In this document: piece after piece, positions 1 through 64,000 of the stretch
How positions within the stretch are numbered: position 1 is the stretch's first letter
How the letters are laid out: each line of letters opens with the position of its first letter
From: Thermococcus sp. CX2
GTDB taxonomy: Archaea > Methanobacteriota_B > Thermococci > Thermococcales > Thermococcaceae
NCBI RefSeq assembly: GCF_012027555.1
Contig: NZ_SNUQ01000002.1
Coordinates: 248,001 to 312,000, forward strand
Direction: 5' to 3'
Length of the DNA: 64,000 nt
Made by a program: the position numbers and the translations under genes
The notes under the pieces: generated by a model
What the model was told of the DNA's origin: nothing
What the model saw: only the letters and a program-made list of their open reading frames with translations
The model's database searches: none

Positions 1-1
1 C

Positions 2-52
2 CTAAGGAAAGCAATCTTAAGGCTGGAGGAGTGCAAAGATGCTGAGCGTTGA
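2..52 (+). CDS. possible 3' tail of an upstream gene (partial)
   Basis: The second frame is open from the window edge and ends at a TGA at 50-52. It reads LRKAILRLEECKDAER, which looks like the end of an amphipathic helix. If real, it overlaps the start of the methyltransferase gene by 14 bases, a common arrangement in this compact genome. Too little is present to name it. The other two forward frames also close within the first 45 bases, so the frame choice rests only on composition. Confidence 0.3.
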   Translation, partial: LRKAILRLEECKDAER

Positions 53-578
53 GCGCTTTACCGTCGCCGAGAGGGAGGTTTGGATAGGGGTTCTCTTTGG
101 GGAGAGGATTCATGGAATAACCTTCTCCCTGGACGGAAGGGACTACCTCAAGGAGAGGATAGCCAGTCTGAGGTCTTTCCTCGAGAGGAGGGGCGTCGAA
201 GTTGAGTTGGTCCCAAAAGAATCCGTTTACCCCAAGCTGGTTCACGATGTTCTGGTCGGGAGGAGAGACAACGACGAACTCCTCGGCGAGCTGAGCTTCC
301 ACGGGGTAACTGATTTTGAGCGTCAGGTTTACGAATGGCTAACAAAAAGGGTTAAAAGAGGAAGCGTTGTAACATATGGGGAGCTGGCAAAGACCATTGG
401 AACTTCACCGAGGGCCATCGGTGGGGCCATGAAGCGAAACCCCTACCCGATAGTCGTTCCCTGTCACCGGGTCATAGCTCAAAACGGACCTGGCAATTAC
501 ACGCCCAAACCCGATTACAAAAGGTTCCTGCTGAAGCTGGAGGGGGTGAAAGAGTGGACAAACTCAAAGCGTATCTGA
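39..578 (+). CDS. ogt: methylated-DNA--protein-cysteine methyltransferase
   Basis: A suicide DNA repair protein that moves the alkyl group of O6-alkylguanine to its own cysteine. The 179 residues include the PCHRV active-site motif at 141-145 with acceptor Cys142. Ahead of it is a DNA-binding helix region containing TYGELAKTIG and RAIGGAM, where Arg126 would be the flipping arginine. The N-terminal half is the poorly conserved ferredoxin-like domain of archaeal family members. GGAGG lies 8 bases before the ATG. The next gene starts inside this one, overlapping by 25 bases, so the two are probably cotranscribed although no functional link is obvious. Confidence 0.95.
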   Translation: MLSVERFTVAEREVWIGVLFGERIHGITFSLDGRDYLKERIASLRSFLERRGVEVELVPKESVYPKLVHDVLVGRRDNDELLGELSFHGVTDFERQVYEWLTKRVKRGSVVTYGELAKTIGTSPRAIGGAMKRNPYPIVVPCHRVIAQNGPGNYTPKPDYKRFLLKLEGVKEWTNSKRI

Positions 579-1576
579 TAGGATTCCTAATTGCTGTCAC
601 AGCGATAGCGGGAGCTATAGTCTACGAATGGGGATTCCCGATGCTTATAAGGATAATCCTTACCCTCGGGTTCCTTGGCGTTACCCTGGCACTGCTCTTC
701 TTCACCGCGCTGACGTTCTACGCCGAGAGCTGGAAGTACGGCTTTATCCTGGCGATATTCACGGCGATAAGTGCCTATGGAACATACCTCAGCGCCACGT
801 GGCAGAACCTCAACATAGTCGCGGGGATAATAGTCTTCTTCGTTGCCATTCTGGCATTCGGAATCTGGTACATCAGCGAGCCGGATTTAGGCCTGGCCGA
901 CCGCTTCCGCTCGGCTGAGAAGCTCGAAAGGATGGGCAAGTACAAGGCCGCCGCCAGAAAGTACGAGAAGGCCGGCAACTACCTGAAGGCCGCCGAGATG
1001 TACGAGAAGCTCGGCTGGATGGAGAGCGCCGCCTGGGCCTACGAGAAGGCCGAGAAGTACGAGAAGGCGGCCGAGATATACGAGGCCCTCTATGAGAAGG
1101 AGAAGGACACCTACTACCTCAAGGAAGCCCACGAGTACTGGAAGAAGGCAGGAAACATGGACAGGGCAGCTAAGGCCCTTGAGAAGTACGCCGAGGAGGA
1201 GCCCTGGTTCTGGGAGGACGTCGCTAAGCTCTACGAGGATCTCGGCAACGAGGAGAAGGCCAGGGAGGCATGGGAGAAGGCACTGGAGTACTACACCAAG
1301 GAAGCCGAGGAGGAGGGCGTCTTCTGGGAGGACGTCGGAAACATAGCAAGGAAGCTCGGAAGGGAGGAGCTAGCAAAGGAAGCCTACCAGAAGTTCCTCG
1401 AGTACTGCCTCAAGGAGGCCGAAGAAGACCCGATGTGGTGGAAGCACGTCGCCGAGGCCTACGAATACCTGGGCGAGAAGGAGAAGGCTGAAGAGGCAAA
1501 GAAGAAATACGAGGAGTACAGGGCAAAGATTATGAAGGCGAACGAGGAGACGTCGAAGTTCCCCGCGGAAAGGTGA
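554..1576 (+). CDS. membrane-anchored TPR-repeat protein
   Basis: About four hydrophobic segments lie within residues 5-105. A cytoplasmic-looking region from about 115 to 330 follows, built of helical hairpins with TPR signatures such as KYKAAARKYEKAGNYLKAAEM and repeated A-x-A-Y-E-K units. The C-terminal repeats are rich in Glu, Lys and Trp. It probably scaffolds protein-protein contacts at the membrane; no partner can be named. The start is GTG at 554, with GGGGGTGA about 5 bases upstream, so translation begins inside ogt. A conserved unknown in Thermococcales as far as I can judge. Confidence 0.85.
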   Translation: MDKLKAYLIGFLIAVTAIAGAIVYEWGFPMLIRIILTLGFLGVTLALLFFTALTFYAESWKYGFILAIFTAISAYGTYLSATWQNLNIVAGIIVFFVAILAFGIWYISEPDLGLADRFRSAEKLERMGKYKAAARKYEKAGNYLKAAEMYEKLGWMESAAWAYEKAEKYEKAAEIYEALYEKEKDTYYLKEAHEYWKKAGNMDRAAKALEKYAEEEPWFWEDVAKLYEDLGNEEKAREAWEKALEYYTKEAEEEGVFWEDVGNIARKLGREELAKEAYQKFLEYCLKEAEEDPMWWKHVAEAYEYLGEKEKAEEAKKKYEEYRAKIMKANEETSKFPAER

Positions 1577-1610
1577 TTCTCCACTCCTTCTTTTTCCGGG
1601 GGGTGAAAAA

Positions 1611-2090
1611 TTGTCAAGAGATAGACCACCAAAGGAGAGGCCAAAGCTTAATATCCTCAAGCTGTCAAAGATGCCCATAAGGCTCGTGATGGAGAAGAAC
1701 TTCCTCAGGCTCTCTCCCGATGATAAAATAGAGAAGCTCATAAAGAAGCTCGAGCATCAAACCTGCGCCGTCGTCACCGATGACGATGGAAAGCTCCTCG
1801 GATTCATTTCGATCGACGAGATAATCAACCTCATAATTCCCCCCTCCGATTACATTCTCGTGGGACTTGACGCGATCAAGGAGGCACACTTCGACTGGGA
1901 CAGACCCGTGAAAGACATAATGAACCCCAGACCGATAACCCTCAGTCCTAACGACAGCCTCGGCTATGCCCTCGAGATGATGCTCGAAACCGGTATCAAG
2001 CAGTTTCCAGTTGTTGATAAGAAAAAGACTGTCCTAGGAACGTTTTCCGCTCAAAGTATCGTGAGGCTTCTAAGAGTATTCGCTCGGTGA
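1611..2090 (+). CDS. CBS-domain protein
   Basis: A 159-residue protein with two CBS motifs, roughly residues 30-85 (CAVVTDDDGKLLGFISIDEI) and 100-155 (PITLSPNDSLGYALEMM followed by QFPVVDKKKTVLG). CBS pairs bind adenosine nucleotides and usually gate an enzyme or transporter. Here the stop is 6 bases before the antiporter gene, so regulation of that antiporter is a reasonable inference. The start is a TTG at 1611 with a GGGGTGA site 6 bases upstream; no ATG occurs earlier in frame. Confidence 0.88.
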   Translation: MSRDRPPKERPKLNILKLSKMPIRLVMEKNFLRLSPDDKIEKLIKKLEHQTCAVVTDDDGKLLGFISIDEIINLIIPPSDYILVGLDAIKEAHFDWDRPVKDIMNPRPITLSPNDSLGYALEMMLETGIKQFPVVDKKKTVLGTFSAQSIVRLLRVFAR

Positions 2091-2096
2091 TCCAAA

Positions 2097-3272
2097 ATGG
2101 AACTCGAGCTGATACTCTACCTAGCCCTCATGCTAGCCGTTGCTGAGACCTTTGGATGGATCTTCGCAAGGATAGAGCAACCCGTCGTCCTAGGCCAGAT
2201 CATCGGCGGCATACTGCTCGGCATGTTCTTCCCCCCGACCACAGAAGTGAAGGATATTTCAATGCTCGGTGTCCTGCTCCTCCTCTTCCTGGCAGGTCTG
2301 GAAAGTAGCATTGATGAGCTGAAGGAAGCCGGTAAGGCTGGGCTCTCCGTGGCCGTGGTTGGAGTTGCAATTGCCTTCCTCATTGGTTTCGGCCTTGTAT
2401 ATCCCTTCAAGGGCTTTGAGCAGGCCCTCCTCTACGGTGCCCTGATGACCCCGACGAGCGTGAGCCTAACGGTCAGGGTTCTCATGGAGCTCGACGCGCT
2501 CAAGACTGTTGAGGGCAACACCATACTGACGGCTGCCATAGTTGATGATATCCTCGGCATAGTCATCCTGAGCATTGTCATTTCAATGATCGTCCAGGGC
2601 GGCATTAATCCAATTGGGATAGGACTCATCTTTGCCAAGGTCATCATCTTCATACTGGCCGCGATTTACGTTGTCCCGCCTGCGATAGATAGACTGCTGA
2701 GAAAGGTCGTCCATCTCGGCTTTGCCGACTCGACAATAACCCTATCGATGGCGACCCTCTTCGCGTTTGCCTATCTAGCGGAACACATGAACCTAGCCTC
2801 TATCCTCGGAGCATACCTCTTCGGTCTCAGTTTAAGCGAGACCGAATTCAGAAAGCCGATATTTGAGCACACAAGGATCCTGGCCCACTCTATGTTCATC
2901 CCGTTGTTCTTCGTTGACGTTGGCATGAGCATCCCGCTTAGGAGCATCTCTGAGGTAGGGGTCTTCGCATTGGTCTTCAGCCTTGGAGCGATAGCCAGCA
3001 AGGTGATAGGGTGCGGCCTCGGAGCTCTCCTAGCTGGACTTAACCGCAAACAGTCGCTCAGGATCGGAATAGGCATGATCCCAAGAATGGGCGTTGAACT
3101 TGCGATGCTCGCTATAGCCATGAACGCTGGCATAGTCGGTGAAGATGCCTACGTGGTCATCGTGCTGATGATATTCCTGAGTACGCTTGTGACGCCGCCT
3201 CTCCTTAAGATGGCCTTTGGTGGAGAAGGGAACAATGAAGAAGAACTACTCAAACTCTTAGGGGAAAGTTAA
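2097..3272 (+). CDS. cation/proton antiporter, CPA2 (KefB/NapA-type) family
   Basis: An integral membrane exchanger of 391 residues with about 12 hydrophobic segments. Family features include the GQIIGGILLG segment near residue 33, ILTAAIVDDILGIVILSIV near 140-160 with the paired acidic residues DD typical of electrogenic exchangers, and a C-terminal VELAMLAIAMNAG helix. It would exchange Na+ or K+ for H+. GGTGA lies 7 bases before the ATG. The gene follows the CBS protein directly, which suggests a regulator-transporter pair. Ion specificity cannot be read from the sequence. Confidence 0.9.
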   Translation: MELELILYLALMLAVAETFGWIFARIEQPVVLGQIIGGILLGMFFPPTTEVKDISMLGVLLLLFLAGLESSIDELKEAGKAGLSVAVVGVAIAFLIGFGLVYPFKGFEQALLYGALMTPTSVSLTVRVLMELDALKTVEGNTILTAAIVDDILGIVILSIVISMIVQGGINPIGIGLIFAKVIIFILAAIYVVPPAIDRLLRKVVHLGFADSTITLSMATLFAFAYLAEHMNLASILGAYLFGLSLSETEFRKPIFEHTRILAHSMFIPLFFVDVGMSIPLRSISEVGVFALVFSLGAIASKVIGCGLGALLAGLNRKQSLRIGIGMIPRMGVELAMLAIAMNAGIVGEDAYVVIVLMIFLSTLVTPPLLKMAFGGEGNNEEELLKLLGES

Positions 3273-3308
3273 TATTTAACAATCACAAAACCTCCGATGG
3301 TGATAGAG

Positions 3309-3650
3309 ATGTTTCCGATGGGTGGAATGAACCCGAGGCAGATGAAGAAGCTCATGCGCCAGATGGGCATCAGGATGGAGGAGCTTGAGGGAGTCAAGGA
3401 AGTCATAATCAGGCTCGAGAACAAGGAGATAGTCATCAAAGAGCCTGTCGTGACGGTTATAACCGCCCAGGGTGAGAAGAGCTACCAGATAATCGGCCCC
3501 GAGGAGGTCAGGCCGATAATCAGCATCTCCGAGGACGACATCAAGCTCGTCATGGAGCAGGCAGGCGTCGACTACGAGACGGCAAAGAAGGCCCTCGAGG
3601 AAGCTGAAGGCGACCTCGCAGAGGCAATCATCAAGCTCACTGAGGGCTGA
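3309..3650 (+). CDS. nac: archaeal nascent polypeptide-associated complex protein
   Basis: Homologue of the NAC alpha subunit, which forms a homodimer at the ribosome exit tunnel and contacts nascent chains. The start [20 protein letters not shown] is typical. The NAC beta-barrel domain covers about residues 30-70 and a UBA domain ends the protein ([31 protein letters not shown]). I chose ATG 3309 rather than 3297 because GGTGAT at 3299-3304 sits 4 bases before it; the upstream ATG would overlap that site. A TATA-like TAATATTTAAC lies at about 3270. Confidence 0.93.
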
Positions 3651-3689
3651 GAAATTTTCCTTTTACTAAATACAAAGTAGAAAGGGAAA

Positions 3690-4049
3690 TCACTCCTTCC
3701 CATGCTCTTTTTCGAAGGCATCTATGGCCTTCATGAGCGGTATAAGGTGCATAAGCGCCGGACCGCCGGCCATGAGAACGGCGACGAGACCAGCCTCGAT
3801 GAGCTCCTCTTTCTTAGCGCCCGCTTCGAGGGCCTTCTGGGTGTGGAGGTAGATACACCACTCACAGCCCTGGGCTATCCCCAGGGCAAGAGCTATGAGC
3901 TCCTTCTCTCTCGTGGTCAGGGCCTTGTTGTCGACGACCTCGCGGAGAAACCTAGAGAAGGCAGAAATCTCTTTCGGGTGCTCCTTACCGAGCTTGTCAA
4001 GGAGCTCCTCTATTTCTTTCAGCTTAACCTGAACATCCTCACAATCCAT
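3690..4049 (-). CDS. AhpD/carboxymuconolactone decarboxylase-family protein
   Basis: A small helical protein of 119 residues carrying the AhpD-type motif CEWCIYLHTQKA, with CxxC and a histidine three residues on. That motif suits thiol-disulfide or peroxidase chemistry, as in alkylhydroperoxidase D-like proteins; the substrate is unknown. I placed the start at the ATG encoding MDCEDVQVKL, with GGTGG about 5 bases upstream, rather than the longer frame beginning MGYAFK. It is divergent from hflX. Confidence 0.85.
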   Translation of the reverse strand: MDCEDVQVKLKEIEELLDKLGKEHPKEISAFSRFLREVVDNKALTTREKELIALALGIAQGCEWCIYLHTQKALEAGAKKEELIEAGLVAVLMAGGPALMHLIPLMKAIDAFEKEHGKE

Positions 4050-4158
4050 AGGAACCACCATATAAAATTGCATTCTAAGTTTAAAGGCATATCCCAAACT
4101 TTGGGTTGAGAACTACCCTCTCCAAAAGGATATAAAGGAAGAAGCTTAGTCGAGGACG

Positions 4159-5487
4159 ATGAAAGCTATAGGAGTCATCAGGAAATCCAGGCGTGAGAGG
4201 ATAAGTAGGGAAGAGTTTGAGGAGCTGTTGAGAAGCGCTGGTTATGAGGTAGTGGCGATTCTCGAGCAGAACCGCGAGGAGCACCCGAAGTACAACATAG
4301 GAAAGGGCAAACTCGAGGAGCTCAAAGAGCTCGTGAGGGAGCTTCGGCCGGATAAGGTCATCTTCGCCAACAAGCTCACGCCAAGTCAGGCCTACAACCT
4401 CTGGAAGGAGCTGAGAGTTGAGATAATAGACAAATGGCAGCTGGTTCTTGAGATATTCGAGAGGCGCGCGCATTCAAAAGAGGCAAAGCTCCAGGTGGAG
4501 CTGGCGAGCCTGCAGTATGAGATTCCCCTCGTGAAGGAGGCCATCAGGAGAATAAAGCTCGGCGATAGGGCAGGATTCAAGGGAATGGGTGAGTATCAGA
4601 CCCAGCAGTATCTTAAGCACATCCGCTACCGCATGGGCAAGATAAGGAAGGAGCTGGAGAGAGTAAAGGCGGACCGGGAGGTTAAAAGGAAGCGCAGGGA
4701 AGAGGTTGGCTTCATCCTCCTTGCCCTAGCCGGCTACACCAACGCCGGAAAGAGCACCCTCCTCAATACCCTCGCCAGGGAGGAGATAGAGGCCAGAAAC
4801 CAGATGTTCACAACGCTCGATACCACCACGAGGCGCTTTAAGCTCGGCGGTAAAAGGGTTCTAGTCACCGACACGGTCGGTTTCATCGATGGCCTCCCGC
4901 CGTTTATCGTTGAAGCCTTCCACTCCACGCTGGAGGAGATAGTTAAGGCCGACATAGTCCTGCTCGTTCTCGATGTAAGCGAGCCCTGGCCGGAGATACG
5001 GAGGAAGTTCCTGGCATCGCTCAACGTCTTGAGGGAGCTTAAGGCCTTGGATAAGCCTATGGTAGTCGTCCTCAACAAGAGGGACCTGACGAGCGAGGAG
5101 GACGTTAAAGATAAGGCCGAGAGAATAATGGAGATAGTCGAGGAGAGGGGGATAAACGTCTCCCGTGTCGTTTCCATCTCGGCCAAGTTCGGTCAGCTGG
5201 AGGAGCTTTACGGGGCGCTGGAAGAGGTGGTACTAACCCTGCCCAAGTATGGGGCCTTCGAGATAACCGTGAGGGAGCCTGAGAAAGTCCCTCAGGTAAT
5301 GGCTCTGATAAATGCTATCGGCGAGGTTTTGTCGGTTGAGTATGGCGAGGAGACGAAAATAGAAGCCTACATCCAGACGGGGATGATAAAGGAGCTGACT
5401 AAACTTGGGGTTGAGATACGGCGATTAAACCAGCCCAAACACCGAGAAAGCCTTGAAGATTCCGAGGGCGATGAATATCGCCGTTAG
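4159..5487 (+). CDS. hflX: GTPase HflX
   Basis: A ribosome-associated GTPase of the Obg-HflX superfamily, 442 residues. The N-terminal HflX domain (about 1-175) contains EHPKYNIGKGKLEELKELV. It is followed by a basic coiled linker and a G domain with Walker A GYTNAGKST near residue 193, G3 DTVGFIDGLP and G4 NKRD. A TATA-like GGATATAAAGG lies at about 4127, so the leader is only a few bases. The last 63 bases overlap the 3' end of the convergent phosphate transporter gene. Confidence 0.95.
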   Translation: MKAIGVIRKSRRERISREEFEELLRSAGYEVVAILEQNREEHPKYNIGKGKLEELKELVRELRPDKVIFANKLTPSQAYNLWKELRVEIIDKWQLVLEIFERRAHSKEAKLQVELASLQYEIPLVKEAIRRIKLGDRAGFKGMGEYQTQQYLKHIRYRMGKIRKELERVKADREVKRKRREEVGFILLALAGYTNAGKSTLLNTLAREEIEARNQMFTTLDTTTRRFKLGGKRVLVTDTVGFIDGLPPFIVEAFHSTLEEIVKADIVLLVLDVSEPWPEIRRKFLASLNVLRELKALDKPMVVVLNKRDLTSEEDVKDKAERIMEIVEERGINVSRVVSISAKFGQLEELYGALEEVVLTLPKYGAFEITVREPEKVPQVMALINAIGEVLSVEYGEETKIEAYIQTGMIKELTKLGVEIRRLNQPKHRESLEDSEGDEYRR

Positions 5488-6387
5488 CGGCGTCGCCACC
5501 CAGCCGAAGACTATGTCCTTTATGACGGACTTATCAACCCTTTCTCCCGCTATCAGACCAACACCAATGACACCGCCGACGATGGACTGGCTCGAGCTGA
5601 CTGGAAGGCCAAAGATGTTGGCCAAACTTACCGCCATGGCGGAGCCGAATTGAGCCGCGAAAGCCGAGACAGGGCCTAAAGCTGTTATTCTCTTCCCAAC
5701 AGTATGCATGACGGCGTAGCTGAAGGTGAGCGCGCCGATAGAGAGAGCTATGGCTCCAAAGATGCCCGCGACCTTGGGCTCCATAAAGCCCGCCCCAACC
5801 AATGGCCCGGAGGCGTTGGCAACCTCGTTGGTGCCGAAGTTGAAGGCCATGTATGAGCCGCCTAGTACCGCAAGGGCCTCGTAGAGGGCTTCAATCGTCG
5901 AGACGCTCTTTATGCTCGAAATAACCCTGGAGTAGAACTTGTAGAGAAATATGGCAAGAACCCCCGACAGTATGGGCGAAACAACCCAGGCGGAGGCTAT
6001 TTTTATGAGCGTGTACCAGTTTATTGGGGCTTCAACCGCCAAACCGACCCCGATAACCCCTCCAACTATCGCCTGAGTGGTCGAAACGGGAAGGCCCCTA
6101 ACGGTGGCTATGGTAACCCAAATACCAGCGGCAAGAAGTGCTATAACCGCCATCTCCATCGTGAGGTAGCCTTCGGGAACGATGCCCTTCCCCACTGTCT
6201 TCATGACCGTGTAGCCCTTCAGATAGGCGCCCATTAGGACGAATATTGCTATGGTGAGGGTTGCCTGACGGAAGCTGAGTATTCCAGCGCCTACTGCCGT
6301 CCCCATGGCGTTGGCTGAATCGTTGGAGCCTATGTTCCATGCGATGTAGAACGCCACTGCAATCGCTGCTATAGCTAGGCCATCCAT
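5425..6387 (-). CDS. inorganic phosphate transporter, PiT family
   Basis: A membrane symporter for phosphate (PF01384 family), 320 residues. The two inverted halves each carry the family signature: GSNDSANAMG near residue 24 and GTNEVANASG near residue 190, each followed by PVSTTQAIVGGVIG or PVSSSQSIVGGVIG. The start is the ATG giving MDGLAIAAIA; GAGGTG lies 6 bases upstream, whereas the GTG at 6396 falls inside that site. No PhoU-like DUF47 partner gene is adjacent. A perfect 21-base palindrome overlaps the likely TATA box. Confidence 0.92.
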   Translation of the reverse strand: MDGLAIAAIAVAFYIAWNIGSNDSANAMGTAVGAGILSFRQATLTIAIFVLMGAYLKGYTVMKTVGKGIVPEGYLTMEMAVIALLAAGIWVTIATVRGLPVSTTQAIVGGVIGVGLAVEAPINWYTLIKIASAWVVSPILSGVLAIFLYKFYSRVISSIKSVSTIEALYEALAVLGGSYMAFNFGTNEVANASGPLVGAGFMEPKVAGIFGAIALSIGALTFSYAVMHTVGKRITALGPVSAFAAQFGSAMAVSLANIFGLPVSSSQSIVGGVIGVGLIAGERVDKSVIKDIVFGWVATPLTAIFIALGIFKAFSVFGLV

Positions 6388-6404
6388 GTACTCCACCTCT
6401 ATAG

Positions 6405-6425
6405 AAGTATATAGTCTATATACTT
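6405..6425 (-). promoter_or_regulatory. perfect inverted repeat over the phosphate transporter promoter
   Basis: Two exactly complementary 10-base arms (AAGTATATAG on the plus strand, then its complement) flank a single T. The element is 18-38 bases upstream of the transporter start codon and contains the best TATA-like sequence, so a bound dimer would cover the promoter. A phosphate-responsive repressor site is an inference. Confidence 0.55.
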
Positions 6426-6596
6426 AGTTTAAAGCTTTTCGATTTGTAGGTGTATATCAGAGGCATAAATCGAACATCGGACATTTGATATGTTCATTCT
6501 TACCCAAAGACACCTGACGAAGGCTGCTTAACCCAATACCGAAACTTAAATAAATGCAATAGATGAATAAGTTTTGACAAATTTAAGGAGGCAGGA

Positions 6597-7157
6597 ATGA
6601 TGATAGAGATTCGTTTTCACGGTAGGGGTGGACAGGGTGCAGTTACCGCTGCCAACATATTAGCTTCAGCCGCTTTCCTTGAGGGCAAATACGTCCAGGC
6701 GTTCCCCTTCTTCGGAGTTGAGAGGAGGGGTGCCCCAGTCACGGCATTCACCAGGATCGACGAGAAGCCGATAAGGATAAAGACCCAGATTTACGAGCCG
6801 GACATAGTCGTCGTCCTCGACCCGTCGCTTCTTGACACCGTCGATGTCACCGCCGGTCTCAAGGACGGCGGAATCGTCATCGTCAACACCGAGAAGAGCA
6901 AGGAAGAGGTTCTTGAGAAGCTCAAGAAGAAGCCCGCCAAGCTCGCCCTTGTCGATGCCACCACCATAGCCCTTGAGATACTCGGCCTCCCAATCACCAA
7001 CACCGCCATTCTCGGTGCCGTCGCCAAGGCCACCGGCGTTGTCAGCCTTGAGCACGTCCAGAAGGCCATCCAGGACGTATTCTCTGGAGCCCTCGGCGAA
7101 AAGAACGCCAAGGCTGCAGAAGAGGCTTTCAACAAGACCGTCATTTACGAGCTCTGA
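6597..7157 (+). CDS. porG: pyruvate/2-ketoisovalerate ferredoxin oxidoreductase, shared gamma subunit
   Basis: The gamma subunit used by both POR and VOR in Thermococcales. These enzymes oxidise 2-oxoacids to acyl-CoA and CO2 and reduce ferredoxin. The 186 residues contain the family start [18 protein letters not shown] and [23 protein letters not shown] precedes tandem ATG codons at 6597 and 6600; either may be used. It is the first gene of a seven-gene cluster (porG-vorD-vorA-vorB-porD-porA-porB), with a TATA-like CTTAAATAA at about 6544. Confidence 0.96.
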
Positions 7158-7195
7158 TTCTCTTTCCTTATAATCCTTACAAGGGGTGAAGCGCG

Positions 7196-7513
7196 TTGAA
7201 CACGTTGTTTGGTGAAAAGAAAGAAGGGGCCACAAAAATCGTCCTCAAATCCGTGGACGAATATCCCGAGGCCCCGATAACCTTAGGAACGACTCTTATC
7301 AACTTCACTGGTGACTGGAGGACGTTCATACCTGTTGTCAACAATGATAAGTGTGTCAAGTGCTACATCTGCTGGAAGTTCTGCCCGGAGCCAGCAATAT
7401 ACATCCGCGAGGACGGCTACGTTGGCATTGACTACGACTACTGTAAGGGCTGTGGAATCTGCGCCAACGAGTGCCCGACCAAGGCCATAACCATGGAAAA
7501 AGAAGAGAAGTGA
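7196..7513 (+). CDS. vorD: 2-ketoisovalerate ferredoxin oxidoreductase, delta (ferredoxin-like) subunit
   Basis: A 105-residue electron-transfer subunit with two [4Fe-4S] motifs, CVKCYICWKFCP and CKGCGICANECP. It passes electrons from the thiamine-containing beta subunit to external ferredoxin. The start is TTG at 7196: GGGGTGA lies 6 bases upstream, and the protein then begins MNTLFGEKKE as in relatives. It precedes vorA by 10 bases and closely resembles porD further down. Confidence 0.95.
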   Translation: MNTLFGEKKEGATKIVLKSVDEYPEAPITLGTTLINFTGDWRTFIPVVNNDKCVKCYICWKFCPEPAIYIREDGYVGIDYDYCKGCGICANECPTKAITMEKEEK

Positions 7514-7523
7514 GGTGTTGAGC

Positions 7524-8711
7524 ATGGAGTACAAGCCGATTAGGAAGGTTGTGAGCGGCAATTACGCCGCTGCTTACGCCGCCAAGCACGCGCGCGTTGA
7601 GGTAGTGGCGGCTTACCCGATCACCCCGCAGACGAGCATCATCGAGAAGATAGCCGAGTTTATAGCCAACGGTGAGGTTGAGAACCTTCAGTACGTGCCC
7701 GTTGAGAGTGAGCACTCCGCCATGGCCGCGTGTATAGGAGCTTCAGCGGCTGGAGCGAGGGCCTTTACGGCAACCTCTGCCCAGGGTCTTGCTTTGATGC
7801 ATGAGATGCTCCACTGGGCGAGCGGCGCGAGGCTGCCGATAGTTATGGTCGATGTCAACAGGGCTATGGCCCCGCCGTGGAGCGTCTGGGACGACCAGAC
7901 GGACAGCCTGGCCCAGCGCGACACGGGATGGATGCAGTTCTATGCTGAAAACAACCAGGAAGTTTACGACGGTGTTCTCATGGCATTTAAGGTCGCCGAG
8001 ACCGTTAATCTGCCAGCGATGGTCGTCGAGAGCGCCTTCATCCTGAGCCACACCTACGACATCGTCGAGATGATTCCCCAGGAGCTCGTCGATGAGTTCC
8101 TCCCGCCGAGGAAACCGCTCTACACCCTGACCGACTTCGACAACCCGATTGCCGTCGGTGCCCTTGGAGGGCCAAACGACTACTACGAGTTCCGCTACAA
8201 GATAGAGAAGGCTATGGATGAGGCTAGAAAGGTCATCAAGGAAGTCGGCAAGGAGTTCGGCGAGATGTTTGGAAGAGACTACAGCCAGATGATAGAGCTC
8301 TACAGGACTGACGATGCTGACTTCGTCTTCATGGGCATGGGTTCACTCATGGGAACCGTCAAGCAGGCCGTTGACGTTCTCCGCGAGGAGGGCTACAAGG
8401 TCGGAGCAGCCAAGGTCCGCTGGTTCAGGCCGTTCCCGAAGGACGAGCTCTACGAGCTGGCCAAGAACGTGGAGGGAATAGCCGTCCTCGACAGGAACTT
8501 CTCCTTCGGTCAGGAGGGCATACTCTTCAACGAGGCCAAGGGTGTGCTCTACAACACCGATGCCCACCCGATCATGAAGAACTACATAGTCGGCCTCGGA
8601 GGCAGGGACTTCACCGTGAACGACGTCAAGAAGATAGCGGAGAACATGAAGGCCATCATCGAGAAGGGCGAGCTGGATGTAGAGGTGGACTGGTACCACC
8701 TTAAGAGGTGA
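7524..8711 (+). CDS. vorA: 2-ketoisovalerate ferredoxin oxidoreductase, alpha subunit
   Basis: The 395-residue subunit with the pyrimidine-binding part of the thiamine site. It opens MEYKPIRKVVSGNYAAAYAA and has AYPITPQTSIIEKIAEF, the conserved VESEHSAMAACIGASAAGARAFTATSAQGLALM region, and [13 protein letters not shown]. It acts with vorB, vorD and porG on branched-chain 2-oxoacids from amino-acid fermentation. I chose ATG 7524 because GAGGTG lies just upstream; the TTG at 7515 overlaps that site. Confidence 0.95.
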   Translation: MEYKPIRKVVSGNYAAAYAAKHARVEVVAAYPITPQTSIIEKIAEFIANGEVENLQYVPVESEHSAMAACIGASAAGARAFTATSAQGLALMHEMLHWASGARLPIVMVDVNRAMAPPWSVWDDQTDSLAQRDTGWMQFYAENNQEVYDGVLMAFKVAETVNLPAMVVESAFILSHTYDIVEMIPQELVDEFLPPRKPLYTLTDFDNPIAVGALGGPNDYYEFRYKIEKAMDEARKVIKEVGKEFGEMFGRDYSQMIELYRTDDADFVFMGMGSLMGTVKQAVDVLREEGYKVGAAKVRWFRPFPKDELYELAKNVEGIAVLDRNFSFGQEGILFNEAKGVLYNTDAHPIMKNYIVGLGGRDFTVNDVKKIAENMKAIIEKGELDVEVDWYHLKR

Positions 8712-8713
8712 GA

Positions 8714-9652
8714 ATGATGGAGATTCCAGAGAACGTTAAGAAGAGGTTGAGCATACCCGCGGAAGAGCACTTCTACGCGGGCCACACCGCCTGCCAGGGC
8801 TGTGGTGCTTCACTCGGCCTTAGGTACGTCCTCAAGGCCTACGGAAAGAAGACAATATTCGCGATCCCCGCATGCTGTTCAACCATCATCGCTGGCCCCT
8901 GGCCATACTCCGCCCTCAACGCCAACCTGTTCCACACCGCGTTCGAGACCACTGGTGCAGTCATAGGCGGTATCGAGGCCGCTCTGAAGGCCAAGGGCTA
9001 CAAGGTCAAGGGTGAGGACGGAATAATGGTCGTCGGCTGGGCCGGTGACGGTGGAACGGCCGACATAGGCCTTCAGGCGTTGAGCGGCTTCCTCGAGAGG
9101 GGGCACGACGCGGTCTACATCATGTACGATAACGAGGCTTACATGAACACCGGAATCCAGAGGTCAAGTTCAACCCCATACGGAGCCTGGACCACCAACA
9201 CCCCAGGCGGAAAGATGCACTTCTTGGAAAAGAGGAACAAGAAGAAGGTCATTGACATCGTCATAGCCCATGATATACCCTATGCGGCAACGGCCAGCGT
9301 CGCCTACCCAGAGGACTTCATAAGGAAGCTCAAGAAGGCTCAGAAGATACCGGGACCAAGCTTCATCCAGCTCTTCGCGCCGTGTCCAACCGGCTGGCGC
9401 TCACCGACCGACAAGAGCATCGAGCTGGCCAGGCTGGCGGTTCAGACCGCTTACTTCCCGCTCTTCGAGTACGAGAACGGCAAGTACAAGATCAACATGC
9501 CGAGCACCAAGAAGGAGCCCAAGCCGATAGAGGAGTTCCTCAAGCTCCAGGGCAGATTCAAGTACATGACCAAGGAGGACGTTGAGATCCTCCAGCAGTG
9601 GGTGCTCCACGAGTGGGAGAAGCTCAAGAAGCTCGCCGAGGTCTTCGGCTGA
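8714..9652 (+). CDS. vorB: 2-ketoisovalerate ferredoxin oxidoreductase, beta subunit
   Basis: The thiamine-pyrophosphate subunit, about 312 residues. The TPP motif begins [18 protein letters not shown] and runs to [10 protein letters not shown]. Cysteines for the internal [4Fe-4S] cluster are in HTACQGCGAS, the CC pair of IPACCST, and APCPTGW. The start is ATG 8714 or 8717, after the GAGGTGA that also holds the vorA stop. A 67-base stretch (9131-9197) is identical to porB, far above the similarity of the rest of the two genes. Confidence 0.95.
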   Translation: MMEIPENVKKRLSIPAEEHFYAGHTACQGCGASLGLRYVLKAYGKKTIFAIPACCSTIIAGPWPYSALNANLFHTAFETTGAVIGGIEAALKAKGYKVKGEDGIMVVGWAGDGGTADIGLQALSGFLERGHDAVYIMYDNEAYMNTGIQRSSSTPYGAWTTNTPGGKMHFLEKRNKKKVIDIVIAHDIPYAATASVAYPEDFIRKLKKAQKIPGPSFIQLFAPCPTGWRSPTDKSIELARLAVQTAYFPLFEYENGKYKINMPSTKKEPKPIEEFLKLQGRFKYMTKEDVEILQQWVLHEWEKLKKLAEVFG

Positions 9653-9714
9653 GCTTTCCATCTTTACCCTAAAGGTTTAAGTGTCAAGTTGACAACTCAC
9701 CCGAGGTGATATAC

Positions 9715-10032
9715 ATGGCCGAGAGTCCGTTTAAGGCCGACATTGAGAGGGTTCAGAAGGAGTATAGCGAAAAGATGACCCCGGGAGCAATTGTTTACCT
9801 CCCGGGAAGTAGCGTCGTGAACAAGACCGGAAGCTGGAGAGTTTTCATGCCAGAGTTCAACAGGGACAAGTGCGTTAGGTGCTACCTCTGCTACACCTAC
9901 TGTCCAGAGCCAGCCATCTACCTCGACGAGGAGAACTACCCGGTCTTCGACTACGACTATTGTAAGGGTTGCGGAGTCTGTGCTAACGAGTGCCCGACCA
10001 AGGCTATAGTTATGGTTAGGGAAACTAAGTGA
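9715..10032 (+). CDS. porD: pyruvate ferredoxin oxidoreductase, delta (ferredoxin-like) subunit
   Basis: A 105-residue polyferredoxin subunit with two [4Fe-4S] motifs, CVRCYLCYTYCP and CKGCGVCANECP. It hands electrons from POR to ferredoxin. ATG 9715 is preceded by GAGGTGA; the GTG at 9706 lies within that site. It is paralogous to vorD, with an N-terminal extension of different sequence (MAESPFKADIERV). The 62-base gap after vorB contains a TTTAAG element that may be an internal promoter. Confidence 0.95.
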   Translation: MAESPFKADIERVQKEYSEKMTPGAIVYLPGSSVVNKTGSWRVFMPEFNRDKCVRCYLCYTYCPEPAIYLDEENYPVFDYDYCKGCGVCANECPTKAIVMVRETK

Positions 10033-10042
10033 GGTGGTGGAA

Positions 10043-11227
10043 ATGCCGATTAAGAAGGTTATGAAGGCTAACGAGGCTGCCGCCTGGGCGGCCAAACTCG
10101 CCAAGCCGAAGGTTATCGCAGCGTTCCCAATTACGCCCTCGACTCTCGTCCCCGAGAAGATAAGTGAGTTCGTAGCGGACGGAGAGCTTGACGCAGAGTT
10201 CATCAAGGTCGAGAGCGAGCACTCAGCGATTTCTGCCTGTGTCGGTGCTTCAGCGGCAGGCGTTAGGACCTTCACCGCGACCGCTTCCCAGGGTCTCGCC
10301 CTGATGCACGAGATACTCTTCATCGCCGCGGGAATGAGGCTCCCGATAGTTATAGCTATTGGTAACAGAGCCCTGAGCGCCCCGATCAACATCTGGAACG
10401 ACTGGCAGGACACCATCAGCGAGCGCGACACCGGCTGGCTCCAGTTCTACGCCGAGAACAACCAGGAGGCCCTTGACCTTATCCTGATAGCATTCAAGGT
10501 TGCCGAGGACGAGAGGGTTCTCCTTCCAGCCATGGTCGGCTTCGACGCGTTCATCCTGACCCACACCGTCGAGCCGGTTGAGATTCCAGACCAGGAGCTC
10601 GTCGACGAGTTCCTCGGCGAGTATGTGCCAAAGCACGCCTACCTCGACCCGGCCAAGCCGATAACCCAGGGTGCACTCGGATTCCCGGCCCACTACATGG
10701 AGGCCCGCTACGGCGTCTGGGAAGCCAACGAGGCCGCGAAGAAGGTCATTGATGAGGCCTTCGCTGAGTTCGAGAAGAAGTTCGGAAGGAAGTACCAGAA
10801 GATTGAGGAGTACAGGACCGAAGATGCTGACATAATCTTCGTCACCATGGGCTCCCTCGCCGGAACCCTCAAGGAGTACGTTGACCACCTCAGAGAAAAG
10901 GGCCTCAAGGTCGGTGCTGCGAAGGTCACCGTTTACAGGCCGTTCCCGGTTGAGGAGGTCAGGGAGCTCGCAAAGAAGGCGAAGGTTCTCGCACTGCTCG
11001 AGAAGAACGTAACCTTCAGCGTCGGTGGAGCCCTCTTCCAGGACTTCAGCAGGGCGCTGATAAACGAGAGCGAGAAGCCGAAGATAGTTGACTTCATCCT
11101 CGGCCTTGGAGGCAGGGACGTCACCTTCAAGGACCTCGACGAGGCTCTGGCTATAGCGCAGAAGGCCCTCAACGGGGAGAAGGTTGAGGAAGTCAACTGG
11201 ATCGGCCTGAGGAAGGAGATTCTGTGA
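10043..11227 (+). CDS. porA: pyruvate ferredoxin oxidoreductase, alpha subunit
   Basis: A 394-residue partner of porB, porD and porG in converting pyruvate and CoA to acetyl-CoA with ferredoxin reduction. It has [53 protein letters not shown] and [12 protein letters not shown], all as in vorA. The start ATG 10043 follows GAGGTGG. Acetyl-CoA from this enzyme feeds energy conservation. Confidence 0.95.
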
Positions 11228-11237
11228 GGTGATGAAG

Positions 11238-12233
11238 ATGGCAGTTAGAAAGCCCCCCGTTACCACTCGCGAGTACTGGGCACCGGGTCACGCCGCCTGT
11301 GCTGGATGTGGATGTGCGACTGCTTTAAGGCTCGCCACTAAGGCCTTCAGCGAGGCCATGGAGGAGAAGTATGGGGACCCGGACGCCTTCGCGATAGCGC
11401 ACGCTACTGGATGTATGGAGGTCGTTTCGGCGGTCTTCCCGTACACCGCCTGGAAGGCCCCGTGGATTCACGTCGCCTTCGAGAACGCCGCTGCCGTTGC
11501 CAGCGGTATTGAAGCTGCTTGGAAGAAGCTCGGCAGGAAGGGCAAGATTCTCGCCATCGGTGGAGACGGTGGAACGGCAGACATCGGTATGCAGGCCCTC
11601 TCGGGAATGCTCGAGCGCTGGCACAACGTCGTCTACCTGATGTACGACAACGAGGCTTACATGAACACCGGAATCCAGAGGTCAAGTTCAACCCCATACG
11701 GAGCCTGGACCACCACTTCACCGCCGGGCAAGTACTCCATCGGTGAGGACAAGCCCAAGAAGTGGGTCGCCCTTATTGCTGCAGCCCACCAGATTCCGTA
11801 CGTTGCCACTGCAAGCATAGGCAACCCCTTCGACTTCATCAGGAAGATGAAGAAGGCCGCCAAGGTCGACGGCCCGGCCTTCGTCCAGGTCCAGTGTACC
11901 TGCCCGACCGGCTGGAAGAGCCCGCTTGAGAAGGGTGTCGAGATCGCCAGGCTCGCCATTGAGACCGGTGTCTGGCCGCTCTTCGAGATCGAGAACGGCG
12001 ACATCTGGAACATCAAGATACAGGCCCCAGGTGGAGGCGCCAAGGTCAAGCGCGAGGGCGGCAGGGTCGTTGCCATCGAGTTCAAGAAGCCCATCGAGGA
12101 GTACCTCAAGCTCCAGGGCAGGTTCAAGCACCTCTTCAAGCAGCCAGAAGCAATCGACCAGCTCCGCGAGCAGATCAAGGCTATGTGGAAGGTCCTCGGC
12201 GTTGAGGTTACCCTGCCCAAGCCGGGGGAGTGA
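11238..12233 (+). CDS. porB: pyruvate ferredoxin oxidoreductase, beta subunit
   Basis: The thiamine-pyrophosphate subunit of POR, 331 residues. It shows the cluster cysteines [17 protein letters not shown] and CTCPTGW, and the TPP motif [16 protein letters not shown] through [17 protein letters not shown] precedes ATG 11238; an in-frame ATG at 11232 is possible. It ends the cluster with the C-terminus [13 protein letters not shown] decayed second copy of its 3' end lies 2.5 kb downstream, and bases 11649-11715 match vorB exactly. Confidence 0.95.
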
Positions 12234-12239
12234 ACCCCC

Positions 12240-12253
12240 TACTTTTCTTTTCC
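12240..12253 (+). terminator. T-rich terminator of the POR/VOR cluster
   Basis: ACTTTTCTTTTCC lies a few bases after the porB stop. Short T-tracts of this kind terminate archaeal RNA polymerase. No hairpin precedes it. Confidence 0.45.
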
Positions 12254-12715
12254 ACTTCGCCACATTCAAAGGTGAACCAAAGTCCTTTTGTCAATCTTCT
12301 GCCTTTTGAGGATATCAGTAAGAGTTCTGCGGTCGAAGAGAGCCTCGACCTCGTGCACGTTCTGATCCTCATTGACTTGAATTGAAGGGAAGTAAAGCCA
12401 GTGGAGCAGATAGGGAGGCCTCAGAGATTGTCCAAATGCTATCATGAACACATTCCGGATAGCGTTGTCTATTCTTCAGCCCTCCCCTCGCGTTTGACAT
12501 ATTCTTGTTAAACAATCAGCCCAAATAACTAAAAGTTTGCCAGATTTTCTGAAAAACACTCCAGACCCCACCGGGATTAGTGAATCTTCCCACCCACAGG
12601 CCCCACACATGCAGAACCCCCTGTTCCCGGTTTTTTCGTTAATTGACGATTATCATTTTGACAATAGCCGTAAGAAATTTAAGGCAATCTAATTCCGAGA
12701 AAGTCGGTGATTCCT
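12254..12715. other. intergenic region between porB and the acetyl-CoA synthetase gene
   Basis: About 460 bases without a convincing intact gene. It holds one minus-strand frame listed separately and, at the right end, a TATA-like AAGAAATTTAAGG at about 12671 that should serve the synthetase gene. The stretch is AT-richer than its neighbours. Confidence 0.5.
12266..12451 (-). pseudogene. unrecognised 61-codon frame, possible gene remnant
   Basis: A minus-strand frame starting MFMIAFGQSLRPPYLLHWLY and ending in a basic helix (RTLTDILKRQKIDKRTLVHL). I do not recognise it, and it has no clear ribosome site. Its position between porB and a gene followed by a porB remnant makes a leftover of a past rearrangement plausible. 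It could equally be a chance frame. Confidence 0.2.
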
Positions 12716-14656
12716 ATGCAGGTCGGAGAAGGGTTTCTCCAGGAGAGGTACATTCCAATGCAGCATTTCAATGAGCTCCACAGAAGGTCGATAGAGAACT
12801 TGGAGGAGTTTTGGGCAGAGCAAGCGAAGGTTCTCGACTGGTTCAAGACATGGGACAAAGTCCTGGACGACTCCAAAGCACCGTTTTTCAGATGGTTCGT
12901 CGGCGGCGAGCTGAACGCCTCCTACAACGCCCTCGATAGGCACATAAAAGCCGGAAGAAGGAACAGGGCCGCGATAATCTGGGAGAGCGAATCCGGTGAA
13001 ACGAGAACGCTGACGTACTACGAGCTCTACAGGGAAGTTAACCGCTTCGCCTCGGTTCTGAGGAACCTCGGGGTCAACAAGGGAGATAGGATAGTCATCT
13101 ACATGCCCCTAATTCCCGAGGTAGTCATAGCCATGCTAGCGAGCGCGAGAATTGGAGCCATCCACAGCGTCGTCTTCAGTGGCTTTTCCGCCGAGGCTCT
13201 GGCGACGAGGATAAACGATGCCAAAGCCAAGGTCGTCATCACGGCTGACTACCTCTACCGCCGCGGAAAAGCCCTAAACCTAAAGGAGATCGTCGATAAA
13301 GCCCTCCTTGAGACGCCGAGCGTGGAGAGCGTTGTTGTCCTAAAGAGGGGCGAAAACGGTGTCAACATGGTGGAGGGAAGGGACTACTACTGGCACAACC
13401 TTCTCGAAGGCGCCGAGAGGTACGTCGAGCCCGTTCATGTTGAGTCCAATCATCCGCTATTCATACTTTACACGAGCGGAACCACGGGTACGCCGAAGGG
13501 AATAGTCCACTCCACCGGTGGCTACCTCGTCTACGTGGCCAAGACCATGGAATGGGCGTGGAAAATTAGGAATGACGACCTGTTCTGGAATACTGCAGAT
13601 GTTGGCTGGATAACCGGCCACAGCTACCTCGTCTACGGCCCTCTGACCCTTGGATTAACGGTTATGATGTACGAGGGCGCCCTGAACTATCCGAAACCCG
13701 ACAGGCCGTGGGAGATAATCGAGAAGCACGGCGTTACGATATTCTACACAGCACCGACGGCCATAAGGATGCTCATGCGATACGGGGATGAGTGGGTGAA
13801 GAAGCACGACCTTTCAAGCCTCCGCCTCCTCGGCTCCGTGGGTGAGCCGATAAACCCCAGGGCCTGGAAGTGGTACTACGAAGTTGTTGGCGGCAGGAGG
13901 TGTCCGATAATAGACACCTGGTGGCAGACTGAGACCGGTGGCTACATGATATACCCCTCGGCAGGGATACAACTTCCTCCGCTAAAGCCGGGCTCGGCAA
14001 CCTTCCCCGGCCTTGGGGTTGACGCGGACGTTTTCAGGCAGGACGGAAGTCAGGCTGGGCCCAACGAGAGGGGATTGCTCGTCATCAAAAAGCCCTGGCC
14101 CGGAATGCTCTTAGGTATATGGGGCAATGACGAAAGGTACATCAGGACATACTGGAAGCGCTTCAGCAGGCCGGAGGAGGGAGTGTGGATCTACTATCCG
14201 GCCGATTACGCAATGAAGGATGAGGACGGCTACTTCTGGATATTCGGCAGAGCCGATGAGGTGCTCAACGTCTCCGGCCACAGACTCGGAACGGCTGAGA
14301 TAGAGCACGCCCTTGTTCTCCATCCGGCAGTGGCAGAGGCTGCCGTAATAGGCAGACCCAACGAGGTCAAAGGTGAAGTTCCCGTTGCTTTCGTCATACT
14401 CAAAGAAGGCTATATCCCCAACGAGAGGCTCAAGCTCGAGCTGATCAACTATGTCAGAGAAACCCTCGGCCCGATAGCGGCCCCAGCTGAGGTCTTCTTC
14501 GTCAATAAGCTCCCGAAGACGAGGAGCGGCAAGATCATGAGGCGCGTCCTCAAGGCCCTTTCAACGGACAAGAGCCTAGGCGACCTCTCGACGCTGGAGG
14601 ACGAAGCGAGCGTTGATGAAATAAAGGCAGCCCTAGAAGGCTTTGAAATGAGGTGA
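12716..14656 (+). CDS. acsA: acetyl-CoA synthetase, AMP-forming
   Basis: A member of the ANL superfamily that activates acetate (or a similar short acid) to acyl-CoA with ATP giving AMP and PPi. It has 646 residues, the usual length. Motifs include the nucleotide loop [22 protein letters not shown], the hinge [20 protein letters not shown], and the catalytic lysine in [15 protein letters not shown] near the C-terminus. ATG 12716 follows GGTGAT. Thermococcales normally make ATP from acetyl-CoA with the ADP-forming enzyme, so this would work in the uptake direction. It may be an acquired gene, given the rearranged flanks. Confidence 0.93.
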
Positions 14657-14708
14657 AGCTTTGACTTCAGTTTTTATCTTTTCTGAAGACGATGTCTAGA
14701 TAGCCTGA

Positions 14709-14847
14709 CTTGCCATCGAGGCCAATGCCCGGCCGCTCCACCAAGATCAATCTTCGAGCAGCCAGAGGCTATTGACCAGCCCACGAGCAGATAAAGGCCA
14801 TGTGGAAGGTTCTCGGTGCTGATGCCCTCCTCCCCAAGCCGGGATAG
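14709..14847 (+). pseudogene. decayed duplicate of the porB 3' end
   Basis: Two pieces align with porB. Bases 14709-14750 match porB from 11952 ([14 protein letters not shown] in porB), although the match weakens after the GGCCGCTC. Bases 14751-14847 match porB 12133-12233 after an internal loss of roughly 140 bases. The second piece reads FEQPEAIDQ, then after a one-base deletion [20 protein letters not shown] and a stop, against [22 protein letters not shown] in porB. Many differences are silent, so this was once a coding copy. With the true porB it brackets the acetyl-CoA synthetase gene. Confidence 0.88.
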
Positions 14848-14987
14848 TGATTTTCTCCCTCTCTGGCCGTCACTCCGTCAGCCTGCACTTCAGACTGCTG
14901 TCTATTCCACAAAAATGCCCAATAGGGGTCTCTTTATGACAAAACTTTTAAGCCCTTAGGCAGACCTAACTTCGGAGGTGGTTAAAA

Positions 14988-15899
14988 ATGACTATCAAGA
15001 CTCCCCCCACCCTGAACATAGCAGGATTGGGCGCTGACCCACTCACCCAGAGGATAAACGAGAAGCAGAAAAAGTGGAAGTACAAGATAGCCGTCCTCAG
15101 CGGTAAGGGAGGCGTTGGGAAGAGTACCGTCGCGGTGAACCTCGCCGCTGCCCTTGCAAAGAAGGGTTACTTCGTCGGAATCCTCGACGCGGACATACAC
15201 GGGCCGAACGTGGCAAAGATGCTCGGTGTCGAGAAGGCCGACGTCCTCGCTGAGAGGATGGAAGACGGCAGGTTCGAGATGATTCCACCGATGAACGACT
15301 TCCTTGGCCAGACTACACCGATAAAGGTTATGAGCATGGGCTTTCTCGTTCCCGAGGATCAGCCGATCATCTGGCGTGGGGCCCTCGTCACGAAGGCCAT
15401 AAAGCAGCTCTTCGGCGACGTCAAGTGGGGCGAGCTGGACTTTATGATAATTGACTTCCCGCCGGGAACCGGCGACGAGATCCTCACCGTCACTCAGACC
15501 CTCCAGCTCGACGCGGCGATAATCGTCACGACTCCCCAGGAGGTTGCTCTCCTCGACACTGGCAAGGCCGTCAACATGATGAAGAGGATGGAAGTGCCCT
15601 ACATAGCCGTCGTCGAGAACATGAGCTACCTCATCTGCCCGCACTGCGGCAACAAGATCGACCTCTTCGGGGAAGGAGGTGGAGAAAAGCTCGCCCAGAA
15701 GGAGGGCGTTGACTTCCTCGGTAAGATACCCATTGACCTCAAGGCCAGGGAAGCGAGCGACGCAGGAATCCCGATAGTCCTCTACGAGGACACCATGGCT
15801 GCAAAGGCCTTCATGGAGATTGTCGACAAGCTCATAGCCAAGCTCGAGGAGATGAAGAAGGACGAGGAAGAGAGCACTGAGGAATCCAAGGAAGAGTAA
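14988..15899 (+). CDS. Mrp/Nbp35-family iron-sulfur cluster carrier ATPase
   Basis: A 303-residue P-loop ATPase of the ApbC/Nbp35 group, which delivers [4Fe-4S] clusters to apoproteins. The deviant Walker A SGKGGVGKST is at residues 38-47 with the signature lysine present. DIHGPNVAKMLG and DFPPGTGDE are typical. The cluster-binding CPHC pair is at Cys217 and Cys220. The C-terminus is a highly acidic tail. GGAGGTGG lies before the ATG, and ACTTTTAAG at about 14943 is a likely TATA box. The oxidoreductase complexes upstream would be natural clients. Confidence 0.93.
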   Translation: MTIKTPPTLNIAGLGADPLTQRINEKQKKWKYKIAVLSGKGGVGKSTVAVNLAAALAKKGYFVGILDADIHGPNVAKMLGVEKADVLAERMEDGRFEMIPPMNDFLGQTTPIKVMSMGFLVPEDQPIIWRGALVTKAIKQLFGDVKWGELDFMIIDFPPGTGDEILTVTQTLQLDAAIIVTTPQEVALLDTGKAVNMMKRMEVPYIAVVENMSYLICPHCGNKIDLFGEGGGEKLAQKEGVDFLGKIPIDLKAREASDAGIPIVLYEDTMAAKAFMEIVDKLIAKLEEMKKDEEESTEESKEE

Positions 15900-15927
15900 A
15901 ACCTTTAAGCCCTTTCTCCCTATTCTT

Positions 15928-15996
15928 CACCGCGGCCGAGGCCGGCGGGCGCCGTTGCCGTGAGGCCGCGCTGGACCTGGCTACATTAACTTTTTA
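15928..15996 (+). ncRNA. GC-rich structured RNA candidate, possibly H/ACA-like
   Basis: A sharply GC-rich block in an otherwise AT-rich gap. It folds as a long hairpin: lower stem CGCGGCC (15931-15937) with GGCCGCG (15964-15970), an internal loop of GA opposite GUGA that could form sheared G-A pairs like a kink-turn, then GGC/GCC and CGGC/GCCG below a GGGC loop. An ACA triplet follows at 15983-15985 and a T-run at 15990. CTTTAAG at 15903 lies about 24 bases before the hairpin, right for a TATA box. Family assignment is uncertain: I could not build a standard pseudouridylation pocket. Confidence 0.5.
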
Positions 15997-16029
15997 ACCA
16001 GACTTGGGTATTTCACTGGGAGGGATAGA

Positions 16030-17394
16030 ATGAAGCGCGCCCTCGTTCTCATGCTCATCATCCTACTCACCATTCCCTTCGTTTCTGGGGGTGAGCTGAC
16101 TTACTATCCCGACCAGAAGGCATTTCAGGCTTTTCTAAGCTCCAACGCCACTTACAGGGTGGTAGGAGGAAACGAGACGTGGGCCAAGGCATGGGCGTAT
16201 TACGTCGATGAAAAGCTCTCAACAGTGAAAGAAAGGGGAAACGAAACGCTCGTTCTCGTCGGGAACGTCTATAACAATCCCATGATAAAAGCATTCTGGC
16301 CCAAGACCGGCCTGCCGGAAAACGCCTCCCTTCTGCCTTCCGTCATCGTGCTCAACGGGACGGTTCTCATAACCGGCACGGAAGAGAACATCTATATGAC
16401 AGAAAGGGCATTCGAGGAGCTCTGGAATCCACCAGTGGAATCTCAGGTAAGCTTCGCAGTTCTGCTCGCTCTAATAGCCATCGTTTTCATGCTCGCCCTC
16501 AGAAAGGATAAAACCTACGCTGGCAGTTTCTACGCTCTGACCCTGTCCCTATTCGTACTGTGGTACCTCACGGCCCAGATCCCAAGAATGAGCGAAGTTT
16601 TCCTCCAATACTTCCTCCAGGGCCTTAAATTCGCAGTTGGGGGCTCACCGGATTCTCCCCTGGGAGCGATACTCGGCGGATTCTTTATGGTTGTAAGACC
16701 CATTGAGGAGAACCTCGTCTTCGCCCACTGGGTACTCATCCTTCTGCTCATATCTTTCTCCTTTTACATAGCACCGAAGCGCGCTCGGGAACTGGGATTC
16801 ATAGTCTTCGGCCTGAGCTTCGCCTCGCCGATGTTCAGGAACTACCTCCACCATCTCGACGGAACCACCCTCGGCTTGGCCTTCTTCTTAATCACGCTGG
16901 CGATAATAAGCAACATACCTTTCTCGCCCAACAAAGTGAAGGCCTTCCTCCAGACCCTCATACTCTCGACGTTCACCCTATTGACCCTGGCAATAAACCC
17001 ATACCTCGCCGCGATTCCGCTCCTCTTCGTCATGGTATTTCCCAAGAGGCACCTAAGAAACTATGCATACCTGCTCATGACCGGCGTTGGACTAGCGCTC
17101 CTATACGTCTACTTTGGCCTCCCAATTGGTGTGCCGAGGCACGTGAACCCCAACGGCTGGCGATACCTGGCGAGGTTCCTCCTGAACACGGCGCTAGCGA
17201 TTCTCGTCATAGTTTACGCGGTGATCTACAGAGAAAAAAGCACAAAGATGAGGGGCCAGACGCCCTTCCTGATGATGATGGCGGCAATTTACATCCCGCT
17301 AGCACTTTTTATTCCGGAGTTGCTGCCTTACTGCTTCATAATCCTTTCCTCACTCGTCGCGAGGATGATCTACATACTCACACTCCAAACTTGA
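16030..17394 (+). CDS. multi-pass membrane protein with signal peptide, function unknown
   Basis: 454 residues: a signal peptide (about 1-20, ending FVSGG), an extracytoplasmic domain to about residue 138 with several N-x-T/S sequons, then about nine hydrophobic segments. The soluble domain resembles an S-layer-associated or cell-wall-binding-2-like substrate domain only loosely. The start ATG has GGGAGGGAT upstream, and ACTTTTTAACC at 15988 could be its TATA box as well as the terminator of the RNA before it. The end overlaps the convergent DUF2110 gene by 17 bases. Confidence 0.75.
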   Translation: MKRALVLMLIILLTIPFVSGGELTYYPDQKAFQAFLSSNATYRVVGGNETWAKAWAYYVDEKLSTVKERGNETLVLVGNVYNNPMIKAFWPKTGLPENASLLPSVIVLNGTVLITGTEENIYMTERAFEELWNPPVESQVSFAVLLALIAIVFMLALRKDKTYAGSFYALTLSLFVLWYLTAQIPRMSEVFLQYFLQGLKFAVGGSPDSPLGAILGGFFMVVRPIEENLVFAHWVLILLLISFSFYIAPKRARELGFIVFGLSFASPMFRNYLHHLDGTTLGLAFFLITLAIISNIPFSPNKVKAFLQTLILSTFTLLTLAINPYLAAIPLLFVMVFPKRHLRNYAYLLMTGVGLALLYVYFGLPIGVPRHVNPNGWRYLARFLLNTALAILVIVYAVIYREKSTKMRGQTPFLMMMAAIYIPLALFIPELLPYCFIILSSLVARMIYILTLQT

Positions 17395-18121
17395 TGGCGC
17401 CTATGACCGCCCCTCTGAGGTGCGGGCCAATCTCCTTGATGATTCCCGGTGCTTGTGTTCCCTTCTTTAGTATTAGGAGTGTCTCCATCAGGCCCAGCTC
17501 TTCTATGCGCTTCACGTCCCTGCCGTGGCCCGTTGTTATGAGGGCCTTTTCAACGTTCTCGCTGATGGTTCCCGTTACGAAAAGCTTGTCATGACCGTCG
17601 CTCAGCCAGGACTTTATGCGCTTGAGCTGAGCATCGGTGAATGCCACTTCGACCTCCCTCGCGCCGAACTCGACGGTAGTAACAACGACCTCAATGGGCA
17701 GGTTGTCCACCCATCCGAACTTTCTGATCATCTCCCTGACGGGCATCTCACCAAAGGTTTCCTTGAGGTAATAGAGAGGAAGAAGCGCGTCCTTAGGCTT
17801 AGGGGAAAAAATTCCCATGTCAACGTAGGCGCCGTATCCGACCTTTCCAAGGTCTATGAACCTGCCGCGGTAAACTTCACCCTCTTTAACCGCACTCAGC
17901 CTGTAGGGAACTTCTCCGAATTCCTCGCGCACGAGGTTTGCCGATATTTCCTCATCTTCCCCGTTTAAACTGACCTTAACCCACTGCTTTTTGACAGCTG
18001 AAAGCTTCCACTCAACTTCTAAATCACCAAGGAGCGACTTAAGCTTCTTGTCTAGCTTGAGAAAGCCGCTCCTGTCCCCGTAAACCTTCTCCAGAATAAC
18101 TACTTCCTGCATCTCCACCAT
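17378..18121 (-). CDS. DUF2110 family protein
   Basis: A 247-residue conserved archaeal protein. The middle (about 75-110, GEVYRGRFIDLGKVGYGAYVDMGIFSP) reads like an S1/OB-fold segment, which suggests nucleic-acid binding. The C-terminal half is unassigned. The frame begins MVEMQEVVIL; the second ATG at 18112 is an alternative start. It lies 25 bases downstream of the TFE gene on the same strand and is probably cotranscribed with it, which favours a role in transcription or RNA handling by association only. Confidence 0.8.
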   Translation of the reverse strand: MVEMQEVVILEKVYGDRSGFLKLDKKLKSLLGDLEVEWKLSAVKKQWVKVSLNGEDEEISANLVREEFGEVPYRLSAVKEGEVYRGRFIDLGKVGYGAYVDMGIFSPKPKDALLPLYYLKETFGEMPVREMIRKFGWVDNLPIEVVVTTVEFGAREVEVAFTDAQLKRIKSWLSDGHDKLFVTGTISENVEKALITTGHGRDVKRIEELGLMETLLILKKGTQAPGIIKEIGPHLRGAVIGAIKFGV

Positions 18122-18146
18122 CCCCGAAGTTCATTAAAGGGACCAT

Positions 18147-18692
18147 TCAACCCGACTTTTTCGCGGACCTCTTTGGCTTCTTCCTGAGGCCGAGCTCGAT
18201 TTCAAGATCCTCTATGCGCCTCTTGAGCTCCTCAACGACGGCAGTGTTGTCGTACTGCATAAGCATGTTGCCGCATATCGGACACTGGAATTCGTACTCA
18301 ATGGCCTCATCAAAGGTCAGCTTCGGATGTCCAGGAGTTCCGCAGTGGTAGTAAATCTCGCTGGTTTCTTCCTCAAGCATTTCCTTGAGCTTCTTCAGCT
18401 CGGCCATCTTTTTGGAGCGAATTATCTCCGGCAACCTCTTGGTCTCAAGGCGCCAGTAGTAGTAATACCAGCCGGTCTCTTTATCCCTTATACGCTTGAA
18501 CTCGGCCAAACCCTGGTCGTAGAGCATGTAGAGAACCTTTCTGACGGTGTTGACTCGGATGCCCGTTATCTCCGCTAGCTCTTCATCGGTTGACTCCTTC
18601 TTTTTCTCGAGAGCCTTGATTACCTCAACGGCCTCTTCTCCACCCATGTCCATAGCGAGTTCCAAGAGCTCCTTGTCCTTTCTCCTTGCCAC
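18147..18692 (-). CDS. tfe: transcription initiation factor E, alpha subunit
   Basis: The archaeal homologue of TFIIE-alpha, which stabilises the open promoter complex with TBP and TFB. A winged-helix domain (about 10-85, [28 protein letters not shown]) is followed by a coiled segment and a zinc ribbon with CGTPGH and CPICGN, then a charged coiled C-terminus. I chose the GTG at 18692 ([13 protein letters not shown]) because GGAGG lies 8 bases upstream and the length of 181 residues fits relatives; the frame extends ten codons further without support. TATATATA at about 18775 is the likely promoter. Confidence 0.95.
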
Positions 18693-18834
18693 AATAACGA
18701 CCTCCAGAGAATATTTGACCATTCTGGGCTTGACCTCTGAGATTTGTCCAATAATAGACTATGCGGTCTGGAGTATATATAGGTTTTTGTCAGATTTCCA
18801 ACGCCAATGAACAGAAAAGAACATTGAATGAAAA

Positions 18835-19119
18835 TTAGTCAGTGAAATACTCATCAAGTAGCTCCTTGGCAGAGGGCTTGTAGAGCTCTATCACCTCGAT
18901 ATCCTCGATGACGTTGCCCTCCTTGAGCTTGAGCTTGACCTTGCCCCCGTATACCTGGAGATCATCGAGCATGCCGTAGATTGCATCCTCAGCCTCCAGA
19001 GGGCTCTTGAACTTCATTACATACTCTCCACTCTGGTCAATAAGCTTGACCCAGTACTCGTTCTTCCTCTTGAATGGTCTGGTGATCTTTGGTTTGAAGT
19101 TGTCCACTACGATTTCCAA
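18835..19119 (-). CDS. conserved hypothetical protein, 94 residues
   Basis: A small basic beta-rich protein (MEIVVDNFKPKITRPFKRKN at the N-terminus) ending in the acidic PSAKELLDEYFTD. No family is recognised. I placed the start at the TTG at 19119, since GGAGGTGA lies 5 bases before it; the upstream GTG sits inside that site. It is a separate transcription unit just upstream of TFE on the same strand. Nearby genes do not reveal a function. Confidence 0.75.
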   Translation of the reverse strand: MEIVVDNFKPKITRPFKRKNEYWVKLIDQSGEYVMKFKSPLEAEDAIYGMLDDLQVYGGKVKLKLKEGNVIEDIEVIELYKPSAKELLDEYFTD

Positions 19120-19258
19120 CCGAGTCACCTCCGAAATCGAGGTTCCCTGTCCTTCTTAACCCTTCGGGGTTCAATCTTTTAAGGGTTTCTAAAAAACTTA
19201 GGGTGGGTGGAGGCCCTAGGAGCGGCAGGATACACCGGGAGGCCCATAATAATCACTC

Positions 19259-20149
19259 TCAAGGCCTATCGAAGGGCAACCTAAAGCCGAGCTCCTCCGC
19301 AATATCCATAACCTTTTCGAGAGGCACTATGGCCGCTCTAGCCCCTACCTTCTGAACGGTCAGATAGGCGAGCAACATTCCGAGAGTGGCGGCATCCCTT
19401 AGATGCCATCCGTTGAGAACACCGTATATCAGTCCAGCATCAAATGAATCACCGGCTCCAGTCGAGTCAACTACCTCCGCGCTGAGGCCCCTGACCTCAT
19501 AAACGTTACCGTCCTCGTCCCGCAGAAGTGCCCCGCCACCGTTGAGGGTTACAATAACGTTTTTGGCACGGGATTTGGATAGGTCAAGGTCACCGAACTT
19601 CCGCCTGAATTCATCCTCGTTCATTAGGAGGTAGTCAATCTTTTCCTCAATCTCCACTGGAAGCTCCGCCTCGCCTATGTCCAAGGATACTTCTATCCCA
19701 TTTTCATAGGCGAAGTTGACGACTTTAACTATGACCTCTGAAGGATTCGAGGAGAGGTGTACGTGCCTAGTGCGGGCGAGGTAGTCAAAATCAACTTCCT
19801 TCATCAGGTTTGCACCTGGATACTTAACTATCCTCTTGTCCTCGCCGTGTATCATCGCCACGGCTATGCCCGATGGAGCATCAACGACTTTTATCCCGTC
19901 AGTATCGACACCTATGCGCTTGAAATATGCCAGATGCGCCTCACCAATCTCATCCTTCCCAACGGCACCTATGAACCCAGTTTTAAGCCCGAAGTGCGCC
20001 AGCCAGGAGATTGTGTTAGCGGCCGCTCCTCCCAGACCAAAGAACGCACTTTTAGCACTCACCTTCTCGTGGAATTCAGGAAAGCGTTCAACGAGCATTA
20101 TAATGTCATAGTTCAGATTGCCAATTCCTATTACGTCAAACTCACCCAT
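19259..20149 (-). CDS. PfkB-family carbohydrate/nucleoside kinase
   Basis: A ribokinase-fold kinase of 296 residues. The N-terminal signature [17 protein letters not shown] binds the sugar or nucleoside. The C-terminal signature [13 protein letters not shown] (near residue 228) has the anion-hole GAGD and the catalytic aspartate. Family members phosphorylate ribose, fructose, nucleosides or inositol, and substrate cannot be told from sequence alone. The start is the ATG 20149 giving [15 protein letters not shown], behind GAGGTGA. Confidence 0.9.
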
Positions 20150-20381
20150 CACCCTCACCTCTGAAAAGAAGGATACACGCTCTTTCGTTAATAACCTTGC
20201 GGTGATTCATGCGCAGGAAGCTTTGCATGGTAAAGTTGCAACTTTAGAACAATTAACACTTTTCTGCCATCCATCAGGATGCTCGAGCGGTTATCGAAAG
20301 TAGCACTTGCCAGGGGTCAATACCAGGGAGAAAGATTTAAATATCCATTCCTACCCACATATGAGTAAGAGGTGAACAAAA

Positions 20382-20963
20382 ATGATGCTCATACTTGAGG
20401 TGTATTTCAAGAACTACCCCGCAAGGAGGAAGGTGGCGGAGTTCCTTTTCGAGAACGGCCTCAGCGTCAAGAATGGAAAGATATACCTGCGGAACGTGGA
20501 GGTCCCAATAAGCGAGCTATCCAGGGTTATCGGTGTTAACAGGAAGATAGTCTACCACACAATAGAATATATCGAGAAGACGTACCCGCTTAAACTCATA
20601 TTCGAGAGGCTCAACCCCCTCCCGAGCCTGATCGACGTAGCCCCACTGATGGGATGGGAAGTTCTTGAGATAGAGCTGGAAAAGGAGGCATACCTCCTCG
20701 GCTTTTCGAAGGTTCTGGAACTCCTCGCGGAGAACAAAGTTCCCGTGATGGAAGTGTTCAGCAGAAACCTCCATGAGGAGCCGAGCAAGCTCTACATCGT
20801 CATCGACGGAACGCTGCCCATTGATGTTTTCATGAAGATCAAGGAGATGGAGGGCTTCAAGAAGCTCATCCTCCACACGCCGGAGAAGGATAAGGAAAAG
20901 TTCGTCTGCAACTACTGTGAGGTCAAGTACTGCCCCAAGAGGGTTCTCCTCGAGAGGGCATAG
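20382..20963 (+). CDS. HTH/ACT-type regulator of amino-acid metabolism (COG2150-like)
   Basis: 193 residues. The N-terminal part (1-70) carries a helix-turn-helix (PISELSRVIGVNRKIVYHTIEYI). The centre (about 100-165) resembles a ligand-binding ACT domain. The C-terminus holds a cysteine cluster, CNYCEVKYC, possibly binding a metal. This matches the archaeal group predicted to regulate amino-acid metabolism. GAGGTGA precedes tandem ATGs at 20382 and 20385, and GATTTAAATATCC at about 20334 is a clear TATA box. Confidence 0.8.
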   Translation: MMLILEVYFKNYPARRKVAEFLFENGLSVKNGKIYLRNVEVPISELSRVIGVNRKIVYHTIEYIEKTYPLKLIFERLNPLPSLIDVAPLMGWEVLEIELEKEAYLLGFSKVLELLAENKVPVMEVFSRNLHEEPSKLYIVIDGTLPIDVFMKIKEMEGFKKLILHTPEKDKEKFVCNYCEVKYCPKRVLLERA

Positions 20964-20964
20964 C

Positions 20965-21240
20965 TCATCCGGCAACTCTGAAGCCCTGCTCTCCCTGCGG
21001 TTCTTCCCATTTTACCTCCACGCGGGTTACCCTCGCCAGCGGCGGCCCCTGATGCGCCCAGCCTATCAAAGCCTCAACCCTCTCCAAATCGCCTTCAAGG
21101 ACTGCCTCAACGGTTCCATCGGGCATGTTTTTAACCCATCCGCTCACGCCGAGCTTTCTCGCCTCCCTCTGCATGCTCCATCGGAAGCCAACGCCCTGAA
21201 CGCGGCCGTAGATTTTAATGTGTGCCCGCACCCGCTGCAT
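20965..21240 (-). CDS. acyP: acylphosphatase
   Basis: Hydrolyses acyl phosphates to carboxylate and phosphate. The 91 residues have the full signature: the [16 protein letters not shown] loop with its catalytic arginine and [17 protein letters not shown] with its catalytic asparagine. The start is the ATG at 21240 ([12 protein letters not shown]), giving the standard length; the frame runs upstream without a ribosome site. It converges on the preceding regulator gene, leaving one base between the stops. Confidence 0.96.
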
Positions 21241-21313
21241 ATGGCATCCCACCGTTATTAACCCCGCAACCGATTTAAGCTTATCCATCGAAAACTCCTT
21301 GGAGGTGAGGGAA

Positions 21314-21625
21314 ATGGAGATGATACTCGTCTACACCACTTTTCCAGACTGGGAGAGCGCCGAAAAAACCGTCAAAACCCTGCTCGAGAAGAAGCTCATC
21401 GCCTGCGCCAACCTGAGGGAGCACAAGGCCTTTTACTGGTGGGAGGGGAAGATCACAGAGGACAACGAGGTCGGCGCGCTCCTCAAGACCGACGTGAGTA
21501 AGTGGAAGGAGCTGAAGGAGGTCATCATAGAGCTTCACCCCTACACCGTGCCGCTCATAATGAGGATAGACATCGACAAGGTAAACGGGGAGTATGCCCG
21601 TTGGCTCGAAGAGGTTCTGAAGTGA
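21314..21625 (+). CDS. cutA: divalent-cation tolerance protein CutA1
   Basis: A trimeric ferredoxin-like protein of 103 residues, linked to copper and other divalent metal tolerance. Signatures are [26 protein letters not shown] and [16 protein letters not shown] lies 6 bases before ATG 21314. The stop overlaps the GTG start of the next gene, so the two are translationally coupled. The physiological role of CutA1 is still unclear in most organisms. Confidence 0.95.
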
Positions 21626-22209
21626 TAAGGAAGGTCAAGCCCCAGATCCGCGTGGTTGGCTTCGACGACGGGACTTTCTCCTTTTCTTCCAAGCTGAACC
21701 GAGATAAGACCATCCTAATCGGTGTTGTCATGAAGGGCTCTCAGGAGGTTGTCGGAGTTCTCTCGCGCTGGATAACGGTGGATGGAACCAACGCAACCGA
21801 GGCAATGATAGATGCCGTCCTCAACTCCCGCTTCAAGGATCTCCGGGTCATCATGCTCAAAGGCATAACCTATGCCGGCTTCAACGTCGTGGACGTTGAG
21901 AGGCTCCACCGCGAGACGGGACTTCCCGTTGTGATCGTGGTCAGGAAAAAGCCCAACCTGGCGGCCATGGAGGAGGCCTTGAGAAAGCACTTTCCAGATG
22001 CCAGCGAGAGGATTTCCCTGCTAAGGAGGGCTCCTCCCCTGGTGGAGCTCGTCCCTGGGAGGCTCTACCTTCAGGCCGTTGGGCTTGACCAAGAAACCGC
22101 GGCCGAGATAGTTAGGGTGACCACGAAAACGGGACTCACTCCCGAACCTTTAAGACTGGCCCACATGATAGCGAGTGCAGTAATGACGGGCGAAAGCACT
22201 AGGGAGTAG
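21622..22209 (+). CDS. UPF0215 (DUF99) family protein, endonuclease V-like fold
   Basis: 195 residues starting at the GTG that overlaps the cutA stop, with GAGGT 6 bases upstream. It shows the family features [11 protein letters not shown], a central [31 protein letters not shown], and a C-terminal [17 protein letters not shown]99 proteins are related to endonuclease V, but the family has no firmly assigned activity. The frame extends upstream within cutA, and that part is not coding. Confidence 0.88.
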
Positions 22210-22239
22210 CTTTTTAAGGGATGGAACAAAGGAAAAAAC

Positions 22240-22302
22240 GACCGATGATGGCAACAGGGTAGCTACCGAATTTGATGTGGAAGCCGTTCCAGTCTGAGGT
22301 TA
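22240..22302 (+). ncRNA. C/D box sRNA candidate
   Basis: In order: box C-like ATGATGG (22245-22251), D'-like CCGA (22266-22269), C'-like TTGATGT (22272-22278) and box D CTGA (22294-22297). Spacers are 14 and 15 bases. GACC before box C can pair with GGTT after box D as the terminal stem. CTTTTTAAGGG at about 22210 is a TATA-like site about 25 bases upstream. Only box D is perfect, so confidence is moderate. It lies between two genes and touches the convergent stress-protein stop. Confidence 0.5.
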
Positions 22303-23169
22303 GTCACACGGCACGAGCAGGACGGGGAGTTTGGAATCCCTTATAACCCTCTCTGCCGTGCTGCCGAGGAGCAGGTCCTTTATAAAGCTCCTTCCCTTCT
22401 TACCGATAACTATGAGCGTGGCCCTCTTGGCGATAGCGGTTCCTATTATTGCCTGAGAAGCCGAACCAACGAGCACTTCCATCTCAAAAGGCACCTTAAA
22501 GCCCTTTGCAGACTTCTCGAGGTTCCTCTTGGCGATCTCTATGTTGTGCTCCAGCTCATCGATCTTTCCGTAATCGACGGAGTGAAGAAGCACTCCTCTC
22601 TCCACGAGCTCCTCGAACTCCCTGACGGTTTTCAGCACCTTTATAGAGCACTTAGAGAAGTCTATTGAAATGAGGGGTTGCTTAAAGATCTCAGCGCAGT
22701 CCAGTGGAAGTTCAAAGCCTTCATCGTTCTTCACGTACTTGAGAAGAAGGACGGGCTTCTTGGTGGCTCTCGCGAGGTTCGAAGCCGTGCTGCCCACGAA
22801 CATTACCCTCCAGACGTTTTCGCCCACACTCGGGATCACCACAAGGTCAATGTCGTGCTCCTCAGCTGCCTCAGAAATCTCTATCGAGGGGATGCCGATT
22901 CTCACTATGGGATTCACCCGCACGCCCGTCGTCTTCAGCTCCTTGGAGAGCTCTTCTAACCTCTCTCTGTAGATATCCTCCAGTTCAAAGGCCTCGAACT
23001 CGGCAACGGTGATATCGATGACGTGGATGAGGTGAAGTTCCTTCACACCCAAAGAGAGCAACTTCGGAATGCAGTTCCTGAGCGCGTGAAGCGATATCTC
23101 GGAAAAGTCGGTCGGATACAAAATCTTCTCAAACGTCCTTGACCACCCCAGCATTGTTTTGTCCATCAA
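22300..23169 (-). CDS. universal stress protein with two UspA domains
   Basis: 289 residues in two tandem Usp folds. The first begins FEKILYPTDFSEISLHALRN and ends in GSTASNLARATKKPVLLL; the second, from about residue 160, contains VIGKKGRSFIKDLLLGSTAERVIRDSKLPVLLV, which carries the G-x2-G-x9-GS nucleotide-binding pattern. Such proteins bind ATP and are induced by stress. The start is uncertain (TTG 23169, ATG 23166 or the ATG four codons further in) because no ribosome site is visible, so the mRNA may be nearly leaderless. Confidence 0.88.
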   Translation of the reverse strand: MMDKTMLGWSRTFEKILYPTDFSEISLHALRNCIPKLLSLGVKELHLIHVIDITVAEFEAFELEDIYRERLEELSKELKTTGVRVNPIVRIGIPSIEISEAAEEHDIDLVVIPSVGENVWRVMFVGSTASNLARATKKPVLLLKYVKNDEGFELPLDCAEIFKQPLISIDFSKCSIKVLKTVREFEELVERGVLLHSVDYGKIDELEHNIEIAKRNLEKSAKGFKVPFEMEVLVGSASQAIIGTAIAKRATLIVIGKKGRSFIKDLLLGSTAERVIRDSKLPVLLVPCD

Positions 23170-23239
23170 TGTTTATTACTGTTGCCCTGCTATTGGAAAG
23201 GATTATAACACTCAGAGCCAATTTTGAGCGGTGATGATT

Positions 23240-24436
23240 ATGGTGAAGAGGGTGCACATCTTTGACTGGCACAAGGAAAACGCCAAGAAGGTTGAGGAGT
23301 TTGCTGGCTGGGAGATGCCCATCTGGTACTCCAGCATAAAGGAGGAGCACCTGGCCGTTAGAAACGGCGTGGGCATCTTCGACGTTTCCCACATGGGTGA
23401 GTTCATATTCAGGGGCAAGGACGCCCTGGAGTTCCTCCAATACGTTACCACCAACGACATAGCCAAGCCGCCTGCCATAAGCGGAACCTACACCCTCGTT
23501 CTGAACGAGAGGGGCGCTGTAAAGGACGAGACGCTCGTCTTCAACATGGGGAACGACACCTACATGATGGTCTGCGACAGCGACGCCTTCGAGAAGCTCG
23601 AGGCCTGGTTCAACGCGATAAAGAAGGGAATCGAGAAGTTCGGCGAGCTCGACCTCGAGATAGAGAACAAGACATACGACATGGCGATGTTCTCCATCCA
23701 GGGGCCGAAGGCGAGGGACTTGGCAAAGGACCTCTTCGGAATAGACATCAACGACCTCTGGTGGTTCCAGGCCAAGGAGGTAGAGCTCGATGGCATAAAG
23801 ATGCTCCTCTCGAGGAGCGGCTACACTGGTGAAAACGGCTTCGAGCTCTACTTCGAGGACGCCAACCCCTACCACCCCGACCCAGCAAAGAGGGGCGAGC
23901 CCGAGAAGGCCCTCCACGTCTGGAAGACGATTCTGGAGGCCGGCGAGCAGTACGGCATAAGGCCAGCTGGCCTCGGCGCTCGTGACACGCTCAGGCTTGA
24001 GGCAGGATACACCCTCTACGGCAACGAGACCAAGGAGCTCCAGCTCCTCAGCACGGACATAGACGAGGTCACCCCGCTCCAGGCCAACCTCGACTTCGCG
24101 ATATTCTGGGACAAGGAATTCATAGGAAAAGAGGCCCTCCTCAAGCAGAGAGAGCGCGGAATACCAAGGAAGCTCGTCCACTTCAAGATGGTCGACAAGG
24201 GCATACCCAGGGAGGGCTACAAGGTCTACAAGGACGGGGAGCTCATCGGAGAGGTCACCAGCGGAACCAGCTCACCGCTCCTCGGCATCGGAATAGGCAT
24301 CGCCTTTGTCAAGACGGAATATGCCAAGCCGGGCGTTGAGCTGGAGATCGAGATAAGAGGCAAGCCCAAGAAGGCTGTGACCGTTGCTCCCCCGTTCTAT
24401 GACCCCAAGAAGTACGGCGCCTTCAGGGAGGAGTGA
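23240..24436 (+). CDS. gcvT: aminomethyltransferase (glycine cleavage T protein)
   Basis: The tetrahydrofolate- or tetrahydropterin-dependent T protein of glycine cleavage, 398 residues. It has [17 protein letters not shown], the pterin-site region [38 protein letters not shown] and the conserved [21 protein letters not shown] 23240 follows GGTGAT; 23234 is an alternative. The H and P proteins are not in this window, but a lipoate ligase that could modify the H protein is encoded near 61 kb. Confidence 0.95.
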
Positions 24437-24469
24437 AAGCTTTTTATTTCCCCTTTCCCATTTCTCGCC

Positions 24470-25297
24470 ATGTCCAAGAAGCACGCGGTTGGAGCGATTC
24501 TGCTGTGGTCAACGGTTGCCTCTGCATTCAAGCTCTCGCTTAGATACCTCACCCCCCTCCAGCTGCTATTCTACGCTTCCCTAACGTCGCTAATTCTCTT
24601 CGGGGTTCTCTACGCCAAGGATTTCTCGCTTAGGATAGAGAACCTCCGCTCAGCTTACCTTGGCCTGATAAACCCGTTCCTCTACTACACCGTCCTCTTC
24701 TCAGCATATGAACGCCTACCAGCTCAGGAAGCGCAGGCTTTAAACTACACCTGGCCCCTAATGCTCGTCCTCCTCTCGGTTCCCCTCCTAGGAAAGAAGC
24801 CGAGCTTTAGGGCACTGGTCGGCCTGCTCCTCGGCTTCCTCGGTGCTCTCGTGGTAGCTACGAAAGGAAACTTGGCCGACTTGGACTTTACCGATCCTCT
24901 CGGCGTTCTCCTCGGCTTCGGGAGCGCGATAATATGGGCTCTCTACTGGATTCTCAACCTCCGCGACGAGAGACCTTTGGTGGAGAAGATGTTCTGGAAC
25001 TTCCTCTTCGGATTTGCCTACATTTCAGTTATAGTTTTTCTCAGCGGGAGCATTGAGATATCAGAGGCAAGGGCTCTCGCTGGAGCCGTTTATGTCGGCC
25101 TCTTTGAGATGGGAATAACGTTTCTCCTCTGGTATAAAGCCGTTGAGAGCGACGTGGCTTTCGCATCGAGCCTGGCTTATTTAGTGCCCTTCCTCTCGTT
25201 AGTCTTCATAGCGGCGGTCGTGGGCGAGAGCATAGCTCCGTCAACGGTTGTGGGACTGGCGATGATAGTCGGGGGCATACTGCTTGGAAAGAAGTGA
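24470..25297 (+). CDS. EamA/DMT-family transporter
   Basis: 275 residues in ten hydrophobic segments made of two EamA repeats. The first repeat contains LLWSTVASAFKLSLRYLTPLQLLFYASL and the second contains GFGSAIIWALYWILNL. Members export or import metabolites such as amino acids; the substrate is unknown here. GCTTTTTATTT between gcvT and this gene could act as a promoter or as a T-rich terminator, and the ATG is almost leaderless relative to it. Confidence 0.88.
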   Translation: MSKKHAVGAILLWSTVASAFKLSLRYLTPLQLLFYASLTSLILFGVLYAKDFSLRIENLRSAYLGLINPFLYYTVLFSAYERLPAQEAQALNYTWPLMLVLLSVPLLGKKPSFRALVGLLLGFLGALVVATKGNLADLDFTDPLGVLLGFGSAIIWALYWILNLRDERPLVEKMFWNFLFGFAYISVIVFLSGSIEISEARALAGAVYVGLFEMGITFLLWYKAVESDVAFASSLAYLVPFLSLVFIAAVVGESIAPSTVVGLAMIVGGILLGKK

Positions 25298-25318
25298 ACA
25301 AGCTTTGAATTAGCGGCA

Positions 25319-25671
25319 ACCTTTGCCTTCGCATGTTGAGACTTTCGTCTCAACACGTCGGGAAGCTTCGCTTCCCACGAAGATTGACCAAAGTTGTGAC
25401 TGCTCGATAAATTGACCGATTACCAGTGTGCACTCCCTAATGCACTCCCCTAAAGTAGGATTTCAGTGTAAGGAGCGCATTGAATCTTGAGTCTGCTTTT
25501 CTTTTTGACGTCAGAAGGGTGTCTTATGATGAGGGACTCAGTGGGAAAACTAGCTAACTAACAGGAAATCCACCGCAATTGACTACTTAGAACGAGTGCA
25601 CAATCAAAAGCCAGCATTTTTGAAGCAGTCAAACACTTTCCGCCAGCGCTTTGCAAAGCAAAGGGCTGTAA
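25319..25671 (+). repeat. hairpin-rich dispersed repeat, copy A
   Basis: A 350-base non-coding block whose landmarks recur in the same order at 61551-61853: ACCTTTGC, TTGACCAAAG, a GTGCAC, TTTCTTTTTGACG, AAGGGTGTC, TGAGGGACTC, a second GTGCAC, and finally TTTCCGCCAGCGCTT followed by a GC-rich hairpin. Copy A also has two tandem hairpins, GTTGAGAC/GTCTCAAC at 25335-25354 and GGGAAGC/GCTTCCC at 25360-25376. It ends one base from the 3' end of tRNA-Trp. No gene is seen in it. Confidence 0.65.
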
Positions 25672-25811
25672 TGGTGGGGGCGCGGGGATTTGAACCCCGG
25701 TCCGCGGGTTTCTCCGGGTCAGAGCTCCAAAGGCTCATCCCCAATCAGCAAACCCGCAAGTCCTCATACCTCTGGAGCCCGCGATGATGGACCAGGCTAC
25801 ACCACGCCCCC
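25672..25811 (-). tRNA. tRNA-Trp (CCA) with intron
   Basis: Read on the minus strand, the acceptor arm GGGGGCG pairs with CGCCCCC and the 3' CCA is encoded (25674-25672). The D arm is GTAGCCTGGTC, the anticodon stem GCGGG/CCCGC, the loop begins CTCCA, and the T arm has GGTTCAAATCC. An intron of about 61 bases (roughly 25711-25771) interrupts the anticodon loop after position 37, as is usual for archaeal tRNA-Trp. Confidence 0.95.
25711..25771 (-). ncRNA. C/D box guide RNA within the tRNA-Trp intron
   Basis: The intron carries box C ATGAGGA, D' CTGA, C' GGGATGA and D CTGA. The guide before D' (GCGGGTTT) is complementary to the 3' exon and, by the N+5 rule, points to C39. The guide before D (TGGAGC) is complementary to the anticodon loop and points to C34. 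This matches the known role of the euryarchaeal tRNA-Trp intron, established in Haloferax, in methylating positions 34 and 39 of its own pre-tRNA. Confidence 0.85.
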
Positions 25812-25907
25812 ATCCAGCCTAACCTTACTGAGAGCAGGTTTATAAGTTTTGTGTTGGACGGAAGTTTTATTAACTTTGACTTACAAAAATTTAACAAGGT
25901 GATTGTC

Positions 25908-26144
25908 ATGGAGGAGCCCATCCTCATCGGAAAGGACAAGTTCATGATAAGCGAGGACGAGACAGCCAAGAGGGAGCTCCGCGTTGTCAAAGTCCATGAC
26001 GACGTCATCCAGGTTCAGGAGGAGGTTCACGGAATAATAGCCCTTGTTGGCGCCAGCTCAAGCGTCAATATCAAAAAGGAAGAGCTGAAGAACCTCATCA
26101 AGGTTGTCAAAGAAAAGTTTGGCTGGACGGACATCTGCGAGTGA
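25908..26144 (+). CDS. conserved hypothetical protein, 78 residues
   Basis: A small protein starting MEEPILIGKDKFMISEDETA, with a beta-rich centre (RVVKVHDDVIQVQEEVHGIIALVG) and a basic C-terminal helix. No family is recognised. ATG 25908 is supported by AAGGTGAT 5 bases upstream; the frame's earlier ATG at 25851 has none. TTTTATTAAC at about 25864 could be its TATA box. Confidence 0.7.
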   Translation: MEEPILIGKDKFMISEDETAKRELRVVKVHDDVIQVQEEVHGIIALVGASSSVNIKKEELKNLIKVVKEKFGWTDICE

Positions 26145-26190
26145 GCCTTTTGCTTCTTCCCAAAACTTCGGTTTTTGACGTCTTTCTGTG

Positions 26191-26207
26191 TATCATTTAT
26201 GGTGATA
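26191..26207 (+). promoter_or_regulatory. glycolytic-regulator-type operator upstream of fbp TATA box
   Basis: TATCAT-TTATG-GTGATA matches 11 of 12 fixed positions of TATCAC-N5-GTGATA, the motif bound by Tgr/TrmBL1 in Thermococcales. It lies just upstream of the TATA box CGTTTTATAAG (26212-26222), the placement associated with activation of gluconeogenic genes. Confidence 0.8.
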
Positions 26208-26256
26208 TTAACGTTTTATAAGCATAAAAGTGATTAGAGCTACCGAGGTGATTGTT

Positions 26257-27384
26257 ATGGCCATTGGAGAAAAGATAACCATCAGCGTCATCAAGGCAGA
26301 CATAGGCGGCTGGCCCGGGCATTCGAGGGTTCACCCTCAGCTCATCGAGACGGCTGAAGAGGTTCTGGCTAAGGCCAAGGAGGAGGGCACCATAATTGAC
26401 TTCTACGTAGCCTATGCAGGTGATGACCTCCAGCTCATCATGACCCACAAGAAGGGCGTTGACAGCCCAGATGTTCACGGGCTCGCCTGGAAGGCCTTCG
26501 AGGAGGCCACCAAGGTCGCCAAAGAGCTCGGCCTCTACGGAGCCGGCCAGGACCTTCTCAAGGACGCCTTCAGCGGCAACATTCGCGGTATGGGTCCTGG
26601 CATTGCCGAGATGGAGATTACGCTTAGGAAGAGCGAGCCGATAGTTACGTTCCACATGGACAAGACCGAGCCTGGAGCCTTCAACCTGCCGATATTCAGG
26701 ATATTTGCGGATCCCTTCAACACCGCTGGACTGGTCATAGACCCCAGCATGCACATGGGCTTCAGGTTTGAAGTCTGGGACATTAAGGAGCACAAGCGCG
26801 TTATCCTTAACACCCCAGAGGAAGTTTACGACCTCTTAGCTCTCATCGGCGCCAAGAGCCGCTACGTGATAAAGCGCGTCTTCCCGAAAGAGGGGCACAA
26901 GATAAGCAAGGACGAACCGGTAGCTGTTATCAGCACGGAGAAGCTCTACGAGATAGCCGGCGAGTACGTCGGCAAGGATGACCCAGTTGCCATTGTCAGG
27001 GCCCAGAGCGGACTTCCGGCCCTTGGAGAAGTCCTCGAGCCCTTCGCCTTCCCGCACCTCGTCAGCGGCTGGATGCGTGGAAGCCACAACGGACCGATAA
27101 TGCCCGTTCCAATGCACCAGGCCAACCCGACCAGGTTCGACGGCCCACCGAGGGTTGTTGCTCTCGGCTGGCAGATAAGCCCAGAAGGAAAGCTCGTCGG
27201 GCCAGTTGACCTCTTCGACGACCCTGCCTTCGACTACGCCAGGCAAAAGGCCCTCGAGATAACCGAGTACATGCGCAGGCACGGACCCTTCGAGCCTCAC
27301 AGGCTGCCGCTCGAGGACATGGAGTACACCACCCTTCCGGGCGTCCTCAAGAAGCTGGAAGAGCGCTTTGAGGACATAGAGTGA
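26257..27384 (+). CDS. fbp: fructose-1,6-bisphosphatase, archaeal class V
   Basis: The archaeal bifunctional-type FBP aldolase/phosphatase family that produces fructose 6-phosphate in gluconeogenesis. The 375 residues contain the metal- and substrate-binding ADIGGWPGHSRVHP near the N-terminus, YGAGQDLLKDAFSGN, HMDKTEPGAFNLP and the C-terminal PTRFDGPPRVVALGWQ. GAGGTGAT precedes ATG 26257. An operator upstream of the TATA box implies control by the glycolysis/gluconeogenesis switch. It lies next to gor, the glycolytic counterpart. Confidence 0.96.
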   Translation: MAIGEKITISVIKADIGGWPGHSRVHPQLIETAEEVLAKAKEEGTIIDFYVAYAGDDLQLIMTHKKGVDSPDVHGLAWKAFEEATKVAKELGLYGAGQDLLKDAFSGNIRGMGPGIAEMEITLRKSEPIVTFHMDKTEPGAFNLPIFRIFADPFNTAGLVIDPSMHMGFRFEVWDIKEHKRVILNTPEEVYDLLALIGAKSRYVIKRVFPKEGHKISKDEPVAVISTEKLYEIAGEYVGKDDPVAIVRAQSGLPALGEVLEPFAFPHLVSGWMRGSHNGPIMPVPMHQANPTRFDGPPRVVALGWQISPEGKLVGPVDLFDDPAFDYARQKALEITEYMRRHGPFEPHRLPLEDMEYTTLPGVLKKLEERFEDIE

Positions 27385-27518
27385 TTTCCTTTCTCCTTTC
27401 TCGTGCTCTATTCTCAGTTTCTCTTCCTAACTTATGTAGACACACAACTTTTAATATCCCAACGACCTACTCCTTAGATAGGCTCGCCGGAAGCCTTAAA
27501 TATTCTTGATTCCGATAT

Positions 27519-27535
27519 CAACACTCGGAGTGATA
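27519..27535 (+). promoter_or_regulatory. glycolytic-regulator-type operator downstream of gor TATA box
   Basis: CAACAC-TCGGA-GTGATA matches 10 of 12 fixed positions of TATCAC-N5-GTGATA, with a perfect right half. It lies downstream of the TATA-like CTTAAATAT (27495-27503) and ahead of the ribosome site, the placement associated with repression of glycolytic genes during gluconeogenic growth. Confidence 0.65.
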
Positions 27536-27550
27536 CAAAGGGGTGAGACC

Positions 27551-29512
27551 ATGAAGTTCACGGTCCTCAAGCTCAACCTAAGCGAAAATAAAGTTGAGAG
27601 CGAGGAGCTGGAAAAGGAAGGAATCTATGGAGTCATCGACTATGGAATCGAGCTCCACGAGAGCCTTAAAACTTATGAACTCAAACCATATGATCCAGAA
27701 AATGTTGTCGTCATGGGGATGGGACCCTTTGCGGGCTCGACACTTCCCGGAGCTCACAGGCTGATGTTCTTCTTCCGCTCACCGCTATATGGAACGCTCT
27801 TCCCCTCGGCCATGGGTGGAGCGGCCTACGCCTTCAAGAACGTCGGGGTTGACTTCGTCACCTTCGAGGGCAAAGCAGAGAAGCCCGTCGTGGTACTCCT
27901 CTACAACGACGGCGAAAACGTCAAAGTCGAGCTTCACGAGATTGATGTTGAGAAGGTCATCGAAATCTGGCGCGGCTACAAGGACGAAGAGGGTGTCTAT
28001 GCCCTCACCCAGTACCTAATCGACACCTTCGGCGAGAAGTTTCAGGGCATGGAGTACAGAATAGCCGTCGTTGGCCCGGCCGCGCTGAACACCAACTACG
28101 GCGCAATATTCTCTCAGGCATTGAGGAACGGTAAGAGGCTCGTTGGAAGCGAGGACTGGGCCGCCCGCGGTGGTTCTGGAAGCGTTCTCCTCAGGGCACA
28201 CAACGTGGTTGGCATAATCTTCGGAGGAAAGCCGAAGAAGAAGGCCTTCCCAGGAGAAGACATCTCCAACTTCAAGACCGCCAAGACCATCGTTGAGGGC
28301 GTCCACAAGAAGCCCTACAATGAGATTATCAGCGAGAAAACAACGAAGTACCGCTTTAACCCGAAGCTCAACACTGGCGGAACCTTCGGCGGCAACTATC
28401 CGGCAGAGGGCGACTTCGTCCCGATACTCAACTGGCAGATGCCGTACATTCCAAAGGAGGAGCGCATAAGGATCCACGAGAGCATAATGAAGCATTACTG
28501 GGAGCCATTCAATAAGGAAGCCATCGAAACCAAGAACTGGACGACCTGCGGCGAGCCGTGTCCCGTCGTCTGTAAGAAGCACCGCCGCGGTCACCACGTC
28601 GAATACGAGCCCTACGAGGCCAACGGACCGCTGAGCGGGAGCATAAGCCTGAGGGCAAGCGACATAAGCGTTCATGCGGTTGACGCCATGGGCTTCGACG
28701 CGATTGAGTTCGGCGGAACGGCAGCGTGGGTCCTTGAACTGGTTCACCGCGACCTGCTAAAGCCGGAGGAGGTCGGTCTGAGCGGAAAACCGGAGTTCAC
28801 CAAGGAGGCCCTTCTTGAGCGCCCGGTCGAGGCGAGTGAGGTCAATGCTAAGCTCGTGGCCGAGTTAGCGCACCGCGTTGCCTTTGCCGAAAACGAGCTA
28901 GCGAGGATAATTGGCTTCGGCAAGAGAAAGGCAAGCAAGATACTCGACGAGAAGTTCAAGGATCGCCTGAAGTACGGCGAGAGCTTCAGGGACTACGGCG
29001 TGTTCGTCCCGCTCGGCGAGGACGGTGAGATGACGCCGACGATGTACTGGGCCATAGGCAACTACATCCCGCTGCCGATTCAGGGAAGATACTGGACGTT
29101 CTACCAGTTCGGCGTCTTCCTTGAGCCGGAGGAGCTGGCGAGCAGGATAATAGCAAGCGCACTCTGGGAGTTCTGGTACGACAACGTCGGCTGGTGCCGC
29201 TTCCACAGGGGATGGATGAAGCCCGTCCTCAAGGCACTCTTCATGGACGCCTACGGAGAGAACGTTGACATGGAGGAGCACGCGAAGAAGCAGATAAAGC
29301 GCCTCATTGAGTTCGCGAAGAAAGCCGGCTACGTCCCGGTCTTCTGGGACAGCATGCGCGTCATTGACCTAGTCGCTGCCGGCAGCGAGGAGTTCGGCAA
29401 CGAACACTGGGCCGAGAAGTTCAAGATAGACAAAGTCGGAACGGCGAAAGAATACCTCGAAGGGGTGCTCGCGACATACAGCGAGATGCTTGGAGTTGAT
29501 TGGAGGCTCTGA
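27551..29512 (+). CDS. gor: glyceraldehyde-3-phosphate:ferredoxin oxidoreductase (tungsten enzyme)
   Basis: Oxidises glyceraldehyde 3-phosphate to 3-phosphoglycerate with ferredoxin, replacing two steps of classical glycolysis. It is in the aldehyde:ferredoxin oxidoreductase family. At 653 residues it has the expected length, with cluster cysteines in TTCGEPCPVVCKK (Cys333, 337, 341) and a fourth in WCRFHRGW, plus GPAALNTNYGAIFSQALRN. ATG 27551 follows GGGGTGA; the frame's earlier start lies in the promoter. The neighbouring fbp and the paired operators show the two opposing pathways regulated side by side. Confidence 0.95.
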   Translation: MKFTVLKLNLSENKVESEELEKEGIYGVIDYGIELHESLKTYELKPYDPENVVVMGMGPFAGSTLPGAHRLMFFFRSPLYGTLFPSAMGGAAYAFKNVGVDFVTFEGKAEKPVVVLLYNDGENVKVELHEIDVEKVIEIWRGYKDEEGVYALTQYLIDTFGEKFQGMEYRIAVVGPAALNTNYGAIFSQALRNGKRLVGSEDWAARGGSGSVLLRAHNVVGIIFGGKPKKKAFPGEDISNFKTAKTIVEGVHKKPYNEIISEKTTKYRFNPKLNTGGTFGGNYPAEGDFVPILNWQMPYIPKEERIRIHESIMKHYWEPFNKEAIETKNWTTCGEPCPVVCKKHRRGHHVEYEPYEANGPLSGSISLRASDISVHAVDAMGFDAIEFGGTAAWVLELVHRDLLKPEEVGLSGKPEFTKEALLERPVEASEVNAKLVAELAHRVAFAENELARIIGFGKRKASKILDEKFKDRLKYGESFRDYGVFVPLGEDGEMTPTMYWAIGNYIPLPIQGRYWTFYQFGVFLEPEELASRIIASALWEFWYDNVGWCRFHRGWMKPVLKALFMDAYGENVDMEEHAKKQIKRLIEFAKKAGYVPVFWDSMRVIDLVAAGSEEFGNEHWAEKFKIDKVGTAKEYLEGVLATYSEMLGVDWRL

Positions 29513-29613
29513 CCTTTCATTTTCATCTATTGTGAAGAAAGACGATTGTCAGCCTTCTATCCCTGTAAACGGGTTTAAATCCAAAAATGTTGGAAAAACA
29601 AAAACGTGGGCGG

Positions 29614-31314
29614 CTAACGATAACCGAGAAGCCTAAGGATATCGAGCGCCAAAAACGTTGCTATCAGATCCCCCTGCTTGGGATTCTCGTAGGGAGCGTA
29701 GGAGAAAAAACCGTAGGGACACTTTCTCCGCTCAAGGGCCTTTACTATCTCTTCTTTGCCTTCAACTTTGGTCCCCATTGAATTTAGAGCCAGCAGCGCG
29801 TATCTAGTTATTGGCAGAGACCACCACAAGGCGCCGTTTCTGTTGGATTCAATAAACTTCACTGTCTTTCCATCCCTGTAACCGTACCCAAGCTCGTTGA
29901 GGATTAAAACTGAGTAAAGCGTTGTTTCGAACCTAACGATTTTTATTTTGGATATTTTGCTGCCAAAGCCACCATCATCGTCCCTCAAGCCCAAAACGAA
30001 GGAGGTTACAGTTTCTTTCCATGGTTCGTCGATTTCAATGCCCAGTTCCCTACTCGTTACAAGCAGATAGTATACATCCTTGAGGAGGTAGTGGTTGTGA
30101 TAAACAGCGGACAGATTCAGGTTGGTGATGAAGTTCTGCAAGCGGGGCTTTACAATCTTCTTGAGATTCTCATTGGGGACACCTAATACCCTTAAGGCTC
30201 TGTACTCGGCCCATATTGCACTCGGTTTGTCTTCGTCTGAAAGCTCTGAGAGCAGGTAGTCCTTGACTTTCTCCTCCCTTGGCACTGTAGAGTTCAGAAG
30301 TCCAAGGGTCATCACCGAGAAAGCTGTGTCCAACGGGTTCGGTATTATACTGTACGGAATCTCTATGAAACCTCCCAAGGGACTCTCCAAAGACCGCAAG
30401 TAACGCACCGTGTCTGCCCCGACTTCTCCCCCGAGATATGTTATCGCCTCCACTGCCCAGTGGGTAGTGTCGATGTACCCCCTTTTGGCCCCACTCGTAT
30501 CGGAGTACGAACCATCGGAGCACTTGTATTTTGAAATATCGGCCAATATTTCTCTCCTGAGTGTCTCGTTTTTGATGTTTTCTTCCTTCATAAAGCGCGC
30601 AAGGGTGTGAAGATCATAAAAGCCAAGGTTATTTATCTCACGGGATGCGTCATCAAACACGGTCCTCGCCAGCTCATGCATTCTGGTGTAATTTGGTATC
30701 TCCGCAGGGGAATAGCCGGACATCACGAGAAGCTTCCTGAGCTGAAGAAAGTTCCACACAAAATTTAAGGAGTGCTCCGGCTTCAGGGAGAGCCAGAGGG
30801 ACATGGAAATGTTCTTCGCAAGGGGGGAGTTCAGTAAAATAAGGCTTTTTGCATGCAAGAAGGTCTCGTTTGACTTCTTCATATCCTCAAGGATGAAGTT
30901 TTCAATGGTTTCCCTGCTTCCCAGACTCAAATTAAACTCCTTGAAGAGCGTTAACAGGTAATAGACATCAACAACGGAAAAATAATCCTGCCTGTTGTAG
31001 ATCTCCCCCTCGTAGTCCTTCAAAAATTCCCGGGTTTTCTGGGGATGCGCAGGGCTCAGGTTCAGCAGGGCCAACGTCAGAACCCCGTGGTACGTCGCGT
31101 ACAGGGTGGGGAGTATCGTAAAAGACACGTCACCGTTCCAGCCGCCCGTAACCGGATCCTGGGCAAGTTCAAGGCGTCTTACCGTCCAGTTCCTCCAGGA
31201 AGGGCTTATCACTCCCTGAGCGGTCGGTTTTTCAGTGTGGGGGACTTTTGTTAAGGCCACAATAGCCGCGACGCTCAATAAAATCAAGAGAGAGGAGAGA
31301 ATTTTCTTTCTCAT
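29614..31314 (-). CDS. secreted protein with squalene-oxidase/prenyltransferase-like repeats
   Basis: 566 residues with a signal peptide (about 1-22). The rest is alpha-helical with repeats of the terpene-cyclase toroid type: GGWNGD near 58, DGSYSDTSG near 268, PLGGFIEIPYS near 320 and DDDGGFGSK near 447, each before a long helix pair. It lacks an obvious cyclase DxDD motif, so it may be a structural or binding toroid rather than an enzyme. GAGGTGA precedes the ATG and lies within the end of the upstream gene's region; the spacing is 9 bases, which indicates an operon. Confidence 0.78.
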   Translation of the reverse strand: MRKKILSSLLILLSVAAIVALTKVPHTEKPTAQGVISPSWRNWTVRRLELAQDPVTGGWNGDVSFTILPTLYATYHGVLTLALLNLSPAHPQKTREFLKDYEGEIYNRQDYFSVVDVYYLLTLFKEFNLSLGSRETIENFILEDMKKSNETFLHAKSLILLNSPLAKNISMSLWLSLKPEHSLNFVWNFLQLRKLLVMSGYSPAEIPNYTRMHELARTVFDDASREINNLGFYDLHTLARFMKEENIKNETLRREILADISKYKCSDGSYSDTSGAKRGYIDTTHWAVEAITYLGGEVGADTVRYLRSLESPLGGFIEIPYSIIPNPLDTAFSVMTLGLLNSTVPREEKVKDYLLSELSDEDKPSAIWAEYRALRVLGVPNENLKKIVKPRLQNFITNLNLSAVYHNHYLLKDVYYLLVTSRELGIEIDEPWKETVTSFVLGLRDDDGGFGSKISKIKIVRFETTLYSVLILNELGYGYRDGKTVKFIESNRNGALWWSLPITRYALLALNSMGTKVEGKEEIVKALERRKCPYGFFSYAPYENPKQGDLIATFLALDILRLLGYR

Positions 31315-31323
31315 TGTCTCACC

Positions 31324-32181
31324 TCAAAACGCAGAGGAGTCTACTGCCACGGATGTACTCGTATCGAGACTTCTAAATATACCCTTTTTGACCTCAAATG
31401 TTGCTATGGGCTTAGAACTTACCCTATAAATCCGCACCTTGAAATAATTATGAACCGTTAGTGTCCCGTCGTATGAATGGGATATTGAGTCGTAATTACT
31501 GACGCTGTCTTCTCCAAAAGAACCATCTATTGAAACCCATGAACTACCGCCGGACACTTGAATCGATAGTCCCGGTGGAAGCGAGATAGTAGCCCCTATG
31601 CTCCAACCGTCAGTGTATGTTTCTCCGTAGAACGACAATTTGTTGATCAACTTGATGCTCTTACAGTTGTACTGGTAGGTAATGTAAGGTGGATATTCCA
31701 TGATTGCCGTACTATAAGCATAGTGATACACGCTAAAGTCTACAGTTTCCACTGGATCGTAATAGTCTATTCTAAATCTAGCAGAGAGTGCCGCACCTAC
31801 CGATAGTTTTATTTTCTTGTTATCGTTTTCATTTAGTTTAAGAGTTGTAACCCTGTAATTATAGTCGGATTTAGTTATGACATTTCCATAGTCACTCTCT
31901 ATTGTCACGTCATTCCATTTGTTCAAAACGCGCTTTACCATCAGTTGATTGACTTTTTCTAATATATCACCCCTGCCCACTTTCGAAGTTTGCCCTATAA
32001 TTATCATTCCGTTGCTCATCTTTCTCAGCGGAACATTCACTCCATCAACCGTAATTTTCTCGTTGGTACTAATCTTTTCTGAAGCCTCTGGCGTTGGATA
32101 CTGCTCTGCGTATACTGCCCTTCCTAAGGTTCCAACCATTAGCAGTCCAATGAGAACTGCTAGTAATGGCTTCCATCGCAA
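31324..32181 (-). CDS. secreted protein of unknown function
   Basis: 285 residues: signal peptide about 1-26 (cleavage after VYA), then a beta-rich, Ser/Thr/Tyr-rich region with YNYRVTTLKLNENDNKKIKL and GATISLPPGLSIQVSGGSSW. No family is recognised; the composition suggests an exported beta-sandwich. TTG 32181 is the start, with GGAGGTA 6 bases upstream. The gene is clearly AT-richer than the rest of the window and uses codons such as ATA, TAT and AAT more freely, which suggests horizontal acquisition. It is the first gene of a two-gene operon. Confidence 0.75.
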   Translation of the reverse strand: MRWKPLLAVLIGLLMVGTLGRAVYAEQYPTPEASEKISTNEKITVDGVNVPLRKMSNGMIIIGQTSKVGRGDILEKVNQLMVKRVLNKWNDVTIESDYGNVITKSDYNYRVTTLKLNENDNKKIKLSVGAALSARFRIDYYDPVETVDFSVYHYAYSTAIMEYPPYITYQYNCKSIKLINKLSFYGETYTDGWSIGATISLPPGLSIQVSGGSSWVSIDGSFGEDSVSNYDSISHSYDGTLTVHNYFKVRIYRVSSKPIATFEVKKGIFRSLDTSTSVAVDSSAF

Positions 32182-32410
32182 GTTGCTTACCTCCTATAAG
32201 TTTCTGCGTTACCACTTAAACAACTTGCCTTTATAAGTTTTTCCTTTTACTATAAGTAAGTTTTCTTTGTTTTTTTCGAGTACAAATTTTTCAGAGCCAA
32301 GTTTTACTCTTAGAATGAACGAAAAGAAAGCAGAGTAAAGGGGTTGCATAGTCATGCAATAGCTAAACCCTTATATTCTCCCTCTTCCCCAGCTTTTCAG
32401 GTGAGATAGA

Positions 32411-33673
32411 ATGAGGGCAGTGGTTATAGGCTCTGGAGTTGGCGGACTGCTAACTGCATCATTCCTGGCTAAAAACGGCTACGAAGTTACTGTTCTCGAA
32501 AAAGCACCCTACATCGGGGGGAGATGCACAAACTTAAACTACAAAGGCTTCGGTCTCTCAACCGGAGCATTCCACATGATACCCCACGGCGAGGATGGGC
32601 CTTTGGCCTACCTCCTCAAGCTCCTCAATGCAGATGTTCAAATCGTGAACTCCAATCCCAAGGGCATGATTTTCTATGAGGGAAGGACCTTTCACTACCA
32701 TGAGGGCTGGAAGTATCTGAGCTTCATGGAAAAGGCCCGGGCTTTGAAGCTCATGGCCGACATAAAGCGCGGGAAGCTGCCCCAGGGAGAAGAAGCCGAG
32801 ATGAGCGGCCGCGAGTGGATACGCAAGAGGATTGGCGACAACGAGTTCGTTGACCTCTTCATCAAAAGCTTCCTAGGCTGGGCCGACAGCGTTCTGGACG
32901 TTCCAGCGATAGAGCTTGCCAAAGAGATAAAGGCCGCTTTGAGATGGGGCGGGCCTGGTTTAGTCAAGGGCGGCTGTAAGTCCATTCCAGAGGCACTCTC
33001 TATGATAATCCGCATGAACGGCGGAAGGATACTCACAAAGAAGAAGGCGGTCGAGGTTGACGTTGAAGGAAAGAAGGTAATCACCGCCGACAACGAGGAG
33101 TTCCCCTATGATATTCTGATTTCAAACATCGGTATAAAGGAGACGGTAAGCCTCATCGGCAGGGATGCCTTCGATAGGGACTACCTCAAGCGTGTCGATG
33201 AATTAAAGCCCAGCGAGGGAATAAAGTACAACATTGCCCTGAAGGGCGGGCCGAGGATAGGCAACACGGTGGTTTTCACTCTCGACACGGAGAGGATAAA
33301 CGGCTACAACGAGCCGAGCTCGATAAGCCCTGAGCTCGCTAAAGAGGGATACACCCTGATAATGCTCCACCACGCTTTGCAGAGCAGGAACGTGAAGGCC
33401 GAGCAGAAGAAGGGCATCGATGATATTTACAGGATATTCCCAGACATTGATAATGAGGGGGAAATTCTGCTGATTCAGACCTACCTCGACGGAAACCCCG
33501 TGAACAGGGTCGCGAGCGGGCAGGTCGTGGAAGACTTCCCGATTGAGAACGTTTACGTCGTCGGCGACGCCTACAAGCTCTCCGGCGGAATAGAGGTTGA
33601 CGGCATAGCCCTGGGAGTCATGAGAGTTCTAGAAAAGCTCGGCCTTGGAAGCTTCTCCGAGTGGTATCTGTGA
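32411..33673 (+). CDS. FAD-dependent oxidoreductase, phytoene desaturase-like
   Basis: A 420-residue flavoprotein of the COG1233 group. The dinucleotide-binding VIGSGVGGLLTASFLAKNGYEVTVLEK is at residues 5-33, followed by PYIGGRCTNL. The C-terminal FAD motif ENVYVVGDAYKLSGGIEVDGIALGV is present. Archaeal members act on isoprenoid chains or have unknown substrates; geranylgeranyl reductases form a separate branch. It has its own promoter and no pathway partner beside it. Confidence 0.85.
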   Translation: MRAVVIGSGVGGLLTASFLAKNGYEVTVLEKAPYIGGRCTNLNYKGFGLSTGAFHMIPHGEDGPLAYLLKLLNADVQIVNSNPKGMIFYEGRTFHYHEGWKYLSFMEKARALKLMADIKRGKLPQGEEAEMSGREWIRKRIGDNEFVDLFIKSFLGWADSVLDVPAIELAKEIKAALRWGGPGLVKGGCKSIPEALSMIIRMNGGRILTKKKAVEVDVEGKKVITADNEEFPYDILISNIGIKETVSLIGRDAFDRDYLKRVDELKPSEGIKYNIALKGGPRIGNTVVFTLDTERINGYNEPSSISPELAKEGYTLIMLHHALQSRNVKAEQKKGIDDIYRIFPDIDNEGEILLIQTYLDGNPVNRVASGQVVEDFPIENVYVVGDAYKLSGGIEVDGIALGVMRVLEKLGLGSFSEWYL

Positions 33674-33792
33674 GCTTTCTTTCATTTTGTAAACCTTTTC
33701 TGGAAAGTTCCGAAGCTTTTTCTAATGCACAAGGCTGAAGACTAAGGAACGCTTTTATTCCTTGAGACAAAGTTATGCATGGAGGTGAGGGT

Positions 33793-34740
33793 ATGAAGAG
33801 AGTTGTAATAGCCCTTGGCGGGAATGCTATCCTTCAGCGCGGCCAGAAGGGTACTTATGAGGAGCAGATGACGAACGTCATGAAGACCGCGAAGCAAATC
33901 GTTGATATAATCCTCGATGGCGATTATGAGGTTGTAATCACCCATGGAAACGGCCCCCAGGTTGGAGCGCTCCTCCTTCACATGGACGCCGGTCAAAGCG
34001 TTCACGGAATTCCCGCCCAGCCCATGGACGTTGCCGGAGCGATGACTCAGGGCCAGATAGGATACATGATCCAGCAGGCGATAAGAAACGAGCTGAAGAG
34101 GAGGGGCGTTGAGAGGCCAGTTGCAACTATAGTGACACAGACGCTCGTTGACAAGAACGACCCGGATTTCCAGAACCCGAGCAAACCTGTCGGCCCGTTC
34201 TATGATGAAGAAACTGCGAAAAAGCTCGCCAAAGAGAAGGGTTGGGTGGTCGTTGAGGACGCCGGCAGGGGCTGGAGGCGCGTTGTGCCGAGTCCGGATC
34301 CAATAGGTCACGTCGAGGCCCCAGTGATTCAGGATCTAGTTGAGAAGGGCTTCATAGTCATAGCCAGCGGCGGCGGTGGCGTCCCCGTTATCGAGAAGGA
34401 CGGAATGCTCAAGGGAGTTGAGGCCGTCATAGACAAGGACTTGGCCGGAGAGAAGCTCGCAGAAGAGGTAAACGCCGACATCTTCATGATTCTAACCGAC
34501 GTGAACGGTGCGGCGATAAACTACGGAAAGCCCGACGAGAGGTGGCTCGAGAAAGTCACCGTCGAAGAGCTCAAGCGCTACTATGATGAGGGCCACTTCA
34601 AGAAGGGCAGCATGGGGCCGAAGGTTTTGGCCGCCATAAGGTTCGTCGAGTGGGGCGGCGAGAGGGCCGTCATAGCCGCGCTGGATAAGGCCGTGGAAGC
34701 GCTCGAAGGCAACACCGGGACTCAGGTCATAAAGGACTGA
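33793..34740 (+). CDS. carbamate kinase (carbamoyl phosphate-forming)
   Basis: Amino-acid kinase-fold enzyme interconverting carbamoyl phosphate plus ADP with carbamate plus ATP; in Thermococcales it can act as a carbamoyl phosphate source. The 315 residues contain [38 protein letters not shown], the [15 protein letters not shown] segment and [15 protein letters not shown] 33793 follows GGAGGTGA, which fixes the start against the ATG at 33775. Confidence 0.95.
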
Positions 34741-34787
34741 ACCAAAGCCTATAAATATCCTCCACTCCTTCTTTATTTGGTGGGAAC

Positions 34788-35630
34788 ATGAGCGACGCGA
34801 CTACCGGGTTCTTCGGTTCACTCCTGTGGTGGCTGTTCTTCCTCTACCTGCTCCTCTGGCCCCAGATGCAGTACAGAGGCTTACAGATGGCACGGGCGAG
34901 GATACTGCAGAGACTCTCAAAGAAGAGAGGTTCAACGGTTATAACGCTGATACACCGCCAGGAAAGCGTCGGCCTCTTCGGCATACCATTCTACAAGTTC
35001 ATCAGCATCGAGGACAGCGAGGAAATACTCAGGGCCATAAGGATGGCCCCCAAGGACAAGCCTATAGATCTAATAATCCACACGCCCGGCGGCCTAGTGC
35101 TGGCGGCAACCCAGATAGCAAGAGCGCTTAAGGACCACCCGGCCGAGACGAGGGTTATAGTGCCCCACTACGCAATGAGCGGCGGAACACTGATAGCGCT
35201 CGCGGCGGACAAGATAATAATGGACCCGCACGCGGTCCTTGGACCGGTTGACCCGCAACTTGGCCAGTACCCAGGACCGAGCATAGTGAGGGCCGTCGAG
35301 AAGAAGGGCGTCGACAAGGTCGACGACCAGACGTTAATCCTGGCGGACGTCGCCGAGAAGGCCATAAAGCAGGTGAGGAACCTCGTTTACGACCTTCTGA
35401 AGGACAGGTATGGAGAAGAGAAGGCCATGGAGCTGGCGCAGATACTTACGGAGGGACGCTGGACGCACGACTATCCGATAACCTACGAGACCGCCAAGGA
35501 GCTGGGCCTCCACGTCGAGACTAACGTTCCGGAGGAAGTCTATGCCCTTATGGAGCTCTACAAGCAGCCAATGAAACAGAGAGGCACGGTTGAGTTCATG
35601 CCATACACCTCAAAGGGAGAAAACCCTTGA
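34788..35630 (+). CDS. membrane-anchored Clp-fold serine protease (SDH proteinase family)
   Basis: 280 residues: one transmembrane segment at about 9-28, then a ClpP/crotonase-fold domain with IDLIIHTPGGLVLAATQIARAL and the nucleophile motif HYAMSGGTLIALAAD (Ser131). DPHAVLGPVDPQLGQYP is characteristic of the serine dehydrogenase proteinase group. It probably degrades or processes membrane proteins. TATA-like TATAAATAT lies at about 34751. The next gene encodes a coiled-coil protein, with no clear functional link. Confidence 0.88.
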   Translation: MSDATTGFFGSLLWWLFFLYLLLWPQMQYRGLQMARARILQRLSKKRGSTVITLIHRQESVGLFGIPFYKFISIEDSEEILRAIRMAPKDKPIDLIIHTPGGLVLAATQIARALKDHPAETRVIVPHYAMSGGTLIALAADKIIMDPHAVLGPVDPQLGQYPGPSIVRAVEKKGVDKVDDQTLILADVAEKAIKQVRNLVYDLLKDRYGEEKAMELAQILTEGRWTHDYPITYETAKELGLHVETNVPEEVYALMELYKQPMKQRGTVEFMPYTSKGENP

Positions 35631-35775
35631 AGGCCTAATTTTCGTTTACTTTCATTTATTTCTAAACCAGCTCAAAAGTTTCAGCCAAAAAGTTTTTATT
35701 TACTCTCGCCGTTCACCTACCAGATGTTTGGAGGAAGCTCACGGGCTGTTCTAAAAATAGGGAAGGGGAAGAGAG

Positions 35776-36678
35776 ATGCAAGTGAAAGTAGACCCAGAAG
35801 AAATTAAGAGGATCAAGAGGTAGATTGAGGCGCTCGAGAAGGAGAGAAATGAGATTCGCGCCAAACTTGATGAGCTCGAAAAGGAGCTTCAAATCTGGAT
35901 AACGAAGAGGGACGAAAAGAACAATGAGGTAAAACAGCTCCGCCAGAAGGGCAGGGAGTATAAAGCCAAGAGGGATGAAATCAATCAGCAGATTCAGGAG
36001 CTGAAGAAGAACCGCGAGGAGATCAACGCTAAGCTTGACCTCCTCTACCAGGAGATACTTGAGTACAGGACGAAAAGGGACGAGTACAACCAGCTCAGAA
36101 GGCTCAAGATGCCGCCCGAGAAGATACAGGAGCGCATAGAGAAGCTCGAGTGGGAGCTCCAGACCAACCCGAACATAACGCCCGAGCGCGAGAAGCAGAT
36201 AGTCGACCAGATACAGGTTCTGGCAACTGAGCTCGAGATAATCCAGCAGGCAGAGAGGTTCCACAACAAGCTCGTCGAGACCAGGAAGAAGGTCGACCAG
36301 CTCAAGAAGGCCAGGAGGGCCATCAGCATGGAGATACAGAAGCTCGCCAACCAGAGCCAGCAGTTCCACGAGCAGATGATAAAGGCCTTCAACCAGGCCG
36401 ACGAGGTCAAGAAGGAGGCCGACGAGTACCACCAGAAGGTCGTCGAGCTCCGCGAGAAGATCCGCGAGGTCAGGAAGCAGCTCCGTGAGATTGAGAGGAA
36501 AATCAGGGAGTACGACGAGAAGCACAAGGAGCTGATCGCCTACAGGCTCGTGGCAAGGATGCGCTCCAAGAAAGACGCCAGCTTCGAGAAGGCAGTGGAG
36601 GCCCTCGAGAAGTTCAAGCGCGGCGAGAAGCTAACGCTGGACGAGCTGCTGCTCCTCCAGAGGTACAACCTTGTCTGA
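35776..36678 (+). pseudogene. coiled-coil protein gene interrupted by an in-frame TAG (COG1340-like)
   Basis: Reading from ATG 35776, a 300-codon frame continues to the TGA at 36676-36678 except for one TAG at codon 16 (35821-35823). The sequence on both sides is the same long coiled coil: MQVKVDPEEIKRIKR, stop, IEALEKERNEIRAKLDELEK. No ATG, GTG or TTG occurs in frame between the stop and ATG 36109, so only the last 189 codons could be translated normally. Proteins of this type (COG1340) are conserved in archaea, about 300 residues. CAG, AAG or GAG to TAG is the simplest cause; a sequencing error is possible. AGTTTTTATTTAC at about 35691 is the TATA box. It ends 9 bases before arcS. Confidence 0.85.
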
Positions 36679-36687
36679 GGCCTGACC

Positions 36688-38394
36688 ATGGAGGTACTCA
36701 GGCACGAAGGTCCCGGAAGGCTGGGCCTCGTTAGATTGGGAGATTACTCCTTTAGAACCCCCGCTTTGGCTGGGGTAGATTTTACCATCTCCCCCTTCAA
36801 CTCCTTCTTCCACCCGAGCGAGCCTGGAGAATACGACTTCAACCTCGCCCCAGCGATACCACTCGGCTTTTACACGCCTTCCGAGGTCATAGAGAAGGCC
36901 ATCGGAAGGCTCTGGAGCGTGAACTACGAAGGCTTCAACGCCTTCTATCTCCCGGCATTAAGGAGAACCGAGTATCTTCCTGAGTTCTTCAAGATAATCG
37001 AGCGGTACAACTTCGAGGCCGTTTATCTGGGCAACTCTAAGATTCTCGTCAAGGAGTACCGCTACTTCGTGAGAATCCTGAGGGAGCTCCGCGAGAGGTT
37101 TCCCAACGTCATGATAATCGCCGATTTGGAGCCCTTCTTCTACCCCTTGGCAGTTTACCTCGGCGTTGATGCGTTCGACACCCGCTCGCTGAAGCTCTAC
37201 GACTTCCACGGTAAGGGATTCACGCAGTACAGCCCCTTCATTTGGAGCGAAGAGGCCAATTCCCTTGACTTCGCCCGTGAGACCATACTGCTCGTTAGAA
37301 AGGCCCTCGAAGAAGGCAAGCTTCGCTATCTGGTTGAGAACCTCTTCCACACCCAGTATCACGCGGGCATACTCAGAATAGCCGACCTTGAGCATCCCGA
37401 TTACCTCGAGAAGTACACACCAATCCAGAAGGAGACGGTCTACTTCATAAGCGACGCCTCTATCAGGCGGCCAGAGGTTAAGCGCTGGCATGCTCGCGTT
37501 GTGGAGAGATTCGTTCCGCCCAAGAACACCGAGTTGCTCCTCCTCTTCCCCTGCTCAGCTAAAAAGCCTTACTCCCACTCGCGCTCCCATACGCTCTACC
37601 GCAAGGCAATGAAAGAAGCCCTAGGCTCTGGCATAGCAAAGGTCCACGAGCTGATTTTAACCTCCCCCTTCGGAGTCGTCCCAAGGGAGTGGGAGTGGCT
37701 GGCCAAGTACGACATAGTCGTCACCGGTCACTGGAGTGAGGAGGAGATCAAGCCAGCGGCAGAGCTGCTCGCGAAGACCCTGGAGAAGTACCCGAAGGAC
37801 GTCCCGATAATAGCCCACCTCGACGAGGCCTACGTCGAGATAGCCAAGATGGCCGCTGAAATGACAGGCAGGGAGATAATCTTCACCGAGGTCGAGAACG
37901 GGACCACGAGCAGGGAGAGTCTGAACTCGCTGAGAGAAACGCTGAGCCAGTTCGACCTTGAGGGAACCAAGGAGGACAGGATCTACCGCTACTTTGAGGG
38001 CATAAGGAAGGTCTTCGACTTCTACTTCGGCGCTGGCGCTGGAGAGGCCGTTCTCCCAGAGAACGGCCAGGTCAAGGGCTCCAAGATGCTCCGCCTCTTC
38101 GTTGACGGCCAGCAGACGGGAACCTACAGGGACGGCGTGATAAGCGTAACGCCCTACGGAATGCAGAGGATATACGATGCCATAAAGTCATACTGGGTAA
38201 AGGTGGACTTCGACCTTCGCGGTGATGTCTTCGCAGTGGGCGTTGGCGAGGCCGATGAGAGAATCCGTCCGGACGACATCGTTGGCATTGTTAGGGACGA
38301 AAGGATCATTGGCGTCGGGAAGGCCGTCCTCAGCGGCGAGGAGATGGTTCGCTCAAAGAAGGGCGTTGCCGTGAAGGTCAGGAAGAGGGCGTAA
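36688..38394 (+). CDS. arcS: archaeosine synthase, alpha subunit
   Basis: Converts preQ0 at position 15 of archaeal tRNA towards archaeosine, the modified guanosine that stabilises the D arm. The 568 residues comprise a degenerate TGT-like N-terminal barrel, the ArcS-specific core with PCSAKKPYSHSRSH (from residue 288), and a C-terminal PUA domain (about 490-565, YWVKVDFDLRGDVFAVGVGEADERIRPDD). The start ATG lies 9 bases after the coiled-coil gene, with a weak ribosome site (TGAGG). Confidence 0.93.
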   Translation: MEVLRHEGPGRLGLVRLGDYSFRTPALAGVDFTISPFNSFFHPSEPGEYDFNLAPAIPLGFYTPSEVIEKAIGRLWSVNYEGFNAFYLPALRRTEYLPEFFKIIERYNFEAVYLGNSKILVKEYRYFVRILRELRERFPNVMIIADLEPFFYPLAVYLGVDAFDTRSLKLYDFHGKGFTQYSPFIWSEEANSLDFARETILLVRKALEEGKLRYLVENLFHTQYHAGILRIADLEHPDYLEKYTPIQKETVYFISDASIRRPEVKRWHARVVERFVPPKNTELLLLFPCSAKKPYSHSRSHTLYRKAMKEALGSGIAKVHELILTSPFGVVPREWEWLAKYDIVVTGHWSEEEIKPAAELLAKTLEKYPKDVPIIAHLDEAYVEIAKMAAEMTGREIIFTEVENGTTSRESLNSLRETLSQFDLEGTKEDRIYRYFEGIRKVFDFYFGAGAGEAVLPENGQVKGSKMLRLFVDGQQTGTYRDGVISVTPYGMQRIYDAIKSYWVKVDFDLRGDVFAVGVGEADERIRPDDIVGIVRDERIIGVGKAVLSGEEMVRSKKGVAVKVRKRA

Positions 38395-38425
38395 CTTCTA
38401 AAAACCCCATTTCTTATCTCCCCAC

Positions 38426-38725
38426 ATGCCCAAGCACTTTAAGAAGGGCGTCAAGAGGGAGCACCACTTTCTCAAAGGCCTTGAAAAGCCCCTCGAAGAG
38501 ATAGCCCAGATTCCCGGAGTTAAGAAGGTGATCCCAGGCAGGATATATGCGAGCGACTCAAGGGGCTTCGAGATAAAGGTCTCGCGGGAAACGACCACCG
38601 GGTTAAAGCTGATAGCGAAGAGCGATGGTTCCGTTCAGGAGGTTTTTCTTGTCGTTGACAAGGCTGACAGGGGGAGGGTCTGGAAGGAAATCGAAAGGCT
38701 GAGTGAGGAGTGGAAGAAGGTTTAA
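38426..38725 (+). CDS. DUF2103 family protein
   Basis: A 99-residue conserved archaeal protein, described in families as a predicted metal-binding protein. It starts MPKHFKKGVKREHHFLKGLE, with a basic N-terminus and two histidines, then a ferredoxin-like GVKKVIPGRIYASDSRGFEIKVS. The function is unknown. It follows arcS by 31 bases and its stop overlaps the stop of the convergent SPOUT gene by 4 bases. Confidence 0.85.
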   Translation: MPKHFKKGVKREHHFLKGLEKPLEEIAQIPGVKKVIPGRIYASDSRGFEIKVSRETTTGLKLIAKSDGSVQEVFLVVDKADRGRVWKEIERLSEEWKKV

Positions 38726-39354
38726 AGCTCCACCTTCCCCTCGAAAAACGCCTCCAGCTCCTCGTCGCTGATGTCCTCGCTTTCCGTGTAGCCGAGCTCT
38801 TTCTTCTGGAGCTCTATGAGGCCAGGTGTTAGCAGGAGCTTTCCGTCGAGCTTCGGCACCGCGTAGTGGAGCGTTATCTCGCTGAACTCATCGAGCCTTA
38901 TCGTCGGGTTCTCCTCGTATTCAATCTCCTCCAGTCTTTTTCCGTCAGCTATGAGCTTCGCGACTATTGCTGCACCGTCGATTGAGTACTGGGGCTTTCC
39001 TATGTGCCTGACCTTCACGCCTTCCATCTTTGATGTTATGAACTCCTTAGTCCTTCCGCGGGGCACGGCATCGCCGAGGATTCCGCCGACGATTATCATA
39101 GTGTCTTCATCTATGTCCTCTGGCTTGAGCTCCTCCTCCGCCTGAAGGTCGAGCACTATGATTTTTGACCTATCGAAGGGGAAGCGCGTAACGCTCTCTG
39201 TTATGACGCTCCCGAGCTTTGCAAGCCTCTCGCGCTCGTCCTTGCGAACGTTGGTGAATATCAGCCTGTCTCCCCACCACTCAGCAACGTGGCTGTACTC
39301 GAGCCAAAGCCACTCGCTTATATCCTCAAGATGTTCAATGATCAGGTATGGCAT
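38722..39354 (-). CDS. SPOUT-type methyltransferase, SFM1-like (PF04252)
   Basis: A 210-residue protein of the SAM-dependent family whose yeast member Sfm1 methylates an arginine of ribosomal protein Rps3; archaeal members were predicted to act on RNA. It has MPYLIIEHLEDISEWLWLEY, the trefoil-knot-type IIVGGILGDAVPRGRTKEF and RHIGKPQYSIDGAAIVAKL. The start is ATG 39354 after GGTGGG; the frame extends further without support. The target in this organism is unknown. Confidence 0.85.
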   Translation of the reverse strand: MPYLIIEHLEDISEWLWLEYSHVAEWWGDRLIFTNVRKDERERLAKLGSVITESVTRFPFDRSKIIVLDLQAEEELKPEDIDEDTMIIVGGILGDAVPRGRTKEFITSKMEGVKVRHIGKPQYSIDGAAIVAKLIADGKRLEEIEYEENPTIRLDEFSEITLHYAVPKLDGKLLLTPGLIELQKKELGYTESEDISDEELEAFFEGKVEL

Positions 39355-39453
39355 TTTTCCCACCAGCCACGCTAAGGCCGAGCCTCTTAAAAGCATTGCC
39401 GATGTCCCAGGATGCCCAAAAAGTGTTTTAAGTGCTCCCACTTACCAGCTTCT

Positions 39454-40053
39454 ATGAGCTTTAAGGAGAAGTACGCCAAGCTCGGCAAACGCTACAACCT
39501 GCTGGAAAAGCCCCTCGATAGGTTCTTCTGTCCCCTGCGAAAGAAGGCGGCAAGCTTTGTGCGAGGCAAAACCCTGGAAATCGGCGTTGGCGTGGGCAAG
39601 ATGCTCCCCTACTATCCAGCGGAGATTGAGCTCCACGCGGTGGATGCGGTTCCCGAGATGGTCGAGATAGCTGAGGAAAAGGCAAAGGAGCTTGGACTGA
39701 ACGCCAAGTTCTATGTTATGGATGCAGAAAAGCTCGAATTCCCGAGCGAAAGCTTTGACACAGTCGTTTCTTCCTTCGTCTTCTGCACGGTACCCAATCC
39801 GGAAAGGGCTATGAGAGAAGTTCACCGCGTCCTCAAGCCAGGTGGAAGAGCGATCTTTCTGGAGCACACGAAGAGCGACTGTAAACTTGTGAACTGGCTC
39901 TTTCTAAAGCCTCTCGACCTCTTTCTTGGCTGGCTCATCGACGACAGCACCCTGAGAGAGACACACGGGCTCGTGAGAGGATACTTTAAGGTTGAGCACG
40001 AGGAGAGCCATTACAGGGGCGTCATCAGGCTCATCGTGGCGAGGAAGAAGTAA
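39454..40053 (+). CDS. class I SAM-dependent methyltransferase
   Basis: 199 residues with motif I LEIGVGVGKMLPYYP, an acidic residue after strand 2 (HAVDAVPEMVEIAEEKA) and the motif PNPERAMREVHRVLKPGGRAIFLEH of the Methyltransf_11 group. It resembles small-molecule, lipid or quinone-type methyltransferases, with unknown substrate. No ribosome site precedes ATG 39454, while GTTTTAAG at about 39424 lies 27 bases before it, which suggests a leaderless mRNA. Confidence 0.85.
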   Translation: MSFKEKYAKLGKRYNLLEKPLDRFFCPLRKKAASFVRGKTLEIGVGVGKMLPYYPAEIELHAVDAVPEMVEIAEEKAKELGLNAKFYVMDAEKLEFPSESFDTVVSSFVFCTVPNPERAMREVHRVLKPGGRAIFLEHTKSDCKLVNWLFLKPLDLFLGWLIDDSTLRETHGLVRGYFKVEHEESHYRGVIRLIVARKK

Positions 40054-40088
40054 AGCTTTTAAATCCCGACCCACTTAGTATTTACCGC

Positions 40089-40166
40089 GCGGTGGTAGTC
40101 TAGCCTGGTCTAGGACACCGGCCTCCCAAGCCGGTGACCCGGGTTCAAATCCCGGCCACCGCACCA
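40089..40166 (+). tRNA. tRNA-Gly (CCC)
   Basis: Acceptor GCGGTGG pairs with CCACCGC, then A and an encoded CCA. The D arm has AGTCTAGCCTGGTCTAGGACA, the anticodon arm is ACCGGCCTCCCAAGCCGGT with anticodon CCC, and the T arm holds GGGTTCAAATCC. GCTTTTAAATCC at about 40055 is the TATA-like promoter. Confidence 0.96.
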
Positions 40167-40169
40167 CCC

Positions 40170-40300
40170 CAAACTTTTGCCGGGCAAAAGTTTGAGCGCT
40201 GGTGGAATGTTTTGGACAGTTTTAAAGTTGCGGTTATCAGCGCGGACATTTCTCTCTGGACTTTTATGAAACATCAAAAGCCTAACTAATCCAGCGCAGA
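40170..40300 (-). repeat. possible degenerate copy C of the dispersed repeat
   Basis: Starts with the perfect hairpin AAACTTTTGCC/GGCAAAAGTTT and, read on the minus strand, ends GTCCAAAACATTCCACCAGCGCT. That corresponds to the right end of copies A and B (GTCAAA...TTTCCGCCAGCGCTT). The rest is too diverged to align by eye. Like copy A, it adjoins a tRNA gene. Confidence 0.35.
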
Positions 40301-40335
40301 GCATAAAAAGAGTTTGAAGAAGCAAAATCTCGGCC

Positions 40336-40761
40336 TCACTTGAGCTTCTCAAGGATTATGGCCGGGCAGACTTTGGTGACACCTTCGAGCCTGCCAATCT
40401 TGTTGGAGATTATCTCGGAGAGGTCTTCTCCGTCTTTGGCCCAGACTTCTGCCATTATCATGTGGTCGCCGCTGGTGAGGTAGACCTCCCTGACGAACTC
40501 GAACTCCTTAAGCTTGTTCGCGACCTCGAATATCTTCTCGGGAAGGGTGTCAACTCCCGTCAGGCTCACGAGGTTATAGCCGAGCTTGGATGGGTCCACC
40601 ACGATGGTGTACTGCCTTATCACTCCTGCTTCCTCGAGGGCCCGCACCCTCTTCCTTACGGCGGTCTCACTGATGCCCAAAACTTTGGCTATCTCCGTGA
40701 AAGGAGTGCGGGCATCTTTGGTGAGCATGTCGATTATAATCTTGTCTCTTTCATCGAGCAT
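40336..40761 (-). CDS. lrpA: Lrp/AsnC-family transcription regulator LrpA
   Basis: 141 residues: N-terminal HTH ([26 protein letters not shown]) and C-terminal RAM/ACT domain ([21 protein letters not shown]). Length and the ending [12 protein letters not shown] match LrpA of Pyrococcus furiosus, a negative autoregulator. GGGTGATG precedes the ATG. The promoter region (40770-40810) contains the AT-rich ACTTAATA stretch expected to bind LrpA itself, but I did not define an operator. Confidence 0.93.
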
Positions 40762-40830
40762 TTTTCATCACCCCTGTCCAATGTTATGCAGACCAAGTAT
40801 ATTAAGTTTTTGAACTTACCGGTTCTAAAG

Positions 40831-42084
40831 TTAAACCTTGAATTTAAGTTTGACAACCACTTCTACGTGGGGTGTATGAGGAAACATATCCAAGCCAACA
40901 GCACTCTCTATGGAGTACTTCGAGAGTAATTTATCCAAGTTCAGCTTGAGAGTCCTCGGATTGCAGGATACGTAAACGATGGTTTGCGGTTCATCCTTTA
41001 AGATTTTCCTAATCAGCTTCGGATGTAAACCTGCCCTTGGCGGATCAAGTATTACTGTGTCGTAGTTTGCCAAGTTCTCGACGTCCTTGTCTTCACCAAC
41101 CCTAAAGATGGCATCAACGTTGTTCAGTTCGGCATTGCGGTTCGCCATTTCCACAGCGAAGGGGTTTATTTCAATGCCCTCCACTTTAAAGTCTCTCTTT
41201 GCAAGGTAAACGCCGAACGTCCCAACACCAGAGTAAAGGTCGAGAACTCTCTCACCTTCAACGGCCTTTTCGACTTCTTTCACAAGATTAACCGCCTGGT
41301 AGCTGTTCGTCTGGAAGAAGCTGTTGGGATGGATGAGGTAAACGACATCGTCGAGCCTCTCGCGTATGAATTCGTTCTTCCAGAATCTCTCCACCTCCCC
41401 ATAGGAAACATCGCTCGGCGTTCTGTTCACACTCCAGTAGATGGAATCGGCGTAGTCGAAGTAGGCCGGAAAATCCTCGGAAAGGCTCCCCTGGCCAGTT
41501 ACGAGGTTCACCATTAGCTCGCCCGTGAACTTACCCTCACGGATGACGATGTAGCGCAGGAAGCCCTTATTCTTGCCTATCTCATAGAGGCTCGGTTTGT
41601 GGTCCTCTATGAACTCCCTGAGTGAGCTGAGGACCCTTCTGCTGGCATCTCCAAAGACGGGACACCCCTCGATGTTCACCACGTCCCACCAGGTGCCGCG
41701 CCTCCTGAAGCCTATACCCCCTGTCGAAATGACAACATCAATGCGGTTTCGATGACCATATATCTCAGGAGATGGTATAACATCAACTTCCATCCCAAGA
41801 ATTTCGGAAAGCTTGTCAGATTTAAACTTGACTTGCTCATCATAGGGCAGATGCTGGAGAAGGCACCCCCCGCAGGTTCCAAAATAAGGACAGACGGGCT
41901 TTCCTCGGATTTCGGAATGTTCAACAATTTCATACTCGGTAGCTATAAGCGTCCGCTTTTTTCTCCGCCACCGCTTGATCTCAACCACATCCCCTGGGGC
42001 AGTGAACGGGACGTGGATTTCCCTATTCCCGAGCTTAACGATGCCGAGTCCTTCCCAGTCCAGCCTCTCAACAAGTCCCTGCAT
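40831..42084 (-). CDS. tRNA (uracil-5-)-methyltransferase, TrmA/RumA-like (U54)
   Basis: A SAM-dependent enzyme making m5U, as shown for the Pyrococcus abyssi U54 tRNA enzyme of this family. 417 residues: a TRAM-like OB domain (1-60), [4Fe-4S] cysteines in CPYFGTCGGCL and EGCPVFG, SAM motif LDLYSGVGTFGVYLA, DPPRAGLHP, and the catalytic cysteine in YVSCNPRTL. The start is ATG 42084 (MQGLVERLDWEG): TTTATAAAG lies about 25 bases upstream, so the mRNA is leaderless, and the frame's extra 17 codons lie in the promoter. Confidence 0.92.
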   Translation of the reverse strand: MQGLVERLDWEGLGIVKLGNREIHVPFTAPGDVVEIKRWRRKKRTLIATEYEIVEHSEIRGKPVCPYFGTCGGCLLQHLPYDEQVKFKSDKLSEILGMEVDVIPSPEIYGHRNRIDVVISTGGIGFRRRGTWWDVVNIEGCPVFGDASRRVLSSLREFIEDHKPSLYEIGKNKGFLRYIVIREGKFTGELMVNLVTGQGSLSEDFPAYFDYADSIYWSVNRTPSDVSYGEVERFWKNEFIRERLDDVVYLIHPNSFFQTNSYQAVNLVKEVEKAVEGERVLDLYSGVGTFGVYLAKRDFKVEGIEINPFAVEMANRNAELNNVDAIFRVGEDKDVENLANYDTVILDPPRAGLHPKLIRKILKDEPQTIVYVSCNPRTLKLNLDKLLSKYSIESAVGLDMFPHTPHVEVVVKLKFKV

Positions 42085-42192
42085 AATTGCCCATTTCGGA
42101 GAGGCTTTATAAACCTGACCTTGAATGAACGTCAAAACCCCCTTCGGAAGGTTTATTTAGGATGAGCGAGTAATAAAATAACGGTGCCGTTG

Positions 42193-42408
42193 ATGTTCGG
42201 CAGGCGTAAGGATGTGGTTTATAAAATCCTCGCCACCAAAAGGGGGGCTGTGGCCCTCCAGAACCTGAGCGAGGAACTTGAGACCCCAATGCCTACGGTT
42301 CTTAAAACCGTAAAACAACTCGAATCTGACGGGCTTGTAGAGATATTCTACGGCCAAGAAAAGGCCTCAATAATGGTCAGGGCAAAAACGCTTGAGGACT
42401 ACATCTGA
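42193..42408 (+). CDS. small winged-helix DNA-binding protein
   Basis: 71 residues starting MFGRRKDVVYKILATKRGAV, with a helix-turn-helix LQNLSEELETPMPTVLKTVKQLESDGLVEI and a short wing (YGQEKASIMVRAK). GGTG lies 6 bases before ATG 42193, and AGGTTTATTTAGG at about 42149 is the TATA box. It lies 62 bases upstream of the MinD-like ATPase gene, which has its own TATA-like site, so the pair may be functionally linked. Confidence 0.8.
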   Translation: MFGRRKDVVYKILATKRGAVALQNLSEELETPMPTVLKTVKQLESDGLVEIFYGQEKASIMVRAKTLEDYI

Positions 42409-42470
42409 GGCTTTTCTTCCAAATCATTATTATCATTTATTATAATTTAAAAACCAGGAGGACTAAGCCA

Positions 42471-43304
42471 ATGGTATCCGTAGTTATCACAGGAAGGGGC
42501 GGGGCTGGAAAAACCACCATGACCGCAAATCTAAGCACCTACTTCGCCAAGAAGAACTACAAAACACTCGTCATAGACGGCGACCTATATCTCCCAAAAC
42601 TCGCGTTCCACTTCGGCATAGACAACCCAATCTACAACCTCCACACCCTGATAAAGAACCCCGAAATGAGAGTTCTCGATGCAGTATACCCAGACGTTAA
42701 AACACATGTGGACGTTCTTCCGGGGAGCTCAAAGCTCTACGACATCCTAGACATAGACCAGAGAAGGCTGAGAGATATCGTGAGGGAAATACAGACGAGA
42801 TATCAAGTCACGGTAATAGATTCGCCCGTTGGAATACCGTTCGACACGATCTCGACCTTCAGACTGGCTCAGTACCAGCTCATCATAGTTGAGATAGAGC
42901 GCTGTCCGATCCACTTCATCCACAGGATGATAGAGAACGAGGTAGTGAAACTAAAGGCCCTTGGAGAGGGCTACGGTCTAAAGGTTGGGATCATACTCAA
43001 CAAGGTCAGGGAATCCTCACCAAATGTCGACGATATAGTAGACTTCCTCGAGTACAGCGTCGAGGTGCCCGTCATTGGGATAGTACCCTACGACCACAAG
43101 GTCCCCGAGGCCACCAACAAGGGGAGGCCCGTCGTTGACTACGCACCTCACTCAAAGGCATCCAAAGCCATAATCGAGGCGGGTGACATCCTGGAAGGGT
43201 GGATATTCGGAGAAAAGAAAAGGGAGAAGCTCCTCCACAAGCTGCACGAGGGCCTACTCTCGCTTCTCCATACGGACAAGGCCTCTGCGGGCAAAAAGCT
43301 CTGA
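42471..43304 (+). CDS. MinD/ParA-family ATPase
   Basis: 277 residues. The P-loop is [10 protein letters not shown] (7-16), a deviant Walker A in which the usual signature lysine is arginine (Arg9). [14 protein letters not shown] is the switch-type motif, and [13 protein letters not shown] the Walker B region. It probably binds ATP and positions or activates another factor, as MinD-type proteins do, but no MinC/E or ParB partner is here. AGGAGGAC precedes the ATG. The 3' end overlaps the convergent pyrE by 51 bases. Confidence 0.88.
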
Positions 43305-43811
43305 TACAGAGACGAGTGGGAGGAAGGTATACTTCTCTTCTATCTTTTCCTTAGCTCCCTCCTCCCTGTCTACTACAACGCTTATCGCAACAACTTCCGC
43401 ACCCTGCTTTTCAAGTATCTCCGCGGCCCTCAGGACACTCCCGCCGGTCGTCGTGACGTCTTCAACGAGGAGGATTCTATCTCCAGGATTGATCTCACCC
43501 TCGATCTGCTTCCCCGTGCCGTGCTCCTTCTTTTTCTTTCTGACGATGATGAGAGGCTTGTCGGTCTCAAGGGCCAGGGCCGTTGCGATGGGAACCGCTC
43601 CAAGCTCTGGACCAGCTATTCTATCGAACTCCAGGCCCATCTCTTCCACCCTGGACTTCATCAGCCGCGCGATGAGCTTCAGAGCCTTCGGGTTCGTTAT
43701 GAGCTTCTTGACGTTTATGTAGTAGTCGCTCTCTTTGCCGGAGGTGAGAACGAAGTGCCCGAAGAGTATTGCCTCCTCCTGGAATATCAGCTCGATGAGC
43801 TCGTCCTTCAT
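43254..43811 (-). CDS. pyrE: orotate phosphoribosyltransferase
   Basis: Converts orotate and PRPP to OMP in pyrimidine synthesis. The 185 residues contain [21 protein letters not shown], the flexible-loop lysines in [21 protein letters not shown], and the PRPP motif [15 protein letters not shown]. The start is ATG 43811 ([10 protein letters not shown]) behind GAGGGTG; the frame runs further upstream without a ribosome site. Confidence 0.95.
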
Positions 43812-43893
43812 TTTGGACACCCTCATGTCAATCATGGCATGAATTCAGCATTAGATAGACACGAACCTTAAAAAGCTTGGCTATTCCGTCAAG

Positions 43894-43925
43894 CCTCGCC
43901 CTTAAGGGCGGGGAGGAAATCAGGT
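43894..43925 (+). mobile_element. solitary IS200/IS605-type right-end-like hairpin
   Basis: CCTCGCCC-TTAA-GGGCGGGG forms an 8-pair hairpin (one U-G pair) followed by AGGAAATCAGG. This layout, a GC-rich hairpin and then GGAGGA-x-x-TCA, is typical of the right ends of IS200/IS605/IS1341 elements and of the 3' end of their TnpB guide RNAs. No tnpA or tnpB frame is nearby, so it would be a solo remnant. It lies between pyrE and the PrsW-like gene. Confidence 0.45.
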
Positions 43926-43953
43926 TAATAAGCGATAAAGGAGAAACTATACC

Positions 43954-44658
43954 ATGCTAGCGGCCGAAAGGGTCATCGAGTACTACTTCGGGGTTGTAGT
44001 GGTGGTTGGTGGTTTAAGCGTTCTCCTCGGCGTAAAGCGCACGCTTAGAACCTGGAGGCGCTTCCCAGAAGTGGGATGGCTTGGCAGGGCCTTTGGGATG
44101 GGACTCTTGGCGTTGATTCTCGCCTCCATTCTTGAGCTTCCGGTTCTCCTTCTCGGAAGTGGGCTAGCTTTGGCGGCAGCCGCTGGTCTCGTCGAGGAGA
44201 GTGTTAAGCTCCTTCCCCTAGCCTTCTTCAGGGATGCCCAAAAATGGGAAAAGTGGAAACTGGTAGCCGGAACAGGCTTATTCCTTGGCTTAATAGAGGG
44301 ATTGGCTTACACCGCTGGGATAATAGCTCTCGGAGAGAGCCTATACTTAGCCGGCGTTAGAGTGGTTCTCGTCGGACTCCACACAGTTTGGGCAGCAGTC
44401 TCGGCCAGTTTTCTCCTGAGTGGGAGCGGATGGAAAAGGTTCAGCGGGCTGGCGTTCTCCATGGCTGCACATGCAGTCTACGATTTGCCCCCGCTGGCGG
44501 CCATCGAAGGCCTGCCTGTTGAGGTTGTTACCTCCTTGGCAGCCATATCTACGGCATTTATGCTCGCCACCGCGGTGATGGCGGAGAAAGCGGCTAAGCT
44601 CGCCACAGGGCTGATCCCAGAGGAAGAAGAGAAAGAGGAACTCACCTCTTTGCCTTGA
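43954..44658 (+). CDS. PrsW-family intramembrane protease-like protein
   Basis: 234 residues with about seven hydrophobic segments. The glutamates of [22 protein letters not shown] and the histidines of [12 protein letters not shown] and AHAVYDLPP match the metal-site pattern of PrsW/CPBP-type intramembrane metalloproteases. The C-terminus is acidic. The ATG has a weak ribosome site (AAAGGAGAAA). The 3' end overlaps the convergent ligase gene by 17 bases. Confidence 0.8.
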
Positions 44659-46333
44659 ACCTCTCCTGGAACTCGTAGAGCTGGGCGATGCGCTCCAGGG
44701 TATCGGCCTCTTCTGGACCCTTGTCTTCCCTCAGGGCCACGTAGCGCGGGAAGCGCAAAGCGAAGCCGCTCTCATACTTCGGGCTCTTCTGTATCTCCTG
44801 GTAAGTTACCTCAACGACCACCTTGGGCTCTATCTCGACGTACTTGCCCTCCTCCCTGACTATAAGGGGTTTGAGCATCTTGGTGAACTCGATCAAATCC
44901 TCGTCCGTGAAGCCGCTACCCACTTTTCCAACGGGAACGAAGCGGCCCTGCTCTGGGTCATAGGCGGCAACTAGGAAAGAGCCAAGTACATGGGCACGCC
45001 TTCCCTCGCCCCACTCCGCACCTATAATGACAAGGTCGAGATTCTCCATGGTGGGCTTTATCTTGAGCCACTTCTTGCCCCTGTTTCCGGGCTCATAGAC
45101 GGAATCCAAGCGCTTCGCCATGAGTCCCTCGTGACCGAGCTCAAGGGCCCGCTTGTAGAACTCCTCCGCATCCTCCGGGTTCTTCGTGACGAGCTGCTGG
45201 GCGAGCTTAACCTTCCCACTTTCCTCGACAATTTCCTCGAGCTTGGCTCTCCTCTCGCGGAATTGAACGTCTATAAGCCCTTCTCCGTCAACGTATAGGG
45301 CGTCAAAGAGGTTCAGCTCCAGCGGGATTTTCTCTATCATCTCCTCTATGTTATACTTCCTCCTGAAGCGCCTGAGCACGTACTGGAAGGGCCTTGGACG
45401 GCCGCCTTCCCCGACCGCCACCAGTTCGCCCTCGACTATCGCCTTTTCCGCCTTTATCTGGGACTTTATCGCCTCAACCATCTCTGGGATTGACCGTGTG
45501 ACGTTCTCCAGCCTGCGGGAGTAGACTACAACCTTATCGCCGTCCTTGTGGATCTGAACTCGCGCCCCATCGTACTTTATCTCAAACGCCGCTTCACCGC
45601 CCATCTCGATTAAAGCCTCTTTGACGTTTGCCGCCAGCTGGGCCAGCATTGGCCTTATCGGCTTACCTATCTGGATCTGAACCTTTGAAAGACCCTCGTT
45701 GCCCTCAAGCTTGGATACCTTCGCCACGTAGCCGAAGTCGCTAGTGAGCATGTAGGCGCGCTCAACTAACTCCGCCTTGACCTTGAAGGCCTCGGCTATC
45801 GCATCCCTCAGAATTCCCTCGGCGACACCAGTCCTCATCGTTCCAAGGACAGTTCTGGCCAGATATTTTCCTTCCTCGGCCTCGGCGTCCATGAAGAGGT
45901 TGGCGAGGTATTTTAGCTTCCTGTCCTGGCTCCCCTCGCCGCTCGCCTCGGCTATCTTGACGAAGGTCTTGTAGACGCGCTTTATAGTGAGCGGCTGGGA
46001 GAAGAAGCTCTTCTGCCTCTTTTTCTTCAATGCCAGAGCCACGCTCTCGCCCAGATCACCCGTGTCTTTGACGGAGTTTTCGATTTCCTTCTCCTGGATG
46101 CCAGTGGCCTTAGAAACAGCCTTTATGAGAAGCTTCTCACCGACACCGAGTTCCCGCTCGTCCCAATCCGGAAAGACCTTACCGAGGATAAGGTAGGGGA
46201 CTATCTCAAGGAGCTCCTCATCGGGAACCCTCTTCAGGAAATCGGCCACAAACTTGGTCTTCAGCGTCTTGAGTGTGGTCTTCTCGAGCCTGCGGTAAAG
46301 GTCAGAAAGCTCTCTGTATTTCATGTCTGCCAT
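44642..46333 (-). CDS. lig: ATP-dependent DNA ligase
   Basis: Seals nicks in DNA replication and repair. 563 residues in three parts: N-terminal DNA-binding domain, nucleotidyltransferase domain with the adenylated lysine in [17 protein letters not shown], and an OB domain with [29 protein letters not shown] start at ATG 46333 ([20 protein letters not shown]), which matches the length and start of Thermococcus ligases; the frame continues upstream into the pantoate kinase end. The preceding gene on the strand is pantoate kinase, 40 bases away. Confidence 0.96.
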
Positions 46334-46373
46334 ACTCACCACCGAAGGGAATAGGGCTGAAGAAGATAAAAGT

Positions 46374-47276
46374 CTACCCCACCCACCGCCCGACTTCTGG
46401 CCTTCCCCTGAAGACCTCCACGATGTCAAAGGGAACCTCAAGGTCGGTGACAACTTCCCTGACCATTTCAATCTCCTTCGGCCTCACAAGGGCGAAGAGA
46501 CCTTTGCCGAGCATTATCATTGAGCTTGGGCTGGATAGAACCTTATCTATTTGCTTCGCCAGCTCGAGGAGTTCCCCGCTCAGGAGGCCGGTTCTTTCGG
46601 CGAACTCCCTCGCGAGAACCATCATGCGCTCCGGTCTCGGATCGGCGAGGAGTCTTTCCAAGGCTTTTGAGCCTTCGACCTCTATGGCCCTAATTACGTC
46701 GCCGTCGAGCACTTCCTTTGTCGAGAGTCTTCCAAGGGGAACAACAAGCACCCTGCAATCCTCAAAGAACAGGTTGTCCACCACACCGATTCCCGGGCCG
46801 CCGGCCTTTACCCTGATCTCTATACCCCCGGCGAGCTGTCCCACAATGTCACCGAGGCCACCTTTGTTGAGAACCTCGTGTTTGTGAGCGATTTGGGCGG
46901 CCCTTAGGTAGGTTCCCCCAAAGCGGTATGATAGGGCAAGAGCCGTCCCCAGGGCTCCACCGGCGCTGTTGCCAAAGCCGTAGCCGTTTGGAAAATCAAA
47001 GTACTGCCACACCTCGACCTCTCCCTCAAAGTCTTTTGGCGTTAGCTCGTCCGCGACGGAGTAGCTTATAACGGCCTCGTCCCTCTCAACGGGCTCACCG
47101 TTAAACGCTATATGGATGTGTCGCTCGAGTGTTCCTGTTTCAACGCTCACGAAGACGTTTGTGCCCTTTGAGAGGTTAACTCCAGCCCCCAGCGAACCCG
47201 CCCTAAGGGGATCATCGTGGAACTTGGGAACGAAGAACGCCGTGATGTGTGCCGGGACAAATGACCTTATTAGCAT
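46374..47276 (-). CDS. pantoate kinase
   Basis: A GHMP-fold kinase that phosphorylates pantoate in the archaeal coenzyme A pathway, which replaces pantothenate synthetase and pantothenate kinase. 300 residues with [27 protein letters not shown] and the GHMP glycine-rich loop [28 protein letters not shown] precedes the ATG, and TCTTTTTAAGCC at about 47312 is its TATA box. Its partner phosphopantothenate synthetase is not in the window. Confidence 0.94.
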
Positions 47277-47336
47277 TTCCTCACCTCCAAGAAGAGTCAG
47301 TCCAAGGGCTTAAAAAGATGGTAGAAAAGGGAAAGC

Positions 47337-48995
47337 TCATTCCTCGGCGACGTAGATGGGCACCTTGCCATGCGGTATGCCGTACTTCTTGCCGTACCAC
47401 TCGCTGAGGACGTACCACGCACCGACGAGGAGGGCTATACCCAGCGGCAGGAGTATCACCCAGCTCGTGATTCCCAGGGCAAACAGGAGGTACAGCACGC
47501 TGCCAATTCCCGCAACCGTGAAGGCATAGGGTATCTGGGTTGTGACGTGGTCTATGTGGTCAGAACCACTGAACATGGAGCTCATGATGGTGGTATCACT
47601 GATAGGTGAGCAGTGGTCGCCGAAGATGCTTCCGGTAAATGTGGCTCCGATGGTGGCGAAGACTATCTCGTTGACCTGACCGTTGGTGAAGGCCAGGCTG
47701 AGCTGGACTCCAAGCGGAACCATTATGGCGAAAGTTCCCCAGCTGGTTCCCGTGGTGAAGGCAACGAACATCGCAGAGAGGAACATTATCAGCGGCATCC
47801 ATGGTCCGAGGTTCGCCCCAGAGCTGGTCGCAAGGCTGATGACGTAGTCACCGGTTCCAACGCTTTCAGCGGCGGTTCCAAGGCTCCAAGCAAGGACAAG
47901 GATGGTGTTGGCGAAGAGCATCTGCTTCATTCCCTTTATAACGGTGTCTTCCCACTCCTCAACGGTCATCTTCCTCCTGCCAAGGAGCATTATGCTGGCA
48001 ACGACGACCATGGCGAAGGAGCCCCAGAGGAGTGCTGTTGCAGCGTCGGCCTCACGGAAGGACTCGATGAAGCCGTAGTTGAGGAAGTTGACACCGAACG
48101 GGTTCTCCAGATCGGTCCACCAGCCGAGATCCTGACTGTAGGCTTCCAGGTTAGCCGCTCCGGTGTACCAGAGTCCCAGCATCGAGACTCCAACAAGGAC
48201 GAGTATAGGAATCACGAAGTCCCAGAGGTTTCCGCCCTCCTTGGGCATTCCCAGGTCAGCCTCGGTCGTCATGAGCGGCTTCGCACCGTCGCGGAGGACT
48301 TTGCCCTCGGTCCTGGCGCGGTATTCAGCCTTCAGCATGGGGCCGTAGTGCCTGTGGGTGTATGCAACGATGAAAACGAGTATTATTGCCAGTATCGAAT
48401 AGAACCTGTAGGGAACGCTTGAGAGCCAAGCGTCATAGGTTCCGTAGACGACGTTGGCGCTGTCGAATCCCCTTCCTATCATGAGCAGCTCGTATCCTAT
48501 CCAAGTTGAGACGAGTGCCAGTCCAGCTACCGGTGCCGCGGTAGAGTCGTCTATGTAAGCGAGCATCTCCCTGGAAACCCTCATCCTGTCAGTTATGGGC
48601 CTCATGGTGTTTCCGACGACTATGGTGTTGGTGTAGTCATCGAAGAACACCAGTACACCAAGGATCCATCCGAGGACTGAGGCTCCCCTGCTGCTTTTGA
48701 CCCTCCTTGCCAGGGAAGCCGCTAGCGCGTGGACTGCGCCGGACTTGTAGATAAGTCCGACACCTGCGCCGATCAGGAAGTCAAATATGAGTATCCTGGC
48801 GTTCCAGTCGCTTGTAACGCTACTGACAATCCACTCCAGCGTCTGGGTGGTCCCGACCACCGGATTGCCGCCGGCGACCATCACTCCACCAATCCAGACG
48901 CCCGCGAACAGCGCCAGGATGACCCTCTTTGTCCAGATAGCTAAGATAATGGCAACCAATGGGGGCAGTAATGCCAACACACCGAAGTCCGACAC
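47337..48995 (-). CDS. nhaC: Na+/H+ antiporter, NhaC family
   Basis: A 552-residue membrane exchanger with about 12 hydrophobic segments. It shows FFDDYTNTIVVGNTMRPITDRMRVSREMLAYIDDSTAAPVAGLA and the later GTSWGTFAIMVPLG and GSIFGDHCSPISDTTIMSS, all diagnostic of NhaC. AGGAGGTGA precedes the ATG, and CTTTATATTC at about 49040 is the TATA box. It is the second Na+/H+-type exchanger in the window. Confidence 0.93.
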   Translation of the reverse strand: MSDFGVLALLPPLVAIILAIWTKRVILALFAGVWIGGVMVAGGNPVVGTTQTLEWIVSSVTSDWNARILIFDFLIGAGVGLIYKSGAVHALAASLARRVKSSRGASVLGWILGVLVFFDDYTNTIVVGNTMRPITDRMRVSREMLAYIDDSTAAPVAGLALVSTWIGYELLMIGRGFDSANVVYGTYDAWLSSVPYRFYSILAIILVFIVAYTHRHYGPMLKAEYRARTEGKVLRDGAKPLMTTEADLGMPKEGGNLWDFVIPILVLVGVSMLGLWYTGAANLEAYSQDLGWWTDLENPFGVNFLNYGFIESFREADAATALLWGSFAMVVVASIMLLGRRKMTVEEWEDTVIKGMKQMLFANTILVLAWSLGTAAESVGTGDYVISLATSSGANLGPWMPLIMFLSAMFVAFTTGTSWGTFAIMVPLGVQLSLAFTNGQVNEIVFATIGATFTGSIFGDHCSPISDTTIMSSMFSGSDHIDHVTTQIPYAFTVAGIGSVLYLLFALGITSWVILLPLGIALLVGAWYVLSEWYGKKYGIPHGKVPIYVAEE

Positions 48996-49305
48996 ATTTT
49001 CACCTCCTGAAGTGTTTCATGCAAAGGAATACGAGGAGAATATAAAGCTTTCTGTAGATCCTTTGTCATACTGTCGTATTCTCGAAAAATTTTCGGGAAC
49101 GCTTCCACCCATTAAAGACTTAGTTACTGCATTCAAGGTGAATTTCATGGATCTCTGCATTAATTGGAACTTTCAAGTACATTAATGCCCACTAATATCA
49201 TAAAAACCTTTCCCAGAAAAAGCTTCAGAAAAGCGCAATTAAACCTTAAAAAACGCTAAGAGGGAGAAAATCACTCAGAAGAGTAATTGAGGAGTGAAGA
49301 AATTT
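48996..49305. other. intergenic region upstream of nhaC
   Basis: About 310 AT-rich bases. Apart from the nhaC promoter near 49040, I see no gene, tRNA or convincing repeat. Confidence 0.5.
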
Positions 49306-49893
49306 TCACGAAGATTCTCCAATCAGCGTTTTCAACTTATGAAAGTCCCTCCTGAGCTCCTCCCGCAAAGCTGGCCGGTAAAGGGCGACGGCAGGGTGGT
49401 ACATCGGCATTATGACGATCTTCCCGAAAAGTGTGTGCGCTTCGAAGGTTTTTCCGTGTATCTTGCTTATCGGCTCAGTATCGAAGCCGAACTTCTCGAG
49501 TATGTAACGCATCGAGTGTCTCCCAAGTGGAACGATGACCTTTGGCTTTATGATGTCTATCTGCCTGTCAAGGTACGGCGAACAAGCCTTGATTTCCTCC
49601 TCCGTTGGGTCTCTATTGTCTGGAGGACGGCATTTGACTATGTTGGTAATATAGACGTCCTCTCGTTTGAGGCCGATCTCCGCCAAAAGCTCGTCAAGAA
49701 CCTTTCCTGCCCTCCCAACGAAAGGAAGCCCCTTCTGGTCCTCCCAGTAGCCCGGAGCTTCCCCGACGAACATCACCTTGGCCTCGTAGCTCCCGGCACC
49801 TGGAACTGCGTTCGTCCTGAGCTCGCCGAGGGGACACTTCCGGCAGCTTCTGATTTTCTCCTCTAGCTTCTTCATGAGCTCCTCTTTCCCCAT
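49306..49893 (-). CDS. uracil-DNA glycosylase, family 4
   Basis: Removes uracil arising from cytosine deamination, a heavy load in hyperthermophiles. The 195 residues include the first two [4Fe-4S] cysteines in SCRKCPLGELRT, motif A GEAPGYWEDQKGLPFVGRAG, the other cluster cysteines in VKCRPPDNRDP and KACSPYLD, and motif B MYHPAVALYRP. GAGGTG precedes the ATG. It follows a small unknown gene by 9 bases, an operon. Confidence 0.95.
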   Translation of the reverse strand: MGKEELMKKLEEKIRSCRKCPLGELRTNAVPGAGSYEAKVMFVGEAPGYWEDQKGLPFVGRAGKVLDELLAEIGLKREDVYITNIVKCRPPDNRDPTEEEIKACSPYLDRQIDIIKPKVIVPLGRHSMRYILEKFGFDTEPISKIHGKTFEAHTLFGKIVIMPMYHPAVALYRPALREELRRDFHKLKTLIGESS

Positions 49894-49902
49894 GGGAACA
49901 CC

Positions 49903-50262
49903 TCAGCGCTTCTGCGTCAGTGCCTTCTGAGAGAGGTAAGCCTTGAGGAACTCGATCCAGGCTGTGTAGTAGCCCTTCTCATACTCGTCGCGGAAGTCGT
50001 GCTCGAGAATTCCCTCGAAGTGTTTCAGCAGCTTCTCGGCCTTCTCCCTGTCGTGCTCCTTTATAAGCTGGACTATCAACGCATCGGGGTCGTTGTCCTT
50101 TATGGCGCTCATGAATCCGGTTATCGCCTTGCCGTAGCCGCGCCCCCACTCGTCGCTCCCAGCCATCTTCTGGAGCTTTTCGAGATGGGCCTTGGCCTTG
50201 CTGAAGTCCCTCCTGAGGAGCGCCCGGAGGAACATTTCCATCCTCATCTCTCTCGCTGGCAT
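49903..50262 (-). CDS. conserved hypothetical helical protein, 119 residues
   Basis: An all-helical, charged protein starting MPAREMRMEMFLRALLRRDFSKAKAHLEKL, with RGYGKAITGFMSAIKDNDPDALIVQL and a Tyr/Trp-rich centre (EYEKGYYTAWIEFLKAYL). No family is recognised. GGTGGT precedes the ATG. It is the first gene of an operon with the uracil-DNA glycosylase, so a link to repair is possible by association only. Confidence 0.72.
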   Translation of the reverse strand: MPAREMRMEMFLRALLRRDFSKAKAHLEKLQKMAGSDEWGRGYGKAITGFMSAIKDNDPDALIVQLIKEHDREKAEKLLKHFEGILEHDFRDEYEKGYYTAWIEFLKAYLSQKALTQKR

Positions 50263-50478
50263 TCTACCACCGCCTTAAGTTTGACCCGGAACTTTTAACC
50301 GTTTCTTCCCGCCCGGACTTTAGCCCCTACCCAGTGGGATGCTCAAAATTTCGCCAGATAAGCCAGATGCACCCACCTCCATCCCACCTATGAAAGCAAA
50401 TCTGCATATTTACGCAAAAGTTTTTATACTCAGCGATTGAAGAATCCACTAAAGGCGACGATGGGAGAGGTGACCCCT

Positions 50479-52254
50479 ATGGCAGAGAGTGTTGGCGAAG
50501 TACCCAGCGGGGAAAAGGAGTTCGAGCAACTCACCCGCAGGGTACGGGACATAATTGAGTTCCCCGAGCTCACGGAGGAAGAGTTTGAGGAGATGATAAA
50601 GGCCGCCAGCAGGAATTATGGCGGCCCGCTGCCACATAAGACGTATTCCCTGTGTCCCGAGACGAGGAGGGTCGTTCCCGCCCTCATCTGGGAGAAGGAT
50701 GGAAAGGTTTGGATAACCAAGCGCTGTCCCGAAGGCATGATCACCGATGTTTATTATGAGAGCGTTGAGCAGTACTACCGCTTCCAGAAATGGAAGTATG
50801 ACTGGAAGCTCCTCAGTTTCAACGTCGAGAACTCAGGCGTCAACTGCCCCTTCGACTGTGGATTGTGTGCCAGACACCGCTCCCACACCAACCTGCTCAA
50901 CATCGTTCTCACCAACCGCTGCAACCTGAGCTGCTGGTACTGCTTCTTCTACGCCAAGGAAGGCCAGCCCATCTACGAGCCGACGCTTGAGCAGATTCGC
51001 ATGATGCTTCGCAACGCCAAGAAGGAGTACCCAGTTGGAGCCAACGCCGTCCAGCTCACGGGTGGAGAGCCAACAATTAGAGAAGACCTCATAGAGATCA
51101 TCAAGATAGCGAAGGAAGAGGGCTACGACCACGTCCAGCTAAACACGGATGGAATCAAGCTCGCCTTCGAGCCAGAGCTGGTCAAGAAGATCAGGGAGGC
51201 AGGGGTGAACACCCTCTATCTGAGCTACGATGGAATGACGCCCCAGACCAACTGGAAGAATCACTGGGAGATCCCGCTCATCTTCGAGAACGTTAGGAAG
51301 GCAGGTGGTCCCGGAATAGTGCTCGTTCCAACCACCATAAGGAACGTCAACGACCACGAGCTCGGCGCTATAATCAACTTCGGCCTCAACCACCTCGACA
51401 TCGTTAGGGGTGTGAACTTCCAGCCGATTTCTCTCGTCGGCAGGGTTCCAAAGAAGGAGCGCCAGAGGTTCAGGATAACTATTCCGGGGGCAATAAAGCG
51501 CATAGAGGAGCAGACCGGCGGGGCAATAGCGATGGACGACTGGTACCCGATACCGATAGCCGGCCACATAGCGCGCTTTTTCGAGGCCTTCACCGGCTCT
51601 CGCTACTACATGACCAGCCATTACTGCTGCGGCGCTGCCACCTACGTCTTCCTCGACAGGGAGAAGAAGCGCGTCGTTCCAATCTCACGCTTCCTCGATG
51701 TTGAGGGCTTCGTCGAGTACCTTGAGAGCAGGGCTGAGGAAATAGAGAAGTGGAAGCAACTCGGCAGACTCCAGAAGCTCAAGCTCGGAGCCGAGATATT
51801 CCTCAAGTTCAAGAGCTTCTACGACGAAAAGTACGCTCCCAAAGACCTCGACGTCCTCGGCCTCATCAAGAACGCCTTCATGCACGGAAACTACGAGGCC
51901 CTCGGAAAGTTCCACATCAACGCGCTCTTCCTCGGAATGATGCACTTCATGGACGAGTACAACTACGACGTTGAGAGGGTTGAGCGCTGCGTCATCCACT
52001 ACGCGCTGCCCGACGGAAGAATAGTGCCGTTCTGTACCTTCAACGTCATTCCGGAGCTCTACAGGGACAAGGTCCAGGCCCAGTTCAGCTACACCTGGGA
52101 GGAGTGGAAGAAGCTGCACCCAGAGTGGGACTACAAGAAGGACAAGTACGTAAGGACAAAAGAGTTCGTCGAGAAGATGAAGAACAGCGAGCTCTACAAA
52201 AAGACCTACATCGACATAGAGGACTACTTCGGAACGATAAAGACGAAGGCCTGA
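50479..52254 (+). CDS. radical SAM protein, tetraether lipid synthase (Tes)-like
   Basis: 591 residues of the COG1964 group. The radical SAM cluster motif is TNRCNLSCWYCFFYA (Cys148, 152, 155). A further N-terminal cysteine set, CPFDCGLCARHRSHTN, precedes it, and C-terminal cysteines occur in SHYCCGAATYVF and GRIVPFCTFN. This multi-cluster layout is that of Tes, which joins phytanyl chain ends to make GDGT membrane lipids. Thermococcales make tetraethers, so the role fits. ATG 50479 follows GAGGTGA; GTTTTTATACTC at about 50422 is the TATA box. A 99-residue gene follows 10 bases later. Confidence 0.82.
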   Translation: MAESVGEVPSGEKEFEQLTRRVRDIIEFPELTEEEFEEMIKAASRNYGGPLPHKTYSLCPETRRVVPALIWEKDGKVWITKRCPEGMITDVYYESVEQYYRFQKWKYDWKLLSFNVENSGVNCPFDCGLCARHRSHTNLLNIVLTNRCNLSCWYCFFYAKEGQPIYEPTLEQIRMMLRNAKKEYPVGANAVQLTGGEPTIREDLIEIIKIAKEEGYDHVQLNTDGIKLAFEPELVKKIREAGVNTLYLSYDGMTPQTNWKNHWEIPLIFENVRKAGGPGIVLVPTTIRNVNDHELGAIINFGLNHLDIVRGVNFQPISLVGRVPKKERQRFRITIPGAIKRIEEQTGGAIAMDDWYPIPIAGHIARFFEAFTGSRYYMTSHYCCGAATYVFLDREKKRVVPISRFLDVEGFVEYLESRAEEIEKWKQLGRLQKLKLGAEIFLKFKSFYDEKYAPKDLDVLGLIKNAFMHGNYEALGKFHINALFLGMMHFMDEYNYDVERVERCVIHYALPDGRIVPFCTFNVIPELYRDKVQAQFSYTWEEWKKLHPEWDYKKDKYVRTKEFVEKMKNSELYKKTYIDIEDYFGTIKTKA

Positions 52255-52264
52255 GGTGGTGGCA

Positions 52265-52564
52265 ATGAACCCCGAGAAAACCCTCACAAAACTCGACTTC
52301 AGGTTCGGAAGGATAACCCCCGAGGAAGCCAGAGCAAAGCAGTACGAACTCCTGACGGATACAAGAATATGGCGGGCCTTCATCAACGGCTTCGCCCGGA
52401 ACGGCTACGTGGTGTTTGATGAGGAAAAGCTGAGCCGGGAGGAGCTCCTCGAAAGGCTGAAGGAGCTTGAGCCCGAGGTTACCGGCGAGGAGCACTTAAC
52501 AGTTGCGGAGCTCATCAAGTCCAGTCACAGCTGGAACAACCTCCTCGGCAAGGCAGAGTCCTAA
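52265..52564 (+). CDS. small protein cotranscribed with the Tes-like enzyme
   Basis: 99 residues, MNPEKTLTKLDFRFGRITPE at the start, followed by LTDTRIWRAFINGFARNGYVVFDEEKLSREELLERLKEL. No family is recognised. GAGGTGG 5 bases before ATG 52265 overlaps the Tes-like stop, so expression is coupled. A dedicated accessory role is an inference from this coupling. Confidence 0.72.
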   Translation: MNPEKTLTKLDFRFGRITPEEARAKQYELLTDTRIWRAFINGFARNGYVVFDEEKLSREELLERLKELEPEVTGEEHLTVAELIKSSHSWNNLLGKAES

Positions 52565-52579
52565 GGAAATAAAAAGGAA

Positions 52580-54037
52580 TCAGCGAAGATCTATTCTGGC
52601 TTTTCCTTTCATATCCTCCTTTTCGAGTTCGAACGAAACGATTCCGCTGAAGTAACTTAGATCCAGGACGTTCTTCCCGCGCTTCAGCTCAAAGGTCTCG
52701 GCCTGAGCCTTAGTGGGAGGAAGCGAGAGGTCGTACTCGTAAACGGTGACCCTGTTGTCAGAACTCAGGTAGAACACAGCCCTCGGCTCGCGGTAGCCGT
52801 CGAGGGGAATTCCTCCGAACGTCCCCGCTCCAAAGTTTCTGGCCCTGCTCGGGAGTGACAGGGGCAGGGAAAAGCTTACAGCTGGAGGCCTTTCTTGGAG
52901 GATTTTCTCGTCGAGGAGGACGATGTCCCTAACGCCTGTATCGAAGGGCGTCGCCTCAGTTTCACCGGTGTTGGGTGCGCTGTTCGTCCCCAGGAGAATC
53001 TTCCCCTCGGCCTTCTCTATGCTCGTTATCCTCGCCCCAAAGGCGCCAACTATCTTGACCATCGGCGGCGCGATGTACACCAGAACGCTGGGGCCAACTA
53101 TCGTGTTGGTTATCCTCGAGTTCACTGCCACCTCCTCGTTTCCGGACATGTATACCGCGTCATGGTGCGCGTTGAATGCCGTGAGAATACCTCCCCCGAC
53201 GTTTACCGCGTTCACCCTGAAGGGTGCGTAGAACGTGTAGAAATCGAACAGCCTGAAGAAGGTGAAATCCTCGCCCATAAAGGGGTTTCCAACGAAGAGT
53301 CCGCCGCGGACGAATGCAAAGGCACGGTTGTAAGCGCTTGCCATTGCCCCCAGCTCTGGCCTTATGTAGGGTCCCCCGTCGACGCTCTCCCCGGGCTCAA
53401 AGGTCTCCCACTTCCCGGTTATCAAATCAAGCGCTCTGAACTCCCTTACCCCACCCACGAAGTTGTTGCCGACTCCAAAGAATACGCTGTCGTGCACGGG
53501 GGTTCCCTTCAGGGCCGGTTCGTGCATCAGGGCCTCAGCTTTGCCGGTTCTCCTGTCGAGGGCGTAAACGCCAAGGTTTGCGTGGCCGTCCTCCCTGGCC
53601 AGCAGGAGCCTGTCGCCATAGGGGTCGTAGATTATATCGCTAACCTCACCCGTCCAGTCGGTCTCGTGGTAGATTGACTCCTTCCATAGAAGCCTCACAG
53701 TGTCGTTTTCTGTGTCGTAGGCGTGCACGTGGGAGTACTTGTTGACAAAGCTTATCGTCCGGTTTTTATAGACCGCGGGCGCGTGAACCCAGCCGCCGAA
53801 GTAGATGTACTCATCGACGGCAGTTACCGCGTTGTAGGTGTCCCCACCGGAGGTTGGCCCATCGCCGACCAGCGTGAAGTCGTAGGTTTTCTCCTCACCA
53901 TCCCTGATGAAGTGGGCCTCGGCTTCAAATGCTAGGGTAAAGTAGAGAACGCCGTTGTGGTACCTAAGGCCGAATACCCCGCCACTGCCCCATTCGGGGC
54001 CGTAGCGCGGTGAGAAGCGGTAGTTTCTGAGCAGCAT
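52580..54037 (-). CDS. DUF2139 family protein, predicted beta-propeller
   Basis: 485 residues without a signal peptide. Repeated strand units such as GGVFGLRYHNGVLYFTLAFEAEAHF, VTAVDEYIYFGGWVHAPAVY and VSDIIYDPYGDRLLLAREDGHANLGVYALD suggest a propeller. DUF2139 is found in Thermococcales and Crenarchaeota, with no known activity. ATG 54037 follows GGTGAT; the frame's longer N-terminus lies in the promoter. Its TATA box AGTATAAAAAG overlaps that of the divergent lrgA-like gene. Confidence 0.85.
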   Translation of the reverse strand: MLLRNYRFSPRYGPEWGSGGVFGLRYHNGVLYFTLAFEAEAHFIRDGEEKTYDFTLVGDGPTSGGDTYNAVTAVDEYIYFGGWVHAPAVYKNRTISFVNKYSHVHAYDTENDTVRLLWKESIYHETDWTGEVSDIIYDPYGDRLLLAREDGHANLGVYALDRRTGKAEALMHEPALKGTPVHDSVFFGVGNNFVGGVREFRALDLITGKWETFEPGESVDGGPYIRPELGAMASAYNRAFAFVRGGLFVGNPFMGEDFTFFRLFDFYTFYAPFRVNAVNVGGGILTAFNAHHDAVYMSGNEEVAVNSRITNTIVGPSVLVYIAPPMVKIVGAFGARITSIEKAEGKILLGTNSAPNTGETEATPFDTGVRDIVLLDEKILQERPPAVSFSLPLSLPSRARNFGAGTFGGIPLDGYREPRAVFYLSSDNRVTVYEYDLSLPPTKAQAETFELKRGKNVLDLSYFSGIVSFELEKEDMKGKARIDLR

Positions 54038-54119
54038 CTTATCACCCAACGAAATTAGGGTGACCAGCCTTATTGGCATTTCGGGAGGCTTTTTATACTT
54101 CAACACCGTAGGGGGAAAC

Positions 54120-54476
54120 ATGTACCGGGGGCTGGCAATCATCCTCGGCTTTTTCCTTATCGGCGAGTGGCTGGGCGAGTGGCTAAACCTCTCGATTCCA
54201 GGAAGCGTCGTGGGAATGGTCCTCCTGATCCTGGCGCTTTTGAGCGGTGTGGTAAAGCTTGAATGGGTCGAGAGAGAAGCCGAGTTCCTCGTGAGGAACA
54301 TGAGCATCCTCTTTATCCCCCCAGGAGTTGGTGTAGTAACCTACCTCGGCCTAATAAAGAGCCAGGCGGTCCCGATATTCGCCGCCCTGATCCTCAGCTT
54401 CCTCGTCACCCTGGTGGCAACGGCAAAGGCCGTCGAGTTGGTTAGAGAGAAAAACGCCAGGGGGAAGGGCGAATGA
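54120..54476 (+). CDS. lrgA: LrgA/CidA-family membrane protein
   Basis: 118 residues with four hydrophobic segments. It shows the family pattern LNLSIPGSVVGMVLLILAL and ILFIPPGVGVVTYLG. In bacteria these holin-like proteins work with LrgB in pyruvate transport and cell-death control; the archaeal role is unknown. TTTTTATACTT at 54090 is the TATA box, which makes the leader very short. The stop overlaps the ATG of the next gene. Confidence 0.9.
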   Translation: MYRGLAIILGFFLIGEWLGEWLNLSIPGSVVGMVLLILALLSGVVKLEWVEREAEFLVRNMSILFIPPGVGVVTYLGLIKSQAVPIFAALILSFLVTLVATAKAVELVREKNARGKGE

Positions 54477-55147
54477 ACCCCTTCGGGATAACGCTCACGC
54501 TGATAGTCTTTTACGCGTTCTCAGAGCTCTACAGAAGGAAAAAGGCCTTTTACCTCAACCCCGTGCTCCTCTCGATAATCACCATAGTGGTTCTGCTCAG
54601 GGGACTGGGCGTGACGTACGAGTACTACATGGACAGCGCGAGGATCCTCAGCTTCCTCTTGGGGCCGGCGGTGGTGAGCCTCGCGGTTCCGGTCTACAAG
54701 GGGAGGGAAACTATAAGGGTCTACGCCAAGGAAATCTGCCTCGGGATAATCTTCGGCGGAACGACGGCCATTTTAACTGCTTTCTACATCGCCAAGCTTC
54801 TCGGGGCCCCCGAGAACATCCTCCTCAGCATAGCGCCGAAGAGCGTGACGACGGCGATAGCCATTGGTATCAGCGAGAAGATAGGCGGAGTCCCAGCTCT
54901 GACGGCAGTACTCGTCATCCTAACTGGAATACTGGGCAACGCCGTTGGGGTGGAACTGCTGAACCTGGCCGGGATAAAGGACAGAATAGCGAAGGGCCTG
55001 GCCATGGGAGTCACGTCTCATGGACTCGGAACGGCCAGGATAATCCTAGACGACGAGCTGAGCGGAGCGGTGAGCGGTTTAGCCATGGCCCTAAACGGAA
55101 TCTTCACGTCACTCGTGCTTCCCTATCTCGTCGAACTTCTCAAGTAG
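54473..55147 (+). CDS. lrgB: LrgB/CidB-family membrane protein
   Basis: 224 residues with about eight hydrophobic segments and the family motifs FLLGPAVVSLAVPVYK, APKSVTTAIAIGISEKIGG and AMGVTSHGLGTARIIL. It shares an ATGA overlap with lrgA, so the pair is translationally coupled. In bacteria LrgAB carries pyruvate; here a link to pyruvate metabolism is speculative. The last 39 bases overlap the 3' end of the convergent tfx gene. Confidence 0.92.
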   Translation: MNPFGITLTLIVFYAFSELYRRKKAFYLNPVLLSIITIVVLLRGLGVTYEYYMDSARILSFLLGPAVVSLAVPVYKGRETIRVYAKEICLGIIFGGTTAILTAFYIAKLLGAPENILLSIAPKSVTTAIAIGISEKIGGVPALTAVLVILTGILGNAVGVELLNLAGIKDRIAKGLAMGVTSHGLGTARIILDDELSGAVSGLAMALNGIFTSLVLPYLVELLK

Positions 55148-55552
55148 GCACTCGCTTATCCTGAGCCTGTCCCTGGCGTCGAGGAAGAGCGTGAAGTCAC
55201 GCTTGGCGATCCTGTCTGCGATTGGGGCATGCTCGACGAGGAAGGCTATGACCTCGGCCGTGCTGTACGGAACCTTAATTTGAAGCTCGTCCGCCTTCCT
55301 GAAGAGCTTATCAGGGACCGTGAATATGTCCTCACCCTTTCTGACCTCAACACTTATCTTGGAGTTTATCTGCTCCCAGATGAGGATGGTGTTTCTGGCC
55401 TTCTCGATCTTCTCAATGGCCCTTCTCTCAAGTATGCTTATGTTGGCCCTGCTCGTGCCCAAAAGCTCGGCTATCTCGCTCTGCTTGAGTCCTCTCGCGC
55501 GCAGACGGAGGATTTTAATCTGCTGCTCCGTGAGGAAGCTTTTCCCTGCCAT
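55109..55552 (-). CDS. Tfx-family DNA-binding protein
   Basis: 147 residues: an N-terminal HTH (FLTEQQIKILRLRARGLKQSEIAELLGTSRANISILERRAIEKI) and a C-terminal DUF1724-like half. Tfx was described in methanogens as a regulator of the tungsten formylmethanofuran dehydrogenase genes; that operon is absent here. I use ATG 55552 (MAGKSF) with AGGTG 6 bases upstream. An inverted repeat covers the ribosome-site region, which suggests autoregulation. Confidence 0.9.
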   Translation of the reverse strand: MAGKSFLTEQQIKILRLRARGLKQSEIAELLGTSRANISILERRAIEKIEKARNTILIWEQINSKISVEVRKGEDIFTVPDKLFRKADELQIKVPYSTAEVIAFLVEHAPIADRIAKRDFTLFLDARDRLRISECLLEKFDEIGKHE

Positions 55553-55553
55553 T

Positions 55554-55571
55554 TTAAACACCTAAGTTTAA
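55554..55571 (-). promoter_or_regulatory. inverted repeat at the tfx start, candidate operator
   Basis: TTAAAC and its complement GTTTAA flank six bases, immediately upstream of the tfx start codon and covering its ribosome site. A TATA-like GTTTTAACC (minus strand) lies about 20 bases further upstream. Confidence 0.4.
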
Positions 55572-55684
55572 CACGTATCAAAAGGTTAAAACTTTTTCCC
55601 CACTAAACTTTCCTGTGGAGAAAAGGCCCATTAGAACCCTTCCTCGTGGAGAAGGCGATGACATCAAGTTCATTAGAATTCTGG

Positions 55685-55762
55685 TGGTCCCGCGGCCCGG
55701 ATTTGAACCGGGGACCTGCGGATCTACAGTCCGCCGCCGCTCCCAGGCTAGGCTACCGCGGG
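55685..55762 (-). tRNA. tRNA-Tyr (GTA)
   Basis: On the minus strand, acceptor CCCGCGG pairs with CCGCGGG, then A and an encoded CCA (55687-55685). The anticodon arm is GCGGA-CTGTAGA-TCCGC with anticodon GTA, and the T arm contains GGTTCAAATCC. The variable region is of normal class I size and no intron is present. Confidence 0.96.
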
Positions 55763-55832
55763 ACCTGTGCCCGTTCCATAGTGAACGGGGTAGGTTTATA
55801 AATTTTTCTCCCGAGTTAGCCATGGTGGGAGC

Positions 55833-56414
55833 ATGAAGCTTTACGAACCCATTACCCTCGCCATGCCACTCGCGAAGTGGATCGGGGACTTCATAAGGGA
55901 GAACGGCCGTCTGCCGAGCGGCGAAGAGGTTAGAGAGGCAATGAAAGAGTTCGGCCTTGAGGAGAGCTGTTTAGACAGGGGGCTTGCCGTTTACAGGAGC
56001 CGCTTTTTAATTGCGCTGGTCTTCGCGAGGAACGAGAATCTCGTCATCGACGTAATCTCCTCCAGCGGAGAGCTGAGCGACGCCCTCGAGGTTATAGCAT
56101 ACCACGACAAGAAGATAGAGGCCTTCGTGGTGGAGATACTGCCGACCAACGACCTCGAATACGAGGGCAACATCGGCATCGAGCCCATAATCATAGACGA
56201 AAAAAGCCTAGAGCCCGAAAGCAGCCCTGTGCTGGGCCACTTCGAGGAGGACAACGAGGGAATGTTTCTCGTCATCGACGGAGAAACCTACGAGCGCTGG
56301 AAGGAGGGAGGAGACGTTACCACCTGCCCAATCTGCGGTGGGGAGCTGGCCTGGAGGGGCGAGAAGGCATACTGCCCGGACTGCGGTTATGGAGTTAAGG
56401 TGGTGAAAAAATGA
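55833..56414 (+). CDS. conserved hypothetical protein with C-terminal zinc ribbon
   Basis: 193 residues. The first 150 form an unrecognised mixed domain (LAMPLAKWIGDFIRENGRLPSGEEVREAMKEFG near the start). The end has a clear zinc ribbon, CPICGGEL then YCPDCGYG. GGTTTATAAATTTT at 55792 is the TATA box. The stop overlaps the aldolase start (ATGA), so the two are coupled. Confidence 0.8.
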   Translation: MKLYEPITLAMPLAKWIGDFIRENGRLPSGEEVREAMKEFGLEESCLDRGLAVYRSRFLIALVFARNENLVIDVISSSGELSDALEVIAYHDKKIEAFVVEILPTNDLEYEGNIGIEPIIIDEKSLEPESSPVLGHFEEDNEGMFLVIDGETYERWKEGGDVTTCPICGGELAWRGEKAYCPDCGYGVKVVKK

Positions 56415-56971
56415 GCCGCACTGTTAAGTCCCAGCTCGTCAAATACTCCCGCCTCGCCCACGAGAGGGGCTTAACGGCCGCCTTTGGAGGTAATTTAAGC
56501 ATAAGACAGGGGAATCTGATCTTTATCAAGGCCACGGGAGCCGTCATGGACGACATGACTAAGGAGCAGGTGGCGGTAATCGACATGAACGGAAAACAGC
56601 TGTCAGCTATTAGACCCTCCTCAGAGTACAGACTCCACCTGGCCATCTACCGCGAGAGGCCGGACGTCAAGGCTATAGCCCACCTCCACCCGCCATATTC
56701 CATAATAGCCGCGACCATGCTTGAGGTGGAACTCCCGATAATAACGCCCGAGGCGGAGCTGTACCTCAGAAGGATACCAATCGCACCGTTCAGACCCGCT
56801 GGGACGGAAGAACTGGCAAAGGTCGTCGTAGAGGTAATGTGCCAGTCAGACGCCGTTCTGATGGAAAAGCACGGCATCGTCACCGTCGGGAGGAGCCTCA
56901 GGGAGGCATTCTACAAGGCCGAACTGGTTGAGGAGAGCGCGAAGCTGTGGTACCTGAGCAGAAAAGTATGA
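56411..56971 (+). CDS. class II aldolase/adducin-family protein (fuculose-phosphate aldolase-like)
   Basis: A 186-residue zinc aldolase. It has GLTAAFGGNLSIRQGN near the start, the metal-binding histidines in AIAHLHPPYS, the acidic TPEAELYL, and a third histidine in LMEKHGIVTVG. Relatives cleave fuculose 1-phosphate or related sugar phosphates; the archaeal substrate is open. Expression is coupled to the zinc-ribbon gene upstream. Confidence 0.9.
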   Translation: MSRTVKSQLVKYSRLAHERGLTAAFGGNLSIRQGNLIFIKATGAVMDDMTKEQVAVIDMNGKQLSAIRPSSEYRLHLAIYRERPDVKAIAHLHPPYSIIAATMLEVELPIITPEAELYLRRIPIAPFRPAGTEELAKVVVEVMCQSDAVLMEKHGIVTVGRSLREAFYKAELVEESAKLWYLSRKV

Positions 56972-57021
56972 GCAACACGAGTTATCAAAACGCAGGAAAT
57001 GAGCGGGAAAAGCAAAAACGC

Positions 57022-57273
57022 TCACTTAACCTGCTCAAGGGCTCCGAGGACCTCCCAGATGATGGTCCTCGTGTGCATGGGCATGTTCGGATCCTCGCTA
57101 ATCTCCTCGAGGATGGCTATGGCATCGGCGGCCCTGACGGCCGGCTCCTTGCTCTCGTCGAGGAGGACCTCTATGGCCTGCTCGGCGGCGCGCCTTATAT
57201 TCCTCGGAACGACAGTGTCCTGGACGACCTGCTCCTTAAGAACCTGAACAATCTGGTGAATCAGCTCGCTCAT
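57022..57273 (-). CDS. UPF0147 family protein
   Basis: An 83-residue all-helical archaeal protein: [18 protein letters not shown], then [21 protein letters not shown] and [21 protein letters not shown]. The family is widespread in archaea, and its function is unknown. GGGGGTGA precedes the ATG. Confidence 0.92.
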
Positions 57274-57380
57274 TCTCTCACCCCCTTTTCTAAAGAATTG
57301 TTACTAAAACCTCCTCGCCTTATCTTAAGCTTTCCTAACTAAAAAGCTTTTCGGTCAATGTCGAAACCAAAAGAGGGAAA

Positions 57381-57908
57381 TCAGTACTCGACCCCTCTCC
57401 TCGCGAGGATGCCCTCCTGGTATGGATGCTTTATCTCTCTCATCTCGGTGACGTAGTCAGCGAGCTCAAACAGCTCCTCCGGGCAGTAGCGGCCGGTAAG
57501 AACCAGCTCGGTGTGCGGTGCTTTACTTTTGATGAGCTCCCTAACTTCCTCGACGTCGAGCATACCGAAGCCCAAAGCGACGCAGAGCTCGTCGAGGATA
57601 ACCAAATCCCACTCACCGCTCGAGATGACTTCCTTCGCGCGCTGGAGAGCTTTTTTGGCCGCCTCTATGTCGTCTGGCTCAGGTTTGCCGTGGACGAACT
57701 TCGGCAGGCCGAAGGACTCTATGACCGCGCCGCACTCTGCTATCTTCTTCTGCTCGCCGTAGACTCCGGGAGCCTTCATGAACTGGAGGATTATCACCCT
57801 CCCGCCGGAGCCGAGCATTCTCACCGCAAGACCGAAGGCTGCTGTGGTTTTTCCCTTCCCGTTGCCAGTGTAGATGTGAACCAAGCCGAGCTTGTCTTTC
57901 CAGGACAT
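57381..57908 (-). CDS. cobO: cob(I)alamin adenosyltransferase, CobA/CobO type
   Basis: Adenosylates corrinoids. The 175 residues have the reversed P-loop GNGKGKTTAAFGLAVRMLGSG near the N-terminus, VIILQFMKAPGVYGEQ, WDLVILDELCVALGFGM and VLTGRYCPEELFELADYVTEM. The start is ATG 57908 (MSWKDKLGLVHIYTG) behind GGTGA. No other cobalamin gene is nearby, so it may serve salvage of imported corrinoids. Confidence 0.93.
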   Translation of the reverse strand: MSWKDKLGLVHIYTGNGKGKTTAAFGLAVRMLGSGGRVIILQFMKAPGVYGEQKKIAECGAVIESFGLPKFVHGKPEPDDIEAAKKALQRAKEVISSGEWDLVILDELCVALGFGMLDVEEVRELIKSKAPHTELVLTGRYCPEELFELADYVTEMREIKHPYQEGILARRGVEY

Positions 57909-58047
57909 GGGGTTCACCGATGGATATAATCGCCAGGGTTTTTAGGGGTTTTCTTAATAGCATATCCGTAACCTCGATAAAACCCTCCCAATGACCAAAA
58001 GTAAAGGTTATATATTCCCAGAGGTCATAATCTGTGGGTTCCGTACA

Positions 58048-58164
58048 ATGACGGAGTATTTGAATTACAGCAAGGCTGACACAAGAGCAAGCCCATCGAT
58101 CCTAAGCTCCACGCAAGCGGATAGGACGAAGAGAAAAAGAAAGGGAGTCTTCAAGCTTCTTTAA
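58048..58164 (+). CDS. possible small protein, 38 codons
   Basis: A frame beginning MTEYLNYSKADTRASPSILS and ending in a basic KRKRKGVFKLL. A good TATA-like GGTTATATATTCC lies at about 58005, and nothing else on this strand would use it. There is no ribosome site, and the last 14 bases overlap the end of the DUF302 gene. The region could instead produce a non-coding transcript. Confidence 0.25.
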   Translation: MTEYLNYSKADTRASPSILSSTQADRTKRKRKGVFKLL

Positions 58165-58525
58165 ACCCGATGCTCTTTAGAGTCTCAACGACCTTATTAA
58201 ACGGTTCAGCCAGGACTTCCTCGTCCCAGAACTCCTCTGGGACGCCCATCCTGAGGTGGGTCTTGCCATCCTGCTCGTAAAGGAGCAGGTGACATGGAGC
58301 AATCATTCCAATGTCTTTGTTCCTGTTGTGCAGGTTCCAGAATATCTTCGGGTTGCAGAGGTAAAGGACCTTGTAAGGCGGCATATCGATTCCAAGCTTG
58401 TTCTTAACCACGGCCTGGAAATCCTGCTCTCCGACAATGCCGAAACCGGCCCTGGGTATGGCTTCCCTAATCTTGGCCTCAGCCTCTGCAAAGCTGCCCT
58501 CAAACACCATCTTGGCCTCGATCAT
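58151..58525 (-). CDS. DUF302 family protein
   Basis: 124 residues of the DUF302 fold: FAEAEAKIREAIPRAGFGIVGEQDFQAVVK, then the family core YKVLYLCNPKIFWNLHNRNKDIGMIAPCHLLLYEQDGKTHL. The function is unknown. The start is ATG 58525 (MIEAKMVFEGS) after GGGAGGGTG; the upstream GTG lies in that site. TATA-like CATAAATAAGG lies at about 58547. Confidence 0.9.
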   Translation of the reverse strand: MIEAKMVFEGSFAEAEAKIREAIPRAGFGIVGEQDFQAVVKNKLGIDMPPYKVLYLCNPKIFWNLHNRNKDIGMIAPCHLLLYEQDGKTHLRMGVPEEFWDEEVLAEPFNKVVETLKSIGFKEA

Positions 58526-58634
58526 TTTAGGCACCCTCCCAATGCCTTATTTATGAGATTGGAGGGCGGAGGGATCCAATTGTATGGCCAATTGAGCGAA
58601 TCAATTTGGGGACTAATAAGTTTAAGAACTTTTC

Positions 58635-58656
58635 GTGTAAACCGTTTGGTTTACAC
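58635..58656 (+). promoter_or_regulatory. palindrome upstream of the 153-residue unknown gene
   Basis: Perfect 9-base arms, GTGTAAACC and its complement, flank GTTT. It lies just upstream of the TATA-like ACTTTAAAATG at about 58667. A closely related palindrome follows the gene. Confidence 0.6.
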
Positions 58657-58720
58657 AGAGAGTGAAAACTTTAAAATGAAGAACCATTAATATATTATGA
58701 AGAGTCGGAGGGTTGGCATT

Positions 58721-59182
58721 ATGAAGGAAAGGCAGTTCCAGAGGAGTTCTGGGGCATTTTTCGAATTGAGTGAGGGTTTTGAGCTCGAAGAAGTCCACGA
58801 TGAGGAGCTCAATCTTGACGAGCTTGCCGACATATACTTTTCTCCAATCCTTAATGTGAAGATTGGCGTGAAAAGACTAAAAGTTTTCAAGATCCGCTCC
58901 GAGGATGAGAGGCAAGCGTACCTGATACGGGGCTTTTTGTTCATTTCAAACAAGCTTGTGGATAAAAAGTTCACTTCTGGCGCTTTTGCAGATATCGTAC
59001 TTGTTAGAATCTCCGCAGACGAGGTTTGGGCTTCAGGAACGCTCAACAACCGCCCTGTGACTGTGATGGCGACCGTCGAACCGCAAGACTGGTTCGTTGA
59101 TGCTCTGATGTACGTGGCAAGTGCTTTTCTTAGAGGGTATGGCGAGAAAAACCTGGTAAAGTTCTCCAAGCAGTTCAAGTGA
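58721..59182 (+). CDS. hypothetical protein, 153 residues, bracketed by palindromes
   Basis: Starts MKERQFQRSSGAFFELSEGF at ATG 58721, behind GGAGGG; an upstream ATG at 58697 lacks such a site. An acidic N-terminal part (ELEEVHDEELNLDELADIYF) is followed by a beta-rich domain (SGAFADIVLVRISADEVWASGTLNNRPVTVMATVE) and a C-terminal helix. No family is recognised. A palindrome of the form GTGTAA..CC...GG..TTACAC lies 65 bases upstream and another 8 bases after the stop. Confidence 0.72.
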   Translation: MKERQFQRSSGAFFELSEGFELEEVHDEELNLDELADIYFSPILNVKIGVKRLKVFKIRSEDERQAYLIRGFLFISNKLVDKKFTSGAFADIVLVRISADEVWASGTLNNRPVTVMATVEPQDWFVDALMYVASAFLRGYGEKNLVKFSKQFK

Positions 59183-59189
59183 GAGCGGA

Positions 59190-59212
59190 GTGTAAAACCA
59201 ATTGGGTTACAC
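59190..59212 (+). promoter_or_regulatory. second, imperfect copy of the GTGTAA palindrome
   Basis: GTGTAAAACC, then AATT, then GGGTTACAC. The outer GTGTAA/TTACAC arms and inner CC/GG match the palindrome at 58635. It starts 8 bases after the stop of the unknown gene. Confidence 0.5.
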
Positions 59213-59346
59213 GGACCCGCAGGACTAACTTCGGTGCAGTTTCACAACAGAATTACTTTTGGTATGGACTAATTAACCTAAGCTAAATCAATATCAATCT
59301 CTGGGCGATCCTGAAGTCGGTAGAAAGTGTTTAAGCGTGGCTGAGA

Positions 59347-59550
59347 ATGTTCTTGTGGTATCAAGCTATGGGACCTGACACGGGTAAATACACGTGTATT
59401 TACACGAGTAATGTACAGAAAGGTGCGCCAAAGAAGAACGTAACGGTGACAATTCGAGTTAATTTAGTCGAGTTTGCAAAGAATAACAGGATTAACATGT
59501 CGCGTTTGTTAGAATGGGCTTTGGATGCGTTTTATTCTGGGAGAAGCGTT
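59347..59550 (+). pseudogene. ribbon-helix-helix DNA-binding protein remnant
   Basis: The core at 59431-59541 reads KKNVTVTIRVNLVEFAKNNR then INMSRLLEWALDAFYSG. This is the strand-helix-helix pattern of CopG/antitoxin-type regulators found on archaeal plasmids and viruses. No start codon with a ribosome site lies right before the core: the frame opens at ATG 59347 through a 20-base palindrome. The 3' end runs without a stop into tRNA-His on the opposite strand and closes only at 59658. Both ends look damaged, which suggests a remnant of a mobile element. Confidence 0.4.
59384..59403 (+). promoter_or_regulatory. perfect 20-base palindrome GTAAATACACGTGTATTTAC
   Basis: Every base pairs with its mirror position. 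A second overlapping palindrome, CGTGTA-TT-TACACG, starts within it. It lies just before the ribbon-helix-helix core, where an autorepressor of that family would bind. Confidence 0.6.
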
Positions 59551-59554
59551 GTTC

Positions 59555-59631
59555 TGGGGCCGGGGCCGGGATTTGAACCCGGGCTAGGGGATCCACAGTC
59601 CCCTGTGCTGACCAGGCTACACCACCCCGGC
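59555..59631 (-). tRNA. tRNA-His (GTG)
   Basis: On the minus strand, acceptor GCCGGGG pairs with CCCCGGC, followed by discriminator C and an encoded CCA (59557-59555). The anticodon arm is GGGGA-CTGTGGA-TCCCC with anticodon GTG, and the T arm has GGTTCAAATCC. The base before the 5' end (complement of 59632) is G, supplying the G-1 needed for histidine identity. Confidence 0.96.
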
Positions 59632-59773
59632 CATGTCCAGCTAAACCTTTTGAGTTAGCTTTATAAAGTTTTCGTCGGAATGGGCTGAAAGAGGGAGCTG
59701 AGACCTTTTACATTCCATAACCAAACGCAGAGGAGAGATTGAGAACCACCAAACGAAACCGGGAGGTTTTGAA

Positions 59774-60562
59774 ATGAAAGCCAAGAGGGAAGCGCTCGTA
59801 AGCCTCTTCACAGCCATGAAAGAGGGCAAAGTTGATGAAGACATAATAGACCTCCTCCTGCTCATCAACTCGATAAAGGGAATCTACACCACCTCCTCCT
59901 GCTCCGGCAGGATTGGAATCATCGAGGAGCCAGCTTTGGGAGCCAAACCTCTCTCACGCTGGCTGATAAAGGTCCACAGACTCATAGAATTTGAAGAAGC
60001 AAAAGAAGCCCTGAAAAATGCTAAAGAGGGAATAATCTTCCTCAAGAGCCAGCCGCCCATCTTTCACGTAGTTGCAGAAGACCTCGAGAAGGCCAAGAGG
60101 CTCCACGAACTCGGCCTCGCGAGCGGCTTCAAATACACCACCTTCAAGGTCATCTCGAAGCGCTACCTCGTCGAGATAAACGCCACTGAGTACCTCACCG
60201 CTCCGCTCGGCAGGGACGGGCGGGTTCTGGTTGATGACGAGTACCTTCGCTTCGCGGTGGGGATAGGAAACGACATGCTGAGGAGGAGCAAGGGCAGGCT
60301 CCCAAGACTGGAGGAGAACTTCAGAAAATTGAAAGAGGAACTCGGAAGGGACGAACTCTTCTACGAGCTGGCAAAAGAATATGGAATATGGCTCCCAGAG
60401 GAGTCTAACGAGAGAGGTTCCACTCTGGATTCCCGTACCTTTCCTCCACAAGCCTCTCAGCCAGTTCAAGCTCGTAGTCCGTTAATTGGCCCTCCTCAAG
60501 CTCAAAGGCCTCAAAGAACTTCCCCCTCAGCAACTCGTATGTCTCCCAGCGGTTCAGCTTGA
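59774..60562 (+). CDS. taw3: tRNA wybutosine-synthesis methyltransferase Taw3 (TYW3-like), run-on C-terminus
   Basis: N4-methylates the wyosine intermediate at G37 of tRNA-Phe. The first 210 residues match the family: LLLLINSIKGIYTTSSCSGRIGIIEEP near the start, then LKSQPPIFHVVAEDLEKAKRLHELGLASGFKYT and AVGIGNDMLRRSKGRLPRLEENF. Homologues end at about 200-210 residues. Here the frame continues for about 50 more codons of low-complexity Pro/Ser/Gln sequence, antisense to the lipoate ligase gene. A TAA sits in another frame exactly where the family should end (60406). GGGAGGT precedes the ATG. Confidence 0.9.
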   Translation: MKAKREALVSLFTAMKEGKVDEDIIDLLLLINSIKGIYTTSSCSGRIGIIEEPALGAKPLSRWLIKVHRLIEFEEAKEALKNAKEGIIFLKSQPPIFHVVAEDLEKAKRLHELGLASGFKYTTFKVISKRYLVEINATEYLTAPLGRDGRVLVDDEYLRFAVGIGNDMLRRSKGRLPRLEENFRKLKEELGRDELFYELAKEYGIWLPEESNERGSTLDSRTFPPQASQPVQARSPLIGPPQAQRPQRTSPSATRMSPSGSA

Positions 60563-61154
60563 CCCCCTCGCGCTCCAGTGTGGTTACCCTCTCCCAGATG
60601 CTCGAAACTCCCTTGTCCTGGAGCTTTGCCTTTGAAATCCTCAGAACTCTAGCGAGTACCTCCACCCTCGCCGCGTACATGAAGGTGCCGTGCTGGAGGA
60701 TTACGCCCTTCCTCCTCGTTTGAGCCGAGCCGCTTATCTTCTTCCCGTTTGCTACGATGTCGTTCAAGCCAGAAAAGCCGGCTTTAATGCCGAGTTCCTC
60801 CAGGGCATCGACGAGCGGTCCGGCTAAATAGCGGTAGCTCTCCTCGACGTTCCTCAGGGCAGGATGGTAGTCCTCGCCAACGATTACCGAGTAGGTTATC
60901 TCACCGAACTCGTCATGGAAGACGCTTCCGCCGCCGGTTATTCTCCTCACGACAGGGATTCCTAACTTTCTGGCCTCGCCAAGGTCAACGTCATGCCTGA
61001 CGCTCTGGAAGCGGCCGATTGTTACAGAACTGGGGCTGAAGGCGTAGAGCCTGACCGTGTCGGGAACCTTGCCCTCTATCCTCGCCATTAGAATTGCTTC
61101 GTCTATAGCCATCTGAACCTCGGGCCTAGCAACGATTAGTGGAATGAACCTCAT
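60405..61154 (-). CDS. lplA: lipoate--protein ligase A, N-terminal type
   Basis: Attaches lipoate, or an octanoyl precursor, to carrier proteins such as GcvH. The 249 residues carry the BPL/LplA fold motifs SSVTIGRFQSVRHDVDL, VVRRITGGGSVFHDEFGEI and the substrate-loop NDIVANGKKISGSAQTRRKGVILQHGTF. The separate C-terminal domain of bacterial LplA is absent, as in archaeal two-part enzymes. GGTGAT precedes the ATG. GcvT in this window shows that a lipoyl-dependent glycine cleavage system is likely. Its 3' part overlaps taw3 by 158 bases. Confidence 0.92.
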   Translation of the reverse strand: MRFIPLIVARPEVQMAIDEAILMARIEGKVPDTVRLYAFSPSSVTIGRFQSVRHDVDLGEARKLGIPVVRRITGGGSVFHDEFGEITYSVIVGEDYHPALRNVEESYRYLAGPLVDALEELGIKAGFSGLNDIVANGKKISGSAQTRRKGVILQHGTFMYAARVEVLARVLRISKAKLQDKGVSSIWERVTTLEREGVKLNRWETYELLRGKFFEAFELEEGQLTDYELELAERLVEERYGNPEWNLSR

Positions 61155-61197
61155 ACAATCACCAAGGTTAAAAAGAGAGACGAGTTTTTAAGCCCAG

Positions 61198-61252
61198 CGA
61201 TGATGACGCCCAAGCCCTCCTGAGGGGTGATGAGAGCGGTCACCACTGAGCA
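61198..61252 (+). ncRNA. C/D box sRNA
   Basis: All four boxes are canonical: C ATGATGA (61200-61206), D' CTGA (61220-61223), C' GTGATGA (61227-61233) and D CTGA (61246-61249). Guides are 13 bases (CGCCCAAGCCCTC) and 12 bases (GAGCGGTCACCA), typical archaeal sizes, and would direct 2'-O-methylation by the N+5 rule. The targets, GAGGGCTTGGGCG and TGGTGACCGCTC, are probably in rRNA or tRNA but were not located. AGGTTAAAAAG at about 61166 could be the TATA box. It is divergent from the ligase gene. Confidence 0.88.
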
Positions 61253-61853
61253 AACTTTGCTAGCGCAAAGTTTGATCAAAAGTCTCTTTCTCTTTTAACT
61301 GGCCCGAAAATTGGAGCGTGCACTTTAAAAACAGCTATTTAACATGAGTTTAACTTTAAAGCAGCTAGTTACGCAGTTTCACGTTTTATTCTGGCGTCCT
61401 TCGGACGCCTTGTCGAGAGTGAAACCTTATAAGATGGCAATTAAAGCTGTAAACCCTTCTAAGAAAAAAGTGAATAAAACAGGACATACGAACTTTGGTG
61501 AAACTAAGCAGGTAAAGCTTGGGGGTGTGGGGGCGTTAGCCCCCCTAACAACCTTTGCTTGCGCAAAGCTTGACCAAAGGGTTCAGTCTCTAAGATTGTC
61601 AAAGTTCGTAGTGCACCCTTCAATAATCCTGCCTTTAAAAAGCGATTTTCTGATTAATCTTGGCTTTTAAGAGAGTTCGCTTTCTTTTGACGCTCGAAGG
61701 GCGTCGTACTTTGAGGGACTCGATAGAAAATCCGGGCTGTTTGATGCTGAAATCACCATAAATCAACCGTTTTAATAGGTGCACGGACTCAGAAGAAAAA
61801 ACTAAAAAGGAGTCAAAATTTTCCGCCAGCGCTTGCGCAAGCAAGGGCTGCTG
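61250..61853 (+). repeat. hairpin-rich non-coding region with dispersed repeat copy B
   Basis: Bases 61551-61853 correspond to copy A at 25319-25671 and share its ordered landmarks, ending TTTCCGCCAGCGCTTGCGCAAGC. The left part holds further hairpins: AAACTTTGC/GCAAAGTTT at 61252, GGCGTCC/GGACGCC at 61393, and GGGGGC/GCCCCC at 61529. Frames of 108 codons (plus) and 69 codons (minus) exist, but both span the hairpins and lack ribosome sites, so I do not call genes. The whole is AT-richer than the flanks. Confidence 0.6.
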
Positions 61854-61899
61854 GTCAGGGGCCGATTAGCTCATCACACCTCAGTTACCTACCCTCACA

Positions 61900-62376
61900 T
61901 CATCCCAGGCCGAGCATTTCCCTTATCTCGAGCGGGATGAGGCCTATCTTCGGGAAGACGAGTAAAGCTTTGTCCTCGACAGCATAGGCTGGAACGCAGG
62001 GAATTAGCCCGTAGGGGGTCGGATAATCCGGATCAGGGGCCCAGTTGTTGTCGCCCCATGTCACGAAGCAGAGCTCCTCTTTACCGCCCAGCTTAACGGT
62101 TTTTATCTCCCTGACGCGGTGGATTATCGGGTACTCGTAACCCGGGCGCTTGTAGACGATAACGTCGCCAACTTTAATCTCGTCCGCGTTGTTCTCGTCA
62201 ATTCCTTTGAGAAGAACCACATCACCTCGGTAGAAAACAGGCTCCATGGAGCCGCTCACGACTATGACCAGGGGCGATTCGGTGTGAAGGATGACTTTGA
62301 GGCCAAACTGGAGAGCAAAAACGGCTATGAGCGCGATTAAAATCCACGCTACATCCTTTTTCCATGACTCTTCCAT
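61900..62376 (-). CDS. signal peptidase I, archaeal S26B type
   Basis: A membrane peptidase that removes signal peptides outside the cytoplasm. 158 residues: a transmembrane segment at about 10-30, the nucleophile in VVSGSMEPVFYRGDVVLL, and the histidine of YPIIHRV replacing the bacterial lysine, followed by FVTWGDNN. The start is ATG 62376 (MEESWKKDVAW) behind GAGGCG. It overlaps the DUF531 gene upstream by 28 bases, so the two form an operon. Confidence 0.93.
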   Translation of the reverse strand: MEESWKKDVAWILIALIAVFALQFGLKVILHTESPLVIVVSGSMEPVFYRGDVVLLKGIDENNADEIKVGDVIVYKRPGYEYPIIHRVREIKTVKLGGKEELCFVTWGDNNWAPDPDYPTPYGLIPCVPAYAVEDKALLVFPKIGLIPLEIREMLGLG

Positions 62377-62900
62377 TTTAACGCCTCCATCAGAGTGCTT
62401 ATTCTCGCGGGTATGGCACCTATGGCAGTGCACGTTTCAAGGCTGACCCTCTTTTCCGTTATGTCCATATGATACCGGGCCATCTTAAAGATTTCCTTCG
62501 GTAAACCATGTCTGCCGAGGCCTATCAGGAGCAGAAAGCTCTCCCCTCTCAAAGCCCTCTCGGCTAGTTCAAGAGGAGTAATCTCTTTCTCCTCGCTCGG
62601 CTTCCTGGTAGTAGCGACCAGTGTACCGAACTGAGGTGGAAAGCCCCGCTTGGGGAAGTCGAGGAGGTGGAAACGGTTCTTCTCGGCCAGCTCTATGAGG
62701 TATTTCCCGCCCTCGCCTATTGTGGTATGACCGGCTATCTCCCCGGCCACATCTATGGGGCGGCCCTCGAGCGGAAAGCCCACTAGAGCCAGGTGAAAAC
62801 CGTAGGCGTAAGCTATGGGCCCGGCGCGGGCTATGGCCCTAAGATGGGCCTCATGAAGCTTTTTGCGGTCGTAAGTGTTGTACAATCCAACCGTCAGCAT
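62349..62900 (-). CDS. DUF531 family protein
   Basis: 183 residues: TVGLYNTYDRKKLHEAHLRAIARAG at the start, then VAGEIAGHTTIGEGGKYLIELAEKNRFHLLDFPKRGFPPQFG, a glycine-rich LLIGLGRHGLPKEIF and a C-terminal VSLETCTAIGAIPARI. The knotted-looking C-terminus suggests a SPOUT-type RNA methyltransferase fold, but the activity is unknown. The same operon continues into signal peptidase. Confidence 0.85.
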   Translation of the reverse strand: MLTVGLYNTYDRKKLHEAHLRAIARAGPIAYAYGFHLALVGFPLEGRPIDVAGEIAGHTTIGEGGKYLIELAEKNRFHLLDFPKRGFPPQFGTLVATTRKPSEEKEITPLELAERALRGESFLLLIGLGRHGLPKEIFKMARYHMDITEKRVSLETCTAIGAIPARISTLMEALKWKSHGKRM

Positions 62901-62964
62901 CGTCTCTCAGGGGGAGATGAATAACAAAAGTTTATAAGGATTTGGAATAGACTAAAAGGTTAGT

Positions 62965-64000
62965 ATGACGACACTGGAAGAAATAAACCTACTCGTCGAA
63001 AGGGGCCACTACGAAGAGGCCCTGGGAAAGATCCAGGAGCTCGCTGACCCAATAGAGAGGGTCACGGCTCTCGCAGATATAGCGGTTGCCATCTATCAAC
63101 ACGGCGATCCGGCCGAATGGATTCCTGGCATCTTAGAAGACGCCATGTACATCGCCAAGAAGCTCAAAGATCCCTCCGACAAGGTCATTGCCTACTCCAT
63201 CATTGCCTCCGCACTCGCGATGATAGACTACGAGGATGACGCGATGGACTTCTTTAATCGGGCGATAGACGAAACAGATAGCATAAAAAGCCCCATAGAA
63301 AAGGGCATAGTTCTCTCGATCCTCGCCTACCGTCTTGCCCTTGCTGGCTACTCTGACAACGCCTTTGAGATGTTCAACGTTGCCTTCGATACGATAATCG
63401 GGGCCGAGATAGGCTACACACACAAAGTCGATGGGATAATAAGGATTGGGGAGCTACTTGAGAAGGCCGGGGACACTCTGCCATCAAACAAGGCTTTGGA
63501 CTTCTACAGAATGGCGTTTGACATATTCGAGAAGCTCCATGTCAGCCAGAAGGCGGCGATAGTTGAGAAGAAGATAGAGCTCGCCAAAACGGTCTACGAC
63601 GTCGGGCTGCCCGAGATAAGGACGGCCCTGCTTGAGGGAAGAAACCACTACGCATTAGCCCTTCTTGAAAAGAAGTACAGTGGCGTTTTGAGGCTCATAG
63701 GGGATCTTGAGATAGCCCTCTGGCTGAAGAGAGTGAACGACCCCGAGTACCTCGAGATCATCGATAAGGCCTTTGAACACTGTGAGAATCCAAGGTTCAC
63801 CGACGCCAACGTCCAGCACATAGCGAGACTCCTCACGGAGCTTGGGAGTCTTAAGAGGGCACTAAGATTCGCGAAAGAAATCAAGGATCCCCGCAAAAGG
63901 AGTGAGGCGCTGATGGCAATAGCCCTCGAATTGGCCAAGAGAGAGGAGTTTGAAGATGCGAGGAAAATCATCGAAATTATCCCAGATCCGAGGGTAAGAG
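62965..64000 (+). CDS. helical-repeat (TPR-like) protein, truncated by the window end
   Basis: Open from ATG 62965 to the last base, at least 345 codons. It begins MTTLEEINLLVERGHYEEAL and consists of helical hairpins with recurring alanine-rich patterns such as RVTALADIAVAIYQHGD, KVIAYSIIASALAMIDYEDDA and RSEALMAIALELAKREEFEDA, together with D-P and I-x-D-P turns. It resembles repeat proteins common in Thermococcales with no assigned function. AGTTTATAAGG at about 62928 is the TATA box, with a weak AAGGTTAG ribosome site. Confidence 0.8.
   Translation, partial: MTTLEEINLLVERGHYEEALGKIQELADPIERVTALADIAVAIYQHGDPAEWIPGILEDAMYIAKKLKDPSDKVIAYSIIASALAMIDYEDDAMDFFNRAIDETDSIKSPIEKGIVLSILAYRLALAGYSDNAFEMFNVAFDTIIGAEIGYTHKVDGIIRIGELLEKAGDTLPSNKALDFYRMAFDIFEKLHVSQKAAIVEKKIELAKTVYDVGLPEIRTALLEGRNHYALALLEKKYSGVLRLIGDLEIALWLKRVNDPEYLEIIDKAFEHCENPRFTDANVQHIARLLTELGSLKRALRFAKEIKDPRKRSEALMAIALELAKREEFEDARKIIEIIPDPRVR

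Follow-up and report, generated by a model that had tools for sequence, protein, structure and literature searches.

The 64,000-nucleotide stretch of Thermococcus sp. CX2 DNA analysed here (the window) carries, between a gene for an Mrp/NBP35-type ATPase and a gene for a membrane protein, a locus that on comparative evidence belongs to a real, conserved and single-copy RNA family. The gene would encode a small, stable RNA about 57 nt long whose 5' end is the hairpin itself. Judged from its sequence, the RNA is H/ACA-like in anatomy and stands outside the H/ACA rules; its function is deduced and its target is uncertain. The best explanation, to which we give a little less than even weight, is that the RNA would be bound by L7Ae and act as a minimal H/ACA-like guide, with its tail as the only guide.

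The distribution of the family was determined with a covariance model built from 24 sequences and run on 94 Thermococcales genomes and on 21 genomes from elsewhere in the phylum. The model gave a single strong, full-length match in each of 51 of the 94 Thermococcales, covering five of the six genera, with E-values from 1e-10 to 1e-21 (28/61 genomes in the window's genus, g1; 9/9 in g3; 6/13 in g4; 7/7 in g5; 1/1 in g6; 0/3 in g2). No second copies were found in the Thermococcales genomes searched, and the covariance-model search found no RNA in the 21 further genomes. An extra match to the tail in genome G060 was rejected as a second copy, as it coincides with the opposite-strand reading of a tRNA gene, and a pattern search of genome contigs gave seven matches, one of which, in an actinomycete, was taken as chance. 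A DNA search of the 61 genomes of the window's genus gave strong matches downstream of the Mrp gene in about 26, and in the remaining genomes the hairpin is absent along with its own TATA box. The RNA has been lost repeatedly and, because so many genomes are now without it, it is dispensable. Genus g3 includes P. abyssi GE5, whose copy lies at 1388647-1388706 on the minus strand; in the genome that we take to be T. kodakarensis KOD1, the RNA lies at 1818111-1818170 on the plus strand. Decayed, truncated remnants of the hairpin are present after the Mrp stop codon in G003 (L028) and G015 (L027), with the downstream promoter intact.

In the window, the Mrp/NBP35-type ATPase gene (14988-15899, plus strand; PF10609, E 3e-96) is a neighbour only, and the membrane-protein gene (16030-17394, plus strand), for which no Pfam family was matched, is the RNA's conserved neighbour, being homologous to the gene that follows the RNA in P. 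abyssi (E 1e-9). In Pyrococcus, rpS6e takes the place of the Mrp gene on the upstream side; in P. abyssi the RNA follows rpS6e and precedes the membrane-protein homologue, and a DUF2110 gene on the opposite strand comes next, as in the window. The Pyrococcus homologue of the membrane protein (L258 884-1645) is without the N-terminal half. Elsewhere in the window there are two C/D box sRNAs, sR22 and sR36 (22241-22299, plus strand, and 61853-61907, minus strand). A scan for bacterial promoters and terminators gave no matches, as expected in an archaeon.

A sequence-only reading of the locus had proposed a GC-rich structured RNA with its own promoter from a TTTAAG box, a stem, a GA/GUGA internal loop, an ACA and a T-run, and all of these elements were found where it had placed them. 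GC content rises to 0.82 in 15925-15974 from about 0.42-0.62 in adjacent windows. The GA stem pairs CGCGGCC (15931-15937) with GGCCGCG (15964-15970); its 5' strand (15930-15939, plus strand) comprises the base at 15930, these pairs and the kink-turn bases G15938 and A15939, and its 3' strand (15964-15971, plus strand) ends in a C.C mismatch at 15971. Above it, the upper (C-)stem (15940-15958, plus strand) is formed by G15940-C15958, C15942-G15957 and CGGC 15943-15946 with GCCG 15951-15954, with a variable loop at 15947-15950 and a UU bulge at 15955-15956 (both plus strand). The kink-turn bulge L1-L3, in which L3 is U15961, occupies 15959-15963 (plus strand) together with G15962 and A15963, and the internal loop thus sets GA (15938-15939) against GUGA (15960-15963). 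The hairpin had been called fully pairing; the stem does pair, but the UU bulge, the internal loop and, in this species, the basal C.C mismatch are exceptions.

Folding energy was rejected as evidence for the RNA, since it is no better than that of shuffled sequence (z -0.76 for 15900-15996 and -0.45 for the RNA itself). The evidence beyond chance is comparative. Among 36 distinct sequences (alignment A2), 94.8% of cells are paired, against 87.9% in shuffles, and seven pairs are altered on both sides, in 27 cells, a covariation that none of 500 shuffles reached. Fitting to the model biases this alignment towards pairing; a structure-free alignment gives the same sign, with three pairs altered on both sides. 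In the upper stem, for example, column pair 13-29 changes from C-G to U-A in nine sequences and column pair 17-23 from C-G to G-C in ten. Together with the 51 covariance-model matches, this bears out a GC-rich structured RNA, and pairing at syntenic positions in related genomes, which the reading had offered as a check on itself, was found to be conserved.

The GA stem comprises ten layers including the two kink-turn layers (columns 1-10 with 34-43), of which the lowest, the tenth, is mismatched (C.C or U.C) in the clade of the window. A10 and G34, which form the A10.G34 kink-turn position, are invariant among the 36 distinct sequences, as are G11-C30, a pair of the C-helix, and U33 of the bulge, while the second sheared position, 9.35, is G.A in 13, C-G in 22 and C.A in one. 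By sequence this is a textbook kink-turn of the L7Ae-binding type, and the earlier suggestion of such a resemblance is supported to that extent, with L7Ae binding itself as a prediction.

The 14-nt tail that follows, UGGACCNGGCUACA, is almost unchanged over five genera and is better conserved than the loop. In the window it reads UGGACCUGGCUACA (15972-15985, plus strand; columns 44-57 of A2), ends in the ACA at 15983-15985 and is the proposed guide. Seven of its 14 columns are invariant and only column 50 (tail position 7) is freely variable; conservation ends at the tail, and the stretch from there to the start codon is unconserved. Such conservation argues against the view that the RNA is a decaying canonical guide which, though it keeps its fold, has ceased to work. 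Repeated loss in g1, the remnants in G003 and G015 and a misplaced, variable ACA would all fit such decay, but the compensatory changes, the invariant kink-turn core and the almost invariant tail imply continued selection, and we regard a relic as very improbable.

The ends of the transcript can be approached through the promoter. An RNA-gene TATA box, CTTTAAGC (15903-15910, plus strand), which contains TTTAAG at 15904-15909, was assigned by its spacing to the stem and its loss along with the hairpin. Across the family, 31 of 42 loci have a TATA box centred 23-30 nt 5' of the stem, which upholds the proposed promoter. The usual archaeal spacing from TATA box to start is well established, and at that spacing transcription would begin at the stem; in the window the start is predicted at 15929-15931 (plus strand), at or just 5' of the first stem base. 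The spacer between TATA box and stem is not conserved, and the sequence upstream of the stem is probably not transcribed. The G020 copy (L007) has a long upstream region and no clear TATA box at the usual distance. At the other end, the T-run (TTTTT, 15991-15995) had been counted as part of the RNA gene. It forms the promoter core (TATA box) of the downstream gene and is no terminator, because CATTAACTTTTTAAC persists in genomes that have lost the RNA and still precedes the downstream gene in most genomes of the genus without the hairpin. The corresponding promoter in the window, ATTAACTTTTTAACC (15986-16000, plus strand), lies outside the RNA and is likewise retained in genomes without the hairpin.

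This promoter also bears on the proposal that the kink-turn hairpin is a cis-acting leader, the 5' UTR of the membrane-protein gene, through which bound L7Ae or another ligand would control translation. Such a leader would suit Pyrococcus (g3), g4, G044 and G048, in which the tail runs to a Shine-Dalgarno sequence and start codon with no clear promoter between, and it would be in keeping with the window and P. abyssi sharing a homologous downstream gene but not the upstream one. However, in most g1 species and in g5 and g6 a separate TATA box stands between the tail and the next gene, yet hairpin and tail are equally conserved there, and the lack of conservation between tail and start codon also speaks against a leader. 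As the RNA is kept whether or not the next gene carries its own promoter, we consider a leader unlikely overall, though plausible in those genomes that have no clear promoter between RNA and gene.

In productive archaeal H/ACA folds, the GA stem has ten layers and the ANA follows it after 14-15 nt (PMC4652768). The RNA shares the kink-turn in the upper stem and the 10-layer GA stem, and it departs from these folds in the ANA spacing and in the lower stem with its two-sided pocket. Its ACA, which 29 of the 36 distinct sequences have intact, follows the GA stem at a distance of 11 nt, and some species have ACG, GCA, AUU or ACU in its place; no conserved ANA was found at 14-15 nt after the stem in these 36. 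The earlier reading of the ACA as a box is thus upheld only in part. The lower stem and two-sided pocket are judged absent, since the upstream sequence is unconserved and, by TATA spacing, probably outside the transcript; a 5' guide is likewise lacking, because the spacer upstream of the stem is unconserved. With a spacing of 11 nt and without a lower stem, the RNA is not classifiable as an H/ACA sRNA.

At Rfam cut-offs, cmscan placed no family at the locus or in eight relatives (Hgc, SscA, Pab19 and C/D sR included). Of the Rfam models, Pyrobac-1 (RF01722), an archaeal sRNA with the same layout of hairpin and GA/GUGA loop, comes closest for two members, but both scores are below the cut-off of 40 bits (16.9 for the window, 20.3 for L236), and the P. 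abyssi member gave no match to this model. The sequence-only reading could fit the RNA to no known class; Rfam agrees, but the anatomy brings the RNA nearer to a known class, that of H/ACA-like RNAs lacking a lower stem, and the nearest of these are the sRNAs of Pyrobaculum. As described in PMC4652768, sR203-sR210 are, like the RNA, single hairpins with a kink-turn, a 10-layer stem, no lower stem and a single-stranded tail. They retain a guide on both the 5' and the 3' side and, for the most part, 14 nt before the ANA/NCA; the Thermococcales RNA, unlike them, would begin at the stem and has a spacing of 11 nt. With the canonical Thermococcales H/ACA sRNAs (Pab19, Pab35, Pab40, Pab91, Pab105, Pab160) it shares a kink-turn or kink-loop, a 10-layer GA stem and an ACA, whereas it has no lower stem, no RNA-formed internal pocket and no Rfam H/ACA match. 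Pab19 itself, an H/ACA sRNA, is encoded immediately upstream of 16S rRNA (L156 5692-5795, minus strand).

Two P. abyssi RNAs deserve comparison. PabO1 is presented in PMC4652768 as a highly expressed H/ACA-like candidate with a strong promoter, a 9/10/9 fold and a misplaced ANA, and we would guess that it is the P. abyssi copy of the RNA (1388647-1388706, minus strand). Its 12-13-nt matches to tRNA-Pro are without a U at the proper place; the 10-layer stem would shift U22 of tRNA-Pro into place. The PabO1 targets listed there include tRNA-Pro(CGG), with which the RNA's tail pairs incompletely. sRk11, about 50 nt long, conserved in Thermococcales, with a TATA box at the right distance, has been detected by northern blots (Phok 2011, PMC3124441). 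Its locus likewise folds into a kink-turn-like, GC-rich hairpin at the 5' end, which has a GA/GAUGA internal loop and is followed by a tail; it differs in position (197484; L255 around 915-988, minus strand) and in sequence. Identity of the RNA with sRk11 was rejected by these coordinates, and covariance model R1 gives no match to sRk11. The two may nevertheless form a class of stem-first H/ACA-like RNAs.

In the preferred reading of a minimal guide, L7Ae would bind the kink-turn, as expected from established kink-turn knowledge, and the RNA would join Cbf5/Nop10/Gar1. The lower stem and 5' guide having been lost, the tail would serve as sole guide strand and pair with the substrate just 5' of a target uridine. 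The substrate could, as a guess, be the D-arm of tRNA-Pro with U22 in the pocket, and this D-arm is suggested as the best target among tRNAs and rRNAs. Tails with A7 or G7 pair 12/12 with tRNA-Pro positions 13-21 (UAGCUUGGUCUA), with U22 adjoining, so that U22 comes to sit beside the stem, at the place taken by the target in an H/ACA pocket. Pairing of 12/12 next to a U occurs with any tRNA in 0.35% of natural 12-mers and, rRNA included, in 0.1% of shuffled tails, figures that are optimistic since tRNA-Pro was picked after looking at tRNAs. The four natural variants of tail positions 1-6 are all compatible with GGUCUA-U of tRNA-Pro, and tail changes at positions 2, 4, 5 and 12 all preserve the pairing. 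The window's tail and the g4 tails, with U7, lose one pair; a pairing of 11/12 is reached by chance with some tRNA by 21% of natural 12-mers and next to a U by 5.7%. As the window's own tail mismatches one base, the tRNA-Pro target is only a lead. Loss of the RNA together with U22 was not seen: U22 is present in all 54 tRNA-Pro(UGG) genes found, and tRNA-Pro does not differ in genomes that lack the RNA. No full-length match to the tail was found in rRNA; two 23S sites fit all guide variants, but need several G-U pairs.

Complementarity to D-arms would also be expected if the RNA were a trans-acting, L7Ae-binding non-guide whose tail is antisense to, or sequesters, tRNA D-arms (His, Gly, Pro) or mRNAs. 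The P. abyssi tail is complementary over 14 nt to tRNA-His and over 13 nt to tRNA-Gly and tRNA-Pro(UGG), G-U pairs allowed; such binding requires no target U, and the ACA distance is unsuited to H/ACA. As the D-arm consensus is common to many tRNAs, however, chance matches are likelier: 12/12 with some tRNA is attained by 1.7% of natural 12-mers. In this species tRNA-Asp matches well, but it is constant where the tail changes and was rejected as a specific target, its D-loop being identical in genomes with differing tails. A non-guide would also leave the 10-layer GA stem purposeless, and we hold it to be as improbable as the leader.

According to PMC7668247, U22 of the P. furiosus tRNAs is presumably pseudouridine, and the enzyme for archaeal tRNA Psi22 is listed as unknown (PMC6313347; PMC2584109). 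A one-sided H/ACA-type guide, whose pocket is completed by the substrate tRNA, could make this orphan Psi22 of Thermococcales tRNA-Pro, although in this full form the idea is a long shot, somewhat less probable than the leader or the non-guide. The RNA is nonetheless a named candidate for the modification. It is also a new conserved RNA family, missing from Rfam, and is carried by organisms for which genetic tools exist. It departs from the geometric rule dividing H/ACA RNAs that work from those that do not and keeps the other anatomy, which bears on how much of a guide is needed.
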